From contig CAIRYW010000004.1 in assembly GCA_903882905.1 (NCBI GenBank), forward strand, positions 1 through 49,116: a DNA stretch of 49,116 nucleotides. Reading direction: 5' to 3'. The notes beneath the pieces are model-generated. The model had not been told where the DNA came from. It saw only the letters and a list, made by a program, of their open reading frames with translations, and ran no database searches. This DNA comes from an uncultured bacterium. Its GTDB lineage: Bacteria > Patescibacteriota > Minisyncoccia > Phycocordibacterales > CAIRYW01. Below are positions 1-49,116 of the stretch, piece by piece (position 1 is the first letter of the stretch; every line of letters starts with the position of its first letter). The translations under genes were made by a program, and so were the position numbers.

Positions 1-433
1 TTAAAATTCTTTTTGAAAGAGAAAGACCACCTTTTTCGCATCCGTTACCTTTAATTTCTAAGATGTCATCAATCATTCCAATAAATGCACCTATTGCTAA
101 GGTTGCAAGCGGTATCCACGTTTGACTTCGACTTATAAAATCTAATCTTCCAGCACTAATTGGAAAAATTCTTGCAATACACCAAAAAATTATTGCAGTA
201 ATAATTGCACTAGCCCAAATAATAATTCCTCCAAGGCGTGGTGTTCCAACTTCTTTTTCTTTATGTAACTCATTAAAAATTGGTGTCTCTGATCCAAAAG
301 CATCAATCTTCCCCACTTTTTTTTTCCAGGCTTTATATTTATAAAGATAATGTGTAAGAATTGGTGAAAGACAAATTCCAATAAAAAAGGATACAGTAAT
401 CGGTAAAAAAACTTTTAAGGATTCTCCTATCAT
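1..433 (-). CDS. mraY: MraY, phospho-N-acetylmuramoyl-pentapeptide transferase (partial, runs off window start)
   Basis: Minus-strand translation from cat at 431-433: MIGESLKVFLPITVSFFIGICLSPILTHYLYKYKAWKKKVGKIDAFGSETPIFNELHKEKEVGTPRLGGIIIW...; GTPRxGG and later IDDILEIKGN are MraY-like. Overlaps the scpB stop (ATGA). Confidence 0.85.
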   Translation of the reverse strand, partial: MIGESLKVFLPITVSFFIGICLSPILTHYLYKYKAWKKKVGKIDAFGSETPIFNELHKEKEVGTPRLGGIIIWASAIITAIIFWCIARIFPISAGRLDFISRSQTWIPLATLAIGAFIGMIDDILEIKGNGCEKGGLSLSKRIL

Positions 434-984
434 AATTGTGTTTCCTCATTCTCTTTTAATTCCTCGCCCGCAAAGACTTCGACTTTTTCTCGAAGTGCAT
501 CAAATTCAGGTAATTCTATTTCATTCTTTATTCCAAGATAAGAAAGTAATTCAAAAGTCGGTTTGTACAAATTCACTCTTTGATCTTTTGGATCATCAAT
601 TTTTTCTATAAGCCCTCTTGCTTCTAAATGCCTAATGATAAATTGAGAGTTTACTCCTCTAATGTAATCAACAGTACTCCTACGTACAGGAGATTTATAA
701 AGTACGATTGTGAGGGTTTCAAGTGCTGCCTTTGAAAGTTCTTTTGATAGTTCTTCTTTTTGAAGTTTCTCAATAATTTCTGATGATTCAGGAGAAGTTC
801 TGAGTGCTACTTTGTCGCCATTTCTCATTAAAATAATTCCTCCATCTAATTTTGATTCAATGTTTTTTAGGACAGATTCTGTAGTTTGAACATCAATTTT
901 TGCCATTGAAGCTAATTTTTCAACTGAAATTGGCTCATTTTTCCAAAACAAAATAGCCTCAATTATTTTTTCGTTGTTTTCCAT
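430..984 (-). CDS. scpB: Segregation and condensation protein B
   Basis: 184 aa; ALETLTIVLYKSPVRRSTVDYIRGVNS is a typical ScpB winged-helix core; adjacent to scpA. Confidence 0.93.
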   Translation of the reverse strand: MENNEKIIEAILFWKNEPISVEKLASMAKIDVQTTESVLKNIESKLDGGIILMRNGDKVALRTSPESSEIIEKLQKEELSKELSKAALETLTIVLYKSPVRRSTVDYIRGVNSQFIIRHLEARGLIEKIDDPKDQRVNLYKPTFELLSYLGIKNEIELPEFDALREKVEVFAGEELKENEETQL

Positions 985-1028
985 AAATATAACAACATTT
1001 TAACCTTTTTGGGCTAAATTTCAAAGTT

Positions 1029-1073
1029 TAATTTGGAGGTAATTCCTCCTCCGGAGGTTTTTCCTCCAAATTT
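1029..1073. repeat. Intergenic hairpin between scpA and scpB
   Basis: aatttggagg (1030-1039) pairs with cctccaaatt (1063-1072); inner palindrome cctccggagg. Confidence 0.7.
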
Positions 1074-1088
1074 TGAAATGTGGGAGGC

Positions 1089-1826
1089 TCAGTTGTATTG
1101 AGGTATTCCTAATTCTGAAGTATGCATCTCTATATCGCCAAAAGTTGATTCCTGCTTTATTTCAATTACACCTTGCTTAAACATTTCCAGAATAGCTAAA
1201 AAACCTACAATAGTTTCTACTTTTTGTTCCCTACTCATTGCTTTACCACCTGAAATCTCTCTGAAGCTAAATTTCAGAGCTTTTTGAACTTTTTCGGTTA
1301 AACGCTCAATCATCTCTTCAATAGAAACAACTTTTTTAATCAGTACTTTTGGCTCTACATTTTTCACAGGAATTCTACCAACGACATCCTTCATGCTTAG
1401 GTATAGTGCGTTAACAGTTATTTTTTCATGAGGAGAAAATACTGTTGTTGTATCTTTATGAAAAGTTTTTTCAAATAAAATATTTTTGCCGTAACCTTCT
1501 TTAATGTAGACTCCAAGATCTTTGATTTTTTGATAAAGTTTTAGTCTTTCCTCGAGATCAGAAATATTTTGTTCCTCTTCATCAGACAATGAAAGATTTG
1601 GCAAAAGAGAGCGAGATTTAATAAGTAAAAGTGTGGAAGCGACAACAATAAATTCTGTTCTGTCCCCTATTGAGTGATCGCCAAGTGTTTGTATATGTCC
1701 CAAATAATCATCTGTAATTTTTGCAAGAGAAACCTCATTAATCAAAAGCTTTCTTTTTTCAATAAAGGAAAGTAATAAATCAAGTGGTCCCTCAAAGGTT
1801 TCAGTTTTTATTTTGAAATCTGTCAT
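1089..1826 (-). CDS. scpA: Segregation and condensation protein A
   Basis: 245 aa; FKIKTETFEGPLDLLLSFIEKRKLLINEVSLAKITDDYL is the ScpA N-terminal signature. Confidence 0.95.
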   Translation of the reverse strand: MTDFKIKTETFEGPLDLLLSFIEKRKLLINEVSLAKITDDYLGHIQTLGDHSIGDRTEFIVVASTLLLIKSRSLLPNLSLSDEEEQNISDLEERLKLYQKIKDLGVYIKEGYGKNILFEKTFHKDTTTVFSPHEKITVNALYLSMKDVVGRIPVKNVEPKVLIKKVVSIEEMIERLTEKVQKALKFSFREISGGKAMSREQKVETIVGFLAILEMFKQGVIEIKQESTFGDIEMHTSELGIPQYN

Positions 1827-1828
1827 GG

Positions 1829-2374
1829 TTATACTTTTTTATACATATATATATGGTCAACTAATTTATTTCTCCATTTTATTCCCTTGGGTAGGAGGCC
1901 ACTTTTTAGGTATCCGAAAGATTCGTATAAATGAATTGCTCTAATATTATTTCCAAAAACTCCTAATCTAAATATTTTTATGTCTTTAATTTGTTTTCTC
2001 GCCAAGGAATGAATTTCTTTAATCAAAATTCTACCCAATCCTTTGTCTCTATATTCCTTCTTAACACCTATAGCTAAAGTACAAACGTGACTCTCAATTG
2101 AATTGTTGCTTCTTGTAAGGGATACATTTGCAACTAAAATATTTTTGTCAAAAGCAAAAATCTGAACCATATTTCCTTGATCTATTTTTCTTAATGATTT
2201 ATCAAGATAATCTTTCTCGTCTTTTAAATTGAATGTTATACCCTGGGAAACAACGAAGGTCTTTTCAGCGGAAAGATCATTAATGTATTTTAGAAGTGGT
2301 TTTAGATCTGACTTTTTTGGAGGTCTTAGTTCAAGAACTAGCCCAGTCTTTAGTTTAACTTTTTTATTGAACAT
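1829..2374 (-). CDS. GNAT family N-acetyltransferase
   Basis: 181 aa; KKEYRDKGLGRILIKEI and LGVFGNNIRAIHLYESFGY match the GNAT acetyl-CoA binding core. Confidence 0.85.
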   Translation of the reverse strand: MFNKKVKLKTGLVLELRPPKKSDLKPLLKYINDLSAEKTFVVSQGITFNLKDEKDYLDKSLRKIDQGNMVQIFAFDKNILVANVSLTRSNNSIESHVCTLAIGVKKEYRDKGLGRILIKEIHSLARKQIKDIKIFRLGVFGNNIRAIHLYESFGYLKSGLLPKGIKWRNKLVDHIYMYKKV

Positions 2375-2375
2375 T

Positions 2376-3773
2376 CTACTTATCTTGTTTTTTGATGTTG
2401 ATTCCTAATTCCAAAAGTTGTTCCGTAGATAGATCTGTGGGTGCTTCCATCACAGAAGTATTTCCTCTTGCTGTTTGTGGAAAGGCCTGAACCTCGCGTA
2501 ACCATTTTTCTCCAGTTAAAATCATAACCATTCTTTCAATACCGTGTGCAATTCCTCCATGAGGTGGAGCACCATATGTAAATGCCTCAAGAATATGACC
2601 AAAGTTTTTTTCTATTCGTTCCTCATCGTATCCCATAACTTTAAAAACTGCTTTCAAAATTTCCGGCTTATGGCTTCGAATACTTCCTCCTCCTGTTTCA
2701 AATCCATTACATACAAGGTCGTATTGTTCTGCCATAATTTCTCCAATATTCTCACCTTTTAACAACCAATCTAAATGCTCAGTTTTTGGCATAGAAAATG
2801 GATTGTGTGTAAAAGTCCAATGTCCGTCTTTGTCTTTTTCGAAGAAAGGAAAATCAATAACCCAAGCAAAAGCAAGAATCCCCTTTTCTTTATCCTCTTC
2901 TGTTCGCATATCAAATTTGTCAGCACCGTATTTTTCTATTGCCTCTTTATATGTAATTCTTGGAAATGGTTTCTCTTTGATTGTGTAACCCATTGATTCC
3001 GCAATAGTTGTCATCAACATTTCATCAATTTCCATAAGTTCATCACGAGTTACAAAACTCATTTCAATATCAATTTGAGTGTGCTCAAATCCACGGTCAG
3101 CACGCAAGTCCTCATCTCTAAAACATCTTGCAATTTGAAAATATTTTTCAAATCCCGCAACCATCAAAAGCTGTTTGTATTGTTGTGGACTTTGAGGAAG
3201 TGCAAAAAATTTTCCTGGGTACAATCTTGACGGTACAACAAAGTCTCGTGAACCTTCTGGTGTTGTACTTGTAAAATATGGAGTTTCTATTTCCTTAAAC
3301 CCTTTGCTAAATAAAAATTGTCTAACTTTATCTACAAATTCAGAACGGATTTTAATATTTTTTTGTAGACGTGGTCTGCGTAAATCCAAATATCTGTATT
3401 TAAGGCGAACCTCTTCATCGATATCATGTCCATCGGAATCAAGTGGAAATGGAGGTGTTTTTGCCTCCGCTAAGACATTAATATTTAAAATTTCTAATTC
3501 AATTGAACCATTTTGTTTATCGGATTGAATATTCTTCTCTGGTCTTTGATTAACTTTTCCAACCACCTCAACAACCCATTCCGGTCTTAAGGTTTTTGCA
3601 ATTTCGATAGCCTCACTTTTTGGTAGTACAACACCTTGTACATATCCAGACATATCTCGGAAATCAAAGAAAACCATTTTACCTTGGTCGCGCCTTACAT
3701 CAACCCAACCTTTTATTAAAACAGTTTGCCCAACATTATTCTCTAATTCATTTATGTATATTCGTTTTTGCAT
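2376..3773 (-). CDS. aspS: Aspartyl-tRNA synthetase lacking the GAD insertion domain
   Basis: 465 aa; class II motifs FRDEDLRADRGFEHTQIDIE and GIAHGIERMVMILTG; GAD region replaced by about 12 aa. Confidence 0.93.
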   Translation of the reverse strand: MQKRIYINELENNVGQTVLIKGWVDVRRDQGKMVFFDFRDMSGYVQGVVLPKSEAIEIAKTLRPEWVVEVVGKVNQRPEKNIQSDKQNGSIELEILNINVLAEAKTPPFPLDSDGHDIDEEVRLKYRYLDLRRPRLQKNIKIRSEFVDKVRQFLFSKGFKEIETPYFTSTTPEGSRDFVVPSRLYPGKFFALPQSPQQYKQLLMVAGFEKYFQIARCFRDEDLRADRGFEHTQIDIEMSFVTRDELMEIDEMLMTTIAESMGYTIKEKPFPRITYKEAIEKYGADKFDMRTEEDKEKGILAFAWVIDFPFFEKDKDGHWTFTHNPFSMPKTEHLDWLLKGENIGEIMAEQYDLVCNGFETGGGSIRSHKPEILKAVFKVMGYDEERIEKNFGHILEAFTYGAPPHGGIAHGIERMVMILTGEKWLREVQAFPQTARGNTSVMEAPTDLSTEQLLELGINIKKQDK

Positions 3774-3787
3774 TTTTGCGATTTTAA

Positions 3788-3820
3788 AGCTATTAGCTAT
3801 TAGCTTACAGCTGTCAGCTT
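3788..3820. repeat. Heptanucleotide-periodic repeat (AGCTNNN)n between trpS and aspS
   Basis: agctattagctattagcttacagctgtcagctt: AGCT recurs every 7 nt. Confidence 0.75.
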
Positions 3821-4765
3821 TTAAATTACTCCAATTTTTGTTTTTACATCATCCATTTTTGCTTTTGCAATTCTAGATGCAGTCTTTGCTCCGTTTTTTA
3901 AAACTTTTTTAATCAGTCTTTCATTATTTGCAAATTTTTCTCTTCTTTCCTTCATTGGAGTAAAATAATTAATTATGTCTTCTGCTAGTTTTTCTTTGAT
4001 ATCTTTGTACTTCCCTTTTAGATTTTCATAGATCGGTTTTAATTCTGATTCATTTCTAAAAAGTTTGTGGATGTTGTAAACATTTTGAGGAAGTTCTCCA
4101 GAAGAATCAGTAACAATAGACATTACCTTTTTCTTGATCTCTTCATCTGTATCAAAAATTCCAATTGTATTGTTATAGCTCTTGCTCATTTTTCTACCAT
4201 CAATTCCTTGAACTGTAGCAACACTTTCTATTATTTTTTCGGTCGGTAGTTTAAAAGTTTCTTCAAAGACATTGTTGAATTTCTGGGCAATGTCTCTTGT
4301 GTATTCAATATGTTGTTTTTGATCTGACCCTACAGGTACAACGTCGGTATCATAAAGCAAAATATCAGCAGCCATAAGAACTGGGTAGTTAAAAACACCA
4401 ACGCTTATTTCTTTTCCCTTTGCTTCAGCATCTTTAAATGCATGGGCTCTCTGTAAAAAAGGGACAGTAACTAAATTATCAAAAATCCAAGTAAGTTCAG
4501 TGTGCTCAGTAATATCTGATTGTTTAAAAAGCGTGATTTTTTTTGGATCAAGCCCAACAGCTAAATAATCAATGACAATTTCTTTAGTTAATTTTTGCAT
4601 TTCATCTGCATTTTGGATTGTATTGAGTGCGTGATAGTCAGCTACCATAGCAAAAACTTCATAATCTCCTTGCATATCTACAAGTTGTTTCATCATGCCA
4701 AAATAGTTTCCTATATGAGGACTGCCAGTTGGTTTTATACCAGATAATAAGCGTTTTTTCTGCAT
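3821..4765 (-). CDS. trpS: Tryptophanyl-tRNA synthetase
   Basis: 314 aa; SGIKPTGSPHIGNYFG (HIGH-like) and GRKMSKSYNNTI (KMSKS). Confidence 0.95.
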   Translation of the reverse strand: MQKKRLLSGIKPTGSPHIGNYFGMMKQLVDMQGDYEVFAMVADYHALNTIQNADEMQKLTKEIVIDYLAVGLDPKKITLFKQSDITEHTELTWIFDNLVTVPFLQRAHAFKDAEAKGKEISVGVFNYPVLMAADILLYDTDVVPVGSDQKQHIEYTRDIAQKFNNVFEETFKLPTEKIIESVATVQGIDGRKMSKSYNNTIGIFDTDEEIKKKVMSIVTDSSGELPQNVYNIHKLFRNESELKPIYENLKGKYKDIKEKLAEDIINYFTPMKERREKFANNERLIKKVLKNGAKTASRIAKAKMDDVKTKIGVI

Positions 4766-4848
4766 CTAGAAATAATACCAAAATTTAAGGTTAAAAAACA
4801 GTCTTATTTAGAACTTGGGAGCTTCGCTCTAAAGTTCTAAGTTATAAA

Positions 4849-5544
4849 TTAAACCGTTGCTAAATTCCCCACAGGTTGTTTAGGATGCTCTGGAATCAAA
4901 AATATAATGCAACTTGAAATTACGGCCACAAAAAGCATGACTAATCCTATAATAGTCATATTCATATCATCCTGAAACAAAAATAAACTAGCAAGACCAA
5001 GTAACAACCCGTTAGCTGAAATCATATACATACGTCGCTTAAGAAAAACATCTCTAAGGATAATAGCAATTTTCCCAAAAACAATTGCCCAGTATGTTCC
5101 GTAAACCAAAGTTGTTAGTATAATTAAAATAGATGTTATTGAGTTTAAGTTCCATGTTAAACCTAGCATTGAAATTTTTGGTGGATCTAAATAAATCAAC
5201 TGAAAACTTGTTGAGATTAATGCAACAAGAAAAAGAATAATATTTAGTAAGGAGACGTTGTTTTTAAAAAATCTGTCTGTAGAAATAAGTTGTACTCTGA
5301 AACACGCAAAAATGAGGCAATACAAAAATATATTTGAAATCACATTTCCGTATGCCGCAAAGTTAAGGTTGCCTGTTGCAAGTAATGGTACTGAGTCAAA
5401 AAAACAAACTAAAAAAATAAAAAGAAATATAACCGCATAGTTGAAAATATGCTGGTTTCTATTTTTTTTGTAAACATGTACAAAATAAATAAATAAATAA
5501 AAGAATGCGATGCTGACTATGAAATAAAGGTATATGGATACCAT
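4849..5544 (-). CDS. Multi-pass membrane protein resembling the sensor region of the adjacent histidine kinase
   Basis: 231 aa with about 7 hydrophobic segments; no kinase domain. Confidence 0.6.
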   Translation of the reverse strand: MVSIYLYFIVSIAFFYLFIYFVHVYKKNRNQHIFNYAVIFLFIFLVCFFDSVPLLATGNLNFAAYGNVISNIFLYCLIFACFRVQLISTDRFFKNNVSLLNIILFLVALISTSFQLIYLDPPKISMLGLTWNLNSITSILIILTTLVYGTYWAIVFGKIAIILRDVFLKRRMYMISANGLLLGLASLFLFQDDMNMTIIGLVMLFVAVISSCIIFLIPEHPKQPVGNLATV

Positions 5545-5577
5545 GTGTAAATTATAACAGAAACTAATAACTAATTG

Positions 5578-7296
5578 CTATAGTCCTTCGGGGAATTTTT
5601 TTACAATCTCGGGTATATGATCATCTTTATTAAGCAGTTTTAATTCAACAGTAAAGGTTGATCCTTTCCCTTCACCCTCTGATTCTGCCCAGATACGCCC
5701 TTTGTGCTGTTCAATAATGCTTTTTGCTACATAAAGTCCAAGGCCTGTGCCCATAATATTTGTTTTTGAAGCATCTTCGGCTCTTGAGAATTTTTCAAAA
5801 AGTTTTGGCATCACTTCTTTTGGAATTCCTATTCCATTGTCACTAACAGATATACGACATTTTTCCGCTCCAACTTTTTCAAGTTTTATACTGATACCTC
5901 CTTTTTTTGTATATTTTGTTGCATTATCAATTAGGTTTGAAATCACCTCTTTGATTTTTCCTTTGTCTGCATTTACCAAGCATGTTTCTTTACTATTTTC
6001 AAAATTTAGAGTTAGTCCTGCATAGGAAACGTTTGGACTGAGCTCTTTAACTGTATCATCTACTAGAGCTCGCAAATCAAATTCAGCAATATCGTATTTC
6101 ATCCTTCCTTGCTCCATTCTCGAAACGTTTAAATAGTCTCCCACAATCAAAAGAAGTGATTGTGTTGATTCATAAATAACTTTTACTGCACCTTTAACTT
6201 GGTCTGTCATTTCACCATAATCCCCTTCTATTAAAAGTGATGCGTATCCTTTGACAGCTGTGAGAGGACCTCTGAGTTGATGTGTAGCAAAAGAAATAAA
6301 TTCTGTTTTTTGGACATCGAGTTCTTTGAGGTGTGCATTTGCCGCTTCCAAATCCTTTTCAACTTTTTCAATTCTTTCTCGTTGTTCTATCTCTTTTTTA
6401 ACACTTCGCATCAAGTTGATGCCTATAACTCCAGTTACGACAAGAGTTACAGAAGTAACAATAATTGAAGGAATGTTCGTTGCATAAAAAAATTGGGATC
6501 CGATTAGTGCGATAAGAGCAAAAATTAGCACCTGTGCACCGAAGGTTTTAGTACTAAAGGCTTTGAAACGAACCATAAGGATGGAGATATAAATAATAAA
6601 CACAACGATGCCGAACATTCCATACATTTCAAGCTGAGAATCTGGCAGAGCACCTATTTCTGAAAGATAATATGTTAAGTTTGTCCATATAAAAAACAAA
6701 AAAAGAAATGCTTCAATTCCTGTTCCCATGAGGGATATTTGTTTTTTAAGGTCAGGTATTGAGGTGCGATATTTACGAATAAGTAAGACAAAAATCCAAA
6801 TCATAGCTAATACGCCAAGCGAAGCGCAGTAGAGTACAAGTGGGGTCCATTCAAATTCAAATGCGTCACATGTTGTTATGTTAAAACCACTTAGATTAAG
6901 ACTGGTTGGAGAAATTATAAGCACGGGGGCAAGTAATACAAGAAAAAAAACTTTAAGACGAACTGAAATATCTTTCTTATTCAAGAATACATAGAAAAAA
7001 TATATAAAAAATATAGCCAACAAACCCAAAATCAAGTTGTAAAAAGACCAAAGAAATAGTATTAAATCGCTGTGAATATTGGTCCACTCTATAAGTGTAG
7101 ATGTCGTCCAAATTGATAAAAGCGTAGTGATTGTGAGGAAGAGACGGTTTAGTAAAGAATGCTCCCCATTACGGAAGACGTATACTCCTACAAAAAAAGT
7201 AAGTATGGTAGTAGGAATATATGCATAATATAGCAATGTGGGTACACCAGAAGTAAACAAAAAATATATAGGTTCTGAAAATAAGTTACAAATCAT
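5578..7296 (-). CDS. Membrane-bound sensor histidine kinase
   Basis: 572 aa; multi-TM N-terminus, H-box FISFATHQLRGPLTAVKGYASLL, N-box NLIDNATKYT, G-boxes DNGIGIPKE and GTGLGLYVAKSI. Confidence 0.95.
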   Translation of the reverse strand: MICNLFSEPIYFLFTSGVPTLLYYAYIPTTILTFFVGVYVFRNGEHSLLNRLFLTITTLLSIWTTSTLIEWTNIHSDLILFLWSFYNLILGLLAIFFIYFFYVFLNKKDISVRLKVFFLVLLAPVLIISPTSLNLSGFNITTCDAFEFEWTPLVLYCASLGVLAMIWIFVLLIRKYRTSIPDLKKQISLMGTGIEAFLFLFFIWTNLTYYLSEIGALPDSQLEMYGMFGIVVFIIYISILMVRFKAFSTKTFGAQVLIFALIALIGSQFFYATNIPSIIVTSVTLVVTGVIGINLMRSVKKEIEQRERIEKVEKDLEAANAHLKELDVQKTEFISFATHQLRGPLTAVKGYASLLIEGDYGEMTDQVKGAVKVIYESTQSLLLIVGDYLNVSRMEQGRMKYDIAEFDLRALVDDTVKELSPNVSYAGLTLNFENSKETCLVNADKGKIKEVISNLIDNATKYTKKGGISIKLEKVGAEKCRISVSDNGIGIPKEVMPKLFEKFSRAEDASKTNIMGTGLGLYVAKSIIEQHKGRIWAESEGEGKGSTFTVELKLLNKDDHIPEIVKKFPEGL

Positions 7297-7688
7297 TTTT
7301 TTGTAGTCGTTGCATTATTATCAGTAACGCCAAGTGTACTACAGTTATCTCCTTCAGTATTCTTATCGCAATATGTTACGGAACAATTGTGATCAGCTGA
7401 AAAACATTCACTAGCAGCCTTACAGTCTGTTATGTCAGCGCCACATTCCCTATATAGGTCAGGCTCGTATTTTTGCATTTTGGAATAATTATCTATTTTC
7501 GAACATGTATCGTCTTCACAATTTATAAAACATTTCTCCGTGACTGGATCGCATTCGCCGTTGTAGCTAACCACATAATCATGTTTGATCATAAAGCGAT
7601 AGTAAGAAATGATGACTAACAAAATAACTAGTAATGAAAGAGTGTAAGAAAAAAAGTTATTGCGAAGTTTCAAGTATTTATTTTCCAT
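7293..7688 (-). CDS. Small membrane-anchored cysteine-rich extracytoplasmic protein
   Basis: 131 aa; one N-terminal TM helix then about 12 Cys in about 80 aa; overlaps the kinase start. Confidence 0.6.
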   Translation of the reverse strand: MENKYLKLRNNFFSYTLSLLVILLVIISYYRFMIKHDYVVSYNGECDPVTEKCFINCEDDTCSKIDNYSKMQKYEPDLYRECGADITDCKAASECFSADHNCSVTYCDKNTEGDNCSTLGVTDNNATTTKK

Positions 7689-7721
7689 AATTTTTCAACA
7701 TGTATAGATTATAACAAAGAT

Positions 7722-8636
7722 TTAGTTATTGTATGAAACTTTGTATTTTCTTAAGAAGCTAATTGGATGATAACTCATTTTTGATTTTCTTAGATTTTCT
7801 ATACCAACGTCTTGTTCCCAATTATAATATTTTACCCCTTGCTTTTTTAGAATCTTCGCTTCCTCCCAATTTAGAACAGCATAAATTGACTTATGATATT
7901 TTATATTTGCTTTTGAAAAACCAGAGTTTGCGTAATTATTGGATATAATTTCATGAGTATTAAATCCAACTAAATTATTATCAATGTATAATGATGTTAT
8001 TTTAATATTGTCATCACTTTGGAGAGATTTTTTAAATGCTTTATATTCATTCAATTCAAAATGGTCTTTAATATTTTTATTCTTTGCCCATATTTCAAAC
8101 ATTTCAAGATACTCATTTTTTTGTATTTCTTGCGCTGTATTTTGCTTGATAACGTAATTGGGATATTTTTTAATAAATTGCTTAATTCCTTTACTTAAAC
8201 TGCTTCTAGACCAAGTATCAATATTTGCTAAGTCCAGAACAGAATAGACGTAGTCATAGGAATCTCTGTCTGGTACTACTTTAAACTCAGATTTTGACAA
8301 AACTTCCGCTATCTCTTCAGGAATCAGTTTCAATGAGTCAACTTTATAGTGTTCTCTTGAATATGTAATCAATCGTAACGCGGTGTCAGAAATTTTATTT
8401 TTACCAATAAATGACAAAAAATATTCACCAGAAACATAGTCATTAAAAAGCACAACTAAATTCTTGTTTAATTGAGATATCATCATCTTGTGATTTGTGT
8501 TCCAAGACCACGACCACATAGCGGTAAAATTGAAGTCTGAGTATGGTAGAAATTCAGATGTGAAGGCTTTAATATGAACTTTGTCAGAAAGTTCAATGTC
8601 TTTTAAATTTGGAAATTCTGGTATAATGTTTATCAT
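7722..8636 (-). CDS. DUF2156 / phosphatidylglycerol lysyltransferase C-terminal-like (GNAT fold) protein
   Basis: 304 aa; FSKANIKYHKSIYAVLNWEEAKILKKQGVKYYNWEQD...LRKSKMSYHP resembles the DUF2156/FemAB-like core. Confidence 0.6.
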   Translation of the reverse strand: MINIIPEFPNLKDIELSDKVHIKAFTSEFLPYSDFNFTAMWSWSWNTNHKMMISQLNKNLVVLFNDYVSGEYFLSFIGKNKISDTALRLITYSREHYKVDSLKLIPEEIAEVLSKSEFKVVPDRDSYDYVYSVLDLANIDTWSRSSLSKGIKQFIKKYPNYVIKQNTAQEIQKNEYLEMFEIWAKNKNIKDHFELNEYKAFKKSLQSDDNIKITSLYIDNNLVGFNTHEIISNNYANSGFSKANIKYHKSIYAVLNWEEAKILKKQGVKYYNWEQDVGIENLRKSKMSYHPISFLRKYKVSYNN

Positions 8637-8702
8637 GATAATTGTTTACCATGCAGGATAACGACTTGGCACTATAATATCATTTATTGTTAATATAAGA
8701 AA

Positions 8703-9092
8703 ATGTATATGGAAAACGGAGGACAAAAGCTTGGATATAGAGGTAATTACGGTCTTGAATTAGTCATAGATCTAAAAAATTGTGATCTTTCGGATTTATC
8801 AAATGAAAAATTAAGAAAATTTTTTGTTGAATTATGTAATCGTGTTGACATGGTAAGACACGGTGACCCTATGTTTTGGGAAGATCATTCCGACATACCA
8901 CACTTAAATGGGATTTCCGCAATTCAATTTATCGAAACAAGTAATGTTGTATGCCACGCATTACCACTTCTCAAAGCTGTTTATTTAAACCTTTTCTCTT
9001 GTAAGGAATTTAATCCCGATGATACTTTGAAATTTTGTATGGAATTTTGGAAGGCCTCTTCAGAAAATCATTCTGTTGTAGTTAGAGTGTAA
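8703..9092 (+). CDS. Hypothetical protein
   Basis: 129 aa ORF; TATAAT at 8673-8678 upstream; no recognised domain. Confidence 0.6.
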   Translation: MYMENGGQKLGYRGNYGLELVIDLKNCDLSDLSNEKLRKFFVELCNRVDMVRHGDPMFWEDHSDIPHLNGISAIQFIETSNVVCHALPLLKAVYLNLFSCKEFNPDDTLKFCMEFWKASSENHSVVVRV

Positions 9093-9101
9093 TAGAAAAT
9101 A

Positions 9102-9626
9102 ATGAAAAAAAACAAAATATCCTCTGCAATGCTGCCAGAGACAGAAATACTTATAGTTAAGAAGAGTGATTGTCTCAGAGACCAACTTGGTGTTTTTACA
9201 AAAGAAGCTTTTAAAAAAAATCAGATACTCTTTTTAGTAAAAGGGCCAATTAAATCAAAACCTTCCATATATTCTTTCTCAATCAATTTGAACAAACATA
9301 TTGAACCGAAAATAGAAAGTGGCGATTTTGATTTCGGACACTATATGAACCATTCATGTAATCCAAACGCCAAAGTTAAAATCATCGACAAAGCTGACAA
9401 AATCCCTTATATAGAAGTATTAGCCAGAAGAAATATTAAAAAAAATGAGGAGTTAACATTTGATTATGCATCACTTGAATATGCCACGGTCGCTAATTCT
9501 ATATGTAAGTGCAATGCAAAAAACTGTCGCAGAACTATTCATGGTTTCAAAGATTTGCCAAAAAGTATTGTAAAAAAATATCAAAAAGAGGATATGATCT
9601 CAAAATATCTTTTAAGTATAAAGTAA
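9102..9626 (+). CDS. SET-domain protein with post-SET-like cysteines
   Basis: 174 aa; MNHSCNPNAKVK (NHSCxPN), EVLARRNIKKNEELTFDYA, then CKCNAKNCRRTIHGF. Confidence 0.87.
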   Translation: MKKNKISSAMLPETEILIVKKSDCLRDQLGVFTKEAFKKNQILFLVKGPIKSKPSIYSFSINLNKHIEPKIESGDFDFGHYMNHSCNPNAKVKIIDKADKIPYIEVLARRNIKKNEELTFDYASLEYATVANSICKCNAKNCRRTIHGFKDLPKSIVKKYQKEDMISKYLLSIK

Positions 9627-9643
9627 TCCCTCCTGATCTATAT

Positions 9644-10561
9644 TTATTTCATAAAGAGTAAATACGTACCAATCCCCGTCACGAAAATAGCAATAATCTT
9701 TGGCCACAGGTGTTTTGCTCGTATTTTTTCAGTCATTATTTTTGGAAAGAATATGGTAAATATTATGCCAATAATCAAAACGAAAATTGGTTGGAAGGAT
9801 TGTGTCAGTAGGACAAGCGCTACTGGAGCAAGAAGAAATGCGAAGGAGAAAGCAAAATTCCCTGTCATGTATAAAATCTCAGTCATTATATTTAGGGCCA
9901 TAATCGATTTGGAATTATTTTTTAGTGCCTGGATAAAATGTTTGCGATAAGAACTTATGAAAACAAATATAAATATTCCTATTATTGTGATTGCAACATG
10001 TTCCCAAAAAAATGATCTTAAAAAATCTTCTTTAAGGGCAACTGCCTTGAATATTACTCCCTCTGTTGCCCAAAATAGTGATGCTCCAAGCATTGGGAGA
10101 ATCGTATTTTTTTTAAGCTTGAATTTATTGTCCTCATCTATCTCAAAAGAGATAATCGCTGTCCCAAATATAACTAATGCCATGGCAATGAGTTGTATTT
10201 TTGTCAGTACTTCTCCAAGAATAAAATATCCGAGTATATAACCAAATACAGGCATCAATTGATAGAAAACAACAACAACTGATGCTTCGTCGTTATTAAG
10301 AGCAATAAAATAGCAAACTAAAACTAACACATCCAATATTCCAACTATCCCAAGAATAAGAATCGTTGGTGCGCTGGCACTAATGACTGTAGGATCTGCC
10401 CAAAATATAAAAGGTAAGGCAACTATTGATAAAAGAGATGAAAAAAGCAGAAGTGTACCCACCCCACCTTGCTTAAAGTATTTTTCCAGAACAATTTTAT
10501 CTATGTGATTCGTTATCGCATATAGAAACGGACCAATCAAAGCTATGAAAAACCAGTTCAT
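9644..10561 (-). CDS. EamA/DMT family transporter
   Basis: 305 aa, about 10 TM segments, two EamA-like repeats. Confidence 0.85.
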   Translation of the reverse strand: MNWFFIALIGPFLYAITNHIDKIVLEKYFKQGGVGTLLLFSSLLSIVALPFIFWADPTVISASAPTILILGIVGILDVLVLVCYFIALNNDEASVVVVFYQLMPVFGYILGYFILGEVLTKIQLIAMALVIFGTAIISFEIDEDNKFKLKKNTILPMLGASLFWATEGVIFKAVALKEDFLRSFFWEHVAITIIGIFIFVFISSYRKHFIQALKNNSKSIMALNIMTEILYMTGNFAFSFAFLLAPVALVLLTQSFQPIFVLIIGIIFTIFFPKIMTEKIRAKHLWPKIIAIFVTGIGTYLLFMK

Positions 10562-10597
10562 TGTGAGTTTATTTTAGCATTATTTATTATAAAAAAA

Positions 10598-11074
10598 TTA
10601 TTTTTCGTCAATATAAGCGAAGGTTTTGTTTTTAATTGCTTGCATACACTTAGGTATAGAGTTTTGTAGGCCTGGTGACAACATTGGAATAGCTTCGTTT
10701 GGAGATTTGAAAGTATACTCGTCTAACTCTTCTATTTGTAACTTTATCTGTGAAATTTGTTCTGCGATTAATATTCCGCCAAAAAAAATAAATTTAAGTG
10801 AGTCAAAATAAAATCCTTTTTTAGGTGAATGATACACTCCAACTAACTGCATTTCAGAAATATCCAGTCCGATTTCTTCTTTTGTCTCTCTGATAGCGCA
10901 TTCTAATGGAGATTCTCCTTCGTCTGTAGATCCACCTGGAACAAGCCATCCCTCTTTATAATTAGGCTTCAAGATAAGTAGTTCTCCCACAGTATTAAAA
11001 AATAAAACTGCAGAACCAACTTGTTTTTTTGGAAGCATTTTATGGTATTCCTCGTCAGTAAATTTTTTAGGCAT
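10598..11074 (-). CDS. Nudix hydrolase
   Basis: 158 aa; Nudix box GGSTDEGESPLECAIRETKEEIGL. Confidence 0.92.
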   Translation of the reverse strand: MPKKFTDEEYHKMLPKKQVGSAVLFFNTVGELLILKPNYKEGWLVPGGSTDEGESPLECAIRETKEEIGLDISEMQLVGVYHSPKKGFYFDSLKFIFFGGILIAEQISQIKLQIEELDEYTFKSPNEAIPMLSPGLQNSIPKCMQAIKNKTFAYIDEK

Positions 11075-11129
11075 TGTTTTACTATTTTAGCATTAAAATT
11101 AGGCATATTTTTGATATATAATACAAGGT

Positions 11130-11579
11130 GTGGATAATAAAGAACAACAGAAGAAATTTTCAGTTAGATGCAGAGCTATCATCTTACATAATGATAAATT
11201 ATTTGTTGTAAGTCATACACCAGAAAAAACTTTTTATGCCTTACCTGGTGGACATTTGGAATGGGGAGAGAATATTAAAGAATGTTTGAAAAGAGAAATT
11301 GTTGAAGAACTTGGTGTTGATCCAAAACTTGGAAGGCTTTTGTATATTCATAATTGTTTAGACGGATTAGGTAAACAGTCAATTGAATTCTTTTTCGAAA
11401 TTACCAACGGAGATGACTACGTTGATTTGACAAAACTTAGTGGTACGCACACGTATGAGTTGTCGGACCTTCGTTGGGTAAGCAAGGGAGATAATATTCA
11501 ATTCAAACCAAAACAAGTTTTTGAGGATTTCAAAAACGGAGAAATTCTTTCTGATAAAGTGAGGTTTATAGAGAAATAA
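11130..11579 (+). CDS. Nudix hydrolase (GTG start)
   Basis: 149 aa; Nudix box GGHLEWGENIKECLKREIVEELGV. Confidence 0.92.
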   Translation: MDNKEQQKKFSVRCRAIILHNDKLFVVSHTPEKTFYALPGGHLEWGENIKECLKREIVEELGVDPKLGRLLYIHNCLDGLGKQSIEFFFEITNGDDYVDLTKLSGTHTYELSDLRWVSKGDNIQFKPKQVFEDFKNGEILSDKVRFIEK

Positions 11580-11593
11580 TTAGCTTCTGAAAA

Positions 11594-12025
11594 TTATGGC
11601 AAGAGGAACCACCATTTTAGGGTTTCTTCTGTTTTTTGTATAAAAATATTTGGTTCGAGATTGTATTTTTTCGCAATGTGTTTTAGTTTTTCGGCTTTTC
11701 TTGGATTTCTGACTTCCCTAATTTTACAATTTGATCCAGATTTTTTAGCGACATATTTAAAAAACAACCAACGTAAAGAATATTTTGGAATCATATAAAT
11801 AAGTCCATAAAAATACATTGGCATGGAAAATTGAAATTTTATATTTTTGTAGCCACCCCAATTTGCTCGAGTGCATGTATATACAACATCAGAAAGTTCA
11901 CTCCATTTTTCGATTAGACCTTTTGCTTGATAAAACTCAAGAGTCTCATCTTTTATGTCATTGATGTGCCAATCCTCATCTTTCTTTGGCATATCAAGCA
12001 GTGTGTGCCATATGCGTATTAGCAT
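11594..12025 (-). CDS. Conserved-looking hypothetical protein
   Basis: 143 aa; tightly packed upstream-adjacent to purF. Confidence 0.55.
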   Translation of the reverse strand: MLIRIWHTLLDMPKKDEDWHINDIKDETLEFYQAKGLIEKWSELSDVVYTCTRANWGGYKNIKFQFSMPMYFYGLIYMIPKYSLRWLFFKYVAKKSGSNCKIREVRNPRKAEKLKHIAKKYNLEPNIFIQKTEETLKWWFLLP

Positions 12026-12031
12026 GTTTAT

Positions 12032-13498
12032 TTATTTTCGCTCAGCGCTTCTTGCGGCTTTTACCTGCTCCATATGGTTTTCGTCTACGTCACCTGTGAC
12101 ATACCAGCCATCTAAATAAGGCATTGAGAGTCTGTCGATTCCATGATCCCCTCTTCGTAAAACGGCTTCTGTTAGATCTTCAATAGTTTGATAAAGAAGA
12201 ATATCTACCCCAATAAATTTCCTAATTTCTTCTTCAGACATTTTTGATGCAATAAGTTCATCTTTGGTTGGAATATCGATACCGTAAAAATCAGGATATT
12301 TTATTGGAGGACAAGCAGAAACAAAATATACTTTTTTAGCACCAGCATCAAGCAACATTTGCACAACTTCACGACTAGTAGTTCCTCGTACAATTGAATC
12401 ATCTACAAGTAAAATGTCTTTTCCTTCGATTTCAATTGTTTGAGGCGAAAGTTTGCGATTTACAGATTTTGCTCGCTCTTTTGAACCAGGCATTAAGAAA
12501 GTTCGCCCAACGAATGCGTTACGATAAAGAGCTTCGGAATAGCGTACTCCGATTTCATGTGCAAATGCGAGCGCAATTGGATTTGAGGTAAAAGGCACAG
12601 GAACTACGAGGTCAGGAGTGATGTTTGGATAAAGTTCTTTCCATCTATTTCCAAGGTTTTGTCCCATTCTTAGTCTAGAGCGATAAACACTAACCTGATT
12701 AAGAATTGCATCAGGACGGGCAAAATAAATGTATTCAAAAACATCAGGTGCAAAAGTTTCATTTGTAATTTTTTTGCGTTTTAATATTCCATTGCAATCT
12801 ACGAAAACAAGTTCTCCTGGTCCTACATCACCAACATATGTAAAATCTAGTGATGCAAACGGAGTATTTTCTGATGCAAAAATATAATCAAATCCCTCTT
12901 CGTTTTCTCGTGCGCGCTTTCCAATTACTAAAGGTCTAATGCCATGCGGGTCACGAAAGGCGTACATACCTTTTTCTGCAATGACTCCAACAACAGAATA
13001 TCCACCACGAACACGATTTAATACTTTTGCTGTTGCGGAGCAGAGCATATCAAAAAAATCAGCAGATTCTGGAGTATTGAAAAGTTCAGTAGCAAAAACA
13101 CCGAGAAGTGCCTCGGTGTCTGAATCTGAATTACAGTGAAAGTTTGAGTTTTCGCGGAGTTCTTGTCTGAGTTGTTTGTAATTGGTTAGATTTCCGTTGT
13201 GGACTAATGAAATTCCGTATGGAGAGTTGGTGAGAAAGGGTTGTGCATTTTGAATATCACTTGATGAGCCGGCTGTAGAGTAACGTGTTTGCGCAACACC
13301 TAAATTTCCAATTAATTCTTTAAGTGATTCTTGTGTATATGCTTCTCTTACATAACCTTTACCTCTAACAACGTGAAAGCGACCGTTGTAGGTCGCAATT
13401 CCAGTAGAGTCTTGTCCTCGGTGTTGTAGATTCATCAAGCTTTCATAGAGCTCGGTTGCAACCGGTTTATTTGAGGTGATTCCAATTATTCCACACAT
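12032..13498 (-). CDS. purF: Amidophosphoribosyltransferase
   Basis: 488 aa; MCGIIGI N-terminal catalytic Cys (Ntn glutaminase) and PRTase motif ILLVDDSIVRGTTSREVV. Confidence 0.95.
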   Translation of the reverse strand: MCGIIGITSNKPVATELYESLMNLQHRGQDSTGIATYNGRFHVVRGKGYVREAYTQESLKELIGNLGVAQTRYSTAGSSSDIQNAQPFLTNSPYGISLVHNGNLTNYKQLRQELRENSNFHCNSDSDTEALLGVFATELFNTPESADFFDMLCSATAKVLNRVRGGYSVVGVIAEKGMYAFRDPHGIRPLVIGKRARENEEGFDYIFASENTPFASLDFTYVGDVGPGELVFVDCNGILKRKKITNETFAPDVFEYIYFARPDAILNQVSVYRSRLRMGQNLGNRWKELYPNITPDLVVPVPFTSNPIALAFAHEIGVRYSEALYRNAFVGRTFLMPGSKERAKSVNRKLSPQTIEIEGKDILLVDDSIVRGTTSREVVQMLLDAGAKKVYFVSACPPIKYPDFYGIDIPTKDELIASKMSEEEIRKFIGVDILLYQTIEDLTEAVLRRGDHGIDRLSMPYLDGWYVTGDVDENHMEQVKAARSAERK

Positions 13499-13547
13499 AA
13501 TGTTAATTGAATTCTAACTCGTTTATTTTTTTTTAACAAGTGTGGAT

Positions 13548-14621
13548 TTATAGTCCTTCACTTCTCAATTCTTCAATAGTTTTTTTGGCTTCTTTTGAAA
13601 GTCTTTTTGGAATGTTAATTTTTATTTTGAGAAATAAATCTCCTCTGTGGCTTGCTCCAACCGGAACGCCTTTTCCTTTTAATCTAAGCATTTCTCCAAA
13701 ACCAACTCCCTCAGGAATTTTTACTTTTAAATTTCCATCCAAAATTTCGACGTCGTATTCTGCACCAAGTAATGCGTCCGAAAGTTTTACATCAAGATTC
13801 ATAATTAAATTATGACCTTCTTTTACAATTTTTGGATGTTTTCGTACATGAATTTTTACGTAAAGATCTCCTGGAATTCCTCCTGTCTCAGCTTCTCCGT
13901 ATCCAGAAAGCTTTAACATTTCTCCGTTCTCAATTCCTGATGGAATTTGAACTTTGATTTCCTGTTGACCAAATGTAATTCCTTCGCCGTTACATTTTTT
14001 ACATTTTTCTTTCGGTACTTTACCTTTTCCTCTGCAAGTACTACAGGTTTTTGTGGTACTAAATGCTCCCATAAATGATCGTCTTGTTTCTCTAACTACT
14101 CCGTTTCCATTACAGGTTGAGCAAGTAGTAAAATTAGTTCCAACTTCCCCGCCAGAACCCTTGCAATGATCGCAGACTGAAGTTTTATTTAGAATAATCT
14201 TTTTTTCTGCTCCAAAAATTGATTCCTTAAAATCCAATTCAATATCAACTGAAATATCGCGACCCTTTTTTTGTCTCTGTCTTCCACCGCCAAAAAAATC
14301 CCCAAAAATATCTCCCAAATCAAAAGACATTCCTTCGCCAAAGTCTCCGCCAAAATTACTAAAATCAAATCCCTCAAAACCTTGTCCTGCGTTTCCTCCA
14401 AATCCTCCTCCATCAGAAACTCTTCCATAGGTGTCGTATTCAGAGCGCTTTTTGTCATCAGAAAGAACAGAGTAAGCCTCACTTGCTTCTTTAAATTTAG
14501 CTTCATTACCGCCACCTTTGTCTGGGTGGTATTTGTGTGCAAGCTTCCTGAAAGCTTTTTTGATTTCGTCTTTTGAAGCAGTTTTATTAACTTCTAGAGT
14601 TTCGTAGTAATTTTTTTTCAT
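13548..14621 (-). CDS. dnaJ: Chaperone DnaJ
   Basis: 357 aa; J-domain HPD (HKYHPDKGG), G/F region, four CxxCxGxG-type zinc repeats. Confidence 0.97.
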   Translation of the reverse strand: MKKNYYETLEVNKTASKDEIKKAFRKLAHKYHPDKGGGNEAKFKEASEAYSVLSDDKKRSEYDTYGRVSDGGGFGGNAGQGFEGFDFSNFGGDFGEGMSFDLGDIFGDFFGGGRQRQKKGRDISVDIELDFKESIFGAEKKIILNKTSVCDHCKGSGGEVGTNFTTCSTCNGNGVVRETRRSFMGAFSTTKTCSTCRGKGKVPKEKCKKCNGEGITFGQQEIKVQIPSGIENGEMLKLSGYGEAETGGIPGDLYVKIHVRKHPKIVKEGHNLIMNLDVKLSDALLGAEYDVEILDGNLKVKIPEGVGFGEMLRLKGKGVPVGASHRGDLFLKIKINIPKRLSKEAKKTIEELRSEGL

Positions 14622-14637
14622 TATTCTAGGAAGAGTG

Positions 14638-14663
14638 TGGCCGTCCGCTTAGGCGGACGGCCA
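14638..14663. repeat. GC-rich perfect hairpin between dnaK and dnaJ
   Basis: tggccgtccgc (14638-14648) / gcggacggcca (14653-14663), loop ttag. Confidence 0.85.
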
Positions 14664-14677
14664 TTCCTCTTTTTAAT

Positions 14678-16582
14678 TTAGGCTTTTGGTTCTTCTCTAG
14701 GCTGTTCCTTAAATTCTGCATCTTTTGCTCCCGTAGTTTCATCTTTTGGTGCCTCTGGATTTGCAGTTGCTTCTGGTTTTGCTTGTTTATTTATTTCTTC
14801 ACCAATTTTTGAAATCTCAGCTGAAAGTGCTGAAGCTGCAGTTTTAATTGCTTCAAGATCTTCACCCTCCTTTGCTTTTGTAAGTGCTGTTTTCTTTTCT
14901 TCAACACTTGCCTTTAATTCAGGAGTAATTTTGTCTCCAAAATCTTTTATGCTTTTATCAGCTGTGTAGACAAGTTGATCTGCAAGATTTTTTTCTTCGA
15001 CTAAAGCTTTATTTTTTTCGTCTGTGGCAGCATTTGCTTCTGCATCTTTTTTCATTTTTTCAATTTCTTCTTTTGAAAGTCCTGATGATGCTTCGATTCT
15101 GATCGATTGTTCCTTTGATGTTGCTTTATCTTTCGCTTTAACACTTAAAATTCCGTTTGCGTCAATGTCAAAGGAAACTTCAATTTGTGGGATCCCTCGT
15201 GGAGCTGGTGCAACTCCATCAAGAATAAATCGTCCAAGAGATTTATTGTCTCTCGATAAGGCTCTTTCTCCTTGAACAATGTGAATATCTACTGAAGTCT
15301 GATTATCAGATGCTGTAGAAAATGTTTGGGACTTTGATGTTGGAATTGTTGTATTTTTGTCAATCAGTTTTGTTGCAACTCCCCCAAGTGTTTCGATTCC
15401 AAGTGAAAGCGGAATAACATCGAGAAGCAAAATATCTTTTACATCTCCTCCCAAAATTCCTCCTTGAATCGCAGCTCCAGCTGCAACTACTTCGTCAGGG
15501 TTCACTGTCATGTTTGGGTCCTTTCCAAAATATTCTTTTACTGCTTTCTGAATGGCTGGCATCCTTGTTTGTCCTCCAACAAGAATCACTTCGTTTAGAT
15601 CTCCAACTTTGAAAGGTGAAGCTTCCATTGCACGTTTTGTGATTTCCATTGCTCTTTGAACAAATTCAGCTGAAAGTTCCTCAAGTTTTGCTCTGTTGAT
15701 TTTGATAAGTAAGTGTCTTGGGCCGGAAGAGTCGGATGTTAGAAATGGAATGTTAACTTCAGTCTCAGCAGCTGTAGAAAGCTCAATTTTGGCCTTCTCT
15801 GCGGCTTCATCTAGTCTCTGGAGAGCCAAGGCGTCTCCTCGTACATCGATGCCAGATTCCTTTTTAAACTCATCGGCTAGGAAATTGATAATTTTTTGAT
15901 CAATGTCTTTTCCTCCAAGGTGGGCGTCTCCGTCAGTTGATTTTACTTCAATCACGTCGTCTCCAACTTCAAGAATTGAAATATCAAATGTTCCACCTCC
16001 AAAGTCAAAAACAGCAATTTTTTCATCTTTCTTTTTGTTGAGACCATAAGCTAGAGCGGCTGCTGTTGGTTCGTTGATAATTCTTTTTACATCTAGACCA
16101 GCAATTTTTCCAGCGTCCTTTGTAGCCTGTCTCTGTGCGTCGTTAAAATATGCAGGCACTGTAATTACAGCTTCAGTAATTTTTTCACCAAGTTTTGCTT
16201 CAGCGTCAGTCTTCAATTTCTGAAGAATCATTGCCGATATTTCTTCCGGTCTGTACCATTTGCCTCCCATATTTACTTCGATTCCTCCGTTTGCAGATTT
16301 TTGAATTTCAAAAGGCACAGAAGTTTTGTCTTTTTGAACAGCAGCTTCATCGTATGTGTGCCCAATAAAACGTTTGATTTGATAAATTGTGTTTTTTGGA
16401 TTTGTAACTCCTTGTCTCCTAGCTAAAAGTCCAACAATTTTTTCTCCTGTTTTTGATTCAGCTACAATAGATGGAGTTGTTCTTGCGCCTTCCGCATTTT
16501 CAAGAATTTTTGGCGCTCCTCCTTCCATCACTGAGACGGCTGAGTTTGTTGTTCCTAAGTCGATTCCAATTATTTTACTCAT
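14678..16582 (-). CDS. dnaK: Chaperone DnaK
   Basis: 634 aa; [39 protein letters not shown]-like signature. Confidence 0.98.
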
Positions 16583-16656
16583 GTTTTTTATTTAAGTTAA
16601 AAATTTATAAAGCAAAAAATAATAGCAAAAAAGCTTTTAGTTTTTAGAATATTAAT

Positions 16657-16690
16657 AAGCTAAAAGCTAATAGCTAGCAGCTAAAAGCTT
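16657..16690. repeat. Heptanucleotide-periodic repeat (AGCTNNN)n overlapping the 3' end of the gene at 16681
   Basis: aagctaaaagctaatagctagcagctaaaagctt: AGCT every 7 nt. Confidence 0.75.
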
Positions 16691-16989
16691 CCCGCCGGTG
16701 CACGAGGAATTGTGCAATTAAAATACAAAATTGAGTTATATGGTGAAGGAATTATTTTTTCACTAACTTCCCGAATTACAAAATCGATTACTTTTTTAAA
16801 TTGAGTCGAAGTTGGTAGTGCAAGAATCGTCTCTGTTTTTACAGAAGATTCATTTACAGGGACAGCAGAAATTATCCTAGCTTTTAGTCTGCCTACTTCC
16901 TCGTAAATCAAAAAAAGTACTTTAAAATCAACACCTTCTGGAGATGTTATGATTTTTTCAACAAATTTTGTGCGTGGTGCGACTAACAT
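16681..16989 (-). CDS. Hypothetical protein
   Basis: Likely start MLVAPRTKFVEKIITS...; stop codon lies inside the heptad repeat. Confidence 0.5.
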   Translation of the reverse strand: MLVAPRTKFVEKIITSPEGVDFKVLFLIYEEVGRLKARIISAVPVNESSVKTETILALPTSTQFKKVIDFVIREVSEKIIPSPYNSILYFNCTIPRAPAGSF

Positions 16990-17045
16990 ATTTGTATTAT
17001 AGCAAATTTTCACTATTGTCAAAAGTTATTTATAATGTTCCTGTT

Positions 17046-17076
17046 TTCTACTTAGCGGCAAGGCCGCTAAGTAGAA
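17046..17076. repeat. Intergenic perfect hairpin
   Basis: ttctacttagcggc (17046-17059) / gccgctaagtagaa (17063-17076), 14-bp stem, loop aag. Confidence 0.85.
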
Positions 17077-17079
17077 CTA

Positions 17080-17658
17080 TTATTCCTTATCTTGTTTGTA
17101 CTCTCCAACCTTAACTTTTGGTGCTCGGATTTCTTTTCCATTTAGAGTGTATCCTTTTTGCATAACTTCGATAATAGTATGTTCGAGTTTTTCTTCTTCT
17201 ACAGGAACATATTCAATTGCCTCATCACGCATTGGATCAAATTTTTCTCCAATTGGATTTATTTCTTTAAGACCATCTTGTTCGAGAGTTTGCTTGAAAT
17301 GATTGTAAATATACTCAACTCCAATTCTCCAATTTTTATCCACTTTTTCCCAAGTCTCTTTGTTTGCCATTGCCATGTCAAAACTTTCAAGCACTGGAAT
17401 TAACCCATCAATAAGACGCTCTGTAGCATACTTTCTGATTTCTTTTTTTTCTTCTTCATCTCGCTTACGAGCATTAATGAAGTCAGCTTTATCTCTCTGC
17501 CAGCCGTTTAAATATTCTTGTTTTTCTTCCTCAAGCTGTTTGATTTTTTCTTTGAGTTTTTTAACAACTTCTTTTGGATCTTTACCTCCAGATTCCTCGT
17601 TGTTTTCAGGCTCAATAGTTACATCATCTGCTTGTGTGTCGTCATTTGTGTCTTTCAT
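17080..17658 (-). CDS. grpE: Nucleotide exchange factor GrpE
   Basis: 192 aa; coiled-coil N-term, LIPVLESFDMAM, GVEYIYNHFKQTLEQDGLKEINPIGEKFDPMRDEAI. Confidence 0.95.
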   Translation of the reverse strand: MKDTNDDTQADDVTIEPENNEESGGKDPKEVVKKLKEKIKQLEEEKQEYLNGWQRDKADFINARKRDEEEKKEIRKYATERLIDGLIPVLESFDMAMANKETWEKVDKNWRIGVEYIYNHFKQTLEQDGLKEINPIGEKFDPMRDEAIEYVPVEEEKLEHTIIEVMQKGYTLNGKEIRAPKVKVGEYKQDKE

Positions 17659-17718
17659 AATAGTTGTATTCTAAGAGATTTTTTATTTTTTGCAATAAAT
17701 TATTGTGCACCTTAACAA

Positions 17719-17742
17719 AATTCCTCGCCGAGGCGAGGAATT
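17719..17742. repeat. Intergenic GC-rich hairpin downstream of rpsI
   Basis: aattcctcgcc (17719-17729) / ggcgaggaatt (17732-17742). Confidence 0.8.
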
Positions 17743-17747
17743 TAGGT

Positions 17748-18146
17748 TTAACGTTTTGACCACTGAGGAGCTTTTCTCGCCTTCTTCAAACCGAACTTTC
17801 TTCTTTCTTTTGAACGAGAGTCTCGTCTTAACATTCCTTCCTTCTTTAGAGTTCCTCTTACTTGTGCATCATTTAGAACAAGAGCACGAGAAATACCAAG
17901 TCTTACTGATTCTGCTTGTGATGAAATACCTCCACCTGAAACTTTTGCGGAAACATAAATTTTAGGAACTTCAAGTTTTTTTATTGGGCTTTCTACAACA
18001 TGCTGTAATTCCTTTACTGGAAAATATTCTGCGAGTGATAGGTTATTTATTGAAAAGCCAGATTTATCAAAAGAAATTCTAACTCTTGCAACAGAAGTCT
18101 TTCTTCGTCCCACAGCCTCAATGTATTTGTTTTCTTTTGTAGCCAT
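17748..18146 (-). CDS. rpsI: 30S ribosomal protein S9
   Basis: 132 aa; EAVGRRKTSVARVR ... DSRSKERRKFGLKKARKAPQWSKR. Confidence 0.97.
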   Translation of the reverse strand: MATKENKYIEAVGRRKTSVARVRISFDKSGFSINNLSLAEYFPVKELQHVVESPIKKLEVPKIYVSAKVSGGGISSQAESVRLGISRALVLNDAQVRGTLKKEGMLRRDSRSKERRKFGLKKARKAPQWSKR

Positions 18147-18157
18147 CTTCTATTTTA

Positions 18158-18502
18158 TTACTCTGTTATTTTTAAATTCTTAATCATGATTGATCTAAGT
18201 TTGTTTTTTGGAAGCATTCCATAAACAGCAACCTTAACGATCTCAGACATACCCTTTTTTGCCTTTACAGCTAAAAGAGTTTCTTGTTTAAGTCCTCCTG
18301 GGTATCCTGAGTAAGTGTGGTGAGTTGTTTCCTTTAGTTTCTTATCTGTAACTGCAATTTTAGAAGCGTTTTCGATTGTGACTTTTACATCAGAAACTTT
18401 GTTTCTTGCAAAAGCAGGATCAAATTTGCCCATAAGATAACTTGCAGCTTCTGTTGCAATTCTACCGATTTTTTTTCCTGTTGCGTCGATTGTGTATTTC
18501 AT
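18158..18502 (-). CDS. rplM: 50S ribosomal protein L13
   Basis: MKYTIDATGKKIGRIATEAASYLMGK; likely start is the internal Met at 18502. Confidence 0.93.
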   Translation of the reverse strand: MKYTIDATGKKIGRIATEAASYLMGKFDPAFARNKVSDVKVTIENASKIAVTDKKLKETTHHTYSGYPGGLKQETLLAVKAKKGMSEIVKVAVYGMLPKNKLRSIMIKNLKITE

Positions 18503-18503
18503 A

Positions 18504-18857
18504 TTAGTCGATGAATTCAATTCTTGCCATTGATGCGGCATCTTTTAATCTTTTTGGAAGTTTGATGATTCTTGTGTATCCTCCATTTCTTCCTTCAAAT
18601 TTCTTTCCAAATTCTGTGACAATCTTTTCTGCAAGTTTTTTGCTACCAAGTTCTGCCTCGATAACTCTTTTTGCAGCAACGTTGTTTTTCTTAGCATGGG
18701 TAACAATTTTTTCCATCATTGGTCTAAGTGCTTTTGCTTTTGCTTCTGTGGTTTTGATTGATTTTTTATCAACAAGAGCAACAACAAGACTCTTCATAAG
18801 ACCTGCCCTTACTTTTCTTGATCGATTAAATTTTTTTATTTTACTTGAATGCCTCAT
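18504..18857 (-). CDS. rplQ: 50S ribosomal protein L17
   Basis: 117 aa; KIKKFNRSRKVRAGLMKSLVVALVDKKSIKTTEAKAKALRP. Confidence 0.95.
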   Translation of the reverse strand: MRHSSKIKKFNRSRKVRAGLMKSLVVALVDKKSIKTTEAKAKALRPMMEKIVTHAKKNNVAAKRVIEAELGSKKLAEKIVTEFGKKFEGRNGGYTRIIKLPKRLKDAASMARIEFID

Positions 18858-18863
18858 TTTGGT

Positions 18864-19817
18864 TTATTTAAGTTCCATCCCTAGTCCTTTTAGAAGTGTT
18901 TTGATTTCCTTAACTCCTTTTGTTCCAAGGCCATCAATTTCTGAAAGGTCTTTTTCCTTTTTTCTAGCAAGACCACCAACTGTTCTGATGTTTGCTCCGA
19001 TTAATGCGTTGATTGTTCTTGCAGACATTTCTACTGACTCAATTCTTGTCTTCATGATTTCATCAACTTCTTCTTTGTTAACTGATGATTTTTCTTCTGG
19101 TTTTTTAACTTCCTCTTCCTCCTCTTCAATAAAACCAACGATTGCTTTGAGTTGTTCAATACTGATTCTGATTGATTTTTCTAGAGCTTCACGAGGAGTA
19201 ATACTTCCATCCGTTTCGATAAAGATTTTTAGTTTGTTGAAGTCGGTGCGATTACCTACGCGCATGTTTTCTACATCGTATCCAACTCTTCTGATTGGGC
19301 TGAAGATAGCATCGAGCGCAATCGTTCCAATTTCAACTCTTTCTTTTTGAATGACCTCTTTTGGCAAATATCCAAGTCCCTTTTCGATATAAATTTCCAT
19401 ATCTAGTTCAGTTCCCTTTTCTGTAATTTCTGCAATAAAGTGATCTGGGTTCATCATTTCAACCTGTCCTGGCAGAGTGATGTCGCCCGCTGTAACCTTC
19501 TTTTCTCCCTTAACATGAAGTCTAAGAAGTTGAGGTTCATCAGTTAGCATGTTGAATCTTACCTTTTTAAGGTTAAGAATAATTGCAACAACGTCCTCCT
19601 TGACGCCTTTGATTGAAGAAAATTCATGACTGACACCCTTTATTTTGATTGAAGTAATAGCGGCACCTTCAATTGATGACAAAACAATTCGTCTTAGTGA
19701 ATTTCCTAGGGTGTGTCCGTATCCTGGATATAGTCCATCGATTTCGTAGGTACCAGAAATAGCATCTTCTTTGATTACTTTTGGTTTTGACGGCACTAAA
19801 ATTTTTGTGTTTGACAT
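18864..19817 (-). CDS. rpoA: DNA-directed RNA polymerase alpha subunit
   Basis: 317 aa; LYPGYGHTLGNSLRRIVLSSIEGAAITSIKIKGVSHEFSSIKGVKEDV; helix-hairpin-helix C-terminus. Confidence 0.97.
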   Translation of the reverse strand: MSNTKILVPSKPKVIKEDAISGTYEIDGLYPGYGHTLGNSLRRIVLSSIEGAAITSIKIKGVSHEFSSIKGVKEDVVAIILNLKKVRFNMLTDEPQLLRLHVKGEKKVTAGDITLPGQVEMMNPDHFIAEITEKGTELDMEIYIEKGLGYLPKEVIQKERVEIGTIALDAIFSPIRRVGYDVENMRVGNRTDFNKLKIFIETDGSITPREALEKSIRISIEQLKAIVGFIEEEEEEVKKPEEKSSVNKEEVDEIMKTRIESVEMSARTINALIGANIRTVGGLARKKEKDLSEIDGLGTKGVKEIKTLLKGLGMELK

Positions 19818-19891
19818 AAATTTGTTTTTATTTGTTATTTAATATGAAAACTAATAAAAAATTATAACTTAAAATTAATAATTTGGCAACC

Positions 19892-20491
19892 CTATCTTCT
19901 ATAAAATTCAAACACTTGAGATAAGTCAAATAATTCGGTTGTACTGTCGTAATGAGGTAAAGCATAAACAGTTGCATCTTTTGTTTTTGAGTCTACGGTG
20001 ATCCATGTAGATTTTGCAGCATTCTTGATTTTTTCATCAATATTTACAAAAACTGGTTTTGCCAAACTTTCCTTTCTGATTGAAATTATGTCACCTTTCT
20101 TAACATTAAATGAAGGAATGTTGGATTTTTTGTTGTTAACCCTTATGTGGCCGTGAGATACAAATTGTCTTGCTTGTCTTCTTGTATCAGCAAACCCTGA
20201 TCTGTAAACTACGTTATCAAGTCTTTGTTCTAATTTTTGGAATAAACCTTCGTTTTGAGCTGTTCCTTCTTTAAGTGAAGCTTTAACATAATTCTTAAAT
20301 TGCTTGTCAGTAATTCCATACAAAAATCTAGCCTTTTGCTTTTCAATTAATTGAGCACCAAAACCAGTCTTCTGTCTTGAAAACTTTGCCTTCTTTCTTT
20401 CTGCACGAGCTTGGTATTTGGCACCTTGAGTTTTCTCAAAGATTCCAGCTCCAAGTCTTCTTGCTATTTTGTATTTTGGTCCTATTTTCAT
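19892..20491 (-). CDS. rpsD: 30S ribosomal protein S4
   Basis: 199 aa; S4 domain RLDNVVYRSGFADTRRQARQFVSHGHIRVNNKK. Confidence 0.97.
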   Translation of the reverse strand: MKIGPKYKIARRLGAGIFEKTQGAKYQARAERKKAKFSRQKTGFGAQLIEKQKARFLYGITDKQFKNYVKASLKEGTAQNEGLFQKLEQRLDNVVYRSGFADTRRQARQFVSHGHIRVNNKKSNIPSFNVKKGDIISIRKESLAKPVFVNIDEKIKNAAKSTWITVDSKTKDATVYALPHYDSTTELFDLSQVFEFYRR

Positions 20492-20533
20492 TTTTAAATT
20501 CTATTTTTAATTCCTGTATAAAATAAATTCCAC

Positions 20534-20965
20534 CTAGACTCTTCGTGGCTTAGGTGGTTTTGGTCCATTGTGTGGAACAGGTGTCATGTCCTTAATTGAG
20601 GTAATGTCAAATGATCCCTTAGAAATAAAACCTCTGATTGATGATTCTCTTCCTGATCCTACTCCTTTTACAACAATCGCTAGCTGTCTCATTCCCATAG
20701 CTACTGCCTTTTCACCAAGTACTTCTCCAACTTTTGCAGCTGCGAATGGGGTACCTTTCTTTGCTCCTCTAAAACCCATGTTTCCACTTGATCCCCATGC
20801 CAAGGTATTTCCTTTACTATCACAAAGGGTGAGAATTGTATTGTTATATGTTGATTTGATACTCAATGTACCACTGTCAAATCTTTTTTTAGAAATTGAA
20901 GTTCCAGCAGCCTTTCCGCCTTTTTCTGAACTACTATCGTTTTTTACAATTCGTTTTTTTCCCAT
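20534..20965 (-). CDS. rpsK: 30S ribosomal protein S11
   Basis: 143 aa; STYNNTILTLCDSKGNTLAWGSSGNMGFRGAKKGTPFAAAKV. Confidence 0.97.
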   Translation of the reverse strand: MGKKRIVKNDSSSEKGGKAAGTSISKKRFDSGTLSIKSTYNNTILTLCDSKGNTLAWGSSGNMGFRGAKKGTPFAAAKVGEVLGEKAVAMGMRQLAIVVKGVGSGRESSIRGFISKGSFDITSIKDMTPVPHNGPKPPKPRRV

Positions 20966-20976
20966 ATTAAATATTA

Positions 20977-21354
20977 TTATTTTTTATCAGCCTTTTTTCT
21001 TCCACTACCCATAGTTTTCTTTGCTCCCTTTAATGTTCGGGCGTTTGTCTTTGTTCTCTGCCCTCTTACTGGAAGACGCTTAGTGTGTCTTGTTCCTCTG
21101 TAACATTTGATTTCCTTTAGTCTTTTTATATTTGAAGAAACTTCTCTTTTTAAATCTCCTTCAAGTTTGAATGATTCAACAATCTTTCTGATTGTGTTTT
21201 CATCTTCTGTTGAAAGTTCATTAGCTCTTTTTTCACCACCAATTTTTGCCTTTTTAAGGATTGATTCAGCCCTTGATCTACCAATTCCAAAAATCGCTGT
21301 TAAAGCGATGTCTAATCTCTTGTTCTCCGGTATTGTGATTCCTAAGACTCTCAT
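20977..21354 (-). CDS. rpsM: 30S ribosomal protein S13
   Basis: 125 aa; RVLGITIPENKRLDIALTAIFGIGRSRA; RGTRHTKRLPVRGQRTKTNARTLKG. Confidence 0.97.
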   Translation of the reverse strand: MRVLGITIPENKRLDIALTAIFGIGRSRAESILKKAKIGGEKRANELSTEDENTIRKIVESFKLEGDLKREVSSNIKRLKEIKCYRGTRHTKRLPVRGQRTKTNARTLKGAKKTMGSGRKKADKK

Positions 21355-21470
21355 TATCCTTGTTTTTGGTTATGTCTTTTATCAGCCTTGCAAACAACCC
21401 TAACAACACCGTCTCTTCTGACGACTATACATTTTGGGCACATTTTTTTGACTGATGCTTTTACTCTCAT
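21354..21470 (-). CDS. rpmJ: 50S ribosomal protein L36 (below the ORF-track size cut-off)
   Basis: Manual translation: [38 protein letters not shown]. Confidence 0.95.
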
Positions 21471-21572
21471 AAAAATTAACTAATTTATATCAATTCTGCT
21501 CTCTAAAACAAAAAAATATAATAGGCACAAATATAACAGAAAAGCCTTTCAAAGTCAAAGGCTATTCATTTG

Positions 21573-21785
21573 TTAATATCTGCGTACTATTCTAGCTTTT
21601 CCTCCGTATGGGTCTTTTTCTAAAGCGACCTTATCTCCAATGAGAACTCGAATCCTGTTAAGTTTCATTTTTCCGGCTAGATAAGCAAGTATTACTTCTC
21701 CACCATCAAGTTCAACTCTGAATAAAGTATCAGGCAATGCCTCAACTACTACTCCAGGTGTTATTTCTTTCTCTTGTTTACTCAT
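21573..21785 (-). CDS. infA: Translation initiation factor IF-1
   Basis: MSKQEKEITPGVVVEALPDTLFRVELDGGEVILAYLAGKMKLNRIRVLIGDKV; internal Met at 21785 is the likely start. Confidence 0.95.
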   Translation of the reverse strand: MSKQEKEITPGVVVEALPDTLFRVELDGGEVILAYLAGKMKLNRIRVLIGDKVALEKDPYGGKARIVRRY

Positions 21786-21842
21786 TGAAACGGATAGGTA
21801 GCATTTTACATTATCTATATATAAAAGCAACCTTTTAGACTG

Positions 21843-23141
21843 TTATTTTATGTTGATTTCAACTTTTGATTCATTGTCTGGTACAGTCAATTTCCAAATT
21901 GGACTAAAAGTAACGTCAGCTGAATCAACACCAGGCAAACTATCAAGTGTTGCGAGTGCACTTCGTCTATTTAATCCAGAAACCGATTTTAATACTTGTG
22001 ACGGACTAATTACTGCTTCAAGAGTTAGATTTCCATTTAACTTTATAGTAAGTGAATCGTTAATTTGGCTAAATGAAACAGACTTTAAATTTGAATTCAA
22101 TATTTTGACATCGTTAGTACCAAGTGTATCTTTTTGACCACCATTTGATGCAACGTTATCTAAAATACTTTTTGCATCTAAAGCAAAAGCATTAATTGTT
22201 CCTGTTACTTTTACTGTTGCACCATCCTGATTTAGCACAGGTGAAGAAGTACCAAAAGTAATTGTATATGCCTGGTCCGGAATAATATATTTTTCTGGTA
22301 GTTGCTTCGAAACTTTACTAATTAATTCCTGTACAATTTTTTGATCTAAATTTTGAGTTGATGTGTCCATCAAAGATTTATCAACTATTGCGATTACCCC
22401 CTGCTCACCACCTCCGATTGAGGTCTTTGACCTAGCAAATATTTGATCAAACTTTGGACTACCTTGAAAAGCAATAATATTTAAGTCTACTAAACCAACA
22501 TTATATTTTTCGCCTGTATCACTTGCTGTAATATCTCCAGCAATGCTTCCGGGAGTTGTTGTACCTGCTTTGATTGATCTTGCTGGTACGGTTAATGTTT
22601 TATCTAATGTAAAAATTAAACCATCAGGTGTCGAAAGTCTTGTGCCACTAACTAATTTTTGTGCAGAAACAGTATTGTTGTAGATTACAATCTTCCCAGC
22701 GGCTTTCGTCGATACTTGTTTTTGGTCAGAACCCTTTACAAAAGTACTATCAGTTACTGATAATGTTAATTGCGAATAACCAACCTCATTGTTTCCTGGA
22801 TTTTTCTTTGCCGAAATATTTTGTGGTACATCAAAAGAAACTACTTTTGGATTTATAGTTATTGTTGCTTTTCCAAAAACAGAACTTATTACAAAGAAAA
22901 GTGAAAAAATTAAAAGTACAGCTACAACCCATATAGCTTTATTTCTTCTACTTGTTTTTTTCTCCTCTTTTGTAGGTTCATCAATTAGTCTTATTGGAAT
23001 TTCTATATTTACTTCCTTTTCCTTAATTTTTATTTCTTCTTTGTGATTTTTTTCTTCCTTTAATTGTTTTTCAGGTATTGGAATATTCCTAATAGATTTT
23101 AGCTGACTCTTGGGAACGATATCACGCATTTCTTTTTTCAT
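21843..23141 (-). CDS. Single-pass membrane protein with baseplate-J/gp47-like extracytoplasmic region
   Basis: 432 aa; charged N-term, one TM, then GKIVIYNNTVSAQKLVSGTRLSTPDGLIFTLDKTLTVPARSIKAGTTTPGSIAGDITAS-type beta repeats. Confidence 0.6.
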   Translation of the reverse strand: MKKEMRDIVPKSQLKSIRNIPIPEKQLKEEKNHKEEIKIKEKEVNIEIPIRLIDEPTKEEKKTSRRNKAIWVVAVLLIFSLFFVISSVFGKATITINPKVVSFDVPQNISAKKNPGNNEVGYSQLTLSVTDSTFVKGSDQKQVSTKAAGKIVIYNNTVSAQKLVSGTRLSTPDGLIFTLDKTLTVPARSIKAGTTTPGSIAGDITASDTGEKYNVGLVDLNIIAFQGSPKFDQIFARSKTSIGGGEQGVIAIVDKSLMDTSTQNLDQKIVQELISKVSKQLPEKYIIPDQAYTITFGTSSPVLNQDGATVKVTGTINAFALDAKSILDNVASNGGQKDTLGTNDVKILNSNLKSVSFSQINDSLTIKLNGNLTLEAVISPSQVLKSVSGLNRRSALATLDSLPGVDSADVTFSPIWKLTVPDNESKVEINIK

Positions 23142-23179
23142 TGTTTATATTTTATACCTAATTAGGCTTTTTCAAAAAT

Positions 23180-24283
23180 CTAAAAATACAAATTTTTGAT
23201 TCCTGAAACAGCTGAAGAAAATAATGAACTTTGTTCTAGATTCTTTGAAAGGAGTAATTTAACGAAATCAACTTTCGTGTTTTGTCCAATGTAATAATCA
23301 GTAAAAATATTTTTTAAAATTAAATTAATATCTTTTGATGAACTCAAAATTACAACTGACTCTAAGTGTCTATCCTTATCAAAATATTTAAATAAAGCCT
23401 TTCTCAAAACCTTTTGACATCTGCGACTAGCTTCTTTCATTATTTCTTCTAAAACTTCCTTTTTTTCCGGGCCTAGATGGCCTTCATTGTACATTTTTAA
23501 TATTGAATCAGCAGAATCAAAATCGCAAGCAAGTTCTATCTCCACAAGGATTCTTAAAAAATAATTTCTTCCAAATGGAACTGAAATACTTTCGGTTACT
23601 CGCTTTTCTTTGACAAAACATATTTCCGTTATTTCATCTTCAGAAAGTACAAGTAAATAATTATCATTATCTACTGTATCAGATATTTCCTCAGTAGAAA
23701 TAGAAGGAAGTGTGTGAACTTTAATCTTAGTTTCTGGAAAATATCTTGCAGTTTCAACCTCAATTTTTTTAAGAATTCTTTTTTCAGCAATATTCAGAAT
23801 AGCCTTGGCTGAAACATGTTTTGCTCGTTTCCCCTTCAAATCCTTTATTTCATAGCCATTTGCAATAATTGAAATTATTCTTGATTCAATTACAGCAAAA
23901 TTTGCATTATTCTCAAGACTCTTAGATTCCAATTCCTTTATTATTTCGTCTTTCTCAACAAAAAATGTTTTGTTTCTTTTTAAGTCAATATTTATTGCAG
24001 TTGAGATATACCAAGGGGCACCAAAAACAAAAAATATTTTACTTGGTTTTTCATTAGAACTTATTTGAAATAATTTGTGCAAAACTTTTTTAAGTGCTAA
24101 AAAAGTTTCATCCTCTAGTGTTTTAGGATCCATATTTTGAGCCAGTTTAAAATTCTCTTTAACAAAAAAAATGTCTTTTTTGTTTTTCAGGCCACTCGAA
24201 AAATATTCAGCTTCAATTTGTCCACTGCTTAAAAATATTATAATTCCAGAACTGTCTTTTTTTTGTGTCGAGAAAAACGTCAC
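23180..24283 (-). CDS. Divergent actin-like ATPase (FtsA/PilM-like) or related hypothetical protein
   Basis: 367 aa; layout similar to PilM/FtsA-like proteins; directly upstream of the baseplate-J-like membrane protein. Confidence 0.45.
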   Translation of the reverse strand: MTFFSTQKKDSSGIIIFLSSGQIEAEYFSSGLKNKKDIFFVKENFKLAQNMDPKTLEDETFLALKKVLHKLFQISSNEKPSKIFFVFGAPWYISTAINIDLKRNKTFFVEKDEIIKELESKSLENNANFAVIESRIISIIANGYEIKDLKGKRAKHVSAKAILNIAEKRILKKIEVETARYFPETKIKVHTLPSISTEEISDTVDNDNYLLVLSEDEITEICFVKEKRVTESISVPFGRNYFLRILVEIELACDFDSADSILKMYNEGHLGPEKKEVLEEIMKEASRRCQKVLRKALFKYFDKDRHLESVVILSSSKDINLILKNIFTDYYIGQNTKVDFVKLLLSKNLEQSSLFSSAVSGIKNLYF

Positions 24284-24307
24284 ACTAAAATTATATCACC
24301 TCTTTAA

Positions 24308-26035
24308 TTATTTTTGATAGTGCAGATTGATCGCTCTTTTAGCTAAATCTTTAAATCTTTTGGAAATAGCTAGTAAATGTTCTGGAACTTCTGGTTTTGC
24401 AACAGAAACTCTATTCCCTTCAAATTTTTGAGTAAGCTCTTTGGAACTACCTCTCAACTTTTTATTTTCCTTCCACCTCCACAACGCCTCAGTTGGACTG
24501 TCTTGTTCATAGTAGACAATTTTTGAAGGACGAAGTTCTGGATTCTCCTTAAAATAAGCTTCCCAATATTCTTCAGATCTAACTGGATCCTTGGCTTGCT
24601 CAAAAGATAAACCCGCTAAGTAAAGCATGTCTTTAATTGATTTTTGAATATCTATATCTATTTCGGGAGTTTTCTTAAAACCTAACAAAGAATGATAACT
24701 AAAAAACATATTAATAATTTTTGGATTACTGGTTTCTAAAATTTCTTCAAGTTTAGATTTAAATTTTTGTAAAGTTTCCCATGTTTGTTTTTCATCAGAT
24801 AAAACATATTCTTCTTTTAAAGAAAGAATTCTTTTGACGTTTGTTGGCAAATTTCCTAGGTATGGAATCATTTCATTAATTAAAACCTGAAACTCTGGTT
24901 TTAAAACTTTTTCACTTAAATTATTAATTAATTCAGTGTTTTCTTTTGGATTCATTTCTGTGTCCAATTCATAACGCGAACCATTTTTAGGACTGACTGA
25001 AGCATTCTTTGGAATAAAAACAACACCGGCATCAATCGGCATTCCTTCTTCATCCTTACTCCAAATCCATTGATTATTATGGTAGTCACCTCCGGCCTGA
25101 TCAAGTTGTCCTGAATAGGCATAGTGAGAAGCTATAAGCGCTGATGGAAAAGCAAAAAATATTTCATTATATTTTTCTGCACCATAATGAGCATCAGCTA
25201 CTTCTTCTGTGGCCACATGAATAGATGTAAAATCCCACAAAGAACCATCATAATGAAGACTTTTAATATCAGAAAAATTTTCTAGATTAGCGAAAGCTTT
25301 TTCTTCACTATCACAACCATCTAAATTAATAAGACCGCGTTTTAAAAAATTTTCTAAAGCTTCATCTTTTGATAATTCACCAACAGATAGAGAAAGTTGG
25401 TTTTTTAATTTTCGACCATTACTCATTGTTGTTTTGAATCCATCCCAATATTTATTTAGACCAGCCCAATGGTTAACTGCACCCAAATGATCTCTGATTC
25501 CTTGTCTTGTCACATGGGTAACCATCTGTGATGGAAAACGATGCAAAAGTAATTCATATTCTTCGATTGATAAAGAAGCTAAATGTTCTGGATTAAAATA
25601 TTTTTTGACATCCTCGGCAGTATATCCAGATTTAGTCCATCTTTCAGTTTCACCATGATAGAAATCATTCAAACGTTTTTCTGTTTTTTGGCGAAAACCT
25701 GGAGATTCAAAAAGAGGTTGCTCTGGTGTAAATTCTAACTCGCCAATTTCTTTTTCCTTTATGCCGATTTCCTCTCTAATTTTTTTTAATTTAAAATAAT
25801 CAGCAAATTGTCTCCAGCCACTTTTGGAAATTTCTTCTAATGTATCTCGCAAACTAGCAAGCTCTTGTTTAGTTTGTTCCAAATGAGTTTCAGTTTGTTC
25901 TTTTTTTTCAAGATCAGAATCTCTTTTTTGAAAACCCTCTTGTCTTTCTTGTCTAATTTCTTGAGCCAAAAGATCACGCTCATCTCGATTGCTTTCTTTT
26001 GAAAAATCTCTTATAAGATCAGGGACTTCTTTCAT
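24308..26035 (-). CDS. Large hypothetical protein with N-terminal coiled coil
   Basis: 575 aa intact ORF; central region HVATEEVADAHYGAEKYNEIFFAFPSALIASHYAY...GVVFIPKNASVSPKNGSRYELD; no family recognised. Confidence 0.75.
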   Translation of the reverse strand: MKEVPDLIRDFSKESNRDERDLLAQEIRQERQEGFQKRDSDLEKKEQTETHLEQTKQELASLRDTLEEISKSGWRQFADYFKLKKIREEIGIKEKEIGELEFTPEQPLFESPGFRQKTEKRLNDFYHGETERWTKSGYTAEDVKKYFNPEHLASLSIEEYELLLHRFPSQMVTHVTRQGIRDHLGAVNHWAGLNKYWDGFKTTMSNGRKLKNQLSLSVGELSKDEALENFLKRGLINLDGCDSEEKAFANLENFSDIKSLHYDGSLWDFTSIHVATEEVADAHYGAEKYNEIFFAFPSALIASHYAYSGQLDQAGGDYHNNQWIWSKDEEGMPIDAGVVFIPKNASVSPKNGSRYELDTEMNPKENTELINNLSEKVLKPEFQVLINEMIPYLGNLPTNVKRILSLKEEYVLSDEKQTWETLQKFKSKLEEILETSNPKIINMFFSYHSLLGFKKTPEIDIDIQKSIKDMLYLAGLSFEQAKDPVRSEEYWEAYFKENPELRPSKIVYYEQDSPTEALWRWKENKKLRGSSKELTQKFEGNRVSVAKPEVPEHLLAISKRFKDLAKRAINLHYQK

Positions 26036-26039
26036 ATAT

Positions 26040-27806
26040 TTATTCTAAAGTCGCTTTTATTCTTCTTACTCCTTGGGAGACAGCTTCTTCTTTTGAGATT
26101 TTAAAATGACCTAGTTCTGAAGTGTTTTTTACATGAGGACCTCCGCAAAATTCCTTTGAAAACGCTTGATCAATTGTATCTCCAATATAATAAACAGTTA
26201 CTTCGTCAGGATATTTTTCTCCAAAAAAATGGAGCGCGCCAGTTTTTTCTGCTTCTTCTTTTTTAAGAGTTACGACATTTACATGAAGAGCTTGTCCAAT
26301 TTTTTCATTCACAATTTCTTCAACTTTTTTCTTTTCCTCGTCAGTCATTTTTTGTGAATGTATAAAGTCAAAACGTAGGCGTTCTGGTGTTATATTGCTT
26401 CCCTTTTGTGAGACGTGGCTGCCTAGTACAGTTCGCAAAGCTTGATGCAATAAATGTGTAGCTGTGTGGTATTGAATGGTTTTTTCATCAGTTCCTCCAA
26501 GACCTCCTTTAAATTTTTTCTCTGCTCCTACTCGAGAAAGGTCTTGGTGTTTTTTGAACTCTTCATCAAATTCTTTATCGTCAACTGAGATATTTTTTTC
26601 TAATGCTAATTCTTTTGTTATTTCAAATGGAAAACCATAAGTAGAAAAAAGTATAAAAGCATCTTTTCCAGAAATTCCATGGGAAGAGATTTTTTCAAAT
26701 TGCTTTATACCGTCTTTCAAAGTTTTTCTAAATTTCTGTTCCTCTTTTTCAATCTCAGTCTTGATAGTTTCTTTTTTTTGTTCTAATACTGGGTAAACAT
26801 TTTTGTATTTTTCAATTACGGTTTCTGCAATCCAAAACAGCGAGCTTGGTTTCATTCCAAGTTTATCAGCGTGCATTACAGCTCTTCGAAGCAGTCTGCG
26901 TAAAACATATCCCTGATCTGTGTTTGAAGGTGTTACATTATCTCCTATAAGAAATACCGAGGTCCTTACGTGATCTGCGACGATTCTTTTTGACCTTTCA
27001 TTATCATCAGTAGCAAATTCATTTATTTTTTCAATTGTATCTGTAAAAAGATCTGTATCAAAAATCGATTTCCATTTTTGGATAACTAAAGTTAATCTCT
27101 CAAGCCCCGCTCCTGTATCAACATTTTGATTATTAAGTTTTCCAATTATTTTTCCATCCTTCTTTTCATATTCCATAAACACATTGTTCCAAATTTCAAC
27201 AACTTTTTGTTCCTTGTCTGCTTGTTTAAACTCCTCGATACTTAAATCACCAAGACCTATTTCAGTTGTATCGTAAAACATTTCTGTATCAGAACCACAT
27301 GGGCCATTTTCACCAACGCTCCACCAGTTTGATTTTGCTCCCATAAAATAAATTCTATTTTTTGGAATACCAACTTTTTCCCATATATCAGCTGAGACAG
27401 TATCTTTTGGTGCATTTGAATCGCCTTCAAAACAAGTAATATAAAGTCTTTTTGGATCAAGTCCAAAACCTTCTTTTGATGTTAAAAGTTCAAAACTCCA
27501 TTTAATTGCGTCTTCTTTAAAATAATCGCCCAAGGACCAATTACCAAGCATTTCAAAAAAAGTGTCATGAGTAGCATCACCAACCTCATCAATATCTTGT
27601 GTGCGAACACATTTTTGAACATCCACAATTCTTTTTCCTTTTGGATGTGGAACTCCTAAAAGATACGGAACAAGAGGTTGCATGCCCGCAGTATTAAAAA
27701 GCACAGATGGGTCATTTTCAGGCACTAAAGGAGCAGATGGAATGACAGCATGTCCCCTTTTCTCAAAAAAATCTAAAAATTTCTGTCGTATTTCTTCTGA
27801 TTGCAT
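26040..27806 (-). CDS. alaS: Alanyl-tRNA synthetase, short form lacking the C-Ala domain
   Basis: Start at MQSEEIRQKFLDFFEKRGHAVIPSAPLVPENDPSVLFNTAGMQPLVPYLLG; editing-site HTATHLLHQ and FCGGPHVKNTSELG; ends right after. Confidence 0.95.
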   Translation of the reverse strand: MQSEEIRQKFLDFFEKRGHAVIPSAPLVPENDPSVLFNTAGMQPLVPYLLGVPHPKGKRIVDVQKCVRTQDIDEVGDATHDTFFEMLGNWSLGDYFKEDAIKWSFELLTSKEGFGLDPKRLYITCFEGDSNAPKDTVSADIWEKVGIPKNRIYFMGAKSNWWSVGENGPCGSDTEMFYDTTEIGLGDLSIEEFKQADKEQKVVEIWNNVFMEYEKKDGKIIGKLNNQNVDTGAGLERLTLVIQKWKSIFDTDLFTDTIEKINEFATDDNERSKRIVADHVRTSVFLIGDNVTPSNTDQGYVLRRLLRRAVMHADKLGMKPSSLFWIAETVIEKYKNVYPVLEQKKETIKTEIEKEEQKFRKTLKDGIKQFEKISSHGISGKDAFILFSTYGFPFEITKELALEKNISVDDKEFDEEFKKHQDLSRVGAEKKFKGGLGGTDEKTIQYHTATHLLHQALRTVLGSHVSQKGSNITPERLRFDFIHSQKMTDEEKKKVEEIVNEKIGQALHVNVVTLKKEEAEKTGALHFFGEKYPDEVTVYYIGDTIDQAFSKEFCGGPHVKNTSELGHFKISKEEAVSQGVRRIKATLE

Positions 27807-27868
27807 GTGAATAAATGTAGCATAAAAGCAACATAAAAAAAATTCCGGAACATTTTGACAATGTCCGG

Positions 27869-28153
27869 CTAGTGGTGGCAACAACTCACTTTCCCACTTA
27901 GATGCTCTTCGGGAATAGTAATTCCACATTTCCGAGCAAGCTCCAATGCTTCTTTCTCATCTTTCTCGGATAATGGTAAGGGGAAATAAGTTCCACCACC
28001 TGGTCCCTGCATTTGTTGTGGTGTGCTGACTTTCAAAAACTGCTGGGCATCTCTCGGTATATAGTTAAAATCTTCGGGAATAGCTTTTCTAAGTATTCCT
28101 CTGATTCTCACGAATCTTTGTCCTGCGGTTTCGGTAGTAGTATCTTGTGACAT
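27869..28153 (-). CDS. Hypothetical protein
   Basis: 94 aa; GC-richer than flanks. Confidence 0.5.
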   Translation of the reverse strand: MSQDTTTETAGQRFVRIRGILRKAIPEDFNYIPRDAQQFLKVSTPQQMQGPGGGTYFPLPLSEKDEKEALELARKCGITIPEEHLSGKVSCCHH

Positions 28154-28201
28154 AAATAACAGTTGTTATATTAATCATACAACATCATCCTAAGGACCGA
28201 C

Positions 28202-28825
28202 CTATAGGTGTTTATCCACAGGTTTCAAAATTTCAAAATCTTTTTTCAGGGTGTCACGCATTCCTCCGTTATAAAGCGCAGCTGCAGGATGGTAAAAAGG
28301 GATAATTTGTATGTCACCATAAATTGCTTTTGCTACGTAACTTTTTCCATGAGCCTTCGAAATTGGTTCAATATCGAGAAATAATCTAAATTTTTCCATA
28401 ATGTATTGCATAGAAAATCTACCAAGGGTTGCAATAACTAAAGGCTGTATTATTTCAATCTGCCTATCAAGAAAAGATCCATAAGCTGAAATTTCATTTG
28501 GTAATGGATCTCTATTTTCCGGTGGCCTGTCTTTAACTATATTTGTTATATAAACATCCTCCCTTTTTAAGTCAACGTGATTTAAAAGTTCATCTAAAAA
28601 TTTTCCAGCAGCGCCGCAAAAAGGTCTGCCCTGCATAGCTTCATTTTTTCCTGGAGCTTCTCCAATAAAAACTATTTTTGCAAAATGACTTCCTTCACCT
28701 ATAACTGGGAAATATTTATTTTCAGTTCGGTATTTGTATAAAGGCGATGCAGAAAAATTTATCAAATCATTTTTGACTGCTAGCATTTTTTCTCGCCTCT
28801 CAATTATTTCTCCTTCAGAAAACAT
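28202..28825 (-). CDS. Uracil-DNA glycosylase superfamily protein (family 4-like, Fe-S ligands missing)
   Basis: 207 aa; VFIGEAPGKNEAMQGRPFCGAAGKFLDELL, NIVKDRPPENRDPLPNEI, PFYHPAAALYN. Confidence 0.9.
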   Translation of the reverse strand: MFSEGEIIERREKMLAVKNDLINFSASPLYKYRTENKYFPVIGEGSHFAKIVFIGEAPGKNEAMQGRPFCGAAGKFLDELLNHVDLKREDVYITNIVKDRPPENRDPLPNEISAYGSFLDRQIEIIQPLVIATLGRFSMQYIMEKFRLFLDIEPISKAHGKSYVAKAIYGDIQIIPFYHPAAALYNGGMRDTLKKDFEILKPVDKHL

Positions 28826-28826
28826 A

Positions 28827-29615
28827 CTAAAAAAGCTTTTCTTTTTTAGGTTTCATAAATTTACTTGCTTCCTGAGCAGAAAATTTTCTGTAGGCACAAT
28901 ATTCACAAGTCTCTGCGGGTTCAGGAATTTCATTTTGATCTAGGAGTTTTTTAATCTCCAAGATTTTTCCATGTACCCAAGAATCATCTCCTTTGTGTGC
29001 AATCAAGGTAACATCAAATTCCAATTTTCCATCAAAGGCTTCTCTATCTTTTCTACCGTTAACATAAACAAAATATCCTGTATCAGAAACTTTAAATCCT
29101 TTTCGTCTGAACAACCATTGGTAAATCTCCATTTGTCTTTTATATTGAGTCTGCCACTTGGTGTCATCAAGAGAATCCATGTTTCCGTCCTTTGATGTAG
29201 CCTTATAATCAACGATAATCAAGTTACCATTTTTATCTACCCAAACATCGTCAATTGCTCCGCTGATTGTCATACCAGTTTCTTTATCAACATGCTGAAT
29301 ACCAACAAAATTTTCTCGCCAGTCATTTAAACTTTCATGTGTAAGAGGGATTGCATCAACTCCGTATTTTTCCATTAGCGGATGGGATTCTTTTTTTGCT
29401 CTGTGGATATCGAATTCTTTTTTTAAAAGTGCGTCAACGGCAATATTTAAGGTGAAAGATGGACCTTTAGGTCTTCCAATACCTAATTTGTTGTCCATAT
29501 AAAAACATCTTGGACACTCCATAAAAAGATCAATTTTTGAGCGAGAAAGCTTCCATTTTTCGCCTCCATAGTTCCAATTTGAACTTCTGATTTTTGGTTT
29601 TGAGTCGTATGCCAT
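28827..29615 (-). CDS. PD-(D/E)XK nuclease superfamily protein (RecB-like)
   Basis: 262 aa; SRSKIDLFMECPRCFYM, GAIDDVWVDKNGNLIIVDYKATS, C-terminal CEYCAYRKFS. Confidence 0.88.
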   Translation of the reverse strand: MAYDSKPKIRSSNWNYGGEKWKLSRSKIDLFMECPRCFYMDNKLGIGRPKGPSFTLNIAVDALLKKEFDIHRAKKESHPLMEKYGVDAIPLTHESLNDWRENFVGIQHVDKETGMTISGAIDDVWVDKNGNLIIVDYKATSKDGNMDSLDDTKWQTQYKRQMEIYQWLFRRKGFKVSDTGYFVYVNGRKDREAFDGKLEFDVTLIAHKGDDSWVHGKILEIKKLLDQNEIPEPAETCEYCAYRKFSAQEASKFMKPKKEKLF

Positions 29616-29619
29616 ACCT

Positions 29620-30828
29620 CTATTCTATCACGCCACCACCTATGCAAACATCTTTGTCATAAATAACAATTGATTGACCTGAGGCAGATGTTTGAGGCTC
29701 ATCAAATTCTACGATCCATGATTCTTCTGGTCGGCAAGGACCGTCCTTAATACCGCAATCTCCAAGGAAGGTCCTTGCCGATCTTGAAAGCCTAACTTTT
29801 TGGTATTTTTGGTGATATCTAATCTGGGCGGTGTATATCTTCCCTTCTTCTGGAATTTCATTTATCCAATTCGCATTTGTAATGGTTATTTTTTTTTCAA
29901 TCCTACCTGATTCATTTTCTAAATCATCTTTTGTACCAACTGTAATTGCATTTGTCTTTTGATCTTTTGAGATGACATAAAAAGGAACATCTTCTGTTGT
30001 TTTTTTTGTGATTATAAATCCATGCCTTTCTCCAATTGTAAAAAATACAGCGCCATCATGGGTTCCAATTTGTTCACCTGTTTTATTAAACACAATTCCA
30101 CTTTTTGATTTTATGTAATGCGAAAGAAAATCTTTCATATCAACATCACCTAAAAAACAAATACCTTGGCTGTCTTTTTTTTCTGCGTTAGGTAATTTTA
30201 TTTTTTTTGCAATTTTTCTAACCTCAGATTTTTTTAAATGTCCAATTGGAAATATAATTTTGGAAAGTTGATCCTGAGTTAATGTCCAGAGAAAGTAACT
30301 TTGTTCCTTTTCTGGATCAATTGCTTTGCACAAATTTCTCCTCAAGTTCGTACCTCTCTCCGCTGCGCTCCGTGAGGAACGACCTTTTCCCGAAATTTGT
30401 TTGACGTCAGTTAACTCCTTTTGCGAAATTTGTGCATAGTGTCCTGTTGCGACAAAATCTGTCCCCATTTCTACAGCCTTTTTTAAAAAAGCACCAAACT
30501 TTATTTCTTTGTTGCACATTACGTCGGGATTGGGAGTTCTTCCTTTTTTGTATTCGGAAATCATGTAGTCTGCAACATTTTCCTTGTATTCCTTTTCTAA
30601 ATCAATAGTCACAAATGGGATACCAAGATGCGCTGCGACTCTCATTGCATCTCGCCTTTCTTCTTTCCATGTGCATTCAAGCCATTCAGGTGTCCATGTT
30701 TTAATAAAAGCTCCGACAACCTTATAACCTATTTTTTTAAGTAAGTGTGCAGATACTGCAGAATCAACACCTCCAGAAAGGCCGACGAAAACTGTCTTAT
30801 TGACTTTGTTGTTTTTTGGTTCTAGCAT
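29620..30828 (-). CDS. mnmA: tRNA-specific 2-thiouridylase MnmA with two in-frame insertions
   Basis: 402 aa; GLSGGVDSAVSAHLLKKIGY, NPDVMCNKEIKFG, FLGDVDMKDFL, DVCIGGGVIE. Confidence 0.95.
   Translation of the reverse strand: MLEPKNNKVNKTVFVGLSGGVDSAVSAHLLKKIGYKVVGAFIKTWTPEWLECTWKEERRDAMRVAAHLGIPFVTIDLEKEYKENVADYMISEYKKGRTPNPDVMCNKEIKFGAFLKKAVEMGTDFVATGHYAQISQKELTDVKQISGKGRSSRSAAERGTNLRRNLCKAIDPEKEQSYFLWTLTQDQLSKIIFPIGHLKKSEVRKIAKKIKLPNAEKKDSQGICFLGDVDMKDFLSHYIKSKSGIVFNKTGEQIGTHDGAVFFTIGERHGFIITKKTTEDVPFYVISKDQKTNAITVGTKDDLENESGRIEKKITITNANWINEIPEEGKIYTAQIRYHQKYQKVRLSRSARTFLGDCGIKDGPCRPEESWIVEFDEPQTSASGQSIVIYDKDVCIGGGVIE
29729..29783. repeat. Palindromic element inside mnmA
   Basis: tcggcaaggacc (29731-29742) / ggtccttgccga (29770-29781), extended inward by tcctt (29744-29748) / aagga (29764-29768). 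Confidence 0.85.
30327..30436. repeat. Second palindromic element inside mnmA
   Basis: tgcacaaatttc (30327-30338) / gaaatttgtgca (30425-30436); internal direct copy cgaaatttgt at 30391; inner stem cgtacctc/gaggaacg. Confidence 0.8.
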
Positions 30829-30834
30829 GGCTTT

Positions 30835-31041
30835 ATGAATGTTTTTTTGTTTTATTCGTTTGTTCTTTGTTTCTGTGTTTTTGGCGCACTAGGTTTCTGG
30901 CTTGATGGAAGGTTTGGCAAAAATAACGGTTGGAGTTTGGTTTGGTTTGTACTCTACATTATTTTTGCTATCGGGGTCACGATTATAATAGCCGAGAAAC
31001 AGGCATCACCGCCAATTCACCAGATACTACCGGTAAAGTAA
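30835..31041 (+). CDS. Small two-TM membrane protein
   Basis: 68 aa; MNVFLFYSFVLCFCVFGALGFWLDGRFGKNNGWSLVWFVLYIIFAIGVTIIIA; followed by terminator. Confidence 0.6.
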   Translation: MNVFLFYSFVLCFCVFGALGFWLDGRFGKNNGWSLVWFVLYIIFAIGVTIIIAEKQASPPIHQILPVK

Positions 31042-31056
31042 CCGGTATTTTTTTAT
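31028..31056 (+). terminator. Rho-independent terminator overlapping the stop codon
   Basis: taccggt (31028-31034) / accggta (31041-31047) followed by ttttttta. Confidence 0.85.
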
Positions 31057-31094
31057 TATATTGATATTATTTTTTTTTATGTTAATCTCTACTT

Positions 31095-31268
31095 ATGCTA
31101 CTGTTCTCTTCAATTGTTATTGCTGTTGGGTTAATTCTTAGTGTCTCTGGTAGCCCTTATGAAGGCTACAGGAATAAGTCTCGACCAGCACGTCCATTTA
31201 TGCTTTGGATGGGAGGGGTTCTTATCGGAGCTGGACTCCTTATGTTTTTTGTTTTTTTATCCCCCTGA
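31095..31268 (+). CDS. Small two-TM membrane protein (57 aa, not in ORF track)
   Basis: MLLFSSIVIAVGLILSVSGSPYEGYRNKSRPARPFMLWMGGVLIGAGLLMFFVFLSP*. Confidence 0.6.
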   Translation: MLLFSSIVIAVGLILSVSGSPYEGYRNKSRPARPFMLWMGGVLIGAGLLMFFVFLSP

Positions 31269-31347
31269 ATGCTCCTAGGATTCATCTGTGTATGAGTCCA
31301 TTTTTTTTATTTCACTTTCGACTTTATGAACTTTAAAAACCTTCAAC

Positions 31348-32352
31348 TTACTTAAGATATTTTGCAATATTTGCCTTATGTTCGGCAAATGTCTTTGCAT
31401 AATGCACTACGCCGTCTTTGTCTGTCAAGAAAAACATATAAGGGGTCTCCTGAGGATTTGTAATTGCATCATATGCCGAATTGATGGCGTCCATTCCTGG
31501 GTTTGATATTGGAGTTGGTGGAAGACCTTTATATAAATATGAATTGTAAGGAGAATCTTTTTTTAAGTCATTTGCAGTAACATCTTTTGAATCCTCTCCT
31601 AATACATAAGCAATAGTTGCATCAGATTGAAGTGGAATTCCAGCAAGTAATCTTTTTTCAAAAATTTCAGCTACAATTTTTTTATCATCTGGCTTTTGTG
31701 CCTCTTTTTCAACAATTGAACCAAGGATCACAATGTCTGACTGTGTCTGTTTGCCCAATAGAAAAAGTCTAGGATTTTTTTCTTTAAATGTACTTATCAG
31801 TTTATTTACAATGTCAGCCTCGGTCATTCCCGGCAAGAAAAAATAAGTATCAGGAAATAAATATCCTTCTTGTGGTAAAGCCTGCGTCAAAAAAGCATCT
31901 TTATTAAAATTTGGAATAAGTGAGTAGAGTTTATTAGACATATCATTAGCTGTGAATCCTTCTGGAAAAGTTGTTTTAATTTTTTGAATACCAAAATACC
32001 CATGAGTTAATCTAATTGATGCCCCAATAATATTTTCTCCAACTCCAAATTTATATGGACCAGCAATTATTTTGTTTCGGCCGTAAATGATTGTCTCTAA
32101 ATCAAAAAGAGTTGATGACCAAATAATCCCTGCATTGTAGAGTTTATCTCCTGTTGATTTAATTCCATCGCCGTTATTTATTAATATAGTTTTCTCTCCA
32201 CCAAAATTTGGTTTTGGAACTATAAAAGCCAAAATTAATAAAAAAAATAGTGCACCAAAAATTTTTAAAATTAAAAATATTAAATTTCTAACTGGAGATT
32301 TTTTGTCCTCAGCTTTCTCGTTAACTGTTTCTACAGGTAGTTCCACTGACAT
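31348..32352 (-). CDS. mltG: Endolytic transglycosylase MltG (YceG-like)
   Basis: 334 aa; LEGYLFPDTYFF-like motif (EGYLFPDTYFFLPG), SIVEKEAQ, GIPLQSDATIAY, YNSYLYKGLPPTPISNPG. Confidence 0.95.
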   Translation of the reverse strand: MSVELPVETVNEKAEDKKSPVRNLIFLILKIFGALFFLLILAFIVPKPNFGGEKTILINNGDGIKSTGDKLYNAGIIWSSTLFDLETIIYGRNKIIAGPYKFGVGENIIGASIRLTHGYFGIQKIKTTFPEGFTANDMSNKLYSLIPNFNKDAFLTQALPQEGYLFPDTYFFLPGMTEADIVNKLISTFKEKNPRLFLLGKQTQSDIVILGSIVEKEAQKPDDKKIVAEIFEKRLLAGIPLQSDATIAYVLGEDSKDVTANDLKKDSPYNSYLYKGLPPTPISNPGMDAINSAYDAITNPQETPYMFFLTDKDGVVHYAKTFAEHKANIAKYLK

Positions 32353-32369
32353 TTTAATGTTGATTCAAA

Positions 32370-33593
32370 TTAAATAGGAAGATTCTGAGGAGCTTCCGCC
32401 TTTTTAGCCTCAATTCTTCTGATTGAAGGAGTTTTTGCAGCTTCTCCTGGGAAGTGGTAAATGGTTGCTAAACTTTCTGTATTCATTACAAATAGATGTG
32501 CTTTATTTGGGGTATGGAATCCTGCTCGTAGTTGATACGCCTCAAGCATATGGTGTTTTGCATGCAAAAGTCTTTTGCCTGTAATATTTTGCCAAGGCCA
32601 TTTGAACTCTGTTTCGTGAGAGTTATCAAATTTATTTAGATGTCCAGAATTATATTGTTTAAAAGAACCATTTAGGCCTGCAGTATTAAAATCATTGAAC
32701 CTATCAAGTGGTGCTAGATAAATTCCTCGGATAATCGTATCAAAAGCAGTTTTAGAAATATTTTTTTGGATTGCATCTATTATTTCTTTATCACCACGAG
32801 AAAGAGCGGAACCTTCAATACTAATCCCACCTAAATCAGTTTTGCCTTTTTCTTTGAGTTTTTTTATCTCCTCATTTGCGGCGTGCGTCCAGTCTACTTT
32901 TTTAAACATTTTATCAGGATGTTTTTTTTCTGACTTGTGTGCTCGAATCAAAATCTGAAGCCAAACTTGTTCTCCATCTTTTAGAGAACCAAGATATTCT
33001 AGAAGTGGAGTCATTGGATCAATTTTCAATTCCTCGTCGGGATCCTTTTCAAGCCCATAATGAGTATATGAAAGTATTGGATAATGGTCAGGTTTTGTAA
33101 GTACGTAATTTGAGCCCCATAAATCAATTTTTGATTCATCAAAATGAGTTTCGGATGTATAGTCTTCGGTTTCAGTTACCTCAACGTCAGGAAATTGGGC
33201 ATAAAGCGATGAAGTAACAAATGACTTCCAGAATTTCCAGCATCTAATATAAAAATGTATTTCTCCTCCGAATGATGCAATTTCTAAAGAAAACCATGGT
33301 CTTACCTTTCCGTGAATGTATCTTGAAATCCATGTACTTTCGCCCTTTGTCTGATACAAAGACGTTAAGAAAAGCTCCATCGCTAGCGGAGATTTTGGTA
33401 ACATTTTTGATAGCTTTACTTCTAAAAGAACTGGTGTCTGCCCGAAAATAAATTTATTTCTTTTGTAAGTAACATAGGATACAAAAAATAGCCAAGCAAA
33501 AACAAATGGCCCGGCAATAATTGCAACAATCCATGTGTATCCAAGTGCTTGAACGAGAATATCTTGAAAGGGATTAATTGTGAAAGGTTCCAT
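32370..33593 (-). CDS. Membrane-anchored protein resembling the non-ATPase N-terminal part of CPR VirD4/TraG-like proteins
   Basis: 407 aa; N-terminal TM; FVMNTESLATIYHFPGEAAKTPSIRRIEAKKAEAPQNLPI at the C-terminus; no Walker motif. Confidence 0.6.
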   Translation of the reverse strand: MEPFTINPFQDILVQALGYTWIVAIIAGPFVFAWLFFVSYVTYKRNKFIFGQTPVLLEVKLSKMLPKSPLAMELFLTSLYQTKGESTWISRYIHGKVRPWFSLEIASFGGEIHFYIRCWKFWKSFVTSSLYAQFPDVEVTETEDYTSETHFDESKIDLWGSNYVLTKPDHYPILSYTHYGLEKDPDEELKIDPMTPLLEYLGSLKDGEQVWLQILIRAHKSEKKHPDKMFKKVDWTHAANEEIKKLKEKGKTDLGGISIEGSALSRGDKEIIDAIQKNISKTAFDTIIRGIYLAPLDRFNDFNTAGLNGSFKQYNSGHLNKFDNSHETEFKWPWQNITGKRLLHAKHHMLEAYQLRAGFHTPNKAHLFVMNTESLATIYHFPGEAAKTPSIRRIEAKKAEAPQNLPI

Positions 33594-33619
33594 GCAAATA
33601 TAATAACATTATAGAAGCA

Positions 33620-33651
33620 GATAGTGGAAGGCGGAAAGTGGAAAGTGAATG
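33620..33651. repeat. Heptanucleotide-periodic repeat (AGTGGAA-type)
   Basis: agatagtggaaggcggaaagtggaaagtgaatgc. Confidence 0.6.
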
Positions 33652-33662
33652 CAAATACAGAA

Positions 33663-33685
33663 AGTCGCGGCCGAAGGCCGCGACT
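33663..33685. repeat. GC-rich perfect hairpin
   Basis: agtcgcggcc (33663-33672) / ggccgcgact (33676-33685), loop gaa; flanks are also imperfectly complementary. Confidence 0.85.
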
Positions 33686-33716
33686 CTACTTTGCATTTTC
33701 TACTCTCAACCTTCTA

Positions 33717-34751
33717 TTATTTCACCAAGCTATATTTTCCGTCCTTTTCTTTTTTAAAGTTTTTAGAATTTTGAAGATTAACTAAAATAGTATTTTCCTT
33801 AACGTATCTTTCCTTCATAACCTTGTCTACTATTTCTTTCTTATTCAACGGTCCGTTTTTATCAAGAATTTTTGTTATTACGTCTTTTACAATACCGTTT
33901 ATGTATCCCCACTCGGAAAGTGCATAAAGACCTCTTCCAACAAGTACGAATCTAGGATCCTTTATAAGTTCGTTGTGAGTTGTTGCCACGTGAGCTTTTT
34001 TTGAAAACATCTTTTCGATTGCTTTTGCAACTTCAGTAAAGTGAATTGGTGAACCGTGCTTTCTGATAGCGAGATATGCATAATCTCTAATACCTTTTAC
34101 AGAAACATTTTTTGAATCAGTTACACCCCATTCGCCCAAAGGATTTTTACCAATCTTTTTTGAAATTGATAACCACCTTTTTAGAATTTCTTCGTCTCTA
34201 TATTCTGAATTTACGTCTTCAAGGTGTTTCAAAAATCTTTCCATAATTTCAGACTCAGGTAAAAGTTCATCGTCAGAAAGAGATTTGTATAATTTCTTAA
34301 GAGCCTCCTCAACTTTTTTAGCGTGAGCGTCTCCAATGTGCCATCTGTGCTTAAAATCCTCATCTTCCTTTGATCTTTTGAAAGCATCTCCTACCACTAA
34401 AAGGAAAAAAATATTATTTTGTAATTCCTTATCCTTTGGAGCACTATGATTAAGAAAATCTTCTTCGGAAATAATTCCGCCAAGGTTTGCAATAGTTTTT
34501 TTAAGACTTTCAAAAACAGTGATACTTTCCTTGTAAACTTTAGATTTTCTTACGTTTGCTAGAGCAGCATTTTCAATTTGTCTTACTCTTTCTCTTGTTA
34601 TTCCATATTTTTTCCCGATAGCTTCAAGAGTCATTTTTTCAAATGTTTTTCCAAGTCCATATCTTGAGGTAAGAACCTCGCGGCCTCTTTGAGGAATATC
34701 AGCAAGAAGTTTTTTTACAATTATTTTTGGTTTGAAATCGAAGGACGACAT
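33717..34751 (-). CDS. Sigma-70 region-4-like protein with C-terminal HARE-HTH-like domain
   Basis: 344 aa; RGREVLTSRYGLG...MTLEAIGKKYGITRERVRQIENAALANVRKS; then YAYLAIRKHGSPIHFTEVAKAIEKMF and RFVLVGRGLYALSEWGY. Confidence 0.85.
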   Translation of the reverse strand: MSSFDFKPKIIVKKLLADIPQRGREVLTSRYGLGKTFEKMTLEAIGKKYGITRERVRQIENAALANVRKSKVYKESITVFESLKKTIANLGGIISEEDFLNHSAPKDKELQNNIFFLLVVGDAFKRSKEDEDFKHRWHIGDAHAKKVEEALKKLYKSLSDDELLPESEIMERFLKHLEDVNSEYRDEEILKRWLSISKKIGKNPLGEWGVTDSKNVSVKGIRDYAYLAIRKHGSPIHFTEVAKAIEKMFSKKAHVATTHNELIKDPRFVLVGRGLYALSEWGYINGIVKDVITKILDKNGPLNKKEIVDKVMKERYVKENTILVNLQNSKNFKKEKDGKYSLVK

Positions 34752-34836
34752 ATTTATATGTTTTTCTATTTTTATTGTTTAATTAGTAACCTATTTGTAT
34801 CATCCATACCAAATAAAGTCAAGCTTTCGGGATAAT

Positions 34837-37800
34837 TTACTCTTTGACTACAAAATTTACTATTCTGTTTTTGACGGCAATTGTTTTAATAATTTCTTTT
34901 CCCACTAATCTCTCTGAAATTGATCCAAAACTTTTTGCTTTTTCTATCATTTCATCCTCTGAAGTGTCTTTCGGAAGCATTATAACTTCCCTAGCCTTCC
35001 CGTTTATTTGAATTGCAATCGAAACATCTTCAATTAGGAACTTTTCATCAACTGTCGGCCATTTTGAAAGGAAAATTGATTTTTTATTACCAATATTATT
35101 CCATAATTCTTCTGTAATATGAGGAGCTAGTGGAGCGAGAATCTGCAAAAATTTCTCAAAAGATTTTTTTGTGATTTTTTTGTTTTCGTATATAGAATTT
35201 AAGCAAATCATCAAAGCTGAAACAACTGTATTAAATGCTGAGTTTTCAATATCCTCACTAACTTTTTTTACAGCTTTATTTATTGCTGTTGTTACTTCTC
35301 GTGGCTCGTCTTTGCTCAGAAAATCTGTGAGTGCGAAAACTCTTTCAATAAATCTTCTTGTGCCAATGATACCTTTATCATTCCATGCAATTTGGTTGCC
35401 GTGGGGCCCCAAAAAAGCCATATAAAGACGCATTGTATCCACCCCATATACTTTTACTATGTCATCTGGATTAATCACATTTCCTCTGCTCTTAGACATC
35501 TTTTCTCCATCTGGTCCTAAAATAATTCCGTGCGGAACTCTTTTGACGTAAGGTTCTTTAGTCGTAACTAAACCTCGGTCAAATAAAAATTGATTCCAGA
35601 AACGAGAATAAAGTAAATGAAGTGTTGTGTGCTCCATTCCTCCAAAATACAAATCGACTGGCGTCCAATATTTTAATTTTTTCTTGTCTGCAAATTCTTT
35701 TGTATTTTTTGGATCACAATACCTAAGCCAATACCAACTACTTCCTGCCCACTGAGGCATGGTATTTGTTTCTCTTTTTGCAATTCCAGGTTCAAAAATT
35801 TTGTGAATATCTGTGAACTTTTTCAGTATTTGATTTTCAGACAAAACCTCTTTGAGTTTTTCTTCGCCTTGATAGCCCCAAGAACAGCCAACCAACTTTC
35901 TTTTATCAAGTGTGTTTTCTAGTTCATAAACATCTGCTTGAGTGTCTGTAAAATAATAAACATTTTTAATATCGGTTTTCCATGCTTTACAGATAGTTTT
36001 AATTTTTTCTACTTTTGAATGATGATGATTTCCAGCAAGAAAATGCGTGTATTTAAGTTTTGATTTTTTTAATGGTCCTTTTGAATATAAGTCGTAGCCA
36101 GAGCTAACAACAGCAATTTTTGTATTTTTTATTTTATTTATCTCTTTAATAAAATCATCAAAAAGATTGTATTTAAGTTTTGTCATTGCCTCTGCATAAC
36201 CAATACCAAAATTGTGGTATTCTTTTTTACCTTTTTCATCCAATTCATTTGCGTGCCAAGGAGTTGCACTAAAATATTCGTGGAGATTTTTGTGGGATTC
36301 CTCCATATCTTTTGAATTTCCCATATCTACTCTAGCCTGAAGACTTTGTTTGTATGTGTCACCAAGTACTCCATCAAAATCAAAAATTAAATATTTAGTT
36401 TTATTTTTTTCTACTTCGCAATTCGGACATTTTGTGTTGACCCATTTTTCTATTCCAGCAAGCGGAGATTCACCTGTACCTGTCGGCTCATAATTTTTTA
36501 CTTTTGGAAGTACAACTGGCAAATCTTTATCAGGCACAGGAACAACTCCACATTTTTCGCAGTGAATTACAGGAATTGGTTCTCCCCAATATCTTTGACG
36601 AGAAAATACCCAATCGCGAAGTTTGTATTTTGTGACTAGTTTTCCTCCCACAAATTCTGTAATTTTTTTCTTTGCGTCTTCTGATGTGAGTCCTGAAAAT
36701 TTATCTGAATTAATCAAAATTCCTTCTTCACCAAAAAGTTCTTCTGTATTATTTTGAGCGCGCAAAATAAATTCATGTTCAGATTTGGTTCCACCTTTTT
36801 TTATTAGTTCAATTCCTTCATTGATTGGAAACCATTCGCTTGATTTTATGTGCCCATCACTAGCTTCAATTTTTTGATCTTCATCAACCTCTACAGCATA
36901 AGCTTTCACTCTTCTCGCTCGATTTATATCATCCTTTGGGTAAATTGATTCTGACGATCCAAGATACGTTTTAACTGTGCCGTTTTGGTATCCTGTTTCT
37001 TCCTCAACTTCTCGGATTACAGTGTCGTAGTCAGTCTCATTCTCTTCATATTTTCCTCCAGGTAGAGTGTAATAACCTTCGTTAACCAATAAAATTTTTC
37101 CATTTTTTATTATTACAGCTTTTACAACATCTCTTCTGTTTAAATCTGGAAGAGGTTTGCCGATTAGTCTTATTACTACTTCTTTTCGTTCTAAATTAAA
37201 TTTCTTTGCAAAGGCAAAATCACGCTCGTCGTGTGCGGGAACAGCCATAATTGCCCCTGTTCCATATGAACCCAAAACATAATCGGCTATCCAAATAGGA
37301 ATTTCTTCATTGTTAGCAGGATTGATAGCTTTTACGCCTTTTATTTCAATTCCTGTTTTTTCTTTCCCTTCAGCAGTTCTGTCTATGTCAGATTTATTTT
37401 TTGTATCTTCAATATATTTTTCTGTCTCTTTTTTATTGTCTATGTTCAATCGGGAAATTAGTGGATGCTCAGGTGCAAGAACCAAATAAGTTGCACCAAA
37501 AATTGTATCAGGTCTTGTAGTGAAGACTTTTATTTTTTTTTTCTCTAAACTCGCACCTCGCACCTCAAAACTTATCTCCGCTCCTTCAGATTTACCAATC
37601 CAATTTTCTTGTTGAAGCTTTATTGCTTCTGGCCACTCTGGAAGATATTTTAGACCGTCTAAAAGTTTTTCTGCATAGTCAGTGATCTTTAGATACCACT
37701 GTCTTAATTCTTTTTTCTCAACAATTGCTCCACATCTTTCACATTTACCATCTATTACCTCTTCGTTTGCTAATCCTGTCTTGTCCACTGGGCACCAATT

Positions 37801-38268
37801 AATCAATCCAGTCTTTTCATATGCAAGTCCAGCTTTTAAAAATTCTAAAAATATTTTTTGGGTCCATTTGTAATATTTTGGGTCTGTTGTATTTATTTCT
37901 CGTGACCAGTCAAAACCAATTCCCCAACCTTGAAGTTGTTTTTTTGCATTCGCTACATTTTTCTTAGTAGAAATTTCTGGGTGAACTTTGTTTTTGATAG
38001 CAAAGTTTTCTGCAGGTAATCCGAAAGCATCCCATCCAATAGGATAGACAACATTTTTTCCATTCATTTTGTGATACTTAGAAATAATGTCCCCAGCTGT
38101 ATATGGGCGAAGATGCCCCATATGGAGTCCTGTTCCTGATGGATATGGAAATTCAACCAAGACAAATTTTTTCTCTTCCTTTGCATTGTCCTTAGCAACA
38201 AAAACTTTTTTTGTTAACCAGTGTTTTTGCCACTTAGCTTCTATTTTTTTTGGATTATATTTACTCAT
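34837..38268 (-). CDS. leuS: Leucyl-tRNA synthetase with embedded Nudix and HAD-like domains
   Basis: 1143 aa; HMGH, AFGLPAENFA, TRPDTIFGATYLVLAPEH, ETNTMPQWAGSSWYWLRY, KMSKSRGNVINPDD; insertions described in findings. Confidence 0.96.
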   Translation of the reverse strand: MSKYNPKKIEAKWQKHWLTKKVFVAKDNAKEEKKFVLVEFPYPSGTGLHMGHLRPYTAGDIISKYHKMNGKNVVYPIGWDAFGLPAENFAIKNKVHPEISTKKNVANAKKQLQGWGIGFDWSREINTTDPKYYKWTQKIFLEFLKAGLAYEKTGLINWCPVDKTGLANEEVIDGKCERCGAIVEKKELRQWYLKITDYAEKLLDGLKYLPEWPEAIKLQQENWIGKSEGAEISFEVRGASLEKKKIKVFTTRPDTIFGATYLVLAPEHPLISRLNIDNKKETEKYIEDTKNKSDIDRTAEGKEKTGIEIKGVKAINPANNEEIPIWIADYVLGSYGTGAIMAVPAHDERDFAFAKKFNLERKEVVIRLIGKPLPDLNRRDVVKAVIIKNGKILLVNEGYYTLPGGKYEENETDYDTVIREVEEETGYQNGTVKTYLGSSESIYPKDDINRARRVKAYAVEVDEDQKIEASDGHIKSSEWFPINEGIELIKKGGTKSEHEFILRAQNNTEELFGEEGILINSDKFSGLTSEDAKKKITEFVGGKLVTKYKLRDWVFSRQRYWGEPIPVIHCEKCGVVPVPDKDLPVVLPKVKNYEPTGTGESPLAGIEKWVNTKCPNCEVEKNKTKYLIFDFDGVLGDTYKQSLQARVDMGNSKDMEESHKNLHEYFSATPWHANELDEKGKKEYHNFGIGYAEAMTKLKYNLFDDFIKEINKIKNTKIAVVSSGYDLYSKGPLKKSKLKYTHFLAGNHHHSKVEKIKTICKAWKTDIKNVYYFTDTQADVYELENTLDKRKLVGCSWGYQGEEKLKEVLSENQILKKFTDIHKIFEPGIAKRETNTMPQWAGSSWYWLRYCDPKNTKEFADKKKLKYWTPVDLYFGGMEHTTLHLLYSRFWNQFLFDRGLVTTKEPYVKRVPHGIILGPDGEKMSKSRGNVINPDDIVKVYGVDTMRLYMAFLGPHGNQIAWNDKGIIGTRRFIERVFALTDFLSKDEPREVTTAINKAVKKVSEDIENSAFNTVVSALMICLNSIYENKKITKKSFEKFLQILAPLAPHITEELWNNIGNKKSIFLSKWPTVDEKFLIEDVSIAIQINGKAREVIMLPKDTSEDEMIEKAKSFGSISERLVGKEIIKTIAVKNRIVNFVVKE

Positions 38269-38849
38269 TAACTCTGAATTTTGTTTCCGAATTTTTTAAC
38301 AGCTAGATAAATTAATACTGCCAGTGCAAGAGCTAAAATAAAAACTTTGATTAAATTATCAGCACTACCCCAATATCTAATTGATGCAATTACAAAATCT
38401 AAGACTGCACCGAGAGATAGGGCGACAGACAAAACTTCTGAACCTTTAAAAACTAGTGCTAGAGCAAAAGTAATAACACCCAGGGCTACAAGAGAAATAA
38501 AAACATTTTTGTCGTAGACTTTTTGTGCGTCAGTGTATTTTTTTTGACAAGTATAATTTGGATCACAGTAGCCAGTAGGTTCTTGAGATGGAGTTGTTAC
38601 ATCTGACGGTAAAGGTCTTGCTGGCTGAATCTTTGAATTTGGATATGTTGTCCATGAACCGCCATTTAGAACGCATTCTTGTTGTGTTTGAGGGGTAACG
38701 TTTACTTGTTGTGCGCTACAGAAATTATTGTATTCAGGAACAGAAAAAACTAAGGACAATGTGTAGTTATAAAAAAGATTCAATACAATAACTATTGCAA
38801 CGATAAGTGACCATTTTAAAACTTTAGAATTATTTTGCGATGGGTTCAT
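38268..38849 (-). CDS. Membrane protein of unknown function
   Basis: 193 aa; N-terminal TM, Cys-containing loop, three C-terminal TM; stop/start overlap TAATG with leuS. Confidence 0.65.
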   Translation of the reverse strand: MNPSQNNSKVLKWSLIVAIVIVLNLFYNYTLSLVFSVPEYNNFCSAQQVNVTPQTQQECVLNGGSWTTYPNSKIQPARPLPSDVTTPSQEPTGYCDPNYTCQKKYTDAQKVYDKNVFISLVALGVITFALALVFKGSEVLSVALSLGAVLDFVIASIRYWGSADNLIKVFILALALAVLIYLAVKKFGNKIQS

Positions 38850-38854
38850 ATAAA

Positions 38855-38887
38855 TAGTTGTTAGTTGATAGTGGAAAGTTTATAAGA
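38855..38887. repeat. Heptanucleotide-periodic repeat (AGTTNNN)n upstream of the 38849 gene
   Basis: atagttgttagttgatagtggaaagtttataag. Confidence 0.65.
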
Positions 38888-38929
38888 AGGATTAATTTAT
38901 AAGAATTACATTATATATAAAAAAAAGAC

Positions 38930-38961
38930 AAAAAAATACTCTGCTTAACTGCCAGCAGAGT
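38930..38961 (-). terminator. Rho-independent terminator for the chorismate mutase gene
   Basis: Minus strand: ACTCTGCTggcagttaAGCAGAGTATTTTTTT. Confidence 0.9.
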
Positions 38962-39417
38962 TTAAAATAGAGGGTCCTTGCAAATGGGACAAACCCGATG
39001 ATTTGGTTCCTCAAGAATTACAATCCCGCAGGTATTTACGTTGCATCTATGACAATGCCTCGCAATGGGACTAAGATCTGGTTCAGATTGGATCTCAGAC
39101 CCCACAAACGCATCAATTAATGGTCGATATATCTGCAATACCATCACAGGAGGAAGTTCAGTTGTTTCCGCAAACTCTATCAGCTTTTTGAGCAGATCTC
39201 CTTCCCTGGCCCTGTCTCGAAAGGGCAAACCATTCTCCTTTTTGTGTGCGACGACGATTTTGTTGATAATTTCGTATCGTAAACTCAGGAGTTTGATAAT
39301 TTCCCTATCGATTCTGTCAATGCAACTTCTCGCAATGACTAAGGGGTTCTCTCCTTGATTAATCCTCCCCCACGCCCATGCAAGTAGGTCTTCAAACCGT
39401 ACGTTGAAAATGTTCAT
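38962..39417 (-). CDS. AroQ-type chorismate mutase with C-terminal zinc ribbon
   Basis: 151 aa; CIDRIDREIIKLLSLRYEIINKIVVAHKKENGLPFRDRAREGDLLKKL matches the AroQ core; CHRC...CPIC tail. Confidence 0.8.
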   Translation of the reverse strand: MNIFNVRFEDLLAWAWGRINQGENPLVIARSCIDRIDREIIKLLSLRYEIINKIVVAHKKENGLPFRDRAREGDLLKKLIEFAETTELPPVMVLQIYRPLIDAFVGSEIQSEPDLSPIARHCHRCNVNTCGIVILEEPNHRVCPICKDPLF

Positions 39418-39454
39418 AACAGAAATACACTACTCCAGCAATATATAAAGTCAA

Positions 39455-39889
39455 TTAAATTCTAGTGGTGTACGTATTTGTTAAAAAATCACGTAATTCG
39501 AAAAGTGGTTTTTTGTCTTCAGAGGTTATTTTTGCTTCGTAGGTAATTTCTTCTATTGTGAAAAATTTTCCGCCTTGACCTTCATGAGCTTTTATCAGTT
39601 TTTCAAAGTCATTATTGACCTTCGTAAAGAAAATAAATTTTTCATTTGACATTGAATCATAATAAATTCCAAGGAATTGAAACGGATCTGGTTTCCAATT
39701 TAGCTCTTCTTGAATCTCTCGAATTAATGTCTGTTCAGGTGTTTCGTTTCCTTCTATGCCACCTCCCCAAAAACTCCAATAATCTGGGTATTGTGTAGCA
39801 GTTTTTGATCTGTGAGATAGATAAAATTCAAAATGATTATTAAAGAAACGATAAGGAATAAAGTTTGCTTTTCGTTTAATAATTTGCAT
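39455..39889 (-). CDS. Nudix hydrolase
   Basis: 144 aa; GGGIEGNETPEQTLIREIQEELNW. Confidence 0.9.
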   Translation of the reverse strand: MQIIKRKANFIPYRFFNNHFEFYLSHRSKTATQYPDYWSFWGGGIEGNETPEQTLIREIQEELNWKPDPFQFLGIYYDSMSNEKFIFFTKVNNDFEKLIKAHEGQGGKFFTIEEITYEAKITSEDKKPLFELRDFLTNTYTTRI

Positions 39890-40986
39890 TAGATTCTAAA
39901 CTCGATTACATCTCCGTCCTGTACCACATATTCCTTTCCTTCAGTTCGGACAAATCCTTTTTCTCGAGCAGGTCCGTATCCGCCAGATTCTAAAAGTTTA
40001 TTCCATTCAATAACTTCTGCGCGAATAAATTTGTCTTTAAAATCAGTGTGAATGGCTGTACCTGCCATTGGAGCAGCCCAACCTTTTTCTATTGTCCACG
40101 CCCTGCTTTCGTCTTCTCCAGTTGTGAAATATGTAATAAGTCCAAGTAGTTCGTATGCTTTTTTTATCAAATCATTTATACCATCATCAGCTCCACCAAG
40201 TTCTTTGCGGAACATTTCCTTTTCCTCACCATCCATTTCCTTTAGCTCGTTTTCAAGACCGGCATCAACAATTACATAGTTTGACCCTGAATTTTTTATA
40301 AATTCTAGCAGTTTTGTCCAACGCTCATCTTTTAGCTCATCCAAATTTTTTGCTCCAGCTTTTTTATTTAAAACATACATTATTGGTTTGATAGTTAAAA
40401 GTGAAAAACCTTTTATGATTTCTTTTTCTTTTTCATCAAGCTCGGTAAATTGAGCAAGTTTTTCTTCAAGCAAAGTTTTTTCAATTTTCTGAAGAACTTC
40501 TTTTTCTTTTATTGCTAATTTGTCACCTTTTTTTACATCTTTTTCTACAGAACCAATTCTTTTTTGAACTGTCTGAAGGTCGCTCAAAATTAATTCAAGA
40601 TTTATGACACCAATATCATTTAGAGGATTAATATTTCCTGCAACATGTAAAACATCACTGTCCTCAAAAATTCTTACAACTTCTGCAATTGAATTTACTT
40701 CCTTAATATTTGAAAGAAATTTATTTCCTAGTCCTTCACCCTCGCTAGCTCCTTTTACTAAACCTGCGATATCAACAAATTCAATAACAGCAGGAATAGT
40801 TTTTTTTGATTTACTTAGTTCAGAAAGTTTCCAAAGACGTTCATCTGGTACTGGAACAATTCCAACCGATGGATCAATCGTACAAAACGGATAATTTTCT
40901 GCTGGAACAGATTTTTTCGTCAGTGCATTAAAAAGCGTCGATTTACCGACGTTTGGCAGTCCTACGATTCCAATAGATAGATTCAT
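39889..40986 (-). CDS. ychF: Redox-regulated GTPase/ATPase YchF (Obg family)
   Basis: 365 aa; IGIVGLPNVGKSTLFNALTKKSVPAENYPFCTIDPSVGIVPVPDERL. Confidence 0.97.
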   Translation of the reverse strand: MNLSIGIVGLPNVGKSTLFNALTKKSVPAENYPFCTIDPSVGIVPVPDERLWKLSELSKSKKTIPAVIEFVDIAGLVKGASEGEGLGNKFLSNIKEVNSIAEVVRIFEDSDVLHVAGNINPLNDIGVINLELILSDLQTVQKRIGSVEKDVKKGDKLAIKEKEVLQKIEKTLLEEKLAQFTELDEKEKEIIKGFSLLTIKPIMYVLNKKAGAKNLDELKDERWTKLLEFIKNSGSNYVIVDAGLENELKEMDGEEKEMFRKELGGADDGINDLIKKAYELLGLITYFTTGEDESRAWTIEKGWAAPMAGTAIHTDFKDKFIRAEVIEWNKLLESGGYGPAREKGFVRTEGKEYVVQDGDVIEFRI

Positions 40987-41123
40987 CCCGCACTAGAAAA
41001 TGACATCGCTTTTAAAAGCGTGTCCATTTTCAAAATTATTATTAAACTCGACTTGAAATATTATGTTTGTTGCCATCTGTATGTTTAAGCTTTTAATGTC
41101 ATTTTGCAGTGACGGGATTCATA

Positions 41124-41343
41124 TTAATTATTACTAAAAGCTTTTTTTACTTCCTCTTCTCGGGATTTTATTACTTCAGTAATTGCATCCATTTGTGATT
41201 TCCCTTGCTTAGTTTTTTGCATTGCTTCCTCAGCAATTGTTTTTAGAAGGTCAGGATTTTTCTCCATTATTTCCATTATTTTATCTCGCTGTTCTTTTGG
41301 AACATCCTTTAGCTTTGACTCTAAAAGTTTTTTCATTAAAAAA

Positions 41344-41354
<11 letters not shown>
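41124..41354 (-). CDS. Small helical hypothetical protein
   Basis: MFNNFLMKKLLESKLKDVPKEQRDKIMEIMEKNPDLLKTIAEEAMQ...; upstream 70 codons of the track ORF are antisense to ahcY and rejected. Confidence 0.65.
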
Positions 41355-42681
<1,327 letters not shown>

Positions 42682-42683
42682 AA

Positions 42684-43631
42684 ATGCAAAAGAAAAAAAA
42701 TAATAAAAAAGCTCTTGTTGTAGGTTCAGTTGTTATTGATACCCTTTTTGATCTGTCTTCAAATATAAGAGACCATATAAATGTTAAAGATGGTGTTCTC
42801 GGTGTGCAAAATTTGATGTTCACTGCACAAAATAAGAAAGAATATTACGGCGGTACCGCCGCCAATATCTCCTACGGACTTGGACTTCTTAAGCAAAAGC
42901 CAATTTTAGTTTCCGTTGTTGGAAAAGATTTTGCATTAAATTTTGAAAAACATTTAGAAAAAATTGGTGTTGATTTGCGAGTGCGTGAAGATAAAAATGA
43001 ATTTACAGCAAATTTTTACGGCATGTCTGATACAAAAAAAGAGCAGATTGGAGTTTTTTTACCGAACGTATATGGAAAATACGTTGAAAGTATTCCCTTG
43101 TCAAAAATTCTTACTAAAAAAGATTTTTCTCAAATCGAGGTAGCGATATTTTCTGCGGGCACATCAAAAAGTATTACAAATCACATTGTTGAATTTAAAA
43201 AGAAAGCAAAAAAAGGTTCCATAGCTATTTTTGATCCAGGACAAATTTTGATGTCAACTTACAATAAGACAATGCTTAAAAAAAGTTTGGAGCACGCAGA
43301 TATTTTAATTGGAAACGAAGTTGAAATAGCTCAAATAAAAAATTATTTTGAATTTTCTTTCGAAGAAATATTTAAATTAGGAGTTTCTAATATTATTGAA
43401 ACTCAAGGTGAAAAAGGAAGTATTTTATATACGCCAAAAGAATCTAAAAAAATTCCCGCAATAAAGGTTAAAAAAGTTGTTGATCCAACTGGCGCCGGCG
43501 ATGCGTTCAGAGCTGGTTTTATTTACGGACTTTTAAACAATTTTAAAATTGAGGAAGCTATGAAAATGGGAGCTAAATTGGGCTCTAGGTGCATTCAATG
43601 TTCTGGAGGTCAAAACTACACAGTTTTTTAG
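42684..43631 (+). CDS. PfkB-family carbohydrate/adenosine kinase
   Basis: YYGGTAANISYGLGLLKQKPILVSVVGKDF and DPTGAGDAFRAGFIYGL; probable ATG at 42684 rather than the TTG used by the track. Confidence 0.9.
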   Translation: MQKKKNNKKALVVGSVVIDTLFDLSSNIRDHINVKDGVLGVQNLMFTAQNKKEYYGGTAANISYGLGLLKQKPILVSVVGKDFALNFEKHLEKIGVDLRVREDKNEFTANFYGMSDTKKEQIGVFLPNVYGKYVESIPLSKILTKKDFSQIEVAIFSAGTSKSITNHIVEFKKKAKKGSIAIFDPGQILMSTYNKTMLKKSLEHADILIGNEVEIAQIKNYFEFSFEEIFKLGVSNIIETQGEKGSILYTPKESKKIPAIKVKKVVDPTGAGDAFRAGFIYGLLNNFKIEEAMKMGAKLGSRCIQCSGGQNYTVF

Positions 43632-43680
43632 TAGTTACCAAAAAACCTATATTCCTAGGCTTATTGTAGACATTTAAAAT

Positions 43681-43708
43681 TTGACAGAGCATATCATCTG
43701 TGTTAATG
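43681..43708 (+). promoter_or_regulatory. Putative promoter of the 43822 gene
   Basis: TTGACA (43681-43686), 16-nt spacer, TTAATG (43703-43708). Confidence 0.4.
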
Positions 43709-43821
43709 TTCTCGACTAGTGCTCCTTGAAAGTTGTTTTTATAGAAGGCTATAACTCAAAACCATTCAGAGAACACAAACAAACAAAAAAACCAAAACAC
43801 AGTAAACCAAAGTAAAAATAG

Positions 43822-44406
43822 ATGAAGAGAAAAACACCAGCAACAACCGAAAGGGTACGTGCCCTTTTACACATGATGTCGGGAATCGCCTTCCACTCAC
43901 GGGAGCATTCACAAACAGTGACCTTCACTGTCAAGCGAGGGGGCCAAACAATAAAGGCGGGTGAGGCCAGTTTCCTCGAAAGCGAAAAGGTTATGCGCTA
44001 CCCCGTAATCTACAAGGCAGTCACTTCCGGTGAGACAATGATGTCGAGTCTTCCCAACGTGGAAGGTGTGCAGCAACTGTGCGCAACCTTCCTTTTCAAC
44101 GTTCTCGGCAGGATTTGCCAAAATCTTGGATTTTCTCGAGGGAAAATTCAGGTCGAGATCCACGGGCTCCACCCACTTGTTGCCACAGCAATGGCTAAGG
44201 AATGTTGCTTGGTTCTCGAATCAGACAAGCACGCCGAGGCTGTTGAGGATATAAACCCGCATGGCTATATGGTGCGGATTGGGGCGTCCGGTGAGGTTGA
44301 GGTTTTAGTTGGTGAATTTACCAAACCCAAGCAGTCACAACCCGTTTCCTTTCCGAAGCACCAATTCAAACTGCTCAAGCCGGTTACTGAAGGAGTGCCT
44401 GCATAA
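43822..44406 (+). CDS. Hypothetical orphan protein in GC-elevated segment
   Basis: 194 aa ORF followed by a strong terminator; no family recognised. Confidence 0.65.
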   Translation: MKRKTPATTERVRALLHMMSGIAFHSREHSQTVTFTVKRGGQTIKAGEASFLESEKVMRYPVIYKAVTSGETMMSSLPNVEGVQQLCATFLFNVLGRICQNLGFSRGKIQVEIHGLHPLVATAMAKECCLVLESDKHAEAVEDINPHGYMVRIGASGEVEVLVGEFTKPKQSQPVSFPKHQFKLLKPVTEGVPA

Positions 44407-44422
44407 AAAAGCAACAAATACC

Positions 44423-44460
44423 ATCTCCGCACGGACAGCAAACGTGTGGGGATTTTTTTA
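44423..44460 (+). terminator. Rho-independent terminator
   Basis: atctccgcacg (44423-44433) / cgtgtggggat (44443-44453), fully paired allowing 2 G-U, then ttttttta. Confidence 0.88.
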
Positions 44461-44533
44461 TAAAATTAGACTAGACTTTTTAAATAAGTATGTTAGAATA
44501 CTTAATAGTCGCACATTTCAATACAAAAAAATA

Positions 44534-44755
44534 ATGTTGCGACGACGAAAACAAAAAATACCAACACTAATGTCATATCTAACACACCAGGCCAGAGGCT
44601 TTATCACATCCGCCGACATCACCCGAGTTACCAGCTCAGGAGGACAGCGGGCGGGAAATGAACGCTATCTCCCAAAGGATCAGCAACCCACGACGGTTGC
44701 GAGCCAGCGCACTGATCCCTGGAACACCAAACCTGTCCACTCAAGCCAAAGCTAA
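44534..44755 (+). CDS. Possible small orphan protein (or non-coding transcript)
   Basis: 73 aa from ATG 44534; promoter-like TTAGAAT upstream and strong terminator downstream; basic, Ser/Thr-rich, no family. Confidence 0.35.
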   Translation: MLRRRKQKIPTLMSYLTHQARGFITSADITRVTSSGGQRAGNERYLPKDQQPTTVASQRTDPWNTKPVHSSQS

Positions 44756-44779
44756 ACCTCGCAACATCATCTCAACCAT

Positions 44780-44817
44780 ACCCGGACCTCTCTTTTGAGG
44801 TTCGGGTGTTTTTTATT
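44780..44817 (+). terminator. Rho-independent terminator
   Basis: acccggacctc (44780-44790) / gaggttcgggt (44797-44807), then gttttttattt. Confidence 0.92.
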
Positions 44818-45277
44818 TAATAGATAATGTCTTTAATAAAGCAACAGCTGCTTCAATTCCCTTATTAGTTTCTCCATGTGAGCGAATTTTCGCTTGCTCA
44901 AGATTATTTACAGTTAAAATTGCATTTGCAATTGGAATATTTTCTTTAAGCATGACATCCATAATTCCTCGTGTAGATTCGTTCGCAATATAAACGTAAT
45001 GGTCTGTATCGCCTCTTATGACGCATCCCACTGCAATAATTCCATCAAACTTTTTAGTAATTTTTTTACAAATAAATGGAATTTCAAATGCACCAGGGGC
45101 AGGAAAAACTTTTATATTTTTTTTTTGAATGCCTTTGACTTTTAATTCCTCAATTGCTCCATCACGCATTGGAAATGTGATGTCATTGTTGTATTCAGAA
45201 ACAACGATAGCAATTTTGAGAGAGCTTTTAGCTGTATGCTTATAGCTGTCAGTTTTTTTATTTTGTTTTCTTTGCAT
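44813..45277 (-). CDS. ribH: 6,7-dimethyl-8-ribityllumazine synthase
   Basis: 154 aa; LKIAIVVSEYNNDIT, PGAFEIPFICKKI, IAVGCVIRGDTDHYVYIANESTRGIMDV. Confidence 0.95.
   Translation of the reverse strand: MQRKQNKKTDSYKHTAKSSLKIAIVVSEYNNDITFPMRDGAIEELKVKGIQKKNIKVFPAPGAFEIPFICKKITKKFDGIIAVGCVIRGDTDHYVYIANESTRGIMDVMLKENIPIANAILTVNNLEQAKIRSHGETNKGIEAAVALLKTLSIK
45223..45254. repeat. Heptanucleotide-periodic repeat within the 5' coding end of ribH
   Basis: agcttttagctgtatgcttatagctgtcagtt; same style as the 3788 and 16657 copies. Confidence 0.75.
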
Positions 45278-45839
45278 TTGCGTACTTTGCCAGTAAATCT
45301 GTTTCTATATTTACTAAATTACCTTTTATTAAATTTCCCAAAGTTGTGAGTTCAAGTGTATATGGAATTAATGAAACCTCAAAATAGTTCTTTCCAACTT
45401 TAGATGTCGTTAAAGAAACTCCATCTATTGAAATTGAACCTTTATACACAACGTATTTAAGAAATTTTGAAGGAATATTTATTCTTAAAATCCAACCTTT
45501 TTTCTTATCAATTACTACTACTTTTCCAACACAATCTATATGACCTGAGACAAAGTGTCCTGAAACTCTGTCATTCCATTTAAGTGCCTGCTCAAAATTT
45601 ACTTGACTACCAGTTTTTAAATTCCTAGCGTTTGTTATATCTAGTGTCTCTTTCATATAATGAATTTGAAAATCTGTTTTTGAATATTTTTCGACAGTAG
45701 AACAAATTCCATTCAAAGAAACACTCTCACCTTTTTCTAAAAAAATTCCTTTCGGTAATTCAAAAATTATTTCAAGAGAATCCTTAATTGTCTTTATCTC
45801 ATTCACTTTTATTTTTTTTGATACAATTCCGCTAAACAT
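45258..45839 (-). CDS. ribE: Riboflavin synthase alpha subunit
   Basis: 193 aa; MFSGIV, ESVSLNGICSTV, WNDRVSGHFVSGHIDCVG, KGSISIDGVSLT. Confidence 0.95.
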   Translation of the reverse strand: MFSGIVSKKIKVNEIKTIKDSLEIIFELPKGIFLEKGESVSLNGICSTVEKYSKTDFQIHYMKETLDITNARNLKTGSQVNFEQALKWNDRVSGHFVSGHIDCVGKVVVIDKKKGWILRINIPSKFLKYVVYKGSISIDGVSLTTSKVGKNYFEVSLIPYTLELTTLGNLIKGNLVNIETDLLAKYANAKKTK

Positions 45840-46167
45840 TTTTAATTTTACTTATATCCTCAGTAATTATTTTTTTTAATTCTTCATTCGAAAGTCCTTT
45901 TATATCTTCTCGGATTTTTTCTTGAATTTCTACCTCAATTTCTTTTCCGTATATATTTTCATCAGAAAAATCAATTAAATGGGTCTCGAGGATATTTGGC
46001 CTGTATTCACCTATATAAATAGCAGAAAGAAAGCTTTTGTTATCAAAAGTAGTTATACCTTTATATATACCAAAATCAATTTTTTGATTTATTGAGATAT
46101 TTGCAGTCGGGAAACCAATTTTTCTACCCTGCTGCTTACCTTCTATTACCATTCCATTAATTTTCAT
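45832..46167 (-). CDS. Stand-alone riboflavin kinase domain
   Basis: MKINGMVIEGKQQGRKIGFPTANISINQKIDFGIYKG...THLIDFSDENIYGKEIEVE; no FMN adenylyltransferase domain. Confidence 0.9.
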   Translation of the reverse strand: MKINGMVIEGKQQGRKIGFPTANISINQKIDFGIYKGITTFDNKSFLSAIYIGEYRPNILETHLIDFSDENIYGKEIEVEIQEKIREDIKGLSNEELKKIITEDISKIKNV

Positions 46168-46247
46168 ATTTATATAGTACGTTGTCAGGATTAAAATACA
46201 AAATTCTGGAAATTCATAGTACACCTGTGCTACAATCTTTTCACTTA

Positions 46248-46496
46248 ATGGAACAGGAAAAAAATAAGCCGGAAAAGGTGAAAGACGATGGGTTTATGAC
46301 AAAAGGTCAATTAATATCTTTTGCATATGATGTAGGCTTTGCCATAATGATTCCATTAGTTATTTTGGCGGTTTTAGGTAGATTACTTGATCAAAAATTT
46401 GGCACTTCGCCACTATTTTTGATAGCAGGTTTATTACTTTCACTTATTACTACCGGATTTATGATTTATAAGAAGACTAAGAGTTTTATGAAATAA
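46248..46496 (+). CDS. AtpI-like / ATPase gene 1 protein
   Basis: 82 aa from internal ATG 46248; two TM; LGRLLDQKFGTSPLFLIAGLLLSLITTGFMIYKKTK. Confidence 0.8.
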   Translation: MEQEKNKPEKVKDDGFMTKGQLISFAYDVGFAIMIPLVILAVLGRLLDQKFGTSPLFLIAGLLLSLITTGFMIYKKTKSFMK

Positions 46497-46500
46497 AAAT

Positions 46501-47238
46501 ATGAAGATCTCAATTGTAGCTGAAGAAATATTTAAAATTGGAAATTTTGCAGTAACTAATTCCCTACTGGCTTCATGGATAGCTTTTTTGATTTTGTTAA
46601 TATTTTCAACGATTTGCTACTTTCAGATAAAAAAGAATGGAAAGCTAACAGCTTTTTTACATATAGTTTTTGAAGGATTAATTGGATTTATGGAATCATT
46701 TGCTGGAAGCAGAGAAAGAGCAAAAAAGTATTTACCTTTTGTCGGTACAATTTTCCTTTATATTTTGGCCTCAAACTGGGTTGGTTCCTTACCAGGAGTT
46801 GAAACAATTGGACTCAATAGAGGTGGAGAATTTGTGCCTTTTTTAAGAACTGCAAATGCAGACATTAACATGACTTTGGCCTTAGCTATTATTCTTGTTG
46901 TATCAACACATGTTATTGGATTCACTAAACTTGGCGTAAAAAATCACCTTGGAAAATTTTTAGCTAATCCGTTTAAAAAACCGATGGGATTTTTCGTTGG
47001 TATGCTTGAAATCGTCGGAGAAGTTTCCAGAATTATTTCCTTAACTTTTCGATTATTCGGAAACATTTTTGCTGGAAGTGTTCTTATAATCATCATTTCA
47101 TCACTAGTACCCTATATTGTCCCGATTCCATTTTTAGGAATGGAGCTTTTCGTAGGATTTATTCAAGCTCTTATTTTTGCTGCTCTAGCAATGATATTTT
47201 TATCATCTGCAGAGACTTTGCACTCTGAGGAGCATTAG
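46501..47238 (+). CDS. atpB: ATP synthase subunit a
   Basis: 245 aa; ISLTFRLFGNIFAGSVLIIII and FIQALIFAALAMIFLSSA. Confidence 0.96.
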   Translation: MKISIVAEEIFKIGNFAVTNSLLASWIAFLILLIFSTICYFQIKKNGKLTAFLHIVFEGLIGFMESFAGSRERAKKYLPFVGTIFLYILASNWVGSLPGVETIGLNRGGEFVPFLRTANADINMTLALAIILVVSTHVIGFTKLGVKNHLGKFLANPFKKPMGFFVGMLEIVGEVSRIISLTFRLFGNIFAGSVLIIIISSLVPYIVPIPFLGMELFVGFIQALIFAALAMIFLSSAETLHSEEH

Positions 47239-47264
47239 CAGATTTTTGCTACGCAAAAATCTGC
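47238..47264. repeat. Perfect hairpin immediately after atpB
   Basis: gcagatttttgc (47238-47249) / gcaaaaatctgc (47253-47264), loop tac. Confidence 0.88.
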
Positions 47265-47312
47265 AGTGAATAGTTGTGGGTATATGGTGGAATATAAGAC
47301 GCTATATTACAA

Positions 47313-47364
47313 AATTCAAACTAAGAAAACACCTCCAAAAGGAGGTCTTTCCTTAGTTTGAATT
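47313..47364. repeat. Long nested palindrome between atpB and atpE
   Basis: aattcaaactaag (47313-47325) / cttagtttgaatt (47352-47364); inner acctcc/ggaggt. Confidence 0.88.
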
Positions 47365-47368
47365 AAAT

Positions 47369-47396
47369 TTGCAAAGCTTTAAAAAATATATATAAT
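47369..47396 (+). promoter_or_regulatory. Putative internal promoter for atpE
   Basis: TTGCAA (47369-47374), 16-nt spacer, TATAAT (47391-47396). Confidence 0.6.
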
Positions 47397-47453
47397 TTGA
47401 AGCAACTTAGAGACAGTCAGTCTCTGTTTTGTTTATTATTAGAAGTTAATTAA

Positions 47454-47678
<225 letters not shown>

Positions 47679-47682
47679 ATCA

Positions 47683-48192
47683 ATGGGTAATCTGGTTTCA
47701 ACTTTAGGAATTGAATGGAAAGAGCTTATTGCACAGGCAATAAATTTTGGTTTGCTTATTTTTATTTTGACCAAGCTCTTGTATAAACCAGTTATGAAGT
47801 CTATTGAGGATAAGCAAAAATCAATAGAGGCCGCAAAAAATATGTCTCTTGAGATGGAAAAGAAACTTCAGGATGGTGTAGAAGCTCAGAAGAAGGTTTT
47901 GGATAAAGCACGTGCTGAGTCTGAAAAAATTATTAAGAATGCTGAGACAAGCGCCTCAATTTTGAAGAAAAGTCTTCTGGAAGATGCTAAACATCAAGCA
48001 CAAAATGTTGTTGCTCAAGGCGAAGCGAAAATTCGTGAAGAAAATGAAAAACTCAGAAGGGATATTAAAAAAGAAGTTGGTACTCTTGTTTCTGATGCAA
48101 TAGAAAAAACTGTCGGAAAATATATTGATGAAAAGGCTAAGCACTCCCTAAAAGATGAGGCTACAAAAGAATTTTCAAAAATTAGCGTCTAA
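47683..48192 (+). CDS. atpF: ATP synthase subunit b
   Basis: 169 aa; single N-terminal TM, long charged helix; operon position. Confidence 0.93.
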   Translation: MGNLVSTLGIEWKELIAQAINFGLLIFILTKLLYKPVMKSIEDKQKSIEAAKNMSLEMEKKLQDGVEAQKKVLDKARAESEKIIKNAETSASILKKSLLEDAKHQAQNVVAQGEAKIREENEKLRRDIKKEVGTLVSDAIEKTVGKYIDEKAKHSLKDEATKEFSKISV

Positions 48193-48201
48193 ATAAAATC
48201 C

Positions 48202-48582
48202 ATGAAAAGCTCTTCAAAAAAAATAGGGGTACTTTTAGCGAAGAAGACTTTACATGCAAAAACAAAAGAAGAAGCAAGTGAAATTGTAAAATCTTTTGCA
48301 AAAGTAATTGTTTCAAAGCGCTTAGCATCAAAATCCCCTGCCATTCTTCGATCTTTTAAAAAGGAATGGAATGAGGACAAAAAAATTATTGACGTTACTA
48401 TCAAGGCTTCATCAATTCACGACGTACCAAAAATAGAGCATGTTTTTGGAAAAAAAGCCGAAGTAATATTTATTGAAGATAAAACCCTTATTGGAGGCTC
48501 TGAAATCAAAATCGATGATTTGGTTATAGACACTACAATAAAATCAAAATTACAAAAAATGAGGTCAAAGCTTGTAAATTAA
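48202..48582 (+). CDS. atpH: ATP synthase subunit delta
   Basis: 126 aa; operon position; C-terminal DDLVIDTTIKSKLQKMRSKL; short form. Confidence 0.85.
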   Translation: MKSSSKKIGVLLAKKTLHAKTKEEASEIVKSFAKVIVSKRLASKSPAILRSFKKEWNEDKKIIDVTIKASSIHDVPKIEHVFGKKAEVIFIEDKTLIGGSEIKIDDLVIDTTIKSKLQKMRSKLVN

Positions 48583-48606
48583 AAACATTATTAGAAAATT
48601 TTGCTT

Positions 48607-49116
48607 ATGAATAAAAATACAATAATAGAAGAATTAAAGAAAGAAATATCGGATATCACAAACGATCCAGCATTAGAATATGTTGGTGAGGTTGTAAAAA
48701 TTTCTGATGGTGTGGCGATTGTCTCTGGACTTTCGAAAGCAAAATATTCTGAGATGCTTGAATTTACTGACATGGATGGTCAGAAAATTTTTGGTCTAGC
48801 TTTGAACCTCGAAGAGGATAGTGTGGGAGCAATTATTTTAGGTAATGATCTTCGCCTAAGAGAAGGAAGCAAAGTTCGCTCAACAGGTAGAATTCTTTCT
48901 ATTCCAGTTTCTGAGGAATTGATTGGAAGAGTTGTAAACGGTTTGGGAGAAATCAAGGATGGAAAAGGTCCTATTGAGGAATCAAAATCAAAATTTTATC
49001 CACTAGAAAAAATTGCACCTGGAGTTATTACTAGACAAGGTGTGAGTGTTCCTCTTCACACAGGAATTAAGGCAATTGATGCCATGATTCCGATTGGACG
49101 TGGACAAAGAGAACTT
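48607..49116 (+). CDS. atpA: ATP synthase subunit alpha (partial, runs off window end)
   Basis: 170 codons; YVGEVVKISDGVAIVSGLSKAKYSEML...RTGRILSIPVSEELIGRVVNGLGEIKDGKGPI...TGIKAIDAMIPIGRGQRE. Confidence 0.96.
   Translation, partial: MNKNTIIEELKKEISDITNDPALEYVGEVVKISDGVAIVSGLSKAKYSEMLEFTDMDGQKIFGLALNLEEDSVGAIILGNDLRLREGSKVRSTGRILSIPVSEELIGRVVNGLGEIKDGKGPIEESKSKFYPLEKIAPGVITRQGVSVPLHTGIKAIDAMIPIGRGQREL

Follow-up and report, generated by a model that had tools for sequence, protein, structure and literature searches.

REP elements are short imperfect hairpins with conserved mismatches that lie mainly between genes, and in-frame palindromic elements are, by what is reportedly the title of the 2002 paper of Ogata et al., a unique but recurrent feature of Rickettsia. 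The Rickettsia palindromic elements (RPEs) are small, dispersed, hairpin-forming repeats of 105–146 bp for which a 12-bp terminal inverted repeat is listed; the first report placed them in frame in 19 Rickettsia reading frames, and the one that was tested was active (PMC2229807). RPEs are also described in PMC10969869 and PMC6649704 and are attributed to Ogata et al. 2000 and 2002. Other small repeats, the bacterial MITEs ERIC, YPAL/RU-2, and Correia, are ~100–200 bp long, several with target site duplications and some in frame (PMC2229807, Table 1). As far as we found, in-frame palindromic elements are known for Rickettsia and have not been reported for Patescibacteria, since a limited literature search, restricted to open-licence papers, returned no such report.

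Here, we examine an insert in the mnmA gene of a Patescibacteria genome and conclude, with a probability of roughly 0.86, that it represents one copy of a small palindromic element that is dispersed and spreading within a Paceibacteria-like order of this phylum. Dispersal, copy-number differences among congeners, filled and empty sites, and in-frame residence on either strand and in different frames are all observed directly, while movement as a nonautonomous selfish element is inferred. Against this explanation, transposition has never been observed and no enzyme has been tied to the element. Like RPEs, it is a small hairpin-forming repeat dispersed in small genomes, both between genes and in frame within conserved protein genes (MnmA, MutM, KsgA, LeuS, RNase HII, RecJ, Tgt, and MurC), and it is multicopy, with up to 42 copies per genome. 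Unlike RPEs (105–146 bp, with a 12-bp terminal inverted repeat; PMC2229807), it has a 55-bp core (~65–71 bp with its arms) and arms that vary from copy to copy, and it occurs in another phylum. The likeness to RPEs on which the original prediction rested therefore stands only as an analogy of behavior: the element appears to work like an RPE, but we do not claim membership in an RPE family because the length differs and homology is not established. That tiny Patescibacteria genomes host elements with this lifestyle would point to convergence among reduced genomes, with the Patescibacteria element as a second, copy-rich system for which filled and empty sites are available.

The mnmA Insert

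The window, by which we mean the whole 49,116-nt stretch analyzed, is contig C4 of a genome of 745,831 bases in 29 contigs. Its mnmA gene (29620–30828, minus strand) encodes a tRNA 2-thiouridine(34) synthase of 402 aa (NCBIfam NF001138, 384 bits; PDB 2der, 2hma, and 9hlv), and Yonathbacteria and Nomurabacteria MAGs are among its named relatives, which places the genome with Patescibacteria of the Paceibacteria type. As had been predicted, the protein carries an insertion at the ATGHYA loop. The region between ATGHYA and QSYFL is 54 aa long as compared with 31–32 aa in most Firmicutes and, among family relatives, 34 aa in G002 and 28 aa in G003, and residues 143–165 are skipped when phmmer aligns the protein to solved MnmA. 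In an AlphaFold2 model with a mean pLDDT of 87.8, the insert lies between strands 132–138 and 162–168 at pLDDT ~46–51, which by prediction, and for MnmA only, would make it a low-confidence beta-hairpin tip.

The perfect 12-bp inverted repeat noted in this gene is present and fully complementary, with its left half, TGCACAAATTTC, at 30327–30338 and its right half, GAAATTTGTGCA, at 30425–30436, and a further copy of the short repeat CGAAATTTGT does recur inside the insert at 30391–30400. The original prediction took the 12-bp repeat to bound an element of 110 nt, and this part must be revised. On the coding strand, the right half encodes the native, conserved Y-A-Q-I and is therefore host sequence; the left half overlaps the left arm and the first base of a 55-bp imperfect palindrome. 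The element accordingly consists of this palindromic core (30338–30392; plus strand CTCCTCAAGTTCG...GACCTTTTCCCG, translated as about SGKGRSSRSAAERGTNLRR) and two complementary 8-bp arms, ACAAATTT at 30330–30337 and AAATTTGT at 30393–30400; no strand is assigned to these features. The core scores 74 bits (E = 3e-18) against the covariance model R1, although it is one of the model's own 10 seeds. We rejected a bare 55-bp insertion into a preexisting palindrome, which would shift the reading frame of a gene by one, so that bases must also have been gained or lost.

Only two G+C-containing long-arm hairpins lie within genes in the 49-kb window (30327–30436 and 29731–29781), both of them in mnmA and both coinciding with protein insertions relative to orthologues, and the remaining strong hairpins are intergenic. 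The second one, in the 3′ part of the gene, spans 51 bp (no strand assigned) with perfect 12-bp arms (TCGGCAAGGACC/GGTCCTTGCCGA) and corresponds to residues 350–366, which AlphaFold2 places between strands 343–349 and 371–379 at pLDDT ~55–57, as another putative hairpin tip. Its match to R1 is not significant (E 5.4), leaving membership in the element family undemonstrated, and a pattern search found it as a single copy in this genome.

Dispersal and Structure of the Element

Before any model existed, a plain BLAST of the window DNA against 397 genomes of the order returned matches in nine other genomes, including copies in other families; the best was in G227 (91% over 68 bp, E = 3e-22), and the matches in G151 left most of the core uncovered. 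Ten of the copies found, the window's included, aligned to a 55-bp core, in which column identity averages 82%, and were used to build R1. At a threshold of E 0.001, and with strict filters that make the genome count a lower bound, R1 matches at least 31/397 genomes. Six species of one genus contain 42, 14, 2, 0, 0, and 0 copies, the behavior expected of a spreading element, with the caveat that two of the genomes are incomplete (59% for one zero-copy genome and 70% for G227). The search for other copies that the prediction called for was thus fulfilled in relatives but only partly in this genome, where R1 finds the mnmA copy (E 4.5e-17) and two weak ones (C8:1225-1273, E 2.1e-6; C5:1050-1101, E 5.2e-4), and where neither BLAST nor a core pattern with up to three mismatches revealed a second strong copy. 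Phage and plasmid records gave no match to the core, nor did IMG/VR contigs contain any exact fragment of it.

These copies bear on the possibility that the insert is merely a lineage-specific hypervariable MnmA loop, its tip drifting freely and its palindrome having arisen incidentally through local duplication or template switching. Across Patescibacteria, the MnmA loop indeed measures 27–74 aa between its flanking motifs and in many lineages accommodates unrelated hairpins or else short tandem repeats, and the mnmA inverted repeat is itself partly native. However, highly identical copies of the 55-bp core are found in other genomes, both within unrelated genes and between genes, so that for the core this explanation is refuted by BLAST, and as an account of the insert we regard it as very unlikely; for the arms and for other loops it remains possible. 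Relatives were also checked for mnmA genes encoding the same residues without palindromic DNA, which would have refuted a mobile element, and none met this description.

Across nearly all copies, core length is 49–76 bp (55 bp in mnmA), with one copy of 93 bp. The core stem consists of AAGGTCx/xGACCTT and CCTC/GAGG, a conserved unpaired collar lies next to CTCCTC/TTCCCG, and the apical loop is variable. The inner stem is 96.7% paired and shows compensatory changes. Over the whole hairpin, 22 gap-free copies yield 59 two-sided compensatory cells compared to 23.6 after shuffling (0/500 shuffles). At one orthologous intergenic site in G227 and G157 (L220 788-862 and L139, respectively), the element ends are alike and the apical hairpins differ (75 vs. 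55 bp), a pattern resembling exchange or extension of the apex.

Compensatory changes in both stems, together with the mostly intergenic position of copies, are also what would be expected of a structured RNA, such as a terminator or cis-regulator, that is kept for its function and resides in genes only by accident. This is difficult to reconcile with a range of 0–42 copies among congeners or with the use of both gene strands. Moreover, no Rfam family reaches its gathering score in the window, and the copy-bearing loci tested gave no convincing Rfam match. We therefore consider a retained RNA function very unlikely as the explanation.

In-Frame Copies and Element-Free Orthologues

Most copies are intergenic, but ~18 lie in frame inside genes. 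Among 79 copies studied with their flanks, 17 occupy ORFs of recognizable proteins in frame, flanked on both sides by 30 residues or more; an eighteenth resides in Tgt of G189, and the weak C5 copy may be another. Host proteins assigned by NCBIfam are MnmA and Fpg/MutM in this genome, KsgA and RNase HII in G227, LeuS in G113, RecJ in G029, Tgt in G352, and MurC in G369. Sequence resemblance adds LeuS (twice in one G227 gene and once in G147), Tgt in G369 and G353, and a putative lamin-tail protein in both G157 and G227, and two copies are found in a VirD4-like ATPase whose NCBIfam scores fall below the cut-off. A PyrG-like ORF of G030 has its C-terminus encoded by the element. In-gene copies are read on either strand and in different frames; the same element is read as LLKVAPLSASLREERPFPE in KsgA and as SGKGRSSRSAAERGTNLRR in MnmA.

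Several loops have been reused across genomes, namely two sites in LeuS and those in Tgt and the lamin-tail-like protein. The reused LeuS and Tgt loops mark places at which conserved enzymes can accommodate 13–22 extra residues, and in Tgt of G352 the insert directly follows the CECYTC motif, where tolerance is less obvious. Relative to element-free orthologues, the net gain within the genus of G227 is +13 aa for KsgA and RNase HII, and +16 and ~+13 aa at the first and second LeuS sites, respectively; elsewhere, it is +22 for Tgt of G352, ~+19 for RecJ, +18 for MurC, and +13 for MutM of this genome (compared to G002). In KsgA, LeuS, RNase HII, and MutM, the net gain is smaller than the element, so that native loop residues were lost as well, whether at insertion or later. 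We infer that most copies persist between genes, and that those within genes would do so where a stop-free insertion of a net multiple of three hits a surface loop, such as the predicted MnmA beta-hairpin tip. The reading of the insert as a coding-tolerant palindromic mobile element is upheld by the dispersed copies, the copy-number differences among congeners, the in-frame copies in unrelated genes, and the insert-free orthologues.

Filled and empty states can also be compared between intergenic sites of G227 and G157, where one genome has the element and the other does not. Since these pairs come from different species that are ~80–95% identical, the exact inserted bases remain uncertain. 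Within this limit, no direct target duplication is evident. A MITE derived from a classical DDE insertion sequence, which would carry terminal inverted repeats and directly duplicate its target, would likewise be small, palindromic, gene-less, and dispersed, yet here the outer arms vary per copy without any fixed terminal repeat and the filled/empty pairs lack a clear direct duplication, which makes such an origin unlikely. Similarly, ERIC, YPAL/RU-2, and Correia elements resemble this element as nonautonomous small repeats that are in some cases translated in frame, but differ in that here there is no clear direct duplication and no parent insertion sequence is known.

Copy-Specific Arms and Insertion

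The arms differ in sequence between copies, but within each copy the 5–6 bp beside the core are complementary to each other. Pairing outside the core at positions 1–5 is 0.88, 0.85, 0.76, 0.78, and 0.71, falls to 0.50 at position 6, and is near background from position ~7–8 (expected values are 0.55–0.35 over positions 1–5 and reach 0.33 once position 6 is included). The mean perfect arm measures 3.9 bp, compared to a permuted mean of 0.95 and maximum of 1.41 (2,000 permutations, 68 copies), although some of these copies are orthologous and not all are independent. We know of no such element family with variable, mutually complementary arms.

Comparison with empty sites suggests that one arm is native and that the other was copied from it in inverted orientation, an inference that rests on pairs from different species. 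For the G157 copy at C21:15527, the empty G227 site already contains most of the right arm but not the left, which is new. MurC shows the converse, a native left arm and a new right arm, and the G227 copy at C19:17097 has a similar, less clean pattern. The native Y-A-Q-I codons in the outer repeat half of mnmA (30425–30436) fit this picture. Insertion, or hairpin-templated copying soon afterward, would then write 5–6 bp of one target flank in inverted orientation on the opposite side, so that each copy would acquire its own arm pair. One possibility, which we offer tentatively and hold to be less than even in likelihood, is a Patescibacteria-specific class of coding-competent palindromes whose insertion yields, by synthesis primed on the hairpin or by template switching, a 5–6 bp inverted flank copy rather than a direct duplication, with host-derived arms sealing the hairpin. 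That each copy has its own complementary arms offers a mechanistic hint as to how such elements come to enter genes.

Mobilization

The enzyme that mobilizes the dispersed palindromic element has not been identified. The asymmetric hairpin of the element agrees best with mobilization by a protein, or by a replication process, that works on folded single-stranded DNA. A specific form of this idea is a REP-like element moved by a RAYT/Y1 transposase acting on the folded single strand. The asymmetric hairpin with conserved mismatches suits it, as do the Y1 transposase (PF01797) matches in 20/26 genomes checked, with two in this genome and none in three family relatives without the element. However, no element was found within ~1 kb of the 20 Y1 genes checked (best E 0.93), G030 has elements but no Y1 match, three congeners have Y1 matches but no elements, and the 26 genomes were not chosen at random. 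The element thus shares with REP/RAYT systems an imperfect and mostly intergenic hairpin and the presence of Y1 genes in most carrier genomes checked, but differs in being unlinked to Y1 genes, in residing in frame in conserved genes, and in its variable complementary arms. We regard Y1-driven mobilization as doubtful, though far from excluded.

Other Palindromes and MnmA Loops

The MnmA loop of Patescibacteria is often long, and in about a dozen lineages it contains a stem unmatched by any of 60 shuffles. None of the 64 other mnmA loci searched contains the element family, and their loops do not match R1. These varied and unrelated contents indicate a tolerant site that has acquired a variety of sequences, the element being one of them. 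The mnmA loops of L004, L005, L025, L028, L042, and L048 hold mutually unrelated hairpins or A-rich short tandem repeats, and L048 and L068 share a stretch like AGTGTCTCCGGGGCGACGCCCAAGTC. In L028, the mnmA locus of G048, a second MnmA insertion (about KPGPKSSFKGSPSPGEASAKRGKLD) is found elsewhere in the protein, and the first-loop sequence includes a masked stretch of N.

A search with the pattern CAAATTTC-N-GAAATTTG was set aside because it mainly caught a different palindrome, apparently unrelated to the core, which is ~84 bp long and mostly intergenic in G012, G025, G042, and G050 and 64 bp long in G057. This ~84-bp palindrome (CAAATTTCG...CGAAATTTG) occurs in several families of the order, often inside a longer palindrome, for example at positions 1501-1584 of L112, L119, L120, L125, and L126 and at 1501-1585 of L113 and L123.

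Follow-up and report, generated by a model that had tools for sequence, protein, structure and literature searches.

A Patescibacteria leucyl-tRNA synthetase with embedded Nudix and putative HAD phosphatase domains

The stretch of DNA analyzed here, referred to as the window, comprises 49,116 nucleotides of contig CAIRYW010000004.1 and belongs to the draft genome (746 kb, 29 contigs) of an uncultured bacterium of the Patescibacteria. Its minus strand contains leuS, the gene of leucyl-tRNA synthetase (LeuRS), as a single open reading frame that runs from ATG to stop with no internal stop codon. Two enzyme domains are embedded in the product. The features of the locus are given below in window coordinates, in the order of the protein chain; residue numbers refer to LeuRS.

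34837..38268, minus strand: leuS, LeuRS with two embedded enzyme domains, 1143 aa (TIGR00396, 985 bits; AF2 fold)
38113..38148, minus strand: HIGH-type signature PYPSGTGLHMGH (sequence)
37495..37524, minus strand: Thr-rich segment FTTRPDTIFG of the editing domain (aligned to Thermus thermophilus LeuRS)
37219..37236, minus strand: AHDERD motif of the editing domain, immediately ahead of the Nudix insert (alignment)
36814..37134, minus strand: Nudix domain, residues 379-485, at site S2, where the CP1 editing region ends (Pfam NUDIX, E 1.5e-15)
36988..37059, minus strand: intact Nudix box GGKYEENETDYDTVIREVEEETGY, pattern Gx5Ex7REUxEExGU, residues 404-427 (sequence)
36547..36564, minus strand: first half of the zinc ribbon, HCEKCG (alignment)
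36418..36432, minus strand: second half of the zinc ribbon, KCPNC, with the HAD insert starting right behind it (alignment)
35794..36402, minus strand: HAD phosphatase domain, residues about 623-825, at site S4 (Pfam HAD_2, AF2, Foldseek, relatives)
36367..36381, minus strand: HAD motif I, DFDGV, with nucleophile D630 and acid/base D632 (both Asp invariant in 27 aligned relatives)
36097..36111, minus strand: HAD motif II, VVSSG, with S722 (sequence, alignment)
36001..36018, minus strand: HAD motif III, SKVEKI, with K752 (Lys invariant in 27 aligned relatives)
35932..35952, minus strand: HAD motif IV, FTDTQAD, with D775 and D779 (both Asp invariant in 27 aligned relatives)
35488..35502, minus strand: KMSKS signature (sequence)

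Both profile and structure identify the core that hosts these domains as that of an ordinary bacterial LeuRS. The leuS_bact equivalog model TIGR00396 matches it over the full length with a score of 985 bits, exceeding the cut-off of 548, and the AF2 model of the complete chain (pLDDT 80.8) retrieves solved LeuRS structures as its top Foldseek matches, with target-normalised TM-scores of 0.70-0.82. The HIGH and KMSKS signatures, the Thr-rich and HDERD motifs of the editing domain and the zinc ribbon, all features of bacterial LeuRS, were found. The enzyme shares the catalytic, editing, zinc-ribbon and anticodon-binding core with the LeuRS of T. thermophilus (1h3n) and Escherichia coli (4aq7), but differs from them by the Nudix and HAD inserts and by a length of 1143 aa instead of about 800-880.

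In a comparison with T. thermophilus LeuRS, the HAD domain falls between residues 487 and 489 of the latter, after the last CxxC cysteine, and the LeuRS sequence resumes at RETNTM. The empty site is seen in a genome of the same family (G003), which reads CPKCKGKAKRETNTM where the window has CPNCEVEKNKT, the HAD domain and EPGIAKRETNTM. Pfam HAD_2 matches residues 627-780 with an E value of 5e-7 in the whole protein and 2.4e-8 for the segment alone, both scoring above the gathering threshold. The AF2 model of the isolated domain (pLDDT 95.4, pTM 0.91) displays a confident HAD fold with a cap, and a Foldseek search of the PDB with this model revealed C1-capped HAD phosphatases with a probability of 1.00 and query TM-scores of 0.50-0.74 among the matches listed. 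These include phosphoglycolate phosphatase, beta-phosphoglucomutase and the Bacteroides thetaiotaomicron HAD pyrophosphatase (3qu2). The Rossmann-like core, the four motifs and the helical cap placed between motifs I and II are common to the domain and the C1-capped (subfamily I) HADs, PpaX among them. By contrast, it is only 9-19% identical to solved HAD structures (Foldseek list), it reaches no curated NCBIfam family, and it is embedded in or encoded beside a synthetase. A PDB sequence search with the single domain gave nothing useful, but a profile search of the PDB did give matches. Against NCBIfam, no family was found for the window domain at E 0.01, the PpaX equivalog included; the PpaX model NF009804 was weakly matched by 10 of 27 HAD relatives, the cut-off for that model not being reported. 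The sequence encodes a complete, C1-capped and apparently active HAD phosphatase domain. The initial annotation had described a complete HAD domain with all four motifs at the zinc ribbon (residues 619-828), in one polypeptide with LeuRS and a Nudix domain, and was correct in each respect, coordinates included. It can be regarded as practically certain that an intact LeuRS hosts two enzyme domains here, a C1-capped HAD at the tip of the zinc ribbon and a Nudix hydrolase at S2.

The division of the assembly into 29 contigs would allow for an artefact of assembly or gene calling, in which an unrelated HAD gene was joined to leuS in silico. The gene is one frame without a stop, with clean junctions, and the identical architecture is found in many independent assemblies. 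Because independent genomes have the same architecture, this explanation is rejected, its probability being close to nil.

The position of the inserts at the edges of the zinc ribbon and the editing domain, and a full-length model that is confident through the HAD junction, would be consistent with a structural or regulatory insert that shapes or stabilises LeuRS, or senses a ligand, and for which catalysis is irrelevant. Such a role is improbable, because all 27 aligned relatives keep the catalytic Asp and Lys unchanged, which is needless for a purely structural element, and because the domain is absent from the sister LeuRS of G003. Across the LeuRS inserts described below, none of the 15 HAD inserts checked has lost any of the four HAD motifs, 6/6 alpha/beta-hydrolase inserts keep GxSxG, and 42 of the 53 Nudix inserts have a strict Nudix box; since the catalytic motifs are intact, catalysis appears to be selected.

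Searches for the HAD subfamily covered 398 genomes from the order, 384 from the phylum and the GTDB contig collection, and found it in Patescibacteria only; the contig collection was scanned with two short peptide patterns, so that divergent members elsewhere may be missed. The domain lies inside LeuRS in 17 genomes, so the architecture is not a one-off, and occupies three sites. Nine genomes have it at S4, the zinc ribbon (window, L151, L152, L153, L157, L159, L160, L163, L164), seven at S2, the end of the editing region (L154, L155, L156, L158, L161, L162, the contig of which begins at the insert, and L167), and one at S1, the entry of the editing domain (L203). G002, from the same family as the window, has the same leuS locus as L152, a contig of Candidatus Taylorbacteria, which places the window in the Patescibacteria (CPR). 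The ValRS of L204 (1362-4925, minus strand) contains a HAD of the same subfamily alongside one alpha/beta-hydrolase and one Nudix domain. In four genomes a free HAD gene lies beside leuS, at 11 bp in G103, at 108 bp in G232/L171, in L170, and at about 0.9 kb in L172. In L173, a free HAD gene adjoins a ThrRS gene (8662-11031, plus strand, 789 aa) that has a Nudix insert itself and lies directly downstream of the HAD gene and of a gene for a class II synthetase of the Asp/Asn/Lys type. The HAD represents a Patescibacteria subfamily associated with aminoacyl-tRNA synthetases, present in LeuRS and ValRS and beside leuS and a Nudix-carrying ThrRS, and the LeuRS-HAD architecture is neither unique nor fixed. 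Free relatives without a synthetase next door were found in L165, L166, L168 and L169; in two of these, an RNase J-like (beta-CASP) gene is located directly upstream of the HAD gene (L165:3459-4073 and L169:7992-8609, both plus strand).

The inserts were surveyed in 85 LeuRS sequences, a few of which represent the same genome twice, counting inserts of >60 aa. All 84 inserts belong to four hydrolase families, namely Nudix, HAD, HAM1-like and alpha/beta-hydrolase (RBBP9-like), as assigned by local profiles for 83 of them and by eye for one (G045, Nudix); the sample was partly picked for having inserts, and the frequencies are thus not population estimates. The insertion sites concentrate at few hot spots, and HAM1-like or alpha/beta-hydrolase domains can fill the same sites as Nudix and HAD. 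The LeuRS of L157 (1722 aa) contains five embedded enzymes (three Nudix, one alpha/beta-hydrolase, one HAD), and that of L203 (4676-10063, plus strand, 1795 aa) contains a HAD, two HAM1-like, a Nudix and an aminoglycoside-nucleotidyltransferase-like domain, the last of which falls outside the four families. Among the matches listed (20 genomes), Nudix domains in frames of >600 aa all belong to LeuRS, except for one in ThrRS. A free HAM1-like gene is situated 30 bp upstream of leuS in G002.

The Nudix and HAD domains of the window had been proposed to form a coupled pair, in which a Nudix step precedes a phosphatase step. A direct Nudix-HAD tandem at one site does occur in three LeuRS (L158, L161, L167), and both domains are found together in others, but an obligate pairing is rejected: the LeuRS of G286/L156 has the HAD alone and that of G329/L154 has HAD and HAM1 without Nudix, many sampled LeuRS have Nudix without HAD, and the sites are shared with the other hydrolases. 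The coupling proposed initially thus finds partial support, each domain often being present without the other.

In a tree of the HAD domains, those at S4 cluster together, and those at S2 constitute two groups, both of which also hold free genes adjoining leuS. On the LeuRS core tree (a quick tree with uneven support), the presence of HAD requires 16-17 changes, and the identities of HAD and core are weakly correlated (Spearman 0.28); between the window and L151, a member of Kerfeldbacteria, the HAD domains are 59% identical and the cores 48%. A single ancient insertion followed by purely vertical descent is therefore unsupported, and the scattering on the core tree and poorly correlated identities imply that the HAD was repeatedly gained, lost or transferred, processes that are indistinguishable from these data. 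A phage origin was also considered and rejected, as the viral contigs yielded no relative of the HAD. The LeuRS of L170 and L172 are 88% identical and the adjoining HADs (L170:7989-8615 and L172:3382-4002, both plus strand) only 55%, which suggests, from sequence comparison, that the HAD gene was replaced or is fast-changing.

This scattered distribution, the presence of the same HAD at three sites or as a free neighbouring gene, and the occupation of the same sites by several unrelated enzymes are what would be expected if the HAD were an ordinary metabolic phosphatase independent of LeuRS. The surface loops of the synthetase would then be permissive landing sites, and placement within an essential gene would ensure expression and retention in compact genomes. 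However, random cargo should be drawn from many protein families, whereas 84/84 inserts fall into four, and one HAD subfamily returns repeatedly to synthetases (LeuRS, ValRS, beside ThrRS). We regard an independent cargo as possible and somewhat unlikely.

The insertion of enzymes extends to another synthetase of the same genome. The IleRS of the window's genome (G000:C21, L178:895-4338, plus strand, 1147 aa) has a histidine phosphatase at residues 498-655 (PF00300, E 5.6e-27). PF00300 was found in frames of at least 1000 aa in 82 of 98 genomes of the order among the matches listed, and an IleRS with this insert was confirmed at 14 of 15 loci examined; the architecture is probably near-universal, in about 80% of the order.

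LeuRS is the target of agrocin 84/TM84, and self-immunity is conferred by a resistant LeuRS (PMC5059758). The embedded hydrolases might by analogy protect their host synthetase by degrading nucleotide-like inhibitors directed at it, for instance leucyl-adenylate analogues of the agrocin type, and their diversity and patchy, swapping distribution do resemble an arms race. Against such tethered detoxification, the histidine phosphatase of IleRS is near-universal and hence not patchy, these bacteria are not known to face such an inhibitor, and the PADLOC defence models gave no match for the HAD domain, which is rejected as a defence gene; the Nudix part weakly resembles one candidate family (PDC-S07, E 1.3e-9, partial model coverage). 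We consider detoxification quite improbable.

The reading that we tentatively prefer, at somewhat less than even probability, is that of a clean-up phosphatase associated with aminoacyl-tRNA synthetases. PPi arises in each aminoacylation cycle. The tethered HAD domain would be a catalytically active phosphatase and would clear away a phosphorylated compound that arises alongside amino-acid activation. The likeliest candidate substrates are PPi, or AMP/ApnA-type nucleotides in conjunction with Nudix domains or further pyrophosphohydrolases. The key element would be tethering, or mere co-production from an adjoining gene. No particular geometry relative to the leucylation site would be needed, because the site of the HAD moves, and a fixed channel to it is argued against by the changing sites and the existence of free neighbouring genes; the HAD domain is probably dispensable for leucylation. 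A clean-up enzyme near the synthetase is the simplest reading, as it explains the repeated company with synthetases, and the recurrence of the HAD in or beside several tRNA-loading enzymes hints at an extra side-job in protein synthesis. The fold and intact motifs, the restriction of the inserts to few hydrolase families, the histidine phosphatase of the genome's own IleRS and the confinement of Nudix domains in large frames to synthetases (matches listed for 20 genomes) support this, as do the B. thetaiotaomicron pyrophosphatase among the nearest folds and the weak PpaX matches in 10 relatives. It also counts in favour that Ap4A is made by aminoacyl-tRNA synthetases and degraded by Nudix enzymes (PMC10148737). 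The canonical inorganic pyrophosphatase (PF00719) is rarer in genomes with a HAD-LeuRS (5/16) than in the order (90/148; Fisher p 0.03, uncorrected for phylogeny), a weak association that is a lead and not proof. Replacement of the canonical enzyme by the HAD is rejected on account of this weakness and of the five HAD-LeuRS genomes that have both. The same five genomes speak against the clean-up reading as well, as do the HAD relatives that stand free, away from any synthetase seen, and the modeled fold and cap, which fit several functional classes equally. Because the alpha/beta-hydrolase inserts misfit a phosphate-only chemistry, an independent cargo stays close behind. In a broader version, which we find rather doubtful, the LeuRS, IleRS, ValRS and ThrRS of Patescibacteria, which in other bacteria possess editing activity, would serve as scaffolds for a definite set of built-in hydrolases (Nudix, HAD, HAM1-like, alpha/beta-hydrolase and, in IleRS, histidine phosphatase) that would share a hitherto undescribed step of clean-up or quality control in tRNA aminoacylation.

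Few enzymes are as conserved as synthetases, and LeuRS serves as a drug target. Up to five enzymes embedded in a single LeuRS, together with the return of one HAD subfamily at several sites and in several synthetases, would indicate either that aminoacylation has a chemical requirement so far overlooked (the on-site removal of PPi, ApnA or damaged nucleotides) or that reduced genomes store enzymes in an unusual manner. The component domains belong to known superfamilies. A search of the open-access literature on synthetases with extra domains revealed no description of their combination, of the hot spots or of the spread over LeuRS, IleRS, ValRS and ThrRS, in agreement with the initial annotation, which knew of no such LeuRS; subscription journals, preprints and domain-architecture databases were outside the scope of this search, and the latter may already list such architectures. 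In a survey of domain insertions from 2026, the editing domain of LeuRS is itself counted as an insertion, and Nudix is unmentioned (PMC13114784). A comparable curated case of a lineage-specific addition is NCBIfam NF040702, an IleRS with an N-acetyltransferase domain, which likewise adds an enzyme domain to a class I synthetase; the present set differs in comprising several hydrolase families at few LeuRS hot spots, in including IleRS, ValRS and ThrRS, and in its confinement to one radiation.

The embedded Nudix domain of the window shares the fold family (PF00293) and the intact box with other Nudix hydrolases and differs from them in its location within LeuRS. A PF00293 search revealed 11 Nudix domains in the 0.75-Mb genome, and a free Nudix hydrolase gene lies near leuS (window 39455-39889, minus strand). 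Between them, at 38962-39417 on the minus strand, is an open reading frame that, read by eye, is chorismate-mutase-like and has a C-terminal tail resembling a zinc knuckle.
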